A DNA stretch of 37,827 nucleotides, taken from positions 1-37,827 of the forward strand of contig JAUNHQ010000027.1 in assembly GCA_030535425.1 (NCBI GenBank), written 5' to 3'. This document shows positions 1 to 37,827 of this stretch, in pieces. The first letter of the stretch is position 1; every line of letters begins with the position of its first letter. The notes under the pieces are model-generated. The model did not search any database. It saw nothing but the letters and a program-made list of their open reading frames with translations, and was not told the DNA's origin. The position numbers and the translations under genes are program-made. Origin of the DNA: Pseudomonadota bacterium. GTDB taxonomy: Bacteria; Pseudomonadota; Gammaproteobacteria; Burkholderiales; Burkholderiaceae_C.

Positions 1-16
1 GAACAGCGCATAGCGC

Positions 17-385
17 TTAGTATCTATCCAATCGTCCGGGATTCGACACATAGATAAACACCATGTCCGGGCAAATGGCCGCCATTTGCCCTGCGATGTG
101 CGTGGTCAGCTCCAGCGTGGTTTTTCGGTAGTCGGCCTCGCTCACGCCCAGCGAGCTGACACCGGCGCAGAAAAAGCAGGCACTCAAATCCTGCAAACGC
201 GCATCCTGCGCTGAAAGTTGCATTAAATCCGGCAAAACCAGGGTTTCAATGCGCTCATCCCGGGGCAGATCGGCTGCGGCATGGCGCAGGGGCAAAACCA
301 TGTGGCGCACATCGCCGTCGCGCAGGCAGGCACGCAGCACGCCCTGCCCCACCATGCCGCTGCTGCCAACAATCATGATATTCAT
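17..385 (-). pseudogene. Truncated NAD(P)-binding epimerase-like protein
   Basis: The reading frame starts with [17 protein letters not shown], a Rossmann nucleotide-binding loop (GxSGxVG). It continues with features of small NAD-dependent epimerase/NmrA-like proteins, including the run [17 protein letters not shown] and the strand FIYVS. Family members are normally a little over 200 residues, with a GAGTDS-type segment and a helical C-terminal part after YVS. Here the frame runs into unrelated residues after YVS and stops at residue 122, so about the last 90-100 residues are missing. ATG at 385 is the natural start because it places the nucleotide-binding loop at the N terminus. No convincing ribosome-binding site precedes it. 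The break near position 50 is probably a recombination junction. I infer a non-functional remnant. Confidence 0.7.
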
Positions 386-394
386 GGGGTGTTC

Positions 395-434
395 AAAAAA
401 ACTCAGGCAGCCGGATACGATCAGGCCGCCTGAA
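395..434 (-). terminator. Rho-independent terminator built from DNA-uptake-like inverted repeat
   Basis: On the minus strand, arms at 433-425 and 411-403 (TCAGGCAGC facing GCCGCCTGA, 8 of 9 paired) are followed at once by seven T residues (395-401). It lies just downstream of the aldehyde dehydrogenase remnant. The plus-strand arm reads AGGCCGCCTGAA at 423-434, one base from the Neisseriaceae AG-DUS AGGCCGTCTGAA. The other arm reads GGCTGCCTGA on the minus strand, the core of the Simonsiella dialect. Inverted uptake sequences serving as terminators are a known Neisseriaceae habit. Confidence 0.75.
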
Positions 435-455
435 GGTTTTACGTTAGAAAAATAA

Positions 456-929
456 TCAACCAATAATGGCCTTCGGCTCCAGATAGGCATCCAGCCCATA
501 CACGCCAAATTCCCGTCCGTAGCCCGATTGCTTGAAGCCGCCAAAAGGCGCAAGCTCGTCATGAAAATCACCATTGATGCACACGCGCCCGCTGTCGATG
601 CGGTTGGCGATGTATTCAATGACTGCGCGGTCTTTGCCGGTGAGATGTAGGCGCCCAAGCCAAACGGACTTTCGTTGGCAATGCGAATGGCGTCTTCCAC
701 ATCCTGGTAAGCAATGATGCAGAGCACCGGGCCAAAGATTTCTTCTTGCGCAATGCGCATCTGGTTGTCCACGCGGATAAAACACGGTGGCTTTGACAAA
801 ATTGCCAGCTTCAAAACCTTCTGGCTTGCCCAGGCCGCCCGCCAACAGCTCGGCGTGGTCTTCCTCCAGGCCAATGCGGATGTAGTTCTGCACGTTTTCC
901 CAATGCGCCTGGGTATTGAGTTGTTTCAT
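456..929 (-). pseudogene. Decayed aldehyde dehydrogenase (C-terminal third, two frameshifts)
   Basis: Read across three frames, this encodes the last third of an NAD(P)-dependent aldehyde dehydrogenase: [16 protein letters not shown], then [19 protein letters not shown] and [12 protein letters not shown], then the typical ending [16 protein letters not shown]. The first shift falls at a run of four A (779-782) and the second near 640-648. Separately, the gene begins with [17 protein letters not shown], which matches a region far into the enzyme. The cofactor-binding half and the catalytic Cys and Glu are therefore missing. The homopolymer shift could be a sequencing error, but the missing N-terminal two thirds could not, so this is a pseudogene. 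A terminator follows at 434-395. Confidence 0.85.
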
Positions 930-1014
930 GATGGTTTTCTTATGGTGTGAGGCGTCAAGGCGGCGAATGGTTTGCAGGGTTTCGGCACCGTCTGGTCGCT
1001 TGCTTGAAACGGAA

Positions 1015-1046
1015 TGCCTGCCTGAAAGGTTTTCAGGCCGTCTGCA
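1015..1046 (-). terminator. Hairpin with DUS-like 12-mers downstream of SDR gene
   Basis: A perfect 8-bp stem (GCCTGAAA at 1020-1027, TTTCAGGC at 1031-1038, 3-nt loop) sits six bases beyond the stop of the SDR gene at 1052. It is embedded in TGCCTGCCTGAA (1015-1026), one base from the TG-wadDUS, and AGGCCGTCTGCA (1035-1046), one base from AG-DUS. No T run follows on the minus strand, so its termination activity is an inference from position and structure. Confidence 0.55.
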
Positions 1047-1051
1047 AAGGG

Positions 1052-1891
1052 TTAGCCGGCAAACCCGGTTTTGCCTTCAATGGCCACCGAAAGCGCCAAA
1101 TCTTTTTGCGCTTCCAATCCGCGCAAATGTTTTTGATATACGCCCTGCAATACGTTAAACGCATCCACACCCAAAACGGTGCGCAGCGGCGGATTGTTCT
1201 GTTGGGTTAGATCGTAAATCGTCTTGGCCATCAGCACGGGATCGCCCGAAATGCTCTCTTCGCCCGATTGCGCGATGTAATCGCGCAGCTGGTTAACGGC
1301 CGTGCCTTGGTAGGCATCGGACTTTGTCGTCCAGCGCGTATTGCCGAGGAAATTGCTTTTGATGGAGCCGGGTTCGACGATGATGGTTTTAATACCGAAT
1401 TCCGCCACTTCCTGCGCCAGTGTTTCGGCAAAGCCTGCCAAGCCGAATTTCGCCGCGTGATACATCGAGCCGCCGGCAAACGCGGTGCGCCCGCCGATGC
1501 TGGTGATGTAAACCATCTTGCCCGATTTCCGCGCGCGCATTGCCGGCAAAAACGCGCGGGTCAGGTGGATGGGGGCGAGCAGGTTCAGGCTGAGTTGCTG
1601 CTCGATGTCGGCATCGGTCATTTCTTCCATGGCGCCAATCACGGCGCCGCCGGCGTTGTTGACGATGACGTCCACGTCAGGATGTTTTTGGGCAAACGCC
1701 TTGATGGCGGCGGGACTGTTCAAGTCCAGCGCCTCGGGCGTGAGCTGGCCGGGATATTGGGCGGCCAGCGCGCTCATGCTGCCGGGGTTGCGGCTGGTGG
1801 CCACGAGTTTGTGCCCCTGCGCCAGCACATGCCCGGCCAGCGACAGACCCAGGCCGCCGGAGGCTCCGGTAATCAACCATTTTTGTGACAT
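1052..1891 (-). CDS. SDR family oxidoreductase
   Basis: A classical short-chain dehydrogenase/reductase of 279 residues: TGASGGLG cofactor loop near residue 7, NNAG in the middle, a catalytic Ser in ITSIGG, and the active-site pair in YHAAK. The PG segment after the core (VEPGSIKSNF) is also typical. It should be a cytosolic NAD(P)H-dependent reductase or dehydrogenase; the substrate cannot be read from sequence. ATG at 1891 is chosen because it gives MSQKWLITGASGG with the Rossmann loop at the N terminus and an AAGAAAGA-like ribosome site upstream; starts further upstream would overlap the preceding gene. It lies 25 bp downstream of a second SDR gene in the same orientation, so the two are probably one transcript, facing a divergent LysR regulator. 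Confidence 0.9.
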   Translation of the reverse strand: MSQKWLITGASGGLGLSLAGHVLAQGHKLVATSRNPGSMSALAAQYPGQLTPEALDLNSPAAIKAFAQKHPDVDVIVNNAGGAVIGAMEEMTDADIEQQLSLNLLAPIHLTRAFLPAMRARKSGKMVYITSIGGRTAFAGGSMYHAAKFGLAGFAETLAQEVAEFGIKTIIVEPGSIKSNFLGNTRWTTKSDAYQGTAVNQLRDYIAQSGEESISGDPVLMAKTIYDLTQQNNPPLRTVLGVDAFNVLQGVYQKHLRGLEAQKDLALSVAIEGKTGFAG

Positions 1892-1916
1892 GACCAGATC
1901 TTTCTTATCAATCTCA

Positions 1917-2681
1917 TCAGCCATACAAATGCTTGAACTGCGGGTCAAGCAAGCTGAGGGTGAAGTTTTCGTGATTCACCAGGCCCAGCACTTTATCGCT
2001 GGTGTAGAGCTGGTACAGAAAATCTGCCATTTCTTCGGCGGTGTTGTATTTGCTGAAGTAGAGGCTGTCTTTGCCGTAGGTGATGCTGTCATCTTGCATG
2101 GCGGTTTTGGCAAAGTCGGTTTTGGTGCTGGCGGGGGCCAGCACTTTCACTTGCAGCTTGGCGCCGGTCATTTTCATCTCATGCGCCAGGCCTTCGCTGA
2201 AGGCGCTGACGAAAAATTTGCTGGCGCAATACGTGGTGGCCATGGGCGCAAGGGTGTAGCCCGCGCCGGATGAGATGTTGACGAGCTTGGCCCCTTCTTT
2301 GTCGGCAAAGTCTTTCACGAATAGTACGGACAAAACGGTCAATGCCTCGATATTGAGGCGAATCATGCTGAGCACGCGGGCCAGGTCATGCTCCTTGACG
2401 TTTTCCAGAATGCCAAAACCCGCGTTGTTGATCCAGGCTTCCAGCGGATATTGCTTTACTTCATCATAAAAGGCGGGCAGCTTGTCGATGTCGGCCAAGT
2501 CGCAGGGCTTGACCACCACATCCACGCCAGGAAAGTCTGCCTGAATTCTGGCCTTGATGTCATTCAACTGGTTTTCGCGGCGTGCCACCAAAATCAAATT
2601 CTTGCCTTTTGATGCGAACAGGCGCGCGCTGGCTTCACCAATGCCGGCGCTGGCGCCTGTGATGACAATGTAGTTACCCAT
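1917..2681 (-). CDS. SDR family NAD(P)-dependent oxidoreductase
   Basis: Classical SDR of 254 residues, with TGASAGIGE (cofactor binding), NNAGFG, catalytic Ser in ISSGAG, and YCASK. The N-terminal half resembles the YqjQ/DltE-like group of SDRs, but the substrate is unknown. ATG at 2681 (MGNYIVITGA) is preferred over an in-frame TTG four codons upstream because GGGA lies six bases before it. It is the first gene of a probable two-gene operon with the SDR at 1052-1891 and is transcribed away from the LysR gene at 2840; the 158-bp gap between them carries a 16-bp palindrome. Base composition is lower in GC than the rest of the window, in line with acquisition together with the decayed genes next to it. 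Confidence 0.9.
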   Translation of the reverse strand: MGNYIVITGASAGIGEASARLFASKGKNLILVARRENQLNDIKARIQADFPGVDVVVKPCDLADIDKLPAFYDEVKQYPLEAWINNAGFGILENVKEHDLARVLSMIRLNIEALTVLSVLFVKDFADKEGAKLVNISSGAGYTLAPMATTYCASKFFVSAFSEGLAHEMKMTGAKLQVKVLAPASTKTDFAKTAMQDDSITYGKDSLYFSKYNTAEEMADFLYQLYTSDKVLGLVNHENFTLSLLDPQFKHLYG

Positions 2682-2791
2682 GATTTTTCCCAAAAATCCA
2701 ATGAAATGGCGACATAAAAAGGCGACATGAAAACCAAAAAATATACCTTCATGTCTTGAAGGCGTGCCACTCTAGCAGTATGATTATTCCC

Positions 2792-2807
2792 AAACAATGA
2801 ATTGTTT
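2792..2807. promoter_or_regulatory. Palindrome, candidate LysR-type operator
   Basis: AAACAAT and ATTGTTT are perfect 7-bp arms with a 2-bp spacer, in the divergent gap between an SDR gene and the LysR gene, 33 bp before the LysR ATG. LysR proteins usually bind an interrupted dyad between themselves and the divergent gene they control. This is an inference from position and symmetry. Confidence 0.45.
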
Positions 2808-2839
2808 TGGAAAAGACTTTTCCCAAAACCGGAAATATC

Positions 2840-3757
2840 ATGTTCAACAAGTTGGAAGCCCTGCGCTATTTCTGCTCTGCGGCCGAAACCCTGCATTTCA
2901 GTGAAACGGCGCAGCGCCTGTCGGTCTCGCCACAGGTGGTGACGCGCGTCATTGCCGAGCTGGAAACCCGTCTGGGCGAGCAGTTGTTCAAGCGCAATAC
3001 CCGCAAGGTGCATCTGACGCCGTTTGCCGAGGCGCTGCTGCCCCATGCGCAAAAGCTGCTGGCCGACAGCGAGGCTTTGTTTTCAGGCAGCGTGGTGCGC
3101 GAAAACGAAATGAGCGGCCTGGTGCGCATTGCCCTGCCGCCCTTGCATGACCGCGATGAGGTGTTGTTTGAGCTGTTGCAGCAACTGGTCGATTACCCCG
3201 ATCTGAAGCTGGACTGGCGCATGGACTCGGTGCAGCAGCATTGGGTGGAGGAGCAAATCGACATGGGCATACGGGTCAATGCCGAGCCCGACCCGCGCCT
3301 GATCGTGCGCACCCTCGGCCGTTTTCATGAAACCATCGTGGCGGCCCCGGCGCTGCTGGCACGGCTGGGCAGGCCTGAGAGCGTGGATGATCTGGTGCGG
3401 CGCTTTCCCGTCAGCAACTTGCTCAACCCTGACTCCGGGCGCCTGTGGGGCTGGCACACCGGTGAGGGCCAGACCCTGATGCCCCAGCAGCCGCACTTTG
3501 TCAGCAACGACATTTATGCCGAAATCCAGTCGGCGCTGGCCGGGCGCACCGCCGCGCAACTGCCCGACTACCTGATTGCGGCGCATCTTCAGGCCGGCCG
3601 GCTGGTGCGTCTGTTTCCCGATCTGCCCATGCCGCAGTGGACGCTCTACCTCTACCGCCCCCACCAAGCCGTGATCTCGGCCCGGGTGGAGTTCGTGTTC
3701 GATGCCCTGTCCAGCATTTTGCAGCGGCGCTATCTGAACCGCCCGGCGGCGGCATGA
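2840..3757 (+). CDS. LysR family transcriptional regulator
   Basis: 305 residues, the usual LysR length. The N-terminal winged helix-turn-helix (about residues 1-60) reads LEALRYFCSAAETLHFSETA, followed by SVSPQVVTRVIAELE and LFKRNTRKVHLT. The remainder is the periplasmic-binding-like effector domain. ATG at 2840 is chosen because GGAA lies six bases upstream and the helix-turn-helix then starts at residue 3; a TTG 33 bases upstream would add an unsupported extension and lies inside the palindrome. It is divergent from two SDR genes, the normal arrangement for a LysR regulator of its neighbour. The effector is unknown. Its GC is higher than that of the SDR genes, so it may or may not belong to the same acquired segment. 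Confidence 0.92.
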   Translation: MFNKLEALRYFCSAAETLHFSETAQRLSVSPQVVTRVIAELETRLGEQLFKRNTRKVHLTPFAEALLPHAQKLLADSEALFSGSVVRENEMSGLVRIALPPLHDRDEVLFELLQQLVDYPDLKLDWRMDSVQQHWVEEQIDMGIRVNAEPDPRLIVRTLGRFHETIVAAPALLARLGRPESVDDLVRRFPVSNLLNPDSGRLWGWHTGEGQTLMPQQPHFVSNDIYAEIQSALAGRTAAQLPDYLIAAHLQAGRLVRLFPDLPMPQWTLYLYRPHQAVISARVEFVFDALSSILQRRYLNRPAAA

Positions 3758-3794
3758 GTCAGCCAGGTAAGGCAGATGAAGGCGTGGCGGCCGC

Positions 3795-4796
3795 TCAGGC
3801 CAAGCCGCCATAGCCTGAGGCCACTTCGTGAAACAGCCGGTAGGCGTGGTGCTGCTGGGCTTCGTCGTAGATGTAGCTCACGGCCATCAGCTCGTCGGCA
3901 TGCAAACGGTCTTGCAGCGCGTGCAACTGCTCGGCCAAGCGGGCTTTGGCGCCGATGAGCGAGCATGCCAGCATGGCATCGGCAGCGGCTTTTTCGCCCG
4001 GCTGCCACACCTGCGCCATGTCGGCACGCGGCGGCTGCAAAGGCAAGCGGGTGCCGCGCAAGATGTTGAGAAAAAACTGCTGCTGGGTGCTGGCCAGAAA
4101 ATCCGCTTGCTCGTCGGTGTCGGCCGCAATCACGTTCAGCGCCACGATGACGTACGGTTTTTGCAGCACCTTCGACGGCTTGAACTGGTGCCGGTAAATG
4201 TCCAGCGCCGTGTCCAGCCAGCGCGGGGCAAAGTGGGCGGCAAAGGCATAAGGCAGGCCCAATTGCGCGGCCAGCAGTGCGCTGTCGGTGCTTGATCCCA
4301 GGATGTACAGGGGCACATCCAGCCCCATGCCGGGCAGCGCCCGCACCGGCCCTTGCACGTCTTCGGAACCAAAGTAGCGCTGCAAGGCCTGCACATCCGC
4401 CGGAAACTGGCCCGAGGCATCGCGCGCCTGACGGCGCAAGGCCAGTGCCGTGGCCTGGTCGGTGCCAGGCGCGCGGCCCAGGCCCACGTCCACGCGGCCG
4501 GGGTACAAGGTGGCCAGCGTGCCGTATTGCTCGGCCACCAGCAGCGAGCTGTGGTTGGGCAGCATGACACCGCCGCTGCCCACGCGGATGCTTTGCGTGT
4601 GCGCCAGCGTGTGACCCACCAGCACCTGCGTGGCCGCGCTGAGCAAGCTGGCTGCGTTGTGATGCTCGGCAATCCAGTAGCGCTGGTAGCCCATGCCTTC
4701 TACCGCCTGCGCCAGCGAAACCATGGATTGCAAGGCCTGGGCAGGGCTTTGCCCGGCACGCACGGGCACGAGGTTGAGCGCGGAAACAGCCAGCAT
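3795..4796 (-). CDS. LLM-class flavin-dependent monooxygenase, YhbW-like
   Basis: 333 residues with the luciferase-like monooxygenase fold. It closely follows E. coli YhbW: YQRYWIAEHHN, GSGGVMLPNHSSLLVAEQ, LYPGRVDVGLGRAPGTDQ and LLAAQLGLPYAFAAHFAP are all recognisable. Such enzymes bind reduced FMN supplied by a separate reductase; the physiological substrate of the YhbW branch is not established. ATG at 4796 is preceded by GGAG at a good distance. It converges with the LysR gene, 37 bp away, and shows no operon partner; the upstream side is flanked by insertion-sequence debris. Confidence 0.9.
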   Translation of the reverse strand: MLAVSALNLVPVRAGQSPAQALQSMVSLAQAVEGMGYQRYWIAEHHNAASLLSAATQVLVGHTLAHTQSIRVGSGGVMLPNHSSLLVAEQYGTLATLYPGRVDVGLGRAPGTDQATALALRRQARDASGQFPADVQALQRYFGSEDVQGPVRALPGMGLDVPLYILGSSTDSALLAAQLGLPYAFAAHFAPRWLDTALDIYRHQFKPSKVLQKPYVIVALNVIAADTDEQADFLASTQQQFFLNILRGTRLPLQPPRADMAQVWQPGEKAAADAMLACSLIGAKARLAEQLHALQDRLHADELMAVSYIYDEAQQHHAYRLFHEVASGYGGLA

Positions 4797-4942
4797 GTTT
4801 TTTCTCCAGATTGCGTTGACCGGGTTTATACGCTGCACGTTGCCAGGTCCACGGTCGCCAGCGCCAAAACCTCACGCAAGGCATGCCTGCGGTGCCCAGG
4901 GCCGGTTTACACGCTTGCTTGATTAACTCCCTATCACAGGCA

Positions 4943-5740
4943 CATCCCCTGAATAGCGCCGTGAGCGTCTCCCGCCTAGCCGAGTTTGCCTGTCGCTTCA
5001 ACCGCCGCCATGATCTGGCCGCATTGACCCAGCGCAGCGCCGGATGCTGCGCAGCCTGCCGCCCACCCCCCAGTGACATGCCGCTCATGGCCGGCACCAA
5101 CGGCCTGCACCTGGGCAAAGCAGTTTGTGCCATCGGAGACCACACGGGCCTCAGGTTCCAGCACTGCAGCGGCCCACTTCCTGATGATCTCGTTGGTAAA
5201 GCCAGCCACCGGCGTCAAGCGCATGCGCTGCGGGCGCTGCTGCTCATCGGTCTGCACGGCCGCCACGAAGGCCGTCTTGTCCAGGGCGCCACGCCCACCA
5301 TGGATATGGTCAGCACGTTCACCCTCCAGATAGGCGTCATCGATCTCCACGCGCCCGACAAGCGGGCGCGCTTGAGCGCTAAAAGCGCTGATGCCGTTTT
5401 TGTGCTAAGTGAGCAAATACAGCGCCAGGAACCACTTGGTCAAAGGCAAGCGGGTGTGTTCCAAGACGGTGCCGGCTGTGGCCGAGCATTGATAGTCGCA
5501 CCCGGCACATTGCCACAGCCGACGGGCGTGGCTGTCTTGAGTAGGCCAAAACTGTGTGCCATCGCAGCGCGGGCAGCGCCAGCGCAGGGGCCAGCGGGCA
5601 GCAATCAATGCATCCTCGCACTGTTGCTCACTGCCATATTGAAAATAGCAGCCAAACATGCTCGCGGCGCACTGCTTTGCAGGCAGCCGCACCCAGGGGA
5701 AAGTCTGAACAATTAGCGCGCCGATGTGCCTGGTTACCAT
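4943..5740 (-). mobile_element. IS1595-family transposase remnant with inverted 3' end
   Basis: The minus strand from 5740 encodes the zinc ribbon of an IS1595/ISXO2-type transposase (CPRCDG, then WQCAGCDYQCS) and KWFLALYLLT. Reading then meets a TAG at 5405 where the family has Gln. The same frame resumes with HKNGIS, loses the segment before the catalytic core, and continues with VEIDDAYLEGE to about 5075 (DDE motif region). The family's C-terminal motif, AEFACRFNRRHDLAAL, is instead encoded on the plus strand at about 4970-5035. So the element has a nonsense codon, an internal deletion and an inverted tail, and cannot be active. I found no intact terminal repeats. Confidence 0.8.
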
Positions 5741-5844
5741 TTCTTCAGCTTCTGCCTGTCATTGAGTTGCCGCAAGACGTTTTGTGCCTCGCTTGAGGTC
5801 CTTTTCGCCCTCCCGCAGGCCCGCTTGGCCCGCCGCGCGCGCGC

Positions 5845-5940
5845 CTAGGCCATCAACTTCTTGCGTGCCATCCACAAGTTGGCCAGCGCAAACAGGGTCA
5901 CGATCTGCGCGGTGTTCTTCTGCAAACCTCGGGGGTCATG
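5845..5940 (-). mobile_element. C-terminal scrap of an IS5-type transposase
   Basis: The minus strand reads GLQKNTAQIVTLFALANLW followed by MARKKLMA and a stop at 5845. This ending is common in IS5-group transposases. Upstream of GLQ the similarity is lost, so only about 28 codons remain. It lies 105 bp from the IS1595 remnant, marking this stretch as a graveyard of insertions. Confidence 0.65.
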
Positions 5941-5974
5941 AAATTGAAATTGGGGGTGGAATTGGGTTTAAATT

Positions 5975-6001
5975 GGGGTCAGATCATCATTTCTTGACCC
6001 C
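5975..6001. repeat. GGGGTCA inverted repeat
   Basis: GGGGTCA (5975-5981) and TGACCCC (5995-6001) form a perfect 7-bp stem with a 13-nt loop, preceded by the AT-rich words AAATTGAAATTGGGG and GGGTTTAAATT. It resembles REP-type hairpins found near REP-associated transposases in proteobacteria, but no such transposase is present in the window. Function unknown. Confidence 0.5.
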
Positions 6002-6051
6002 ACCCCTCTCTCCCCCTTAGGCGAAGGCTGAAATGAAAGCCACGCCGCTTC

Positions 6052-7248
6052 TCATCCCCCCTCGCCATCGGTCTGCGGCACCAGCGGGCTCCACAGCGCC
6101 GACAGCAGCAGCACCCCAGTGGCGGCCAGCAGCGGGCCTTGCCAGCCGGCGTGTTCGGCCAGCACACCGCCGGCCCACATGCCCGCGCCCAGGCCCAGCA
6201 TCAGCAGCGTCGTGCTCCAGGTAAACGCCTCGGTGGCCGTGGCGCGCGGGGCCAGCGCGCCCAGTTGCAGCGACAGGGCCGTGATCAAAGGGCCAAAAGC
6301 CAGCCCCGTGGCCGCGCAGGCCAGGGCCATCATGGGCACGCTGCGCGCCTGCGCCATCAGCAAGCTGCCCGCCCCCAGCCACAGCACGGCCAGCAGAATG
6401 TGCCGGTTCAGCGGCCAGGGCCAGCGCCGCGTGCCATACACCAGCCCGGCCAGGGCCGAAGGCAGGCTCATGGCCGCATACAGCAGACCCACGGTTTGCG
6501 GCCGCTGCATAGCCGTGGCAAAGGCAGGCACGGCCATCTCCATCAGCCCGAAACCCGTGGCCGCCAGCAGCGTCAGCACCAGTGCGCGCCGCACACCCGC
6601 CACTTGCAGCGGCCCCAGCCAGTGGCGCACCGCGCCGCGCTCCACCTCGCCCCAGCGCCCCAGCGCACCCGATCGCACAAACAGCGGCACCCCCAGCGCC
6701 GTAAAACCGGCGGCCAGCAGCACCGCATGCGCGGCACTGCCCGCCAGCAGCGCCAAACTCACCAGCAGCGGCCCCAGAATGAAGCAGCTTTCCACCACCA
6801 CCGACTCCACCGCAAAAGCCGACTGCCGCTGCGCCACGGGCATGTGGGCCTTGCGGTACATGGCGCGGATCACGGTAGAAATGGGCGGAAACAGCACCCC
6901 CGCCAGCGCCGCGCCCGCCACCAGCCAGCCCAGCCCCAGTCGCAAATGCGCGGCCAGCACCAGCACCAGCAGCGCCAGCACGTGGCCCGCCGCCAGCAGC
7001 GGCACCACACGGCGCGGCCCGCGCAGATCGATATAGCGCCCCACCACCGGCGCCTGCACGGCCAGCGCCGCCAGGTAAGCGCCCGAAACCCAGCCCGCTT
7101 GCGCAAACGAGCCGCTGCTGCCCTGCACCAAAAGCGTCAGCCCCAGCGCGTTCATGCCAATGGGCAGACGCGGCAGCACCGAGCTAAGCATGATGCGGCG
7201 CAACTGACGGTCGGCAAACAGCAGGCGATAAGAAGACAAATCCAGCAT
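6052..7248 (-). CDS. MFS transporter
   Basis: 398 residues with about twelve hydrophobic segments and Arg/Gly-rich cytoplasmic loops typical of the major facilitator superfamily (for example RYIDLRGPRRVVPLL between segments 2 and 3). It is an inner-membrane secondary transporter, probably a drug-type or small-molecule exporter; the substrate cannot be deduced. ATG at 7248 gives MLDLSSYRLLFADRQLRRI, a normal short cytoplasmic N terminus; longer frames upstream run through a repeat and show no family resemblance. It is transcribed in the same direction as the histidine kinase gene, but 237 bp containing a hairpin repeat separates them, so a separate transcript is likely. Confidence 0.88.
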   Translation of the reverse strand: MLDLSSYRLLFADRQLRRIMLSSVLPRLPIGMNALGLTLLVQGSSGSFAQAGWVSGAYLAALAVQAPVVGRYIDLRGPRRVVPLLAAGHVLALLVLVLAAHLRLGLGWLVAGAALAGVLFPPISTVIRAMYRKAHMPVAQRQSAFAVESVVVESCFILGPLLVSLALLAGSAAHAVLLAAGFTALGVPLFVRSGALGRWGEVERGAVRHWLGPLQVAGVRRALVLTLLAATGFGLMEMAVPAFATAMQRPQTVGLLYAAMSLPSALAGLVYGTRRWPWPLNRHILLAVLWLGAGSLLMAQARSVPMMALACAATGLAFGPLITALSLQLGALAPRATATEAFTWSTTLLMLGLGAGMWAGGVLAEHAGWQGPLLAATGVLLLSALWSPLVPQTDGEGG

Positions 7249-7485
7249 GGCGGGGGCAAGTATCGCCCGCAGCGGACAGCGCCTGCAAAGGGGGGTTGCG
7301 GGCGCATGATTCAAATCAAAAACAATAGCAAACTTTTGAGTAAAGACGCGCGGTAATGGCCATTTTCGACCAACCCTCACGGCGCCTTCACTTGAGACTG
7401 GCGCTGGCTGGGCAAGCCCCCATCCCTGCCTTCCCCCAGCGAGGGAAGGAGAGAAAACCCCAGCCACGCCGTATGGCGCGCGGAC
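7249..7485. other. Intergenic stretch with hairpin repeat
   Basis: Apart from the repeat at 7416-7449 this gap holds an AT-rich patch (7310-7340, CAAAAACAATAGCAAAC) that resembles the AGCTA/TAGC dispersed element seen elsewhere in the window and may include the promoter of the MFS gene. No gene is supported. Confidence 0.4.
7416..7449. repeat. Interspersed hairpin repeat, copy A
   Basis: GCCCCCATCCC, two variable bases, then CCTTCCCCC, then a GGGAAGG arm that closes a hairpin with CCTTCCC (7429-7435 with 7443-7449). A second copy lies at 36677-36710; 20 of the 22 bases of the conserved left part are identical. Confidence 0.6.
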
Positions 7486-8961
7486 TCAAGCGTGCCAATG
7501 GGCCACGGGGGGCTCAGCTGGCGGCGTGGCCGCTTCGATGCGCGCGCACAGGCCGCCGCCAGGCAGGTTGTGCAGGGCCAGGCGCAGGCCGTGGAGTTGG
7601 GCAATGCGCTCGATGATGGACAGGCCCAGGCCGCTGCCTTGTTCGTTCTGGCCGCTGGGGCGGTAAAAGCGTTCGCGGATGCGGGGCAGGTGCTCGTCGG
7701 CAATGCCGGGGCCTTGGTCGCGCACTTCCAGCGCGTCGGGCAGCAGGGCCAGGGTGACCTGGCTGTCTTCGGGGGCGTAGCGCACGGCGTTGTCCAGCAG
7801 GTTGCGCAGCAGCAGGTGCAGCAAGGTGGCGTCGCCTTGCAGGGGCAGAGCGGGGGCGCCGTGGGCGGGCAGCTCACGCCGCAGGCGGATGCGTTTTTCG
7901 CGCGCAGCCAGGTTGACGCTGTGCAAAGCCTGGTCGCTCAGGGCCAACCAGTCGATGGGCTGGGGCTGGGGCAGGGTTTGGTCGGGGTCGAGCCGGGCGA
8001 GGGTGAGCAACTGCTCGATCAGGCGCTCGGCACGTTGCAGGCTGTGGCCGATCTGGCGCAGGTGGTGTTGCTGCTCAACCGGCTCGGGGCTGAGGGCCAG
8101 CGCCTCGGTCTGCACCTTGAGGGCGGCCAGGGGGCTGCGCAGCTCGTGCGAGGCGTCGGCGGTAAAGCGCTGTTCGCGCTCGATGGCCGCGCCCACGCGC
8201 GCCAGCAGGCGGTTGAGGGCGTGCACCAGGGGCTGGGCTTCGGCAGGCACGTCGGTGGCCACGGCTTGCAGGCTGTCGGCCTGGCGCTGGGCCAGATCGG
8301 CGGCCAGGCCTTGCAGCGGGGCCATGCCCTGGCGCACGGCCGCAGCCAGCAGCCAGGCCAGCAGGGGCAGGCTGAGCAAAGACACGAGAAGCTGCGCCCA
8401 CACGACGTTGAGCAGGGTGCTCAGGCGCTCGCGCCGGTGCTGGGCCACGGCCACGGTGCGGCCCAGGGCGGCGTCGTGCACGTACAGCACGCGCCAGCTT
8501 TGGCTGCGCCACAGGCTGCCGGTGTTGACAAAGCCGCTTTGGGCGCGCCAGGGCAGTTGCTGGCCCCGGGCATCGGCCAGCAGGCGCTGGCCCTGGGCGT
8601 CCCACAGGGCCATGCCGTGGTGGCGGTCATCGGCCAGACCGCCGCTGGGGGCTTGGCCGGGACGCAGGCGGGGCAGGGTGGCGGATGAAGCCGGGGGTGC
8701 GGGCGCTGCGGGAGCCGCAGAAGGAGCTGCTGAAGCCGCCGGGCTGGCTGGCGCGGCCACGGCGCTGGCGTGCAGCAGGGCGCGGGCGAGCTGGTGCATC
8801 TGGCTGTCGGCGGCTTCGTCCAGCTCGTGCAGGGCCATGCCCATGGCCACGGCGTTGGCCAGCAGCCAGCCGCCCAGCAGGCCGGCACTCAAGTACAGCA
8901 GCAGGCGCGCGCGCAGGCTGGTGGTGGGCGGCAGGCGCCAGAAGGCCAGGGGCTTGTTCAA
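7486..8961 (-). CDS. Sensor histidine kinase (QseC/PmrB-like)
   Basis: 491 residues. Transmembrane helices near 16-40 and 183-207 flank a periplasmic sensor region that starts with an unusual Ala/Pro/Ser-rich stretch (about 66-95). HAMP-like linker follows, then the H box [17 protein letters not shown] (phospho-accepting His272), N box [12 protein letters not shown], and G boxes DQGPGI and GSGLGLSI. The start is TTG at 8961, whose bases overlap the TGA of the response regulator gene (TTGA), so translation is probably coupled; no ATG lies before the first membrane helix. It forms a two-component system with the OmpR-type regulator upstream. The PepSY and cytochrome b561 genes in the same operon suggest an envelope or redox signal, but the ligand is not visible. 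Confidence 0.92.
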
Positions 8962-9620
8962 GGTGCGTCGCCCAGCTGGTAGCCCAGGCCGCGCCGGGTG
9001 AGGATGAAGCCCGCGCCGAGTTTTTTGCGCAGGTGGTGGATGTGCACTTCCACGGCGTTGCTGTCCACCTCCTGGTCCCAGCCGTAGAGTTTGTCTTCCA
9101 GCTGGGCGCGGCTGACGATGTGCTGGGGGTGGGTGAGCAGGATTTCCAGCAGCGTCCATTCGCGCGCGGTGAGCGTCAGCGGCTGGCCGTGCCAGGTGGC
9201 GGTGCGGGCGCTGGTGTCCAGCACCAGCGGGCCGTGGCAGAGCAGGTTGCGCGTGCGGCCCTGGCTGCGGCGGGCCAGGGCGTGCAGGCGGGCGGCCACT
9301 TCGTCCAGCGCAAAGGGTTTGCACAGGTAGTCGTCGGCGCCCGCGTTCAGGCCCTGCACGCGCTGCTCGATGGCGTCGCGCGCGGTGAGGATGAGCACGG
9401 GGTGCTGCTGGCCCTGCTGGCGCCACTGGCGCAGCACGTGCAGGCCATCGATGCGGGGCAGGCCCAGATCAAGCAGCACGGCGTCGTAAGGCGCGCTGCC
9501 CAAGGCAGCGGCGCCCTGCGCGCCGTCGCGGAACCAGTCCACCGCCATGCCCAGCTTTTGCAGGCCGCGTTGCAGGCCGTCGCCAATGTGGGGGTCGTCT
9601 TCGATCAGCAGGATGCGCAT
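8958..9620 (-). CDS. OmpR-family response regulator
   Basis: 220 residues: receiver domain with acidic pocket IEDD, phospho-accepting Asp51 in LLDLGLP, conserved Lys101 in CKPF, then a winged-helix DNA-binding domain ([33 protein letters not shown]) of the QseB/PmrA type. ATG at 9620 gives MRILLIEDD; a TTG two codons earlier is possible but unnecessary. It follows the cytochrome b561 gene by 44 bp and overlaps the kinase gene by 4 bp. It probably controls its own operon through the TTAAG direct repeat at 10650-10666, a pattern typical of PmrA-like regulators. Confidence 0.93.
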
Positions 9621-9664
9621 GGGCAAGCGGGTGGACGGGCGGGGAAGGATGCGCGCTGCGGCGC

Positions 9665-10243
9665 TCAGGGCTGGGGCGCGGCAGAAGCGTCAGGAGCAGG
9701 CATCGGAGGGCTGGCAGGGCTGTCGTCCGGCAGACGTTTGTAGCCGGTGAGCATGGCGCGGGTGAGGTTGATTTTGCTCCACCACGACATCAGCGCCACA
9801 GCAGCCACGTGCAGCAGCACCAGCGCGCCCAGCGCGTTGGACAGGCCCTCGTGCAGCTCTTCCACCGTTTCGTTGCCCCAGTAGGCGTCGGTGCCCATCA
9901 GGTAGCCGGTGGCGCCCAGGCCCAGAATGCAGGCCCACAGGGCCAGCATCATCAGCGCGCCAAAGGGGTTGTGGCCCAGCTCGTGCACGGTCTGGCGCCC
10001 GCGCAGGGCTTGCCAGTGCGCGCGAAAACGCGCAGGGGTGGGCAGGAAGTCGCTAAAGCGCGCATGGCGGCTGCCCACCAGCCCCCACAGCAGGCGCACG
10101 GCCACCAGGGCGCAGGCGGCGTAGCCGGCCCAGCGGTGCGGCGCATCGCCTTCTTCCAGCGCCAGCAGGTTGGCCAGCACCAGCAGGGCCACGCCCCAAT
10201 GGGTGGTGCGCACCAGCGCGTCCCAGACTTTGACGGATTTCAT
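9665..10243 (-). CDS. Cytochrome b561 / Ni-hydrogenase-type b-cytochrome
   Basis: 192 residues with four transmembrane helices. Conserved histidines suit two haems: VRTTHWG near the N terminus (His15), DAPHRWAGY (His36), the HELGHNPFG loop, and a late LLHVAAVAL helix. The family carries electrons within the inner membrane between quinone or periplasmic partners. ATG at 10243 is preceded by an AAGGCAAGG purine run. It lies 47 bp after the PepSY gene and 44 bp before the response regulator. The tail (last 20 residues) is Pro/Ala-rich and probably disordered. The electron partner is unknown; the adjacent small PepSY protein is a candidate regulator or partner. Confidence 0.88.
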
Positions 10244-10290
10244 GGCCTTGCCTTGTGTCGTGTGTGCGGTCAGCTCGGGCAGCACCGGGC

Positions 10291-10563
10291 TTAGCTTTTG
10301 ACTTCCGTCTTGACGGGCTGGCCGGTCTTGGTGTCGAAGTAAATCTCCACCTTCTGGCCTTCTTTGTTGGTGCCGTAGATTTCGTAGCAGTTGTCGTCGG
10401 TCTTGAACTTCTGGATCGTGTAGCCCTGCTCTTTGAGCTGCTGCTGGAATTTGGCGGGCGGAATCTGCTCGCTGGCCGGATGCTTGTCGCACTTAGCGCC
10501 GGCAAAGGCCGAAACGGTGGCGGCGCTCAGGCACAGGGCGATCAGGGGTTTGGTCATGTTCAT
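10291..10563 (-). CDS. Small periplasmic PepSY-domain protein
   Basis: 90 residues: signal peptide ending near residue 21 (TVSAFA followed by GAKCDKHP), then a single PepSY domain with the typical YEIYGTNKEGQKVEIYFD and a final TGQPV loop. Two cysteines (Cys25 and Cys59) could form a disulphide. PepSY domains are thought to bind peptides or metals or to inhibit proteases; here the operon link to a b-type cytochrome and a two-component system points to envelope sensing. ATG at 10563 has AGGAG eight bases upstream. It is the first gene of the four-gene operon. Confidence 0.88.
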   Translation of the reverse strand: MNMTKPLIALCLSAATVSAFAGAKCDKHPASEQIPPAKFQQQLKEQGYTIQKFKTDDNCYEIYGTNKEGQKVEIYFDTKTGQPVKTEVKS

Positions 10564-10649
10564 GAGGGTGCTCCTTGAAAAAAAGCGGGTTGAGACAGTG
10601 GCACAGTCAGGACATGCCTGCGCTGTGGGATGGATTGAAACCAGCGCCG

Positions 10650-10666
10650 CTTAACCCAGCCTTAAC
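10650..10666 (-). promoter_or_regulatory. Direct repeat box, candidate response-regulator site
   Basis: CTTAAC occurs twice with an 11-bp period (10650-10655 and 10661-10666); on the minus strand this is GTTAAG-N5-GTTAAG. Two half-sites one helical turn apart are the signature of PmrA/QseB-type regulators. It lies 87 bp before the PepSY start and is shared with the divergent parB promoter region, so it could influence both. Confidence 0.6.
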
Positions 10667-10753
10667 GCACGCTTTATTACCTTTTCGCGCAGGCGGTGAC
10701 CCTGCCTGGCATTGGGTATATTGCGGCGCACCCATTTCTGAGTGACCCCCCGC

Positions 10754-11752
10754 ATGGCAAGCAAAAAACCCCCCAAGGGCCTGGGCCGCGGCCTGGACGC
10801 GCTGCTGGCCCCGCCCGCCGCGCTAGAGCCTTCGGCCGATGGCACCGCCGCCACACCCGCTGGCACGCCCATGATGCTGCGCCTGGACGAAATGGCCCCC
10901 GGCCAGTACCAGCCGCGCACGCGCATGGATGAAGGCGCGCTGTACGAGCTGGCCGAGTCCATCAAGGCCCAGGGCATCATGCAGCCCATTCTGGTTCGGC
11001 GGCTGACGCAGCCAAAAAGCCTTGAACCCCCCGCGGAAAGCGTGGCAGAAGCTACTAAATCAGTAGCAAACTACGAAATCATCGCGGGCGAGCGCCGCTT
11101 TCGCGCCGCGCGCCTGGCAGGCCTGAGCGAAGTGCCCGTGCTGGTGCGCGAAGTGCCCGACGAGGCCGCCGCCGCCATGGCGCTGATCGAAAACATCCAG
11201 CGCGAAGACCTCAATCCGCTGGAAGAAGCCCAGGGCATTCAGCGCCTGATCCGCGAATTTGCGCTCACGCACGAACAAGCCGCACAAGCCGTGGGCAAAA
11301 GCCGCAGCGCCGCCAGCAACCTGATGCGCCTGCTGCAACTGACCGAGCCAGTGCAAACCATGCTGATGGCCGGCGATCTGGACATGGGCCACGCCCGCGC
11401 GCTGCTGGCGCTGGAAGGCGCGGCGCAAATTTCCGCCGCCAACCAAGTAGCCGCACGCAAGATGAGCGTGCGCGAAACCGAGGCGCTGGTCAAAAAGCTG
11501 GGGGCCGAATTCAACCTGACTGCGCCGCGCAAACCCGCTGCCAGCGGCGCAGGCGACAAATCGGGCGACGTGCGCCGCGTGGAAGAAGAGCTGTCTGACC
11601 TGCTCACCGCCGAAGTGCAGGTGCGCGTGAAAAAACACGTGCGCCAGAACGGGCAGTTGCAGCCCGTGGGCGAGCTGGTCATCCACTTTGGCTCGCTGGA
11701 CGTGCTCAACGGCCTGATCGAGCGCCTGCGCGGCCAGCCCACCCAGGGCTAA
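10754..11752 (+). CDS. parB: ParB chromosome-partitioning protein
   Basis: 332 residues: N-terminal [11 protein letters not shown] (the ParA-contact region of chromosomal ParB), the ParB/Srx core with [13 protein letters not shown] and [17 protein letters not shown] (CTP and parS handling), a helix-turn-helix ([18 protein letters not shown]), and a C-terminal dimerisation domain. ATG at 10754 restores the standard [14 protein letters not shown] start; the in-frame GTG at 10742 adds only four residues. Oddities: residues about 84-106, between PILVRRL and [10 protein letters not shown], are an insertion encoded partly by a small palindrome (11047-11070). No parA adjoins it, whereas chromosomal parB usually follows parA. 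I saw no parS-like TGTTTCACGTGAAACA palindrome in the window. Confidence 0.95.
11047..11070. repeat. 24-bp dispersed palindromic element inside parB
   Basis: GCTACT and AGTAGC (11051-11056, 11062-11067) form a perfect stem. The outer words AGAAGCTACT and TAGCAAA recur with the same spacing at 34838-34861 in the copA-copZ gap. Here the element is in frame within the parB insertion. Confidence 0.6.
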
Positions 11753-11871
11753 CGGCCTTATCTCACAGCCTAACGTTTGCATGCAGCTTCGCACGTTCTT
11801 CAACAGTGCGGGCAGCTGGCCTGGGTGTAAGCTGCCGGGCTTTTGCGTGCCACTGCTTTCAACATCTCACG

Positions 11872-12600
11872 ATGCGGCTCAAATCCAACCTTTCCCCGCG
11901 CGCCAGCACGCGGGCCGACCGGCGCCCGCACGCGCCTGACGCTGGCCCGCCCCTGGCCGTGCGCGCAGCACGCGCCAGCGTGGCCCGCATGCGCCAGGCC
12001 ATGGACCATGCCGTGACCCGATCGCCCAACACCTTGTTTTTGCGCGCCCTGGTGGCGCAGCCAGGCGCCGTAGGCGCCATCTGCGCCAGCTCGCCCCGGC
12101 TGGCCGCGCGCATGGCCGCGCGCGTGGACGCCTCGCGCGGCGGCCTGGTGGTTGAGCTGGGCGGCGGCACCGGCGTCATCACCGCTGCGCTGCTGGCGCG
12201 TGGCGTGCCCCCCGCGCGGCTGGTGGTGGTGGAGCAATCGCCCGCCCTGGCCGATCACCTGCGGCGGCGCTTTCCCGGCGTGTGCGTCATCCAGGGCGAC
12301 GCCGCCGAGCTGGCCCAGTGGCAGGCCGCAGGTAGCCTGCCCACGGACACGGGCGGTGCGCCACTGCCCATTGACTGCATCGTCTCTGGCCTGCCGCTGC
12401 TGTCCATCCCTCTGCCCGTGCGCCAGCGCATCCTGCGTGCCGGCGCGCAAGCCCTGGCCCCGCACGGGCAGCTGCTTCAATTTACCTACGCGCTGCGCGG
12501 CCCCTCGCCCTGGCAAGGCGCCGGCCTGGCCCGCCAAAGCTGCGAGCGCGTGCTGGCCAACCTGCCGCCCGCCCGCATCGACGTGCTCGTGCCGGCCTAG
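11872..12600 (+). CDS. Class I SAM-dependent methyltransferase, phospholipid methyltransferase-like
   Basis: 242 residues. The SAM-binding motif VVELGGGTGVITAAL (about 93-107) follows LRALVAQPGAVGAICASSPRL, the pre-motif typical of the PmtA/rRNA-dimethylase-like group that methylates phosphatidylethanolamine. LVVVEQSPAL (acidic residue of motif II), QGDAAEL (motif III) and DCIVSGLPLL (motif IV, SGLP like other PmtA relatives) complete the fold. The first 50 residues are Arg/Ala-rich and poorly conserved, so the true start could be the Met at residue 44 (MDHAVTRS); ATG at 11872 is the furthest upstream reasonable start. It lies 119 bp after parB. Lipid N-methylation is an inference. Confidence 0.75.
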   Translation: MRLKSNLSPRASTRADRRPHAPDAGPPLAVRAARASVARMRQAMDHAVTRSPNTLFLRALVAQPGAVGAICASSPRLAARMAARVDASRGGLVVELGGGTGVITAALLARGVPPARLVVVEQSPALADHLRRRFPGVCVIQGDAAELAQWQAAGSLPTDTGGAPLPIDCIVSGLPLLSIPLPVRQRILRAGAQALAPHGQLLQFTYALRGPSPWQGAGLARQSCERVLANLPPARIDVLVPA

Positions 12601-12902
12601 GGCCTCTGTTCACGCCCACCGTTTTGCCCCATCCGCCGTGTCCACGGCTGGCCCCAACCGATCGGCCGATCACCTGATCTGCCTGGGCTGGGCGGGCCTT
12701 GCACCCGCTGCAAGTGTCCAATTTGTTGCGTTTGCCTCGCAACTGCACGTGCATGCGCTTACTTTTTGGCGGGCTGCGGTTACTATTTGATGCTGTCATG
12801 CCGGCCTTGGCCGTGGGCCCAGCGCCCTATTTGGCATGGCCTGAAACCACACACCGACACAACAACGCGCCGCCGCCGTGCCGCGCCCGAGGGAAGTGCA
12901 TC
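12601..12902. other. Intergenic region, probable promoter of repeat protein gene
   Basis: It begins with CTAGGGCCTCTGTTCACGCC, close to CCTAGGGCCTGTTCACACT at 37783-37801, so both may be copies of a short post-gene repeat. The rest shows no coding signal. AT-rich TTTGATG/ACTATTTG words near 12780-12792 could be part of a promoter, without a convincing -35. Confidence 0.35.
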
Positions 12903-15425
12903 ATGAAACGCCGTCACACCGCCACCCACCGTTCACTGCAAGCGGCTTTGCGCCGCGCCGGCCTGCTGGGCGGCGGTCTGCTGCTGGCCGCAGGCGCGCA
13001 AGCCGGCATGGTCACCGACGCGCACGGCAACGTGGGCTATGACACCGCCGCCGAGTGCGACGCCGCCGTGCATGCAGGCACCGCGCGCTATTACCAGCCC
13101 GTGACCACCCGCAAACCCGCGCGCAAGCAAGGCGAGGCCAGCGTGCGCACCATCCGCTTGAGCGAGCTGTCCACCGCCACCGCCCAGGCGGCCGGTCTGC
13201 GCTACAGCGCGGCCGACTACACCCGCGGCGCGTGCGACCTGGGCATCCGCCACGTGCATGGCCGCCCCGACATCACACCTGAGCTGGTCGGCAAATGGGT
13301 GCCCTTTGCCCCCGACATGCGGCTGAACCTGTACAGCGATGCCCAAGGCCAGCCCGTGCGCGCCACCATGGCGCAGTGCGACAACGGCTTTTCCGGCAAC
13401 CTGCCGCGCCCCGTGCCACCCGCCCCCGCCGTGGCCCAGCAAGCACCGCAGGCGCCACAAGCCCAGCCCAACCAGTGCTTTGCCAACATCCTCATCCCGG
13501 CCAAGTTTGAAACGCGCACCCAGCAAGTGCTGGTGGCGCCGGCCACCCAGCGCGAAGAAGTGGTGCCCGCCACCTACAAAACCGTGACCGAGCAAGTGCT
13601 GGTACAGCCCGAAACCCGCCGCCAGGTGCCCGTGCCTCCCACCCTGCGCACCGTGACCGAAGACGTGGTCGTGCGCCCCGCCGGCACGCGCGACGAGCCC
13701 GTGCCGCCCACCTTCAAGACCCAGACCGAGCAGGTCCAGAACAAGGCCGCAGGCAGCCGCTTCGAGGTCTCGCCGCCCGTGTACCAGATGGTCAGGGAAC
13801 GCGTGGTGAACGTGCCCGAACACACCATTGAGCGCGTGGTGCCCGCCGTGTACAAGGAAATCGAGGAAACGGTGGAAATCAGCCCCGCCACCACCCGCAC
13901 GGAAACCGTACCGCCGCGCTACCGCACCGAAACCGAACGCGTGCTGGTGCGCCCCGAAGTACTGCAATACGTGCCCGTGCGCCTGCCCATGAAGCAAGTG
14001 CCCGAACAGCGTCTGCTGGCCGAGGCCACTACCCGCATCGAAACCGTGCCGCCCGTCATGCAAACCGTCGTGGAGCCGGTGCAGGTGCGCCCCGCCAGCA
14101 TTCGCCGCGAAGCTGTGCCCGCCGCCTACGAAATCGTCACCGAGCAAGTCAAGGTCAGCGAGCCCTACCGCGAATGGCGCCGGGGCCGCGTCTGGGTGGG
14201 CCAGGCCATTGAGGTCGTGCCCCTGCGTGGTTTCATCGTGGACCCCACGGGCCAGTTCAAAGGCCACAAGGTGGCCGACCGCACCCTGGTGCACGCAGCC
14301 GCCGGCGGCTCTTCGCGTGGCGTCGTGGACACGGGCATGACGCCTGCTGACAACACCTCGCTCGAAGACGACGTGATGTGCCTGGTGGAAGTGCCCGCGC
14401 AATACCAGACCGTTACCCGCAAGGTCTTGCGTGCGCCAGCAACGGTTAATGACGTGCAGGTGCCTGCCGAATACAAGAACGTCACCAAACAAGTCGTGGT
14501 GCGCGAAGGCATGACCCGCACCGTGCCCGTGCCTGCCAAGTACCAGAGCGTGTACCGGCAAGAGGTGGACTTCGAGCGCGCCCGGGCTCTGGGCTACAAA
14601 TTTGACGACGCGGGCGAGCTCGTGGCCACCCCCAATGGCCAGCGCGTGGTGCGCGCTGCTGCCGTGGCCGGTCAGCCCCATGTGCAGATCGACCGTGCCA
14701 TTGCACCCGATGCCTGGGTGCGCGAAATCCGCATTCCGGCCGAATACCGCAACATCAACCGTTACGTGCCCGAGCAGCCTGCCAGCGTGCGTGTGGTGGA
14801 TGTGCCTGCCGCCAAGCGCACCATCAAGCGCCGCGTACTGGTAGAGCCGGCCCGGACCGAAACCGTCACCATTCCCGCGACGTACAAGACCGTTGCCAAG
14901 CAGGTGCTGGTGCAGCCCGAAGTCACACGCGAGGTACCGGAACCGGCTGAACACCAGACGCTCACCCGCTACGAGTTGGACCAGCCGGCCAGCCTGCGTC
15001 AGGTGGATGTACCCGCCGTGGTAGCGCCCATCACGCGCCAGGAAGTGGTGCAAGAAGCCAGCGTGCGCGAAGAAGTGGTGCCCGCCGTATATCGCACCGA
15101 AACCCGCCAGGTCATCGACCAGCCCGCCACCACCCGCACGGTGGATGTGCCTGCCCAGTACGAAACCATCTCCTGGCTGGTGAAAGTCGCCGACGCGCGC
15201 GAAGAGCGCCGCGAAGTCATGTGCGAAACCAACACGTCTCCCGACAAGATCAGTGAGGTACAGCGTGCTTTGCAGTCAGTAGGCTTCAATCCCGGCGCCG
15301 TGAACGGCGTGCTCAGCCCAGCCACCATGCAGGCCGTGTCCGATTACCAGCTTGCCCGCGGACTGCCCGCCCATGGCTATCTGGATGTGGACACCGTTCG
15401 TGCCTTGGGCGTAGCGCCCAATTGA
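12903..15425 (+). CDS. Secreted 23-residue-repeat protein with C-terminal peptidoglycan-binding domain
   Basis: 840 residues. The start MKRRHTATHRS is followed by a hydrophobic stretch (RAGLLGGGLLLAAGAQAG), a Sec signal peptide, with GAGGGAAG upstream as ribosome site. Residues about 35-180 form an unrecognised domain with several cysteines. Then come about twenty units of exactly 23 residues: ten in a row from residue 198, two and a partial third from 497, and seven from 611. A typical unit reads VPATYKTVTEQVLVQP then ETRRQVP. The interruptions contain inserts of about 70 and 45 residues. Residues about 779-838 are a PG_binding_1 domain (ISEVQRALQSVGFNPG; NGVLSPATMQAVSDYQ). I infer an elongated periplasmic or outer-surface protein anchored to the wall. 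A CsgG-like lipoprotein gene follows by 131 bp. Confidence 0.9.
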   Translation: MKRRHTATHRSLQAALRRAGLLGGGLLLAAGAQAGMVTDAHGNVGYDTAAECDAAVHAGTARYYQPVTTRKPARKQGEASVRTIRLSELSTATAQAAGLRYSAADYTRGACDLGIRHVHGRPDITPELVGKWVPFAPDMRLNLYSDAQGQPVRATMAQCDNGFSGNLPRPVPPAPAVAQQAPQAPQAQPNQCFANILIPAKFETRTQQVLVAPATQREEVVPATYKTVTEQVLVQPETRRQVPVPPTLRTVTEDVVVRPAGTRDEPVPPTFKTQTEQVQNKAAGSRFEVSPPVYQMVRERVVNVPEHTIERVVPAVYKEIEETVEISPATTRTETVPPRYRTETERVLVRPEVLQYVPVRLPMKQVPEQRLLAEATTRIETVPPVMQTVVEPVQVRPASIRREAVPAAYEIVTEQVKVSEPYREWRRGRVWVGQAIEVVPLRGFIVDPTGQFKGHKVADRTLVHAAAGGSSRGVVDTGMTPADNTSLEDDVMCLVEVPAQYQTVTRKVLRAPATVNDVQVPAEYKNVTKQVVVREGMTRTVPVPAKYQSVYRQEVDFERARALGYKFDDAGELVATPNGQRVVRAAAVAGQPHVQIDRAIAPDAWVREIRIPAEYRNINRYVPEQPASVRVVDVPAAKRTIKRRVLVEPARTETVTIPATYKTVAKQVLVQPEVTREVPEPAEHQTLTRYELDQPASLRQVDVPAVVAPITRQEVVQEASVREEVVPAVYRTETRQVIDQPATTRTVDVPAQYETISWLVKVADAREERREVMCETNTSPDKISEVQRALQSVGFNPGAVNGVLSPATMQAVSDYQLARGLPAHGYLDVDTVRALGVAPN
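13494..15215 (+). repeat. Twenty 69-bp coding repeats (23 aa units)
   Basis: Units start with codons for V/I-P-A/P at 13494 and every 69 bp to 14115, again at 14391, 14460 and 14529, and at 14733 and every 69 bp to 15147. Conserved positions are P2, Y/F5, T7, T9, V12, P16 and R20. DNA identity between units is low, so the array is old at DNA level but conserved in protein. Confidence 0.85.
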
Positions 15426-15556
15426 TGATGCGCAACTGATCGGCCACCGGCGAACAAGCATGCAGCCATGGCATGATCGGCACTGTTAAAAATTTGTTCC
15501 TCAAGACTCTTTATGTGCCCTTTGCGGGCCGGATGTAAACCAAGGAGATCCCAACT

Positions 15557-16462
15557 ATGTCGTCTCAAAGAACCTTGGCCGTACTGGCCGCTGCAGGCCT
15601 GGCTGCCCTGCTGGCAGGCTGTGAAACCACCAGTCTGAAAATGGGCGGCGGTGGCACGGTGGCCAGCGGCGCCGCCGGCGGCGCCACCGCCACGGGGGAA
15701 AACTCTCAACTGGAAAAATGTGATTCGCCCCTGGGCACCGTTTCCCTGGTTGAAAACGAAAACGCGGGCTGGTACACGATTCTGCGCAATGAATACCGCT
15801 TGCCTCCTACCAGCAACCTGCTGCGCTTGATGATCCAGCAGTCCAACTGCTTCATCGTGGTAGAGCGCGGTGCCGCAGGCATGCGCGCCATGAGCCGTGA
15901 ACGCGAACTGATGCAGTCTGGCGAAATGCGCCGTGGCAGCAACTTCGGGCGCGGTCAGATGGTGGCATCTGACTATGGCATGTCGCCTGAAATCATCTTC
16001 AGCGAAGGCAATACCGGAGGCGTCGCCGCCAGCCTGGGTGGCTTGTTTGGCAGTGTGGGCAGCGTGGTCGGTGCCGTGGCCGGCAACACCAAGACGCGCG
16101 AAGCCACCACCATGCTCACGCTGGTGGACAACCGCTCAGGTGTGCAAGTGGCTGCCTCGCAAGGCAGCGCCACCAAGACTGACATTGGCGGCATGGCCAG
16201 CCTGTTTGGCGGCAGCGGTGCGGGCGGCGTAGGGGGCTACCAGAACACCCCGCAGGGCAAAGTCATTGCCGGCGCCTTCATGGATGCCTACAACAACATG
16301 GTGCGCTCGGTGCGCAACTACCGCGCGCAATCTGTCAGTGGCCAGGGTCTGGGCGGCGGCGGTCGTCTGAATGTGGATGGCGGCGCGGCGCCCAGCCAAA
16401 CCTCTGCGCCCAAGAGCACGGGCAGCACCAGCCGTAGCCGCAGCAGCACCAACCGTCGCTGA
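15557..16462 (+). CDS. CsgG/HfaB-family outer-membrane lipoprotein
   Basis: 301 residues. The signal peptide ends in the lipobox LLAGC (lipidated Cys22), so it is a lipoprotein. The middle (about residues 55-245) follows the CsgG fold: LGTVSLVENENAGWYTIL, LRLMIQQSNCFIVVERG, then MSPEIIFSEGN, and TMLTLVDNRSGVQVAASQGSA, ending with IAGAFMDAYNNMVRSV. Family members form outer-membrane pores (curli) or holdfast-anchor assemblies; no curli subunit genes are present here. A Ser/Arg-rich tail (SRSRSSTNRR) is unusual. AAGGAG lies ten bases before ATG 15557. A strong terminator follows at 16535, so this ends the rightward unit that begins with the repeat protein. Confidence 0.88.
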   Translation: MSSQRTLAVLAAAGLAALLAGCETTSLKMGGGGTVASGAAGGATATGENSQLEKCDSPLGTVSLVENENAGWYTILRNEYRLPPTSNLLRLMIQQSNCFIVVERGAAGMRAMSRERELMQSGEMRRGSNFGRGQMVASDYGMSPEIIFSEGNTGGVAASLGGLFGSVGSVVGAVAGNTKTREATTMLTLVDNRSGVQVAASQGSATKTDIGGMASLFGGSGAGGVGGYQNTPQGKVIAGAFMDAYNNMVRSVRNYRAQSVSGQGLGGGGRLNVDGGAAPSQTSAPKSTGSTSRSRSSTNRR

Positions 16463-16534
16463 TCGCGATGCACAGGTCAAGGTAAGAAAGGGATTATTCC
16501 CCTTACCTTGTACCCGGGCAGATGCCCAGAAAGC

Positions 16535-16563
16535 AAAACGGCCTTTCATCAGGCCGTTTTTTT
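16535..16563 (+). terminator. Rho-independent terminator
   Basis: AAAACGGCCT (16535-16544) pairs perfectly with AGGCCGTTTT (16551-16560) across a 6-nt loop, followed by more T residues. It ends the CsgG-like lipoprotein gene. Confidence 0.93.
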
Positions 16564-16573
16564 ATGTCTTCAA

Positions 16574-16588
16574 CTATAAAATTTATAG
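16574..16588. repeat. Short AT-rich palindrome (ATAGCT family)
   Basis: CTATAAA and TTTATAG flank a single A, with GCT after the right arm. It belongs with the AGCTAT/ATAGC words at 11047, 29478, 34838 and 36730. Confidence 0.4.
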
Positions 16589-16636
16589 CTGAAAGCCCTT
16601 TAAACACGCGCGCAAATGCCGTTTATGACATGCCTT

Positions 16637-16673
16637 AAAAAGCCCAAGTGCTTGCAACAGCAGGCACCTGGGC
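16637..16673 (-). terminator. Rho-independent terminator of the uptake operon
   Basis: On the minus strand GCCCAGGTGC (16673-16664) pairs with GCACTTGGGC (16651-16642; one G-T pair) and is followed by TTTTT. It lies 31 bp beyond the porin stop codon, ending the operon that starts at the RpiR gene. Confidence 0.88.
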
Positions 16674-16703
16674 TGGGCAAGAAACGCTGGCGGTCAGGCA
16701 GCG

Positions 16704-17636
16704 TCAGAAAGAGTGGCGGATGCCCAGTTCGACGCCGTGGCGACGGCGGTCGCCGTCTTGCTTGTCATGCACCACGGTGCCGTAAACCAGCGTGCGCTTG
16801 GACAAGCTGTAGTCATAGCCCAGGGATATCAGCTTGCGGTCCACCTGCGGTGCAGCACCTTTGTCGTCCTGCATCGAATAGGCAAAGCGCAGCTTGCCCG
16901 GGCCCAGGGGCGCGGTGGCGCCTACCAGCCAAGTGGCGCGCTTACGGCTGGCGCGCTTGCCGCTGTGGTATTGCAGCATGGGCTTGATGAACTTGAAGTC
17001 GTAAGACAAGCCCAGCGAGGCAACGTGGTTACCGCTGGAGTGGCGGCCATAGCCCAGCGAGCCATCGAAGGGGCCGTTGGCATAGCGCAGGCGGATCGAA
17101 TAGGACTCGCTTTCGCCTTTGACCGTGCCAGCACCAAAAAGGGTAAAGCCGCCAAACTTGGGCGTTTCGTAGTAGATGCCGCTGTCAAAGCGCACGAAGG
17201 TGGACGAGGGCAGGCCCAGCAGCAGCCCGCTGGAGCCGAAAGAGCCAATGCCGTCGGTGCCATGGGGGTCGTAGCCGGAGGCGATGCGCTGCGAGGGCGA
17301 GAGCGAGCGGCCCAGGCGCAGCGTGCCCCAGTTGCCTTGCAGGCCCACCCAGGCTTCGCGGCCCCAGAAGCGGGGCGACTCAGTGGAGCCGTCTTTAGGG
17401 TTGATACGGCTTTCAAACTGGAACACAGTGCTCAGGCCATTGCCCATGTCTTCCTTGCCCCGCACGCCCAGGCGGCTGGTGGAAGCCTGATCCATGTACC
17501 AGCCTTCGCCGGTCATGTGGGTCACGTTGGCATCAATGCGGCCGTACAGCGTGACGCTGCTTTGCGCGGCGGCCTGGCCCGCGCTCAAACAGGCAGCAGC
17601 GCTGGCGCAAACGATCAAGATGCGAGGCTTTTTCAT
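16704..17636 (-). CDS. Gram-negative porin (Porin_4 type)
   Basis: 310 residues: signal peptide (MKKPRILIVCASAAACLSAG, cleavage near QAAA), then QSSVTLYGRIDANV, the classical start of betaproteobacterial 16-strand trimeric porins, with LGVRGKEDMGNGLSTVFQFESR, the WVGLQGNWGTLRLGR hairpin and a terminal GIRHSF ending in Phe for outer-membrane insertion. It is somewhat shorter than the usual 330-380 residues. Loops contain dense basic patches (GKRASRKRATW and DGDRRRHG), which would suit anionic solutes. GGAG precedes the ATG. It starts only 32 bp after the phosphatase stop with no terminator between, so it should be co-transcribed with the ABC transporter, and a terminator follows it directly. 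Confidence 0.92.
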   Translation of the reverse strand: MKKPRILIVCASAAACLSAGQAAAQSSVTLYGRIDANVTHMTGEGWYMDQASTSRLGVRGKEDMGNGLSTVFQFESRINPKDGSTESPRFWGREAWVGLQGNWGTLRLGRSLSPSQRIASGYDPHGTDGIGSFGSSGLLLGLPSSTFVRFDSGIYYETPKFGGFTLFGAGTVKGESESYSIRLRYANGPFDGSLGYGRHSSGNHVASLGLSYDFKFIKPMLQYHSGKRASRKRATWLVGATAPLGPGKLRFAYSMQDDKGAAPQVDRKLISLGYDYSLSKRTLVYGTVVHDKQDGDRRRHGVELGIRHSF

Positions 17637-17668
17637 CTTTATGTCTCCAAGTCAGGGAAACGAAATGG

Positions 17669-18265
17669 TTAATCGGTCGACTGTGCCTGCTGGCCGACGG
17701 GCACATGGTTGTAGGCCAGCAGGCGTGGGGTTTCACACATGTCCAAAATGGTCAGGCTGCCCGGGTCAACGGCCACGATGCGCTCAGCCGTCAGGCCCAG
17801 CGTCAGCGCCAGCACGGCTCTGATAACGCCACCATGAGTGACGACCAGCACGTTTCCTGAATGTCCCTCGTGCAACGAGGCCAGCGCCGCTGCCACGCGA
17901 GTGCGCAGCTGCTCCACGGACTCCCCACCTGGCGGCGATTGTAGGCCGTCACGCCAGCTACGGTAACGCTTGCTGTCGCAAATTAACAAATCCTTTACCG
18001 GGCGCGACGTCCATTCGCCCAGGTCGGCTTCGCGCCAGCGCGGGTCAATGGTCGCTTGCGGCCAGCCCAGCAGCTCGGCCGTCTGGCGGGCGCGCAGCAG
18101 ATCGGAAGCATGGGCCGAGCAAGGCGCCCAGTACGCCACCAGCGGCGCCAGCTGCTGCGCCTGCGCCCGGCCCTGCTCTGACAAGGGAATATCCGCCTGG
18201 CCTTGCAGCACTTTGGAGGCATTCCATGCGGTTTCACCGTGCCGCACCAGCAGCAACTTGTTCAT
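17669..18265 (-). CDS. Histidine phosphatase family protein (phosphoglycerate mutase-like)
   Basis: 198 residues, no signal peptide, so cytoplasmic. LLLVRHGETAWNASKVLQG contains the phospho-accepting His of the RHG motif; SDLLRARQTAELL, DPRWREADLGEW with its acid/base Glu, and VVTHGGVIRAVL with the second catalytic His follow. The family removes phosphate from small molecules (CobC, GpmB, broad phosphatases). ATG at 18265 overlaps the TGA of the ABC ATPase gene (ATGA), so translation is coupled to the transporter. I infer that it acts on the imported compound. The related CobC function is unlikely since no cobalamin genes are nearby. Confidence 0.9.
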   Translation of the reverse strand: MNKLLLVRHGETAWNASKVLQGQADIPLSEQGRAQAQQLAPLVAYWAPCSAHASDLLRARQTAELLGWPQATIDPRWREADLGEWTSRPVKDLLICDSKRYRSWRDGLQSPPGGESVEQLRTRVAAALASLHEGHSGNVLVVTHGGVIRAVLALTLGLTAERIVAVDPGSLTILDMCETPRLLAYNHVPVGQQAQSTD

Positions 18266-19386
18266 GCACCCACCTCCAGACGCTTGCCGTGCTGGTCGAA
18301 GCAGGCGCGCGGCGCAGGCGGAAAAACCACACGGGCCGTCTGCCCGGTTTGCAAAGCCGGCGCATTGGCGGTGACAACGCTGATGCGCTGGCTGCCCAGC
18401 ATCAGCGTGCACACAAAGCTGCCTGCCATGGGGGCCACCTCGATCAGCGTGGCCATCAGCGTGGGCTGCTCCGCTGCGGGCACGCCAGTGGCCAAGGCCA
18501 GGTCGGTGGCGCGGTACAGCAGCTGCGCTTGCGCCGGGCCGTTGTGAACAGGGGCCAGGGCCATGCCATCGATGCGGTACATGCCGCCTTCGGCCTGCAC
18601 GGGCAACACATTGGCGGCGGGCGTGCCGACGAAAGTGGCGACAAAGGCGCTGGCGGGCTGCTCCAGCAGCATTTGCGGCGTGCCGAACTGCTCGATAACC
18701 CCCTGGTTCATGACCGCCACATGGGTGGCCATGGTCATGGCTTCGACCTGATCGTGCGTGACATAGACGCTGGTGGCCCCCGTCTGCCGGTGCACGCGCA
18801 GCAGTTCGCTGCGCATTTCCAGGCGCAGCTTGGCGTCCAGGTTGGACAGCGGCTCATCAAACAGCAGCAAACCGGGTGCGGGCGAGAGCATGCGCGCAAT
18901 GGCCACGCGCTGCTGCTGGCCGCCTGAGATTTCGCTGGGGTAGCGGTCAGCCAGGTTGGAGATGCCCATCAAAGCCATCACTTCGTCGGCACGCTGGCGG
19001 CGCTGCGGCGCGGGCAGGCGGGCCACTTTCAGTGGCCACTCGATATTGCCGCGCACCGTCATGTGCGGCCACAGCGCATAGCTTTGGAACACCAGCCCCA
19101 GCCCGCGCCTGCCCGGTGGCACCAAAATGCCTTGCCGGCCGTTGGCCACTTCCTTGCCGTGAATGTGCAGCGAGCCCTCGCTGGGCTCTTCCAGGCCGGA
19201 GAGCATGCGCAGCAGCGTCGATTTGCCGCAGCCCGAAGGCCCCAGCAGCACCAGAAAACTCTGCGGCGGCAGCGTCAGGTCGATGTGGCGCACCACATGC
19301 GTGGCGCCGTAGTGCTTGTGCAGGCCGCGCAGCTCAATGGCCGGGCCTTGTACCGACGTCATGGGGGGCAGGTCGTTCATTTTCAT
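18262..19386 (-). CDS. ABC transporter ATP-binding protein (Fe3+/AEP/sugar-phosphate type)
   Basis: 374 residues. Walker A is GPSGCGKSTLL, the signature is ISGGQQQRVAIARM, Walker B is LLLFDEPLSNLDAKL, and the switch His is in YVTHDQ. After the nucleotide-binding domain is a C-terminal TOBE/OB region of about 120 residues, as in the PotA/FbpC/PhnT group. ATG at 19386 is used: it lies six bases past the permease stop with a GAAGG site five bases before. A TTG at 19395 overlapping the permease stop is an alternative. It energises the fused permease encoded just upstream. Confidence 0.93.
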   Translation of the reverse strand: MKMNDLPPMTSVQGPAIELRGLHKHYGATHVVRHIDLTLPPQSFLVLLGPSGCGKSTLLRMLSGLEEPSEGSLHIHGKEVANGRQGILVPPGRRGLGLVFQSYALWPHMTVRGNIEWPLKVARLPAPQRRQRADEVMALMGISNLADRYPSEISGGQQQRVAIARMLSPAPGLLLFDEPLSNLDAKLRLEMRSELLRVHRQTGATSVYVTHDQVEAMTMATHVAVMNQGVIEQFGTPQMLLEQPASAFVATFVGTPAANVLPVQAEGGMYRIDGMALAPVHNGPAQAQLLYRATDLALATGVPAAEQPTLMATLIEVAPMAGSFVCTLMLGSQRISVVTANAPALQTGQTARVVFPPAPRACFDQHGKRLEVGA

Positions 19387-19391
19387 GGCCT

Positions 19392-21149
19392 TCAATCTTT
19401 CATCCAGGGCTGGGAAGCGTTCTTCAGCTTTTCGGCCGCCATCGTGGCCAGCACCGAAATCAGCGTGATGAGCGTGGTAATGGCATTGGCGTGCTGCAAA
19501 AAGCCCTCGCTGGCGTAGCGGTAGGCCACTACAGACAGCACCGGCATGGCCGGGGTGAACAGCAGCATCACCAGCGACAAGTCGCGCACCATCTTCACCA
19601 CCACCAGCACGCCGCCGGCCAGCAAGCTGCGCAGCGTCAAGGGCAGGTAGATGGACAGCAGCCGCCGCGGCAGCGAGGCACCGGCGATGGTGGCCGCATC
19701 CTCAATGTCACCTGCCACCTGCGCCATGGCCGCGCGGGCCGATTGCACGGAAAACGGCAGGGTGTAGGCCGTGCCCGCGATCACCAGCAGCGTGAACGTG
19801 CCATACAGCGCCGGCACCGGCCCCCAGCCCTGGCCAAACAGGGCGATGAAGCCCGCACCAAAGGCAATGCCGGGCACCATGCTGGGAATGAAGGCCATGG
19901 TGGCCAGCGGCCCAGACAGCCAGCTGCCCTTGTGGCGTGCGGTGACATAAGCCGTCAGCAGCCCCAGCAGCATGGAACACAGCGCCACCGCCACACCCAG
20001 GCCGATGGTGATGCCCAGTGCGCGCAGCAATTGCCCATCGCGCAGCACACCGCCCATGCCCTGGGCCACTGCGGTGCCCGCAGGGCCGAACCAGTAGTGC
20101 AGTGTCAGCCCGGCAGACAGGTTGCCGGACTCCACGGCAAAGCTCGACAGCACCAGCACCAGCATGGGCACCAGGGTGGCCAGCAGGCCCAGCGCCAGGC
20201 CGATCAGGGCCATGGGCCAGCGCCAGGCACCCAAGTCAAAGCGCCGGGTGCGCCCGCCCTTGCCCGTGAGCGTGGCAAAAGATTTGCGCCCCGTGATGGC
20301 GCGCGTGGCATACCACAGCACCAGCGCCGAGATGCCAATCAGAATCAGCGACAGCACATAGCCGCGTGCTTCGCTGCCGGTGGAAATCATGCCGTACAGC
20401 CGTGTCGACAGCGTGTGCGTGTTCACCGGCAGACCCAGCAGCGCGGGCGCAGCGAAGTTGGAAACGGCACCGGCAAGCACCAGCGAAGACGCACTGATGA
20501 TGGCAGGCGACACCACCGGCAGCACGATGCCCGTGAGCACCCGCGTGCGCGAGGCGCCGGTCATGTGCGCGGCCTCCACCATGTCGGCATGCACCGACGA
20601 CAGCGCCGCCGCCACCAGCATGAACACCAGGCTGGAGTAGTGCAGCACCAGCACCAGGGTCGTGGGTGTCAGGCCCCAGGCCAGCCAGTCCGGCACCGGC
20701 ACGCCCCATTGCGCCAGCCAGCCCACACTGCCGCCCACGCGCTCATTGCGAAACACCACGCCCCAGGCAAAGGCGCTGGCAAAGCTGGGGATCACGAAAG
20801 GCAGCGCGGCCAGCACGGCAATAGTGCGGCGCAAAGGCACCGTGGTCATCACCACCAGCCAGGCCAGGCCACCGCCGATCAGCAAGGTGCCCGCCACCGT
20901 GGCCAGGCCAATCACCAGGGTGTGCCACAAAGGCCGCCACAGCAGGCTGCGCGAAATACTGCCCGCCAGCACGTCTTGCCAGACTTGCAAGCCGTGACCG
21001 GCCACAGTGACCCAGGCAATGCGCCCCAGCGGCGCCAGCACCAGGGCAGCCAGCACCATCGCCAGCAGCAGAGGCAGCCAGTGCTTGCGCACGGCAAGCC
21101 CCATCCAGGGCCGCGCGCCGTGGGCGGCGGCCAGTGTTGCGGTAGACAT
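19392..21149 (-). CDS. ABC transporter fused double permease
   Basis: 585 residues with about twelve transmembrane helices in two homologous halves. Each half carries its own EAA-type coupling loop: EAAHMTGASRTRVLTGIVLP in the first and DAATIAGASLPRRLLSIYL in the second. Such fused permeases serve Fe3+ (FbpB), 2-aminoethylphosphonate and glucose-6-phosphate (AfuB) uptake systems. It is an inner-membrane protein. ATG at 21149 follows the binding-protein gene by 31 bp; the ribosome site is weak. The middle segment after helix six (TGRKSFATLTGKGGRTRR) is the cytoplasmic linker. Confidence 0.92.
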   Translation of the reverse strand: MSTATLAAAHGARPWMGLAVRKHWLPLLLAMVLAALVLAPLGRIAWVTVAGHGLQVWQDVLAGSISRSLLWRPLWHTLVIGLATVAGTLLIGGGLAWLVVMTTVPLRRTIAVLAALPFVIPSFASAFAWGVVFRNERVGGSVGWLAQWGVPVPDWLAWGLTPTTLVLVLHYSSLVFMLVAAALSSVHADMVEAAHMTGASRTRVLTGIVLPVVSPAIISASSLVLAGAVSNFAAPALLGLPVNTHTLSTRLYGMISTGSEARGYVLSLILIGISALVLWYATRAITGRKSFATLTGKGGRTRRFDLGAWRWPMALIGLALGLLATLVPMLVLVLSSFAVESGNLSAGLTLHYWFGPAGTAVAQGMGGVLRDGQLLRALGITIGLGVAVALCSMLLGLLTAYVTARHKGSWLSGPLATMAFIPSMVPGIAFGAGFIALFGQGWGPVPALYGTFTLLVIAGTAYTLPFSVQSARAAMAQVAGDIEDAATIAGASLPRRLLSIYLPLTLRSLLAGGVLVVVKMVRDLSLVMLLFTPAMPVLSVVAYRYASEGFLQHANAITTLITLISVLATMAAEKLKNASQPWMKD

Positions 21150-21180
21150 AAAAAGAAAAGGCCGGTGCCTGAGAAAGAAG

Positions 21181-22353
21181 TTACTGATGGGCCAGGATCA
21201 GGTCGGCTACTTTTTTGCGGGCCGTCACCGTCTTGGCCGGGTCAATGCGCCAGGCATTCAGCTGCGCCAGCGGGCGGGCGTCAGGGTGCGGGGCAATGTC
21301 GGTGCGGGCCGCGTAGTCGCCCGCCACGTAAAAGGGGGCAAAGCCCGGGCCACCATGGGGGCTGTCATCGCCCATCATGAACTGCACCAGCAACCGTGCA
21401 GCAGCCGGGTTTTTGCCGCCTTTGACCAGGCCCAGCGATGCAGGAAACAAAATGCCCGCAGCAGGCTGCACGTCAGCCGCCACTTGCAGCGCGCGGCTGC
21501 GCTCTTGGTTGTCGCGCCGGTCGCTGTAGGTGGCAAAACCCACGGGCGGGTTTTTCTGCCCCAGCTTGCCGATGGCATCGGCCACGGCATCGGTGTTGGC
21601 CACAAACACGGGCTGGTTGGCCAGCCAGTCCTTGAGCCACTTCTCGCCGGCGCTTTCTCCCTGGCGCAAGCGGATGGGCTGGCCGAAAACCTGTTCATAG
21701 GCCTTGGCCATTTCATCGTGGCGCAACACGATTTCGGTGAACAAATCCAGGTAATCGCCACGCACCGTCGGGTCCACCGACACCACACGGCCGCGCCACT
21801 TCGGCTGCGTCAGCTCCCAAAGGTTGCGCACGGGCGCGCCATCGGCATAAGCCTGCTCGTTGTACATCAGCACCTTGGTGGACAGGCGGTTGGCCAGCAA
21901 GGGCTGTTGCAGGGCTTGCGGCACACGGGCCGCAAACTCGGCAGGCACGTAGCGCGACAAAATGCCGGGCTTGACCAGCTCTTCGTACACCACCGGCATG
22001 TCGCTGATGTAGGCCACATCGGCATTGCTGATGCGGGCGTTGGACTCGGCCTTCAGGCGCGCGATTTGCTGGGTCGAGTTGACATCGAAGGCCACCAGAT
22101 CAATCTTGGGATAGCGCGCTTCAAACGCCTTCTCGATACGCGCAATGCGGCTGGTGAAGGAATAAACGACCACCTTGCCTTCTTTTTCTGCCAGGGCTTG
22201 CAGCTCAGCCGCAGCCAGCTTGTCCAGCGCCTGGGCGTCTTGCGCCCACGCCGTCGAAGCCGTGGCCGCCAGCACCGCCATCAGCACGGCGCATGCGCGC
22301 AGCCAAGCCCGCGGGGCGCGGGCAAGCAGAGATGTGGAAGCAATGGAACGCAT
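21181..22353 (-). CDS. Periplasmic substrate-binding protein (AfuA/FbpA/PhnS-like)
   Basis: 390 residues: a long signal peptide (to about ATASTAWA, residue 37) and a type II periplasmic-binding fold beginning GKVVVYSFTSRIARIEKAFEARYP. The hallmarks of the iron/AEP/hexose-phosphate cluster are visible: DVAYISDMPVVYEEL, RNLWELTQPKWRGRVVSVDP and the late GLVKGGKNPAAARLLVQFMM. Iron-binding members use a paired Tyr motif (YY) that I do not see, which favours an organic phosphate or phosphonate over Fe3+. AAGGAG lies nine bases before the ATG. It is the first transporter gene after the RpiR regulator (62-bp gap). Confidence 0.9.
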   Translation of the reverse strand: MRSIASTSLLARAPRAWLRACAVLMAVLAATASTAWAQDAQALDKLAAAELQALAEKEGKVVVYSFTSRIARIEKAFEARYPKIDLVAFDVNSTQQIARLKAESNARISNADVAYISDMPVVYEELVKPGILSRYVPAEFAARVPQALQQPLLANRLSTKVLMYNEQAYADGAPVRNLWELTQPKWRGRVVSVDPTVRGDYLDLFTEIVLRHDEMAKAYEQVFGQPIRLRQGESAGEKWLKDWLANQPVFVANTDAVADAIGKLGQKNPPVGFATYSDRRDNQERSRALQVAADVQPAAGILFPASLGLVKGGKNPAAARLLVQFMMGDDSPHGGPGFAPFYVAGDYAARTDIAPHPDARPLAQLNAWRIDPAKTVTARKKVADLILAHQ

Positions 22354-22415
22354 GGGAACGGATCTCCTTGGTCAAGATAAGGGCGGCGGCATGAGTCGCC
22401 TGTGGGCAAGTGGGC

Positions 22416-23267
22416 TTACACGGCATCACCCAGTTCGCGGCGCAGCGTTTGCAGCTTGTGCAGGTTGTGCATGGCGCGCTTGCGCGTGCGTGCCAGCAAA
22501 GTCAGCACCAAGGCGTTGGTGATGAGCATGGGCACACTCAGGGTCAGAAACTTTTCGCTGTCACCGCGCGGCGCGGCCAGCACCAGATGGGCCGGCAGAT
22601 CCACCGTGTGGGCCAGCGTGTCGGCAATCAACAGGCTGCGGGTGCCGCAGTCGCGCGCATGGCGCAGCAGCACGGGCAAAGCCTTGGGCACGCGGCGAAA
22701 GGCAAAGGCCAGCAGCACGTCACGCCTGTCCATGTCCACCAGGCGCTCGGCCAGCTCGCGCCCCTCGTGGCTGATGTTGCGCACAGGCAGGCCGGCGCTG
22801 CGCAAACGCCGGTCAAGCAAGTCCGTCAGGATCTTGGCATTGCCCGTGGCCCACAGGTGGATTTGCCTGGCGCCGGCCAGCATCTGCGCGGCCTCATCCA
22901 GCTGCTTTTGGGAAATGTGCTGCTCGCAGGCCAGCATGGATTCAACCTCGTGGCTGAGCAATGAGCGCCACAGCTCGCCATCGGCCACCTCGGCCAGCGT
23001 GCGAGCCACCCGCTGCGACGGCTCCATGGCCGCGTCCTGCTGCTCTTTGCGCAAGGCCCGGCGAAAGGCCGGGTAGCCATCGAAGCCCAGCTTTTGCGCC
23101 AGCCGCACGGCGCTGGACTCATGCACGCCCGCGGCCTGTGCCAGCTCGCGCCCCGACAGATAGGCCGCGCCCGCCGGATCCGAGGTCAGCACCGCCACCA
23201 GGCGCTGCTCGTTCTCGGTCAGTCCGGACTTGTGTTCGCCAAGAAGGTTGATGATGGGTTCCAGCAC
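22416..23267 (-). CDS. MurR/RpiR family transcriptional regulator
   Basis: 283 residues: N-terminal HTH_6 (LTENEQRLVAVLTSDP; SGRELAQAAGVHESSAVRLAQ, with LGFDGYPAFRRAL, the family hallmark) and a C-terminal SIS domain (IHLWATGNAKILTDLLDRRL through MLITNALVLTLL) that in relatives binds phosphosugars or related phosphorylated ligands. It is a cytoplasmic repressor or activator. It is the first gene of the leftward operon, 62 bp before the binding protein, so it is probably autoregulated. A strong inverted repeat 186 bp upstream (23453-23480) is a likely operator. Confidence 0.92.
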   Translation of the reverse strand: MLEPIINLLGEHKSGLTENEQRLVAVLTSDPAGAAYLSGRELAQAAGVHESSAVRLAQKLGFDGYPAFRRALRKEQQDAAMEPSQRVARTLAEVADGELWRSLLSHEVESMLACEQHISQKQLDEAAQMLAGARQIHLWATGNAKILTDLLDRRLRSAGLPVRNISHEGRELAERLVDMDRRDVLLAFAFRRVPKALPVLLRHARDCGTRSLLIADTLAHTVDLPAHLVLAAPRGDSEKFLTLSVPMLITNALVLTLLARTRKRAMHNLHKLQTLRRELGDAV

Positions 23268-23883
23268 AGCAGCAAAAACAGGACAAATCGCGCACCGGGC
23301 ACCGCGTGCGCAAATGGCGCAGGGTACGGCTTGCCTATGACACCTTCATGATGGGTTGAGCACACCACTTATGTGGGCATGTAACAGAGATTACGGCGCC
23401 CCTGTGACGTTGCAAATAGGTACATTCCCGCAATGAAACATGCGGCCTCATTTTTATTTGCAAAAAAACTTGCAAATAAACCGGGCTTACTTTGACATGT
23501 CCGGCGCCTGCGCCAGCCATGCGGGTTACGGCCTGCGGAGCAGGCAAAAAGAAAGAGGAAAGCGCGTCAAGCCGCTCGTCGATAACGGCGCGAATGGCCC
23601 CTGGCCCCTTGGCAGAACAACCCAGAGAGGTAGCCAACCCAAGACCATATTGCCCGCGTCACAGCCTTTTGCAGCGCCGCGTCGCCCTCATGCGCACCTG
23701 CATGTGCACCCTCTTGTGCGCCATGGTCAAAAGCGCGCCGCAGGCCATGCCTCGGAAGCTCTTGCGAAAGCCGTGCCAACCTGTTTTCAAAGTCGGCCGC
23801 GACATACACGCACGCCGCGTGAATCAGGATCGGGGCAAACCCAGGCAAGCAAAAAGCGCCGCTGGCAACCCCGCGGGCCGCGC
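23268..23883. other. Intergenic region, control region of uptake operon
   Basis: This 616-bp gap holds the TTGCAAATA inverted repeat (23453-23480) and a third single copy at 23410-23418. The part from about 23510 to 23880 shows no convincing gene. A minus-strand frame (TTG at 23887 to 23567) overlaps the stop of the neighbouring regulator gene, but it has no recognisable domain and ordinary intergenic composition. Confidence 0.4.
23453..23480 (-). promoter_or_regulatory. Inverted repeat, candidate RpiR operator
   Basis: TTTATTTGCAA (23453-23463) and TTGCAAATAAA (23470-23480) are perfect 11-bp arms around a 6-bp A-rich spacer. An extra half-site TTGCAAATA lies at 23410-23418, 43 bp nearer the gene. 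Its AT-richness stands out in a GC-rich genome. Confidence 0.6.
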
Positions 23884-24603
23884 TCAAAACACCTGCTGCC
23901 CCAGTGCCATGCGCGTGAGATGAACCACCGAATCGGCCTGCATCTTGGCCATCACCCGGCTGCGGTGCAAATCCACCGTCTTAGTGCTGATATCCAGCTC
24001 CCGCGCAATGATCTTGCTGATCTTGCCCTCCACCACCCCTTGCATCACCTGCCGCTCACGGGGGCTGAGCAAGGCATAGCGGCGGCGATACTCCGCACAA
24101 AGCGGCTTGCCCTCCACCTCAGCAGCCGCCCCCAGGCCCGTCACCGCACCCAAAGCCTGCGCCGCCTGCGCCCCCGCCTCAAACGCACGCGCCAAGGCCG
24201 ACTCCAGCGCACTGTCCTGAAACGGCTTTTCCAAAAAGGTAATCGCCCCTTTTTCCATCGCCTGCACCGCCAGCGGCACATCCCCATGGCCCGTCATGTA
24301 CACCACCGGCAGCGCGGGCTGCGCCTGCGGGCCCGTCACCCCCGCCTCAATCAGCACATCATGCACCTGCAAACCCGTCATCACCGGCATGCGCACATCC
24401 AGCAACAAACAGGCCTGCGCCCGCGCCGCAGGCACCAGCGCCTTCAGCGCATCAATCGCCGCCTGCGGATCGCCAAACTCCACCACCTCATAACCCGCGC
24501 CACTCAGCCACCACTTGGCCGTCGCCCGAAAGTCATCGTTATCGTCCAGCAAAAACAAAGTACGGCCTGCAGACATATCAGCACCCATGTAACCGTCGCT
24601 CAT
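23884..24603 (-). CDS. FixJ/NarL-type response regulator
   Basis: 239 residues: receiver domain with phospho-accepting Asp69 (LLLDVRMPVMTG), acidic residues LLDDNDD, conserved Lys126 (FLEKPF), then a LuxR-type helix-turn-helix (LLSPRERQVMQGVVEGKISK; DISTKTVDLHRSRVMAKM). ILE/DIST-KTVD is typical of the FixJ/TodT/StyR group. ATG at 24603 overlaps the TGA of the kinase gene (ATGA), so expression is coupled. The extra N terminus (MSDGYMGADMSAG) before the fold is a little longer than usual. The regulated genes are not obvious from the window. Confidence 0.92.
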   Translation of the reverse strand: MSDGYMGADMSAGRTLFLLDDNDDFRATAKWWLSGAGYEVVEFGDPQAAIDALKALVPAARAQACLLLDVRMPVMTGLQVHDVLIEAGVTGPQAQPALPVVYMTGHGDVPLAVQAMEKGAITFLEKPFQDSALESALARAFEAGAQAAQALGAVTGLGAAAEVEGKPLCAEYRRRYALLSPRERQVMQGVVEGKISKIIARELDISTKTVDLHRSRVMAKMQADSVVHLTRMALGQQVF

Positions 24604-25949
24604 GCAAGCGTCGAATCAGCATCCAGAAAACGCGGCAACTCGCGCGCCTGCTCACCCCGCACCAGCGGCAGCGCCACCCGAAAAGTACAGCCACGCCCCG
24701 CATTCGGCGTGTACCACAGCCGGCCCTGATGCAACTCAATCAGGCTGCGGCAAATATTCAGGCCAATGCCCATACCCGTCGGCTTGGTCGAATAAAAAGG
24801 CATGAACAACTGCGCCGCCCCCCCCTCATCAATACCGCAGCCCGTATCGGCAATGGCAATCTCAATCTGCCCCGCCCCCTCATCCACCTGACTGCTGATC
24901 GCCAACCGGCGCTCACCCGCAGGCGTGCTGCCCATCGCATCAATCGCATTGCGCAGCAAATTCACCATCACCTGCTGCAACATCACCCCATCGCCCGCCA
25001 CCGCGCTCGCATCGTCCTGCGCGCCGCCATGCGCCAGCGCCAAAGACAGCTGCACCCCATGCCGCCCCAAATCCCAGTCCAGCAGCGCCAAACTGTTATG
25101 CAACAGCGCATGCAAATCCACCCGCTCCCGGCGCGGCTGGCGCGACTGCGTGTAATCCCGCACACGGCCAATAATGCGCGCCGCATACTGCACCTGATCC
25201 AGCGCCAGCTGCACCCCCTGCGCCAGCGGCGGCAGCACGCCCGGCTGCGGATTCGCAATCGCCGCATCCAGCCGCGCCTTCAACCCCCGCAACACATTCG
25301 TCACCGCCCCCAGCGGCTGATTCAGCTCATGCGCCAGCGTCGTCGCCATCTCCCCCACAGCCACGCTGCGCGAAGTAAACAACAAGCGCTCGCGGTCCTC
25401 CAGATACCGGCGCGTCGCCCGCTCATGCGCCGGCACGGGCAACAAACGTAAAGCCAGCGCACCATCCGGCAAACAGCGCAAACCCGCATGCAGCCAAACC
25501 GCCCCGGCATCGGCCGCACCATCCTCATCCTTGCCTTCCACCTGCGCCGCCTGTCCCGCCTGCACGCCCGCCTGGCGCAACTGCACCGCCCCCTGCCAGC
25601 CCTCGCCTCCCCCGGCAGCTGACGACGACGCAGGCACCCCAGACACTCCAGGAAGATGCACCCCCATCGCCGCCAGCCCAGCCGCCAGCCCCTGCAGCCG
25701 CTCGCACAAATCCTGCAGCGACAAAGCCATCACCTCCGCTGTCGCCAAACCCAGCTGCCCCTCCCACGCCGGGCTGCACCAAACCACAGGCGCCGCCGCC
25801 CCTGGCTGCAACAAAGCCACCGCCTCATCAAACGCCTGCCACAGCGAAGCCGCCGCAACCGCCTCAGACGGCCACGGCTTGCCCCGCGCCGTACTGCGGC
25901 GGAGCTTGGGTTTGGCCAATTCGGTATGAAGAGTGCTGCGTGCGGTCAC
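24600..25949 (-). CDS. Soluble sensor histidine kinase
   Basis: 449 residues without transmembrane helices or signal peptide. The N-terminal 180 residues look like a degenerate PAS region (PVVWCSPAWEGQLGLATAEV; LRLLPVPAHERATRRYLED) split by a Gly/Ala/Ser-rich insert (about 107-150). Then come the H box TTLAHELNQPLGAVTN (His207), the N box NLLRNAIDAM, and G boxes DTGCGI and TGMGIGLNI. The HELNQPL form belongs to the FixL/TodS/StyS-like kinases that pair with FixJ-type regulators, as here. The start is GTG at 25949, the first possible start after an in-frame stop. The signal is unknown; a cytoplasmic redox or metabolite cue is likely. Confidence 0.9.
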   Translation of the reverse strand: MTARSTLHTELAKPKLRRSTARGKPWPSEAVAAASLWQAFDEAVALLQPGAAAPVVWCSPAWEGQLGLATAEVMALSLQDLCERLQGLAAGLAAMGVHLPGVSGVPASSSAAGGGEGWQGAVQLRQAGVQAGQAAQVEGKDEDGAADAGAVWLHAGLRCLPDGALALRLLPVPAHERATRRYLEDRERLLFTSRSVAVGEMATTLAHELNQPLGAVTNVLRGLKARLDAAIANPQPGVLPPLAQGVQLALDQVQYAARIIGRVRDYTQSRQPRRERVDLHALLHNSLALLDWDLGRHGVQLSLALAHGGAQDDASAVAGDGVMLQQVMVNLLRNAIDAMGSTPAGERRLAISSQVDEGAGQIEIAIADTGCGIDEGGAAQLFMPFYSTKPTGMGIGLNICRSLIELHQGRLWYTPNAGRGCTFRVALPLVRGEQARELPRFLDADSTLA

Positions 25950-26040
25950 GGATAGACAAACTCAATCACTGTGTCTTGCAATGCCAGCCGCGCTGCCACA
26001 AAAGCCGCAAAGCGCGCTTGCCAGCGCAACAGTTTGAAGG

Positions 26041-26062
26041 AAAAACCCGCACAAAGCCGGTT
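26041..26062 (-). terminator. Imperfect hairpin with T run
   Basis: On the minus strand AAACCGGC, loop TTTGT, then GCGGGTTTTT: seven of eight pairs form and a T run follows. It would end the long Pro/Gln-rich gene at 26124. Confidence 0.5.
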
Positions 26063-26123
26063 TTAAACGCCCGACATTGCATGCAAAAATTTCAAATGTC
26101 AAAGACTGTCTGCAAAACGCCCC

Positions 26124-28316
26124 TCAGCCCCTGACACCCCCCGCCGGCGCCACATCCGCCAGCGGCACCGGCACGCGCAGCACCGTCATCGTCCACTGCG
26201 ACCCCATCAGCCTGCGCAAACGGCGCGGCTCCGCCACCACAATCTCCTCACCCACCGGCACCACCGCAGCCCCAGCCACCGCAGCCGCCGCACCATCCAC
26301 CGCCACCAAACGCGGCGTATGCCGGTCCGGCTGCGAAGCGGCCACCCGCCACACCCCTTCAGCATCCACATGCTGGCGCAAGCGCCACACCCGCCACTGC
26401 CCATCCGCCGGCAGCGTGGCCGACCAGCGCGCCGCCAGCGCCCATGCCCGCCCCATTGCACCCGCTGGCCGCACCGCATCCAGCCCCCCCGCACCCGCCA
26501 CACCCGCATCCGGGCGCAGCAAATGCGCCATCAGGCGCAAATGCGTCCCATCCGGCGGCGCCAGCACCATCACACAGCGGCCAGCCGCCAGCTCGCGCAG
26601 CAGCACCTGCTGCCCATGGGCCACCAGCCACGCATGCATCGCCCGGTAATGCTGCGCCACGGCCTCAGCCACCACCTGCCGCCGCGCATCCGCATCAACC
26701 GGCGCCTCGCTCAGCGCATCACCCGCCTCATCGGCATCATCACCCGCGCCGTCCCAGAAATCCTCATCCTCCATCTCCGGCGCCTGCTGCCGCGGCGTAT
26801 GCCTGTCCACCGCCTCCACACGGTCATACGTGCCCCGCTTGCGCCGCTTCGGCGCCAGCGCCAGCGCCTGCGCCAGCACCCTCGGCATCGCCACCGGCAC
26901 CTGCCCCGGCAGCGGCTGCCCATCCCCCGCCACCTTGCCCGCACCCGGCTGCTGCGCACGCGCCAGCCTGTCCGCCGCCACACCGCCCGCCACCGCCTGT
27001 CCCACAGCCGCTGCCCCCGCCGCCCCCCAGCCCCGCTGCACCGCCCCCACCGCCGGCGGCAGCCCCGGCCCCGGCAGCGCCGCCTGCGACAGCGCCACAC
27101 GCCCCGCACCCCAAGCCAACTGCCCCTGCGCCAGCGCCGCCGCCGCTGCACCCACACCCATCTGCCCCGCCGCCAGCCTGCCCAGCGCCTGCGCCAGCAC
27201 CTGCTGCGCCCACACCGTTTGCGCCTGCGCCTGCTGCACCGTCAGCACCGCCCGCCCGCCCAAGCCCGGCAGCGGCCCCAGCGCACTCTGCCCCGCCAGC
27301 GCCGCCGCTGCGGCCACCTGCGCCAGCCCCGCACGCGCCATTTGCGCCACCAGCGCAGCCTGCGCCTTCTGTGCAGCCTGCGCCGCGTGAGCCACTTGAG
27401 CCGCTTGAGCCGCCTGCGGCACCACCCACCCGCGCCCCAGCGCCGCCGCTGCCGCCATGGCCTGCGGGTTTGCCACCGCCTGCGCCACCGGCAGCGGCGG
27501 CGCAGGCGGCGCCCGCAGCGGCACACCATTGACCCCCGCCTGCGCCAGCCCACCGGCCTGCGCCGGCACAGGCAACACCTGCGCGTGCGGCAGCGCCGGG
27601 TTAGGCGGCATCGGCCCAACCGGCGGCACACCCGCCATCGGCCGCCCCGGCAGGGCATTGGGGTTCACAGGGGTGGGCGGCAGCGCGTTGGGGCTCGTCC
27701 CCTGACCCGGCAGCGGCTGGGGGATAGCCTGCCCAGGCAGAGGAGTATTGGGCGCTCCCTGCCCCGGCAAGGCATGGGGCGTGCCCTGCCCGGGCGGCAG
27801 GCCCGGTACGTTGGCATTGGCATGGACGCTGAGCTGACCGCCAGGAGGAGGGAGGTGAGGAGCGGGCGCAAAAAAGGGAGACGGAGCAGGCGCTGCCCGC
27901 CACGGTTCGGGGCCGCCCCATGGATTGAGATTGAGCGCTCCTTGATGAGTCGGCCAGCCGCCAAAGCCTGCTCTGCCACCCGCTCCAAATTCGCTGCCGA
28001 AATGCCTTGCGCCGATGCCACCCTCGCCCAGCCCAAGGCCATTGCCTTGTCGGGCATCTTCGCTGCCCTGCCCAAAGCCACTATTCTGCTGCGCTCTATC
28101 GTCGTGACCAGGTTGCTGCCCAGGCTCTGCCACCTGCACATTAGGAGCAGTATCTGGGGCAACCCGTGCGCCACCCTCACCCTGATCAGATAAAGGCGCA
28201 TCATTGGAGGGAGACGCTGGCGTCGGCGTCGGCGTCGGCGAACTGTCAAGACGCGACGCTACATCCGTCGCAGGAACTGGGGGCTGCGAAGTTCGAAAAG
28301 TTGATCCGGATGTCAA
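26124..28316 (-). CDS. 730-residue Ala/Gly/Pro/Gln-rich protein of unknown function
   Basis: I do not recognise this protein. Codon use fits coding on this strand and frame. Residues 1-125 are Ser/Pro/Gly-rich with a PTPTPTP run. About 165-230 holds repeats of LPGQG, LPGQA and PPGQG. About 270-480 is Ala/Gln-rich and low complexity (AAQAAQVAHAAQAAQKAQA). A basic/acidic stretch (APKRRKRGTYDR then EMEDEDFWDGAGDDADE) leads to a more globular C terminus of about 170 residues, with HYRAMHAWLVAHGQQVLLREL and WRVWRLRQHVD. There is no signal peptide. The only upstream start is TTG at 28316, which overlaps the porin TGA (TTGA), with GGGAG 13 bases before. If that start is wrong, the true start is unclear. 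Confidence 0.65.
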   Translation of the reverse strand: MTSGSTFRTSQPPVPATDVASRLDSSPTPTPTPASPSNDAPLSDQGEGGARVAPDTAPNVQVAEPGQQPGHDDRAQQNSGFGQGSEDARQGNGLGLGEGGIGARHFGSEFGAGGRAGFGGWPTHQGALNLNPWGGPEPWRAAPAPSPFFAPAPHLPPPGGQLSVHANANVPGLPPGQGTPHALPGQGAPNTPLPGQAIPQPLPGQGTSPNALPPTPVNPNALPGRPMAGVPPVGPMPPNPALPHAQVLPVPAQAGGLAQAGVNGVPLRAPPAPPLPVAQAVANPQAMAAAAALGRGWVVPQAAQAAQVAHAAQAAQKAQAALVAQMARAGLAQVAAAAALAGQSALGPLPGLGGRAVLTVQQAQAQTVWAQQVLAQALGRLAAGQMGVGAAAAALAQGQLAWGAGRVALSQAALPGPGLPPAVGAVQRGWGAAGAAAVGQAVAGGVAADRLARAQQPGAGKVAGDGQPLPGQVPVAMPRVLAQALALAPKRRKRGTYDRVEAVDRHTPRQQAPEMEDEDFWDGAGDDADEAGDALSEAPVDADARRQVVAEAVAQHYRAMHAWLVAHGQQVLLRELAAGRCVMVLAPPDGTHLRLMAHLLRPDAGVAGAGGLDAVRPAGAMGRAWALAARWSATLPADGQWRVWRLRQHVDAEGVWRVAASQPDRHTPRLVAVDGAAAAVAGAAVVPVGEEIVVAEPRRLRRLMGSQWTMTVLRVPVPLADVAPAGGVRG

Positions 28317-29272
28317 AATTTATGCTGCACTCCCAAACCATAGTTATTTTCACCTACATGCCTATGGTAAACACCATAGAAAAAGGTGCGCTTGGACAGT
28401 GCATATTTCATCTCCAACGTCCCATTTGTATATTTTTTCTCCTTATGAGTCACCCCCTGGTACTCAACGTCATACTTCAACTCACGAACCACATCCAGCG
28501 CAACGCTAAAAGCGCCAAACTGGGCAGATCCACCCAAACTGACGCCTGAGACACGTCCCGTAGCGCCAGGATAGCCAGGATAAGCATGGTTACGCGTATC
28601 GTTATAGCTGGCTGCCAACGCGAAATTCCCAAAACTGTACTTAGCACCCAAGCCATAGTTAGTTTTGTGATTTTTTGTCTTATTTACAGCAATGCCAGCG
28701 CTCAAAGATCCATTGACATAGGTAAGCGCCACATCCACCTTGGCGTTGTCATTATTGTCTGCCTTCATGACATATGCCACTTCGGCGCTAAAACCGCCCC
28801 ACACTGGGGTTTTGTAGCTGATTTGGCTATTTTGACGGTCAGGCGTATTGCCTCCCACAAAACCAAAAGAAAAATATGCAGGTGAGTAATTGGCCAACCC
28901 CATCAAATCCCAGATTTGCATGGCATTGAAGCTAGGCGTAGTAGCAATCCCCATTTGCAAGCGGCCCCAATTCCCCCCCAGCCAGACATTCGCCGCACGG
29001 CCCCATCCGGTAAGGTTTGCACCATTTTCCAGGTTGACAGCATGCTCCAAATTGAAGCCTACCTTCAATCCCCCGCCTAAATCTTCCACGCCGCGAAAAC
29101 CCAAGTAGCTCACGCTGTTATTGATGAGGCTATTCCCCTTCATCTGCGCTTTTTCACCTGACTCCTTCCCCACCGCCACATCCGCCACCCCATACAAAGT
29201 GACCGACGATTGGGCTAAGGCAACACCCGAAACCATCAGCACGGCGCTGGCCAACAGTGTTTTTTTCATCAT
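28313..29272 (-). CDS. Gram-negative porin (Porin_4 type)
   Basis: 319 residues: signal peptide (MMKKTLLASAVLMVSGVALA), then QSSVTLYGVADVAVGKESG, YLGFRGVEDLGGGLKVGFNLEH, WLGGNWGRLQMGIATTPSF and the terminal YGLGVQHKF, all typical of betaproteobacterial trimeric porins. It is a passive outer-membrane channel. ATG at 29272 is chosen because AGGGGA lies eight bases before it; ATG at 29269 or 29278 are close alternatives. Its base composition is clearly lower in GC than its neighbours, including the long gene that overlaps its stop codon. The protein is only distantly like the porin at 16704, so it is not a recent duplicate. Confidence 0.93.
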   Translation of the reverse strand: MMKKTLLASAVLMVSGVALAQSSVTLYGVADVAVGKESGEKAQMKGNSLINNSVSYLGFRGVEDLGGGLKVGFNLEHAVNLENGANLTGWGRAANVWLGGNWGRLQMGIATTPSFNAMQIWDLMGLANYSPAYFSFGFVGGNTPDRQNSQISYKTPVWGGFSAEVAYVMKADNNDNAKVDVALTYVNGSLSAGIAVNKTKNHKTNYGLGAKYSFGNFALAASYNDTRNHAYPGYPGATGRVSGVSLGGSAQFGAFSVALDVVRELKYDVEYQGVTHKEKKYTNGTLEMKYALSKRTFFYGVYHRHVGENNYGLGVQHKF

Positions 29273-29477
29273 GTCCATTTCCCCTAAAATGTTTTGAAGT
29301 GAATAAAAAGTAAATCGGCGTAACTCTGTCGCCAAAACGTGGGCGAACGAATGCGCCATTGAAGCAGAGCAGACGCCGCATGCCTAGCTCAGCGTGACAA
29401 ATTTGGCAAATTTACGACATCTGTCACTTTCGGCCATGCATAGCCAGCATGTGTTGACTCAGTGCCAAAAACGGCTT

Positions 29478-29500
29478 TTGCGCTTGTCTATCAAGCGCAA
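29478..29500. repeat. Dispersed hairpin, TTGCGCTTG arms
   Basis: TTGCGCTTG and CAAGCGCAA are perfect 9-bp arms around TCTAT, followed by ACAGCTATC. The same design (stem, 5-nt loop, adjoining AGCTAT) recurs at 36746-36764. Such mini-palindromes are common between genes in Comamonadaceae. Confidence 0.6.
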
Positions 29501-29911
29501 ACAGCTATCTTTATTGAAGCAACGTATGTGCTGACTGCTGCGTGCCAAGCGGGTTGATGGCATGTGGCTGAGGGGCGGCGCCCTGCCCGTGCCTTTCATG
29601 CAGCCTGCTGCACGGCTGGCACTGCCGCCCATGCGTTTGCCTTTTTCTCCGGCAATAGGGGCAGAGCCTGACGCTGCGCAGGCGCCAAGACCATGGCGGG
29701 CAGCTTCGGGGGGATGACAATTGCTATGAAATCATGAGCTAACTTTGCTCACCAAACGTGCGCAAATGGCTTTTTTTGCTTATGTTCTTTTGGGTACGTT
29801 GACTGGCTGGGTGCTGGGGGCCGAGGCTGCCATGGAAAGGGTGGGGCAGCAGGGAATGCTGGAAGGGGGCGATGGCCCCCGATGTTTTAGAAGAGGCGGT
29901 ATGCACCGGGT

Positions 29912-29966
29912 GACCCAGGTAAGACCCAGGCAATCTTCCCAGCTGGTAACGCTCCCAGCTGGGAAG
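29912..29966 (+). promoter_or_regulatory. Repeat cluster upstream of toxin gene
   Basis: GACCCAGG occurs twice with an 11-bp period (29912-29919, 29923-29930). Directly after it CTTCCCAGCTGG (29935-29946) and CCAGCTGGGAAG (29955-29966) form a perfect 12-bp inverted repeat with an 8-nt loop. The cluster ends 76 bp before the toxin ATG. It could be an operator or an attenuator; no T run follows. Confidence 0.5.
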
Positions 29967-30042
29967 GCTGCGTATCGATAAACCGGGCGACTTGTGGCCG
30001 AATGCGGCATTCGTTTTTGTCAGTCATTCCTGGAGTTGTGCC

Positions 30043-31233
30043 ATGAGTTTTCCCGTCAATGCTGTCAACAACGCGGCCCGCGCCGCCAGCCATGCGCCTA
30101 CTGGCGCACTGTCTGATACCGCCCGTCAGGCGGTAGACAAGGCAACCGACATGGGCACGCTTAATCCGGGGCGGCTGGCAGAAGACCTCTCGCGCCGCCC
30201 GGCGGCCGAGCGTGAGCAACTGCTGCAAGAAATCAGCCCCGGCCTTTCACCGCGCGATGCCGAAAGCCTGACGCAAGAGCTGGCCGCGCGCGGCACGCCG
30301 GTGCAAGGCGCGGAGCAAAGCGCAGGGGCGGCCAAGCCCAAGGCCGATGAGGTGGACGCGGGCGAGCTGGCGCTGGATCTGGCCCAGATCGGCCTGGACA
30401 TTGCGGGCATTTTTGACCCCACCCCCATCTCCGACGGCGCCAATACCCTGATATCGCTGGGCCGTGGCGACTGGCTGGGCGCAGGCCTGAGCGCCGTGAG
30501 CATGATCCCCTACGTGGGTGACCTGGCCAAGGCGGGCAAGCTGGGCAAATACGCCGAAACCGTGGCCAAGGCCGTCGATGCCGCCAAGGCCAACCCGGCC
30601 CTGGCCGAAAAGCTGGCCCCGGCGCTCAAAACCATCCGCGACACTATCGACCAGCTGCCGCTGGAAAAGCTGCCTGATTCGGTGCGCGAGGGGCTGGCGC
30701 CCATCAAGGGCAAGCTGGATGACTTTGCGCGCATTGGGGTGCGCGAGGTTACCGAACAATCAGCCAAGTACGGCAAAAACGAAGTGACTTGGATACAAAA
30801 TGCCAATGGGGAGACCATTGGGGCGCGTGGTACGCTGCGCGAGGTGTCCACAGGTTTGAAGCGTTCGTCTGCTGAGGTTGCAGATCAGGCTGCCATTGGT
30901 AAAAGGGGTTTGTCTGACGATGAAGGTGGACATATCATCGGCCACCGCTTCATGCCTGACCAGGGCATAAAAAACATGTTTCCCCAGAATGCCAATTTTA
31001 ATCGAAGTGCCTACAAAACGATGGAAAACGAGTGGGCCGATTGGATTAAAAGCGGAAAAGAGGTTTTGACTGAAGTCAAGCTTGTCGGCGGCAAAGATGG
31101 CCGACCTGCCGAATTAGAAGTTTTCTATCAAGTCATCGATCCAAAATCGGGCAGCATAAAATATGAGAACTTCGTTAGCTTTGAAAATAAAGCTGGTCAA
31201 AGTTTTGATCGGGTCAACAAGAAAGACATGTAA
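30043..31233 (+). CDS. Polymorphic toxin with C-terminal DNA/RNA non-specific endonuclease domain
   Basis: 396 residues. The first 240 are helical: DLAQIGLDIAGIFDPTPISD and GLSAVSMIPYVGDLAKAGK form the hydrophobic pre-toxin module often placed before toxin tips. The C-terminal 110 residues carry the nuclease: DDEGGHIIGHRF (catalytic His297) and NMFPQNANFNRSAYKTMENE, the Endonuclea_NS_2 pattern seen in YeeF-like toxins. The DNA turns abruptly from high to much lower GC at about 30760, marking an exchangeable tip. GGAG precedes ATG 30043 by nine bases. No PAAR, Rhs, LXG or signal sequence is present, so delivery is unknown. The next gene is the probable immunity protein. Confidence 0.85.
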   Translation: MSFPVNAVNNAARAASHAPTGALSDTARQAVDKATDMGTLNPGRLAEDLSRRPAAEREQLLQEISPGLSPRDAESLTQELAARGTPVQGAEQSAGAAKPKADEVDAGELALDLAQIGLDIAGIFDPTPISDGANTLISLGRGDWLGAGLSAVSMIPYVGDLAKAGKLGKYAETVAKAVDAAKANPALAEKLAPALKTIRDTIDQLPLEKLPDSVREGLAPIKGKLDDFARIGVREVTEQSAKYGKNEVTWIQNANGETIGARGTLREVSTGLKRSSAEVADQAAIGKRGLSDDEGGHIIGHRFMPDQGIKNMFPQNANFNRSAYKTMENEWADWIKSGKEVLTEVKLVGGKDGRPAELEVFYQVIDPKSGSIKYENFVSFENKAGQSFDRVNKKDM

Positions 31234-31251
31234 GGAGTTGATACTTATTCT

Positions 31252-31626
31252 ATGGAAAATGAACTATTGATTCAGTTGTGTCAGACGGCACTGAAAGAGG
31301 CTCGCTTGCCAGAAGAATGGGAAAAACTGATTCTGGTTGGCAAGCGGGGCGAGGGTTTTGCTTCGATGTCAGGTTACGCCTTTGACCGCCGGGGCGACTC
31401 TCACGCCACATCACCACGAGGCGAGACCATTCGTGCTATGAAGCAGTTGGCGCAAGCCATGACAGACACCAGCCCAACAGGCAAGCCGTGGGTATCGTGC
31501 CTGTTGAGAATAGGTCATGACGGACAGTTTGGCGCGGATTTCGAATATGATGACGTGGGGCGATGGGCCATTGGACCAGGAAACATGGAGCAGCGCATCG
31601 CCGAGTTTGCTTCCATGCCCGTCTGA
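31252..31626 (+). CDS. Immunity protein, YezG/DUF600-like
   Basis: 124 residues, no signal peptide, so cytoplasmic. It has the layout of the YezG family immunity proteins: WEKLILVGKRGEGFASMSGYAFD, then PWVSCLLRIGHDGQFGADFEY and DDVGRWAIGPGNMEQRIAEF. Relatives neutralise NS_2-type nuclease toxins, which matches the gene directly upstream (18-bp gap). Similarity is judged by pattern only, so another Imm family is possible. AAGGAG overlaps the toxin stop, 14 bases before the ATG, which is a little long. Like the toxin tip it is low in GC. A strong terminator follows. Confidence 0.7.
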   Translation: MENELLIQLCQTALKEARLPEEWEKLILVGKRGEGFASMSGYAFDRRGDSHATSPRGETIRAMKQLAQAMTDTSPTGKPWVSCLLRIGHDGQFGADFEYDDVGRWAIGPGNMEQRIAEFASMPV

Positions 31627-31660
31627 GTCTGCCCTTCAGACCCATCTATTTAATGAAAAT

Positions 31661-31692
31661 AAAACCCGTCTCTTACAGAGGCGGGTTTTTTA
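31661..31692 (+). terminator. Rho-independent terminator
   Basis: AACCCGTCTCT (31663-31673) pairs with AGAGGCGGGTT (31677-31687; one G-T pair) across a 3-nt loop, followed by a T run. It ends the toxin-immunity unit. Confidence 0.93.
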
Positions 31693-31787
31693 TTGACCAT
31701 GAAATGAGGCCGTGTGATAAACAAAAACGAGGCCCTGATGAATCTTTGTAAGTAACTTCTGAACGTTCCAAGCGCTAGAGCTTCACA

Positions 31788-31838
31788 TCGGGAAACTACA
31801 AGGAGCGTATTGCAGAATATGCAGCCATGCCGGTGTGA
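31788..31838 (+). pseudogene. Orphan 3' end of a second immunity gene
   Basis: In one frame the DNA reads SFTSGNYKERIAEYAAMPV followed by TGA. The intact immunity protein ends GPGNMEQRIAEFASMPV. Ten of the last fifteen positions are identical and several others are conservative. A TAG lies in frame 12 bases before the segment, and no start is present. This looks like the tail of an older immunity gene displaced when the present toxin tip and immunity gene entered. Confidence 0.75.
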
Positions 31839-32019
31839 AAGAGAAATGTCTGGCGCATGAATTTCCTGCACTGGCACCCAAGCTGGCGCAACCGCCCATC
31901 ACACCGGCCATGCCGGTTTAGGCACACTCAGCGCGCATTCATTCAGCATGCCAAGCTGTTTGCGCTGCGATTTGAAGGCGCGGGATGGAAAAGGGTTTCT
32001 GAAAAGCTTTGGAAAAGGC

Positions 32020-32319
32020 TTACTTCAGGTAAGAGCGCACCAGGGACACGGCTTCGTCAATGGCTGCGTGCAGGCGGGCGTGGGCGGGGTCATCGGCGGC
32101 TTCGGGGGCGCAGTCGGCATGGCCGAAGGTTTCGCGCAGGTGGCCTTGCAGCACGTCGGACATGAGGCCGTTGACGGCGCCGCGCATGGCGGCGAGCTGC
32201 TGTAGCACCGGGCCGCATTCGGCGCCTTCGGCAATGGTGCGCTCCAAAGCCTCGGCCTGGCCCCGGATGCGGCGCAGGCGGGTGATGGCGCGCTTTTTGT
32301 CTTCAGGGCTGTGGGGCAT
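32020..32319 (-). CDS. CsoR/RcnR/FrmR-family transcriptional regulator
   Basis: 99 residues, an all-helical DUF156 repressor. MPHSPEDKKRAITRLRRIRG, ECGPVLQQLAAMRGAVNGLM and a final LVRSYLK match E. coli FrmR/RcnR. Sensor residues visible are Pro2, His3, Cys35 and His60; Thr at 64 is as in FrmR, where RcnR has His. The effector could be formaldehyde or a metal such as Cu, Co or Ni; residues alone do not decide. ATG at 32319 has TAGGAG upstream. GGGGCGGGA-like tracts at 32340-32352 could be its operator. It lies 131 bp beyond copA on the same strand, so it could be read with it. Confidence 0.85.
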   Translation of the reverse strand: MPHSPEDKKRAITRLRRIRGQAEALERTIAEGAECGPVLQQLAAMRGAVNGLMSDVLQGHLRETFGHADCAPEAADDPAHARLHAAIDEAVSLVRSYLK

Positions 32320-32450
32320 GGATTGGGCACTCCTAGGCTAGGGCGGGGTTATAGCAGGGGCTTTGAGATGTGTAAATCAATGTGTCTGCGCACAAAAGCC
32401 GCCAGCAAGGCTGGGAGCGATGCGCTGGTAGCCATTTTCTTCATGCGCGG

Positions 32451-34745
32451 CTAATTTGGCCCTGCCCATGCCCCGCCAGGCCGCCAGCGGCGCAGCAGCA
32501 GGGCATTGGCCATGACGCTGACGGATGACAGGGCCATGGCGGCGCCGGCGAGCACGGGGCTTAGGTAGCCCAGCGCGGCCAGGGGGATGCCGGCTGTGTT
32601 GTAGATGAAGGCCCAGAACAGGTTTTGCCGGATTTTGGCGACGGTGCGCTGCGAGATTTCGAGCGCGGCGGGCACCAGGCCCACGTCGCCGCGCATGAGG
32701 GTGATGCCGGCGGCGTGCATGGCCACGTCGGTGCCGCTGCCCATGGCGATGCCAACGTCGGCCGCGGCCAGGGCGGGGGCGTCGTTGACACCGTCGCCCA
32801 CCATGGCCACCACGGTGTGGGGCTGGGCGCTGCCGCTGCCTTGCCCGTCTTGCCTGCCTTGCAGTTGGGCGATGGCCTGGGCCTTGCCTTCGGGCAGCAC
32901 ATTGGCCAGCACTTCGCCCTGGTCGGGCCGCAGGCCCAGGCGCTGGGCCATGGCTTGGGCGGCGCCAGTGTTGTCGCCGGAGATCATGACGCAGCGGATG
33001 CCGCGCGCGTGCAGCGCCTCGATGGCCTGGCGTGCGCCGGGCTTGGGTTCGTCGCCAAAGGCCAGCAGGGCCAGGGGGCGGGGCGGGGCGGTGTCACCAC
33101 CTGTGTCAGCGCCTGGGCCAGCGCCCAGGGCCAGCACCGATACGGTGGCGCCTTGGGTTTGCTGGGCCTGCGCTTCGTCGGCAAAGGGTTGCATGGGGGC
33201 GCCCAGCTCGTCCATCCAGCGCAGGCTGCCGATGCGCAGGGTGTGGCCGCCGACCACGCCCTGGGTGCCGCGGCCGGGCACGGCGCGCACGTCTTGCGGG
33301 GCGGTCAGGGTTGCGCCCTGGGCCTGGGCGGCGGCCAGCACGGCGCGGGCCAGGGGGTGTTCGCTGCCTTGTTGCAGGCTGGCGGCGGCTTGCAGGGCGG
33401 CGGCTTGGTCCACGCCGGGGGCGGGCCGCAGGGCCAGCAGGCGCGGCTGGCCTTGGGTGAGGGTGCCGGTTTTGTCAAAGGCGACGGTGCGCACGCGGTG
33501 CGCCAGCTCAAGCGCCTGCGCGTCTTTGATGAGGATGCCGTGGCGCGCGGCCACGCCGGTGCCGGCCATGATGGCCGTGGGGGTGGCCAGGCCCAGGGCG
33601 CAGGGGCAGGCGATGACGAGCACGGCGACGGCGCGGACGATGGCGACTTCAGCCCCCGCGCCGGCCAGCCACCAGCCGATGAAGGTGAGCAGCGCAATGC
33701 CCATGACCACGGGCACGAAGACGGCGGCCACGCGGTCCACCAGCCGCTGCACGGGGGCTTTGACGGCTTGTGCGTCGGCCACCAGGCGGATGATGTGGGC
33801 CAGCACGCTGTGGCTGCCGGCGGCGGTGACGCGCATGAGCACGCGGCCATCGCCGTTGATGGCGCCGCCGGTGAGCGCGTCGCCCACGGTTTTGGGCACG
33901 GGCAGGGGCTCGCCGGTGAGCATGGATTCATCGGCCTGCGTGTGGCCTTCGGTCACGGTGCCGTCGGCGGGAATGCGCTCGCCCGGGCGCACGGCCAGCA
34001 CGTCGCCGGCGCGCAGCTCGTCCACGGGGATGTCTTTTTCGCGGCCGTCCCAGTCGATCAGGTGCGCCACTTCGGGCCGCAGCGCGTGCAGGGCGCGGAT
34101 GGCGGCGGTGGTCTGGCGCTTGGCGCGCTCTTCCAGCCACTTGCCCAGGCGCACCAGGGTGACGACGACGGCGGCGCTTTCAAAGTACAGGTGGTGGTGG
34201 GCATGGCCCGTGAGCCACAGCCACACCGACAGCAGCCAGGCGGCCGTGGTGCCCACGGACACCAGCAGCTCCATGTTGCCGCTGCGGTTTTTCAGCGCAT
34301 GCCAGGCCGCGCGGTAAAAGCGCGCACCCAGGATGAATTGCACCGGCGTGGCCAAGGCAAATTGCACCCAGGCCGGCGGCATCCAGTGCACGCCCAGCGG
34401 CGCCAGCAGCATGGGCAGCACCAGGGGCGCGCACAGCAGCAGGCCCAGGCCCACGGGGGCAAAGCCGGCCCAGGGGCCGCCCTCAGGCGCGCTCAGGGCC
34501 GTGTCGGCGCGGCGCGGCTCGTAACCGGCATCGCGCACGGCGCGGCGCAGGCGCGCGGGCATGTCCTCACCATCGCCGCCGTAGGTGATGCGCGCGCTTT
34601 CGGTGGCCAGGTTGACGGCGGCGTCTTGCACGCCCGGCACTTTTTTCAGCGCCTTTTCAACACGCGCCACGCAGCTGGCGCAGGTCATGCCGCCCACGCC
34701 CAGATCCAGCGTGTGCAAAGCCTCGGTGGTGGCAGGTGCGTTCAT
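32451..34745 (-). CDS. copA: Cu(I)-translocating P-type ATPase CopA
   Basis: 764 residues. One N-terminal heavy-metal domain with GGMTCASC (Cys22, Cys25), then eight membrane helices, TGE in SMLTGEP, the transmembrane metal motif ACPCALG, the phosphorylation loop DKTGTLT, SEHPLA and GDGVNDAP. It exports Cu(I) from the cytoplasm. The start is set at ATG 34745 because upstream ATG 34769 lies inside the CueR dyad of the promoter. With the -10 ending only seven bases before ATG 34745, the transcript is probably leaderless; no ribosome site precedes it. It is divergent from copZ-cueR. Confidence 0.95.
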   Translation of the reverse strand: MNAPATTEALHTLDLGVGGMTCASCVARVEKALKKVPGVQDAAVNLATESARITYGGDGEDMPARLRRAVRDAGYEPRRADTALSAPEGGPWAGFAPVGLGLLLCAPLVLPMLLAPLGVHWMPPAWVQFALATPVQFILGARFYRAAWHALKNRSGNMELLVSVGTTAAWLLSVWLWLTGHAHHHLYFESAAVVVTLVRLGKWLEERAKRQTTAAIRALHALRPEVAHLIDWDGREKDIPVDELRAGDVLAVRPGERIPADGTVTEGHTQADESMLTGEPLPVPKTVGDALTGGAINGDGRVLMRVTAAGSHSVLAHIIRLVADAQAVKAPVQRLVDRVAAVFVPVVMGIALLTFIGWWLAGAGAEVAIVRAVAVLVIACPCALGLATPTAIMAGTGVAARHGILIKDAQALELAHRVRTVAFDKTGTLTQGQPRLLALRPAPGVDQAAALQAAASLQQGSEHPLARAVLAAAQAQGATLTAPQDVRAVPGRGTQGVVGGHTLRIGSLRWMDELGAPMQPFADEAQAQQTQGATVSVLALGAGPGADTGGDTAPPRPLALLAFGDEPKPGARQAIEALHARGIRCVMISGDNTGAAQAMAQRLGLRPDQGEVLANVLPEGKAQAIAQLQGRQDGQGSGSAQPHTVVAMVGDGVNDAPALAAADVGIAMGSGTDVAMHAAGITLMRGDVGLVPAALEISQRTVAKIRQNLFWAFIYNTAGIPLAALGYLSPVLAGAAMALSSVSVMANALLLRRWRPGGAWAGPN

Positions 34746-34752
34746 GCCGGGC

Positions 34753-34783
34753 AGTATGAGGCTTGCCATGGTGGCAAGGTCAA
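34753..34783 (-). promoter_or_regulatory. CueR-type promoter of copA
   Basis: On the minus strand TTGACC (34783-34778), a 19-bp spacer holding the dyad CTTGCCA-N3-TGGCAAG, and CATACT (34758-34753). Nineteen-base spacers with a central dyad are diagnostic of MerR-family-controlled promoters. Confidence 0.88.
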
Positions 34784-34837
34784 GCGCAAGAATGAATAGG
34801 AACAAAAAAGGCCTTTTGCGCGCATCCAGAGCGTGCG

Positions 34838-34861
34838 AGAAGCTACTTATTTCATAGCAAA
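34838..34861. repeat. 24-bp dispersed palindromic element between the copper promoters
   Basis: AGAAGCTACT, seven variable bases, then TAGCAAA: the same design and spacing as at 11047-11070 in parB. Confidence 0.6.
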
Positions 34862-34874
34862 TACCGTACATGGC

Positions 34875-34905
34875 TTGACATTGCCACCGTGGCAGGGTTC
34901 AAACT
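34875..34905 (+). promoter_or_regulatory. CueR-type promoter of copZ-cueR
   Basis: TTGACA (34875-34880), a 19-bp spacer with the dyad TTGCCA-N3-TGGCAG, and CAAACT (34900-34905). It mirrors the copA promoter. Confidence 0.87.
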
Positions 34906-34941
34906 CCGGGCCTTTTGAGCGACCAACGGAGTTTTTCAGCC

Positions 34942-35142
34942 ATGCAACAGCAATTCACCGTCACCGGCATGACCTGCGGCCATTGCGAAGCCGCCGTCAC
35001 CCGCGCCATCAAGCAACTGGATGCCCAGGCCCAGGTGCGGATTGACCGCACCCAGAACCGGGTAGAGGTGGAATCGGCCCAGCCGCGCGAAGCCATTGCC
35101 GCCGCCATCCGCGAAGAAGGCTACGAAGTGGCACCGGCATGA
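34942..35142 (+). CDS. copZ: CopZ-type copper chaperone
   Basis: 66 residues, a single heavy-metal-associated domain: QFTVTGMTCGHCEAAVTRAI carries the Cu(I)-binding pair in MTCGHC, and VEVESAQPREAIAAAIREEG follows. It is cytoplasmic and hands Cu(I) to CopA and probably to CueR. ATG at 34942 is used, ten bases after GGAG; an ATG at 34915 would add nine residues and lies too close to the promoter. Its stop overlaps the cueR start (ATGA), so both are made from the same CueR-type promoter. Confidence 0.95.
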   Translation: MQQQFTVTGMTCGHCEAAVTRAIKQLDAQAQVRIDRTQNRVEVESAQPREAIAAAIREEGYEVAPA

Positions 35143-35585
35143 GCGCAGCGGCCCAGGCACATGCGCACACCCACCCGCAGCAAAGCGTGAACATCGGCCA
35201 GGCCGCGCGCGCCTCGGGCGTGTCGGCCAAGATGGTGCGCCACTACGAAGCCCTGGGCCTGCTGCGCCCGGTGGCCCGCACCGAAGGCGGCTACCGGCAG
35301 TACACGGCGGCCGACATCCACACCCTGCGCTTCATCAAGCGCGCGCGGGATCTGGGCTTTGCCATGGCCGAGATTGCCGAACTGCTGAGCCTGTGGCACG
35401 ACCGCCAGCGCGCCAGCGCCGACGTCAAGCGCATTGCCCAGGCCCACGTGGCCGATTTGGAACAACGCATCGCCGCCCTGCAAGACATGCGCCACACGCT
35501 GCAAAACCTGCTGCACCACTGCCACGGCGACATGCGGCCCGACTGCCCCATCCTCGACCGCCTGGCCGGCCAGCCTGCGCCCTGA
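35139..35585 (+). CDS. cueR: CueR, MerR-family copper-responsive regulator
   Basis: 148 residues. VNIGQAARASGVSAKMVRHYEALGLL is the MerR winged helix, followed by TEGGYRQYTAADIHTLRFI, a dimerisation coiled coil, and the metal loop CHGDMRPDC (Cys-x7-Cys), the spacing typical of Cu(I)/Ag(I)/Au(I) sensors. It should activate both promoters at 34753 and 34875. Unusual is a 16-residue N-terminal extension rich in His (MSAAAQAHAHTH); most CueR proteins begin directly with the helix-turn-helix. An internal start is not supported, since the ATGA overlap with copZ fixes this start. Confidence 0.94.
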   Translation: MSAAAQAHAHTHPQQSVNIGQAARASGVSAKMVRHYEALGLLRPVARTEGGYRQYTAADIHTLRFIKRARDLGFAMAEIAELLSLWHDRQRASADVKRIAQAHVADLEQRIAALQDMRHTLQNLLHHCHGDMRPDCPILDRLAGQPAP

Positions 35586-35774
35586 GCCTTGCGCCATTTG
35601 CCTGGCGCCTTTCTTCGTGCAACTTTACATAGCGACATGCGGCAGCGATGCGGGCGATACACACCCCGCGCAGACTTGCGCTCAAGCCGGTCAAGGGGCT
35701 TTTTGAAAACCCCTTTCGCACACCGGCCCCACGCCGTTTGTTCAAAGAGTCCTCATGATGAAAGGAAAATCACC

Positions 35775-36374
35775 ATGGCTCGCCATCACCACCACCATCA
35801 CCACCGCAAGCACCTGTTGATCGCCACCTTGCTGGCCGCTACCGCTGGCCTGGCCGGCGCCCAAACCGTCATGCCCGCCGCAGGCGACGGCGCAGCCCAG
35901 CCCCCCGCCGCCCGAGCCAGTGCCGAGCGCGGCGAACGCGGCGACCGTGGCCCGCGCGGCGAACACGCCCGCAAAGACCCCGCCGAAATGCAAAAACGCA
36001 TGGCCGAGCGCCACGCCAAGCGCATGGCCGATCTGAAAGCCCAACTCAAGATCACCCCCGCGCAAGAAGGCGCCTGGAACAACTTTGCCGCCGCCATGCA
36101 GCCCAAGGCCCCCGCCCAGCGCCCGGACCGTGCCGAGTTCGACAAACTCACCACCCCGCAGCGCATCGACCGCATGCAAGCCCTGCACGCCGAGCGCGGC
36201 GCCGAAATGAAAGCCCGGGGCGACGCCACCAAGGCCTTCTACGCCCAGCTCACGCCCGAGCAGCAAAAAACCTTTGACGAACGCGCCCTGCGCGGCGGCA
36301 AGCATGGCGACGGCGACCGCCGTGGCGGCGGCAAGCATGGCCGCCACGGTGGCCATCACGGCGGTCACCACTGA
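35775..36374 (+). CDS. Spy/CpxP-like periplasmic protein with poly-His leader
   Basis: 199 residues. The N terminus is MARHHHHHHHRKH (seven consecutive His), followed by a hydrophobic core LLIATLLAATAGLAG and cleavage near AGA-Q, so the His run belongs to the signal-peptide n-region. The mature protein is Arg/Gly/Glu-rich, then helical, with LTxxQ-type motifs (ITPAQEGAWNNF; LTPEQQKTFDE) of Spy/CpxP chaperones. The C terminus (GKHGRHGGHHGGHH) is His/Gly-rich, fit for metal binding. AAAGGA precedes the ATG. It follows cueR by 189 bp, so a role in periplasmic copper or envelope stress is likely, though not proven. Confidence 0.85.
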   Translation: MARHHHHHHHRKHLLIATLLAATAGLAGAQTVMPAAGDGAAQPPAARASAERGERGDRGPRGEHARKDPAEMQKRMAERHAKRMADLKAQLKITPAQEGAWNNFAAAMQPKAPAQRPDRAEFDKLTTPQRIDRMQALHAERGAEMKARGDATKAFYAQLTPEQQKTFDERALRGGKHGDGDRRGGGKHGRHGGHHGGHH

Positions 36375-36543
36375 CCCCCCTGAGCAATCCCCCCGCACAG
36401 GCAGCGCCAGCCACACGGCCTGCCCGGTGCGTTCCAGGCCACCGGTTTTGACGAAGCAAAACCGGTGGCTTTTTCATGCCTGCGCGCACACTTTCACTTT
36501 GATGGGGTGCGTTCCCTCTGGAAAAAGGCATGGGGTTTTTTCT

Positions 36544-36564
36544 CCCTCTCCCTCTGGGAGAGGG
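36544..36564. repeat. CCCTCTCCC hairpin
   Basis: CCCTCTCCC (36544-36552) and GGGAGAGGG (36556-36564), a perfect 9-bp stem with a TCT loop, followed by TGGGGTGAGGG. This form of palindrome is widespread between proteobacterial genes. Confidence 0.6.
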
Positions 36565-36676
36565 TGGGGTGAGGGCAGGCAGCGCAAATGGGACGCCCAA
36601 TGGCAAACATGTCCACGGCCAGTCAAACCCAAGCCAAGCGCGCCATGAAACACCTGGGGCAGGCAATGCCCCGCTG

Positions 36677-36710
36677 GCCCCCATCCCAACCTTCCCCCAA
36701 AGGGGGAAGG
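36677..36710. repeat. Interspersed hairpin repeat, copy B
   Basis: GCCCCCATCCC, AA, CCTTCCCCC, AAA, GGGGGAAGG: perfect 9-bp stem (36690-36698 with 36702-36710). Second copy of the element at 7416-7449. Confidence 0.6.
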
Positions 36711-36745
36711 GGCCAAACCAGCGCCATCAAAAATCATAGCTGCCC

Positions 36746-36764
36746 GCGCGCGCCTGTCGCGCGC
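36746..36764. repeat. Dispersed hairpin, GCGCGCG arms
   Basis: GCGCGCG and CGCGCGC around CCTGT, preceded by CATAGCTGCC. It has the same layout as 29478-29500 in the opposite orientation. Confidence 0.5.
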
Positions 36765-36865
36765 AAACGGCCTTTTTAATGCCTCAACAATCTTTTGCCC
36801 GGCGGTGAAAACCCCAAGGGTTCGCGCACTGGCGCCAGCTCAGTTTTTTACGTAAGCTGGCCGCC

Positions 36866-37738
36866 ATGCCCTACACCGCGCCGCCTCCGCCCCCCATGCC
36901 CCCGCGCCCTGCGCGCGGCAGCCTGTGCCTGCTCGCCGTGCGCCAGGTGCCCTTGTCGGCGCCGCTGCAATGGCTGGCCCTGGGCTGGCGCGACGTGTGG
37001 CGCTGCGGTGTGTGGAGCCTGCTGCACGGGCTGGCCATGGCCGTGTTTGGCGGCTTGCTGCTGGCGCTGGCTGGCCACCACTTCTGGCTGCTGGCAGGGG
37101 CTTTTTCAGGCTTTTTGATCGTGGCCCCGGTGCTGGCCACCAGCCTGTATGCCATGAGCCGCGCCCTGGCCCGTGGCGAGCCGGTGGGCGCACGCACCAT
37201 CGCCATGACCTGGATGCGCTGGCAATACTCGCGCTACGCCGTGTATGGCGGCTACTGGAGCCTGGTGCGTTTTGGCCTGCTGCTGTCGCTGGCGGGCACG
37301 GGCTGGGTGCTGACCTCGGCCGCGCTCATCACCTTGCTGGCGCCGCAGCCGGTGCGCACCCCCATGGATTTTTTGCACCACGTCGTGCTAGCGCCGGGCG
37401 GGCATGTGTTTGAGCTGTGGCTGACCCTGGGCGCGCTCATGGCCGCGCCGCTGTTTGCCTCCAGCGTGGTGGCCATGCCCTTGCTGCTGGACCGGCGGGC
37501 AGACGTGCTGCAAGCCGTGCTGACCAGCTGGCAAACCGTGCTGCACAACCCCGCCGCGCTGGCGCTGTGGGCGGCGCTGCTGCTGGGGCTGACCCTGCTG
37601 GGCATGGCCACGGCGCTGCTGGGGCTGATCGTCATCGTGCCCTGGCTCGGCCATGCCAGCTGGCATGCCTATCAGGCGCTGGTGGACCCCAGCCACCTGC
37701 CCGAGCGCCTGCCGCCAGAAGGCCCCCCCGCCTCTTGA
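36866..37738 (+). CDS. DUF2189 family integral membrane protein
   Basis: 290 residues. A Pro-rich N terminus is followed by VPLSAPLQWLALGWRDVWR, then about six hydrophobic helices, with the family's conserved stretches FSGFLIVAPVLATSLYAMSR and SSVVAMPLLLDRRADVLQAV. DUF2189 proteins are inner-membrane proteins of unknown function, common in alpha- and betaproteobacteria, sometimes near cytochrome oxidase genes. ATG at 36866 is the first start; the ribosome site is weak (no AGGA), and Met 11 (MPPRPARG) is an alternative. It is not linked to the copper genes, from which a 491-bp repeat-rich gap separates it. Confidence 0.85.
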   Translation: MPYTAPPPPPMPPRPARGSLCLLAVRQVPLSAPLQWLALGWRDVWRCGVWSLLHGLAMAVFGGLLLALAGHHFWLLAGAFSGFLIVAPVLATSLYAMSRALARGEPVGARTIAMTWMRWQYSRYAVYGGYWSLVRFGLLLSLAGTGWVLTSAALITLLAPQPVRTPMDFLHHVVLAPGGHVFELWLTLGALMAAPLFASSVVAMPLLLDRRADVLQAVLTSWQTVLHNPAALALWAALLLGLTLLGMATALLGLIVIVPWLGHASWHAYQALVDPSHLPERLPPEGPPAS

Positions 37739-37827
37739 AAAAAAGCCTTGGCCTGCGCGCCACGCCCTATGCGCCCTAGGGCCTGTTCACACTGTTTTTA
37801 CCCCTGCGTTGCCCTGCCAAGGGGCCA

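What the first reader, a model, noticed from the sequence alone, without database searches (positions are those of the whole stretch)
12903..16462. 23-residue-repeat wall-binding protein next to a CsgG-like pore lipoprotein
About twenty units of exactly 23 residues (P2, Y5, T7, T9, V12, P16, R20 conserved), interrupted twice by inserts, then a PG_binding_1 domain; the next gene is a CsgG/HfaB lipoprotein with no curli or holdfast genes near. A regular 23-residue period with alternating beta-prone halves suggests a solenoid or long fibre. The pair may build an envelope-spanning structure or use the CsgG ring as an anchor.
Basis: partly seen in the sequence, partly recalled or inferred. Interest (0 to 1): 0.75.

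Follow-up and report, generated by a model that had tools for sequence, protein, structure and literature searches.

The report
Mirror-paired repeat rod bound to peptidoglycan
An exported bacterial protein built of twenty 23-residue units probably folds back on itself so that the first unit pairs with the last, the second with the next-to-last and so on, forming a cell-wall-anchored rod, while the pore-like gene beside it is probably not its partner.

Summary
The repeats are real: 20 units of exactly 23 residues, two inserts, then PG_binding_1; a CsgG-family lipoprotein gene starts 131 nt downstream. A functional pair is not supported. In Ottowia the two genes do not co-occur beyond chance (p=0.33), no CsgG-like gene was found in 21 neighbourhoods of repeat-protein relatives outside the genus, and CsgG-like relatives often carry their own PG_binding_1 domain (17 of the 30 best-ranked loci). 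The new result concerns the repeats. No Pfam or NCBIfam model covers them, yet they recur across Pseudomonadota as block A, linker, block B. The blocks hold equal unit numbers in 44 of 44 clear proteins (2/2 to 13/13), although two of four proteins examined later break this. Unit i of A is charge-complementary to unit n+1-i of B: 368 opposite and 0 same-charge pairs at three position pairs (0 of 5000 unit-order permutations as good). Extra units of longer homologues lie at mirror positions, within one unit. The best explanation is an antiparallel hairpin rod with both ends at the peptidoglycan-binding base.

The parts
12903..15425 (+). repeat protein gene, 840 aa
12903..13007 (+). signal-peptide-like N terminus (residues 1-35; read by eye, no predictor run)
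   Evidence: sequence
13008..13412 (+). N-terminal domain, residues 36-170, three Cys; found elsewhere fused to outer-membrane beta-barrels
13476..13478 (+). Cys192, position -5 of the first unit of block A
13494..14183 (+). block A: 10 units of 23 residues (198-427); position 10 is E in 9 of 10
14184..14390 (+). linker between the blocks (428-496), proposed hairpin tip, with conserved EWRRGR
14379..14381 (+). Cys493, position -3 of the first unit of block B
14391..14597 (+). block B, units 1-3 (497-565)
14598..14732 (+). insert inside block B (566-610)
14733..15215 (+). block B, units 4-10 (611-771); position 10 is R/K in 9 of the 10 units of block B
15222..15224 (+). Cys774, position +26 of the last unit, proposed partner of Cys192
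15243..15407 (+). PG_binding_1 domain
15557..16462 (+). CsgG-family lipoprotein gene; neighbour, probably not part of the same device

Best explanation
The gene encodes an exported protein whose 23-residue units form two blocks that pair with each other in antiparallel order: unit 1 of block A with unit 10 of block B, unit 2 with unit 9, and so on, position p of one strand opposite position 20-p of the other. The linker after block A is the tip of the hairpin. Both chain ends, the N-terminal domain and the C-terminal PG_binding_1 domain, lie at the open base, probably closed by a disulfide between Cys192 and Cys774. The result is a two-ply rod standing on peptidoglycan, whose length changes by adding matched unit pairs. 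Shown from sequence: block layout, equal unit numbers, mirror charge complementarity, PG_binding_1 match. Inferred: beta-strand pairing, the disulfide, periplasmic location, and use as a stay or ruler that holds its tip at a set distance from the wall. The downstream CsgG-like lipoprotein is a neighbour and probably not an obligate partner.
For: Block layout and equal unit numbers in 44 of 44 proteins with clear blocks, 10 of them Ottowia-type rows of alignment A1: 2/2 x5, 3/3 x10, 4/4 x8, 5/5, 6/6, 10/10 x17, 12/12, 13/13. Position 10 in 10 long non-redundant proteins (105 units per block): block A 104 acidic and 0 basic, block B 0 acidic and 84 basic; in 25 short proteins (83 units per block) A 47/16, B 17/47. 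Mirror pairs at 10-10, 6-14 and 14-6: 368 opposite, 0 same; same-order pairing 318 opposite, 24 same; permuted unit order as good in 0 of 5000, for long and short sets alike. Polarity is swapped pair-wise in 12 mirror pairs of 8 short proteins, 7 pairs in 4 non-redundant ones. Residual unit-specific charge covariation in the 10 long proteins is strongest for mirror order and register 20: -65 against a permuted mean of -0.8, sd 12.7, 0 of 5000, and 0 of 400 after allowing for 17 registers. Extra units of L158 and L159 against L157 best fit A2-4 and B9-11, mirror positions within one unit. Cys at -5 of A1 in 34 of 34, Cys at +26 of the last unit in 17 of 17 PG_binding_1 carriers. PG_binding_1 E=2.5e-12. 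The N-terminal domain is fused to Pfam OMP_b-brl barrels in two genomes, E=6e-13 and 1.8e-10, which suggests the periplasmic side.
Against: No structure or prediction. Two of four proteins examined afterwards break the equal-number rule: one has 10/6 units, one is a run of 8 units without linker at a contig end; five of 49 proteins were set aside as unclear. The three position pairs were chosen after seeing the data, and pair 16-4 of the same register does not fit: long 7 opposite, 6 same; short 9 and 15. In the Ottowia set alone register 28 scores better than 20, and 33 of 400 permutations reach the value over all registers; in the n=3,4 set the best row is mirror units with parallel residues. 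Mean charge profiles of the short set give no clear register. Inserted-unit placement is ambiguous by one unit because units are alike. The homologues are related, so counts are not independent. Peptidoglycan binding rests on a family match.
Confidence: 0.68

Rival explanations
1. One reading: the repeat protein and the CsgG-like lipoprotein form one envelope-spanning device, the CsgG ring serving as exit or anchor for a fibre.
For: Adjacent and on the same strand in 7 of 7 Ottowia genomes that have both. Both families are linked to PG_binding_1: CsgG-like relatives carry it in the same frame in 17 of 30 loci, and five Ottowia genomes have a small PG_binding_1 gene after the CsgG-like gene. 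No terminator-like site lies between the two genes in the window.
Against: In 17 good-quality Ottowia genomes: both 4, repeat only 4, CsgG-like only 7, neither 2, Fisher p=0.33. No CsgG-like gene in 21 neighbourhoods of relatives outside the genus. The CsgG-like gene lies close downstream of a ParB-like gene in 10 of 19 relatives' loci that have no repeat gene there. No Q.G..N curlin motif in the repeat protein.
Confidence: 0.1
2. Blocks A and B pair between two molecules, giving a swapped dimer or a fibre instead of a hairpin within one chain.
For: Charge complementarity and equal numbers fit pairing in trans as well as in cis.
Against: The paired Cys at both chain ends, at almost the same register as the strands (-5 and +26, sum 21 against 20), fits closing within one chain; this is indirect.
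Confidence: 0.15
3. The two blocks are only old duplicates of each other; equal numbers and charge bias are inherited and the blocks do not touch.
For: Units are mutually similar (mean pairwise identity 0.33 in the window protein), and concerted change inside each block could make block-wide charge types.
Against: It does not predict reverse-order complementarity, pair-wise polarity swaps inside a block (L134, L135, L137), or growth of both blocks together to 12/12 and 13/13.
Confidence: 0.1

Closest known systems
Periscope proteins (Whelan et al. 2021, PMC8201768; abstract and introduction seen)
   Same: Tandem repeats thought to form a rod on the cell wall, with length varying by repeat number.
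   Different: Those are arrays of folded, nearly identical domains with a wall attachment motif; here units are 23 residues, diverged (mean identity 0.33), in two blocks of matched number, with PG_binding_1. Variation within one species was not tested.
Curli subunit CsgA with the CsgG channel (PMC3521004; passages seen)
   Same: Regular repeats of similar length (minimal motif X6QXGX2NX10) and a CsgG-family neighbour.
   Different: No curlin motif in the protein, no curlin or CsgF match in the genome, Gly 0.9% and Asn 1.3% in the units, and a PG_binding_1 domain. The paper reports that only 171 of 601 hits of the Pfam CsgG model were curli-system CsgG.
PG_binding_1 domain proteins
   Same: C-terminal domain over the curated cut-off (47.2 bits against 23).
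   Different: The repeats and the N-terminal domain have no model in Pfam or NCBIfam over a cut-off.
CsgG/HfaB family protein (name as annotated on Burkholderia and Caballeronia plasmids)
   Same: The downstream gene matches Pfam CsgG and has a lipobox.
   Different: Many close relatives are fused to PG_binding_1; pore formation is untested.

Membership tests
PG_binding_1 (repeat protein) | match over the curated Pfam cut-off | tested here: met
   47.2 bits, cut-off 23
PG_binding_1 (repeat protein) | binding to peptidoglycan | not testable with these tools
   needs a sacculus pull-down
Curlin (CsgA/CsgB) | Q-X-G-X2-N repeat motif | tested here: not met
   0 matches in 840 aa; no PF07012 hit in the protein or genome
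Curli system | CsgF in the genome | tested here: not met
   PF10614 no hit in an 88.6% complete genome
CsgG/HfaB family (downstream gene) | Pfam CsgG over cut-off | tested here: met
   29.5 bits, cut-off 20.8
CsgG/HfaB family (downstream gene) | lipobox with Cys | tested here: met
   LLAGC, residues 18-22, by eye
CsgG/HfaB family (downstream gene) | ring pore with transmembrane beta-hairpins | not testable with these tools
   structure prediction switched off; no solved relative found by sequence profile
Holdfast anchor system (HfaA, HfaD with HfaB) | HfaA and HfaD genes nearby | not tested
   no search made
LpoB | Pfam LpoB over cut-off | tested here: not met
   14.1 bits, cut-off 22.3
Periscope proteins | nearly identical tandem domains | tested here: not met
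   mean unit identity 0.33
Periscope proteins | repeat number varies within a species | not tested
   one genome per species held

The most novel reading that the evidence does not exclude
A previously undescribed kind of repeat protein: a hairpin 'zipper rod' in which each 23-residue unit of the first half pairs in reverse order with a unit of the second half, so that evolution changes its length only by inserting matched unit pairs at mirror positions, used in many Pseudomonadota as an adjustable stay or ruler standing on peptidoglycan.
Probability: 0.4. Interest if true: 0.75.

Novelty: new variant of a known kind. Interest (0 to 1): 0.6.

Why it matters
If right, the sequence alone gives the pairing plan of a repeat family without a family model, and a clean, testable rule: units must be added in mirror pairs. 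It would supply a natural length-adjustable rod for the envelope, and a case where charge complementarity between distant repeats can be read directly. It also removes a tempting wrong link to curli-type secretion, and points to a CsgG-like lipoprotein lineage that often carries its own peptidoglycan-binding domain.

Tried and rejected
Curli or amyloid reading: no curlin motif, no curlin or CsgF match in the genome. Phage or plasmid origin: no match of the full protein in plasmids and no relative in viral contigs; phage records were not searched. Solved relatives: only the PG_binding_1 part matches at low E-values; 4fd0_A at E=0.94 over residues 593-703 was taken as chance. Promoter and terminator scan: 0 promoters; 7 terminator-like sites against 5.4 expected; a 10-pair stem at 16535-16560 follows the CsgG-like gene. 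An alignment of upstream regions of CsgG-like genes gave no clear shared promoter. Literature searches for the repeat or for a CsgG and peptidoglycan-binding link gave nothing on point in this library. Hydrophobic moment of the mean unit did not show clear strand alternation. Annotated neighbours of CsgG-family genes on Caballeronia and Burkholderia plasmids were uninformative.

Rows dropped before counts: L156 (same protein as L128); L129, L147, L148, L151 and L154 set aside as unclear; one spurious unit removed from A1_L012; L132 and L161 counted with their two sub-blocks per half joined (3+3/3+3 and 2+3/3+2; by eye L161 also has one short unit in each half). The four proteins examined afterwards (L219, L251, second protein of L252, L253) are not in the 44; L251 needed one missed unit filled in, and gave 10 opposite and 0 same mirror pairs, L219 2 and 0. 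A first count of CsgG and PG_binding_1 fusions used pasted coordinates of 72 and 46 places, not all rows; the count quoted is that.
Full report
Setting. The window is one contig of a genome of the genus Ottowia: contigs of the same-genus genomes G003 and G019 are those named Ottowia beijingensis and Ottowia sp. GY511. The genome is 88.6% complete.

Observation. The repeat gene (12903-15425, 840 aa) and the CsgG-like gene (15557-16462) are as described. Lag-23 identity is 0.238 against a shuffle maximum of 0.132. There are 20 units, 19 found at first and one more by the chain search. PG_binding_1 matches at E=2.5e-12 and CsgG at E=5.6e-7. No Pfam or NCBIfam model matches the repeats over its cut-off.

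Are the two genes a pair? In 29 Ottowia genomes the repeats occur in 12 and a CsgG-like match in 21. Sixteen of the 21 are close orthologues, three (G006, G008, G022) are about 42% identical paralogues and two are fragments. Both genes, with a close orthologue, occur in 7 genomes and are then adjacent. Among 17 genomes of good quality: both 4, repeat only 4, CsgG-like only 7, neither 2; Fisher p=0.33. Counting the two paralogues too would make it 6, 2, 7, 2. In 21 fetched neighbourhoods of repeat relatives outside the genus (5.9 to 14 kb) no CsgG-like gene was found. Several of those genomes have a CsgG-like gene elsewhere, and the genomes of other families were not searched whole for it.

What the CsgG-like gene is. 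In a family sample of 299 genomes 155 have a match. In 10 of 19 loci of relatives a ParB-like gene (recognised by eye) lies upstream on the same strand, within about 2.2 kb. In Ottowia the repeat gene lies next to the same ParB-like gene in 10 of the 12 loci that have it, so adjacency can come from insertion at one site. In the 30 best-ranked loci 17 CsgG-like frames continue into PG_binding_1; these are the loci nearest to Ottowia and not a random sample. Ottowia genome G017 also has the fusion, and five others have a small PG_binding_1 gene just downstream. The link of this CsgG-like lineage to peptidoglycan is thus recurrent and does not need the repeat protein.

Distribution of the repeat. 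With the repeat region as query 29 of 348 genomes of the phylum match and 6 of 250 of the order, the window's own genome included in both. Members without PG_binding_1 are secreted-looking proteins of about 155 to 260 aa; one close relative is on a Methylobacterium bullatum plasmid, an alphaproteobacterium. Members with PG_binding_1 occur inside and outside Burkholderiales.

Two blocks. In each clear protein the units form block A, beginning 6 residues after a Cys, a linker, and block B, in most cases beginning 4 residues after a Cys. Unit numbers of A and B are equal in 44 of 44. The 44 include 10 rows of the Ottowia alignment. Five of 49 proteins were set aside. Of four proteins examined later two agree (2/2; 10/10 with one unit filled in) and two do not: a 441-aa protein with 10/6, and a run of 8 units without linker at a contig end, perhaps an assembly product.

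Mirror pairing. Position 10 is acidic in block A and basic in block B: 104/0 and 0/84 in ten long proteins. With unit i of A set against unit n+1-i of B and positions p against 20-p, the pairs 10-10, 6-14 and 14-6 give 368 opposite and 0 same charges in 44 proteins; same-order pairing gives 318 and 24. No permutation of unit order in 5000 did as well, in the 19 long or the 25 short proteins; in 14 non-redundant short proteins the result is 40 and 0, again 0 of 5000. Block-wide bias alone would not give this: in L134, L135 and L137 the polarity is swapped in single pairs, and the mirror partner is swapped too. After removal of position means, mirror order at register 20 is the best of all tested arrangements for the long proteins. 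Results against: the Ottowia set alone prefers register 28, the 3/3 and 4/4 set prefers mirror units with a parallel residue order, and pair 16-4 shows no complementarity.

Growth in pairs. Against L157 (10/10), the proteins L159 (12/12) and L158 (13/13) have extra units at A2-4 or A3-5 and at B9-11 by best fit; exact mirror places would be within one unit of these, and near-identical units make the placement uncertain.

Ends. Cys lies at -5 of the first unit in 34 of 34 proteins and at +26 of the last unit in 17, all PG_binding_1 carriers; 9 others have it at +28 or +30 and 8 lack it. The two listed members without the middle Cys (L130, L131) keep the other two. I infer a disulfide that closes the base. 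The N-terminal domain occurs in 11 of 299 family genomes. In two it is joined by a Pro/Ala-rich stretch to an outer-membrane beta-barrel, in one to a Pro/Ala-rich tail; two long proteins lack it (L075, L076). This suggests, but does not show, a periplasmic place.

Mechanism. The most likely reading is a two-ply rod, base on peptidoglycan, tip formed by the conserved linker. Whether the tip binds something is unknown. I put 0.68 on the hairpin with a wall-anchored base; the use as a stay or ruler is a further inference at perhaps 0.4.

Novelty. The repeat has no family model in the two libraries over a cut-off, and this library of papers gave nothing on it. Length-variable wall rods are known (periscope proteins, PMC8201768, abstract and introduction seen), hence 'new variant of a known kind'.

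Noticed in passing
L097-L126; for example L193:3669-6128, L197:5213-6331: CsgG-like lipoproteins of this family often end in an in-frame PG_binding_1 domain: 17 of the 30 best-ranked loci.
   Followed up: partly
L048:8004-8531, L049:5486-6013, L050:5617-6069, L057:10056-10496, L066:1422-1964: In five Ottowia genomes a small PG_binding_1 gene follows the CsgG-like gene; in the window it is absent.
   Followed up: partly
L077:910-2073 and L078:937-2103, minus strand: The N-terminal domain of the repeat protein is joined by a Pro/Ala-rich stretch to an outer-membrane beta-barrel.
   Followed up: partly
L252:1935-3257, minus strand: A Lys/Arg-rich relative with 10 units in block A and 6 in block B, an exception to the equal-number rule.
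   Followed up: no
L253:928-1710, minus strand: Eight units without linker, looking like a join of the start of block A and the end of block B, at a contig end; may be an assembly product.
   Followed up: no
L058:5335-6914: A CsgG paralogue (about 42% identical) with a Sel1-repeat gene upstream, convergent with the repeat gene.
   Followed up: no
L053:9137-10003 and L055:8300-9175, minus strand: In two Ottowia genomes without the repeat gene a lipoprotein-like gene without Pfam match stands in its place beside the CsgG-like gene.
   Followed up: no
L057:8866-9943: In Ottowia beijingensis the CsgG-like gene is split over three frames, and the repeat gene has a frame break near its end; error or decay not decided.
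   Followed up: no
window 29992-31626: A 413-aa protein ending in a non-specific endonuclease domain (PF13930, E=3.9e-14), followed by a 124-aa ORF without Pfam match; looks like a toxin and immunity pair.
   Followed up: no
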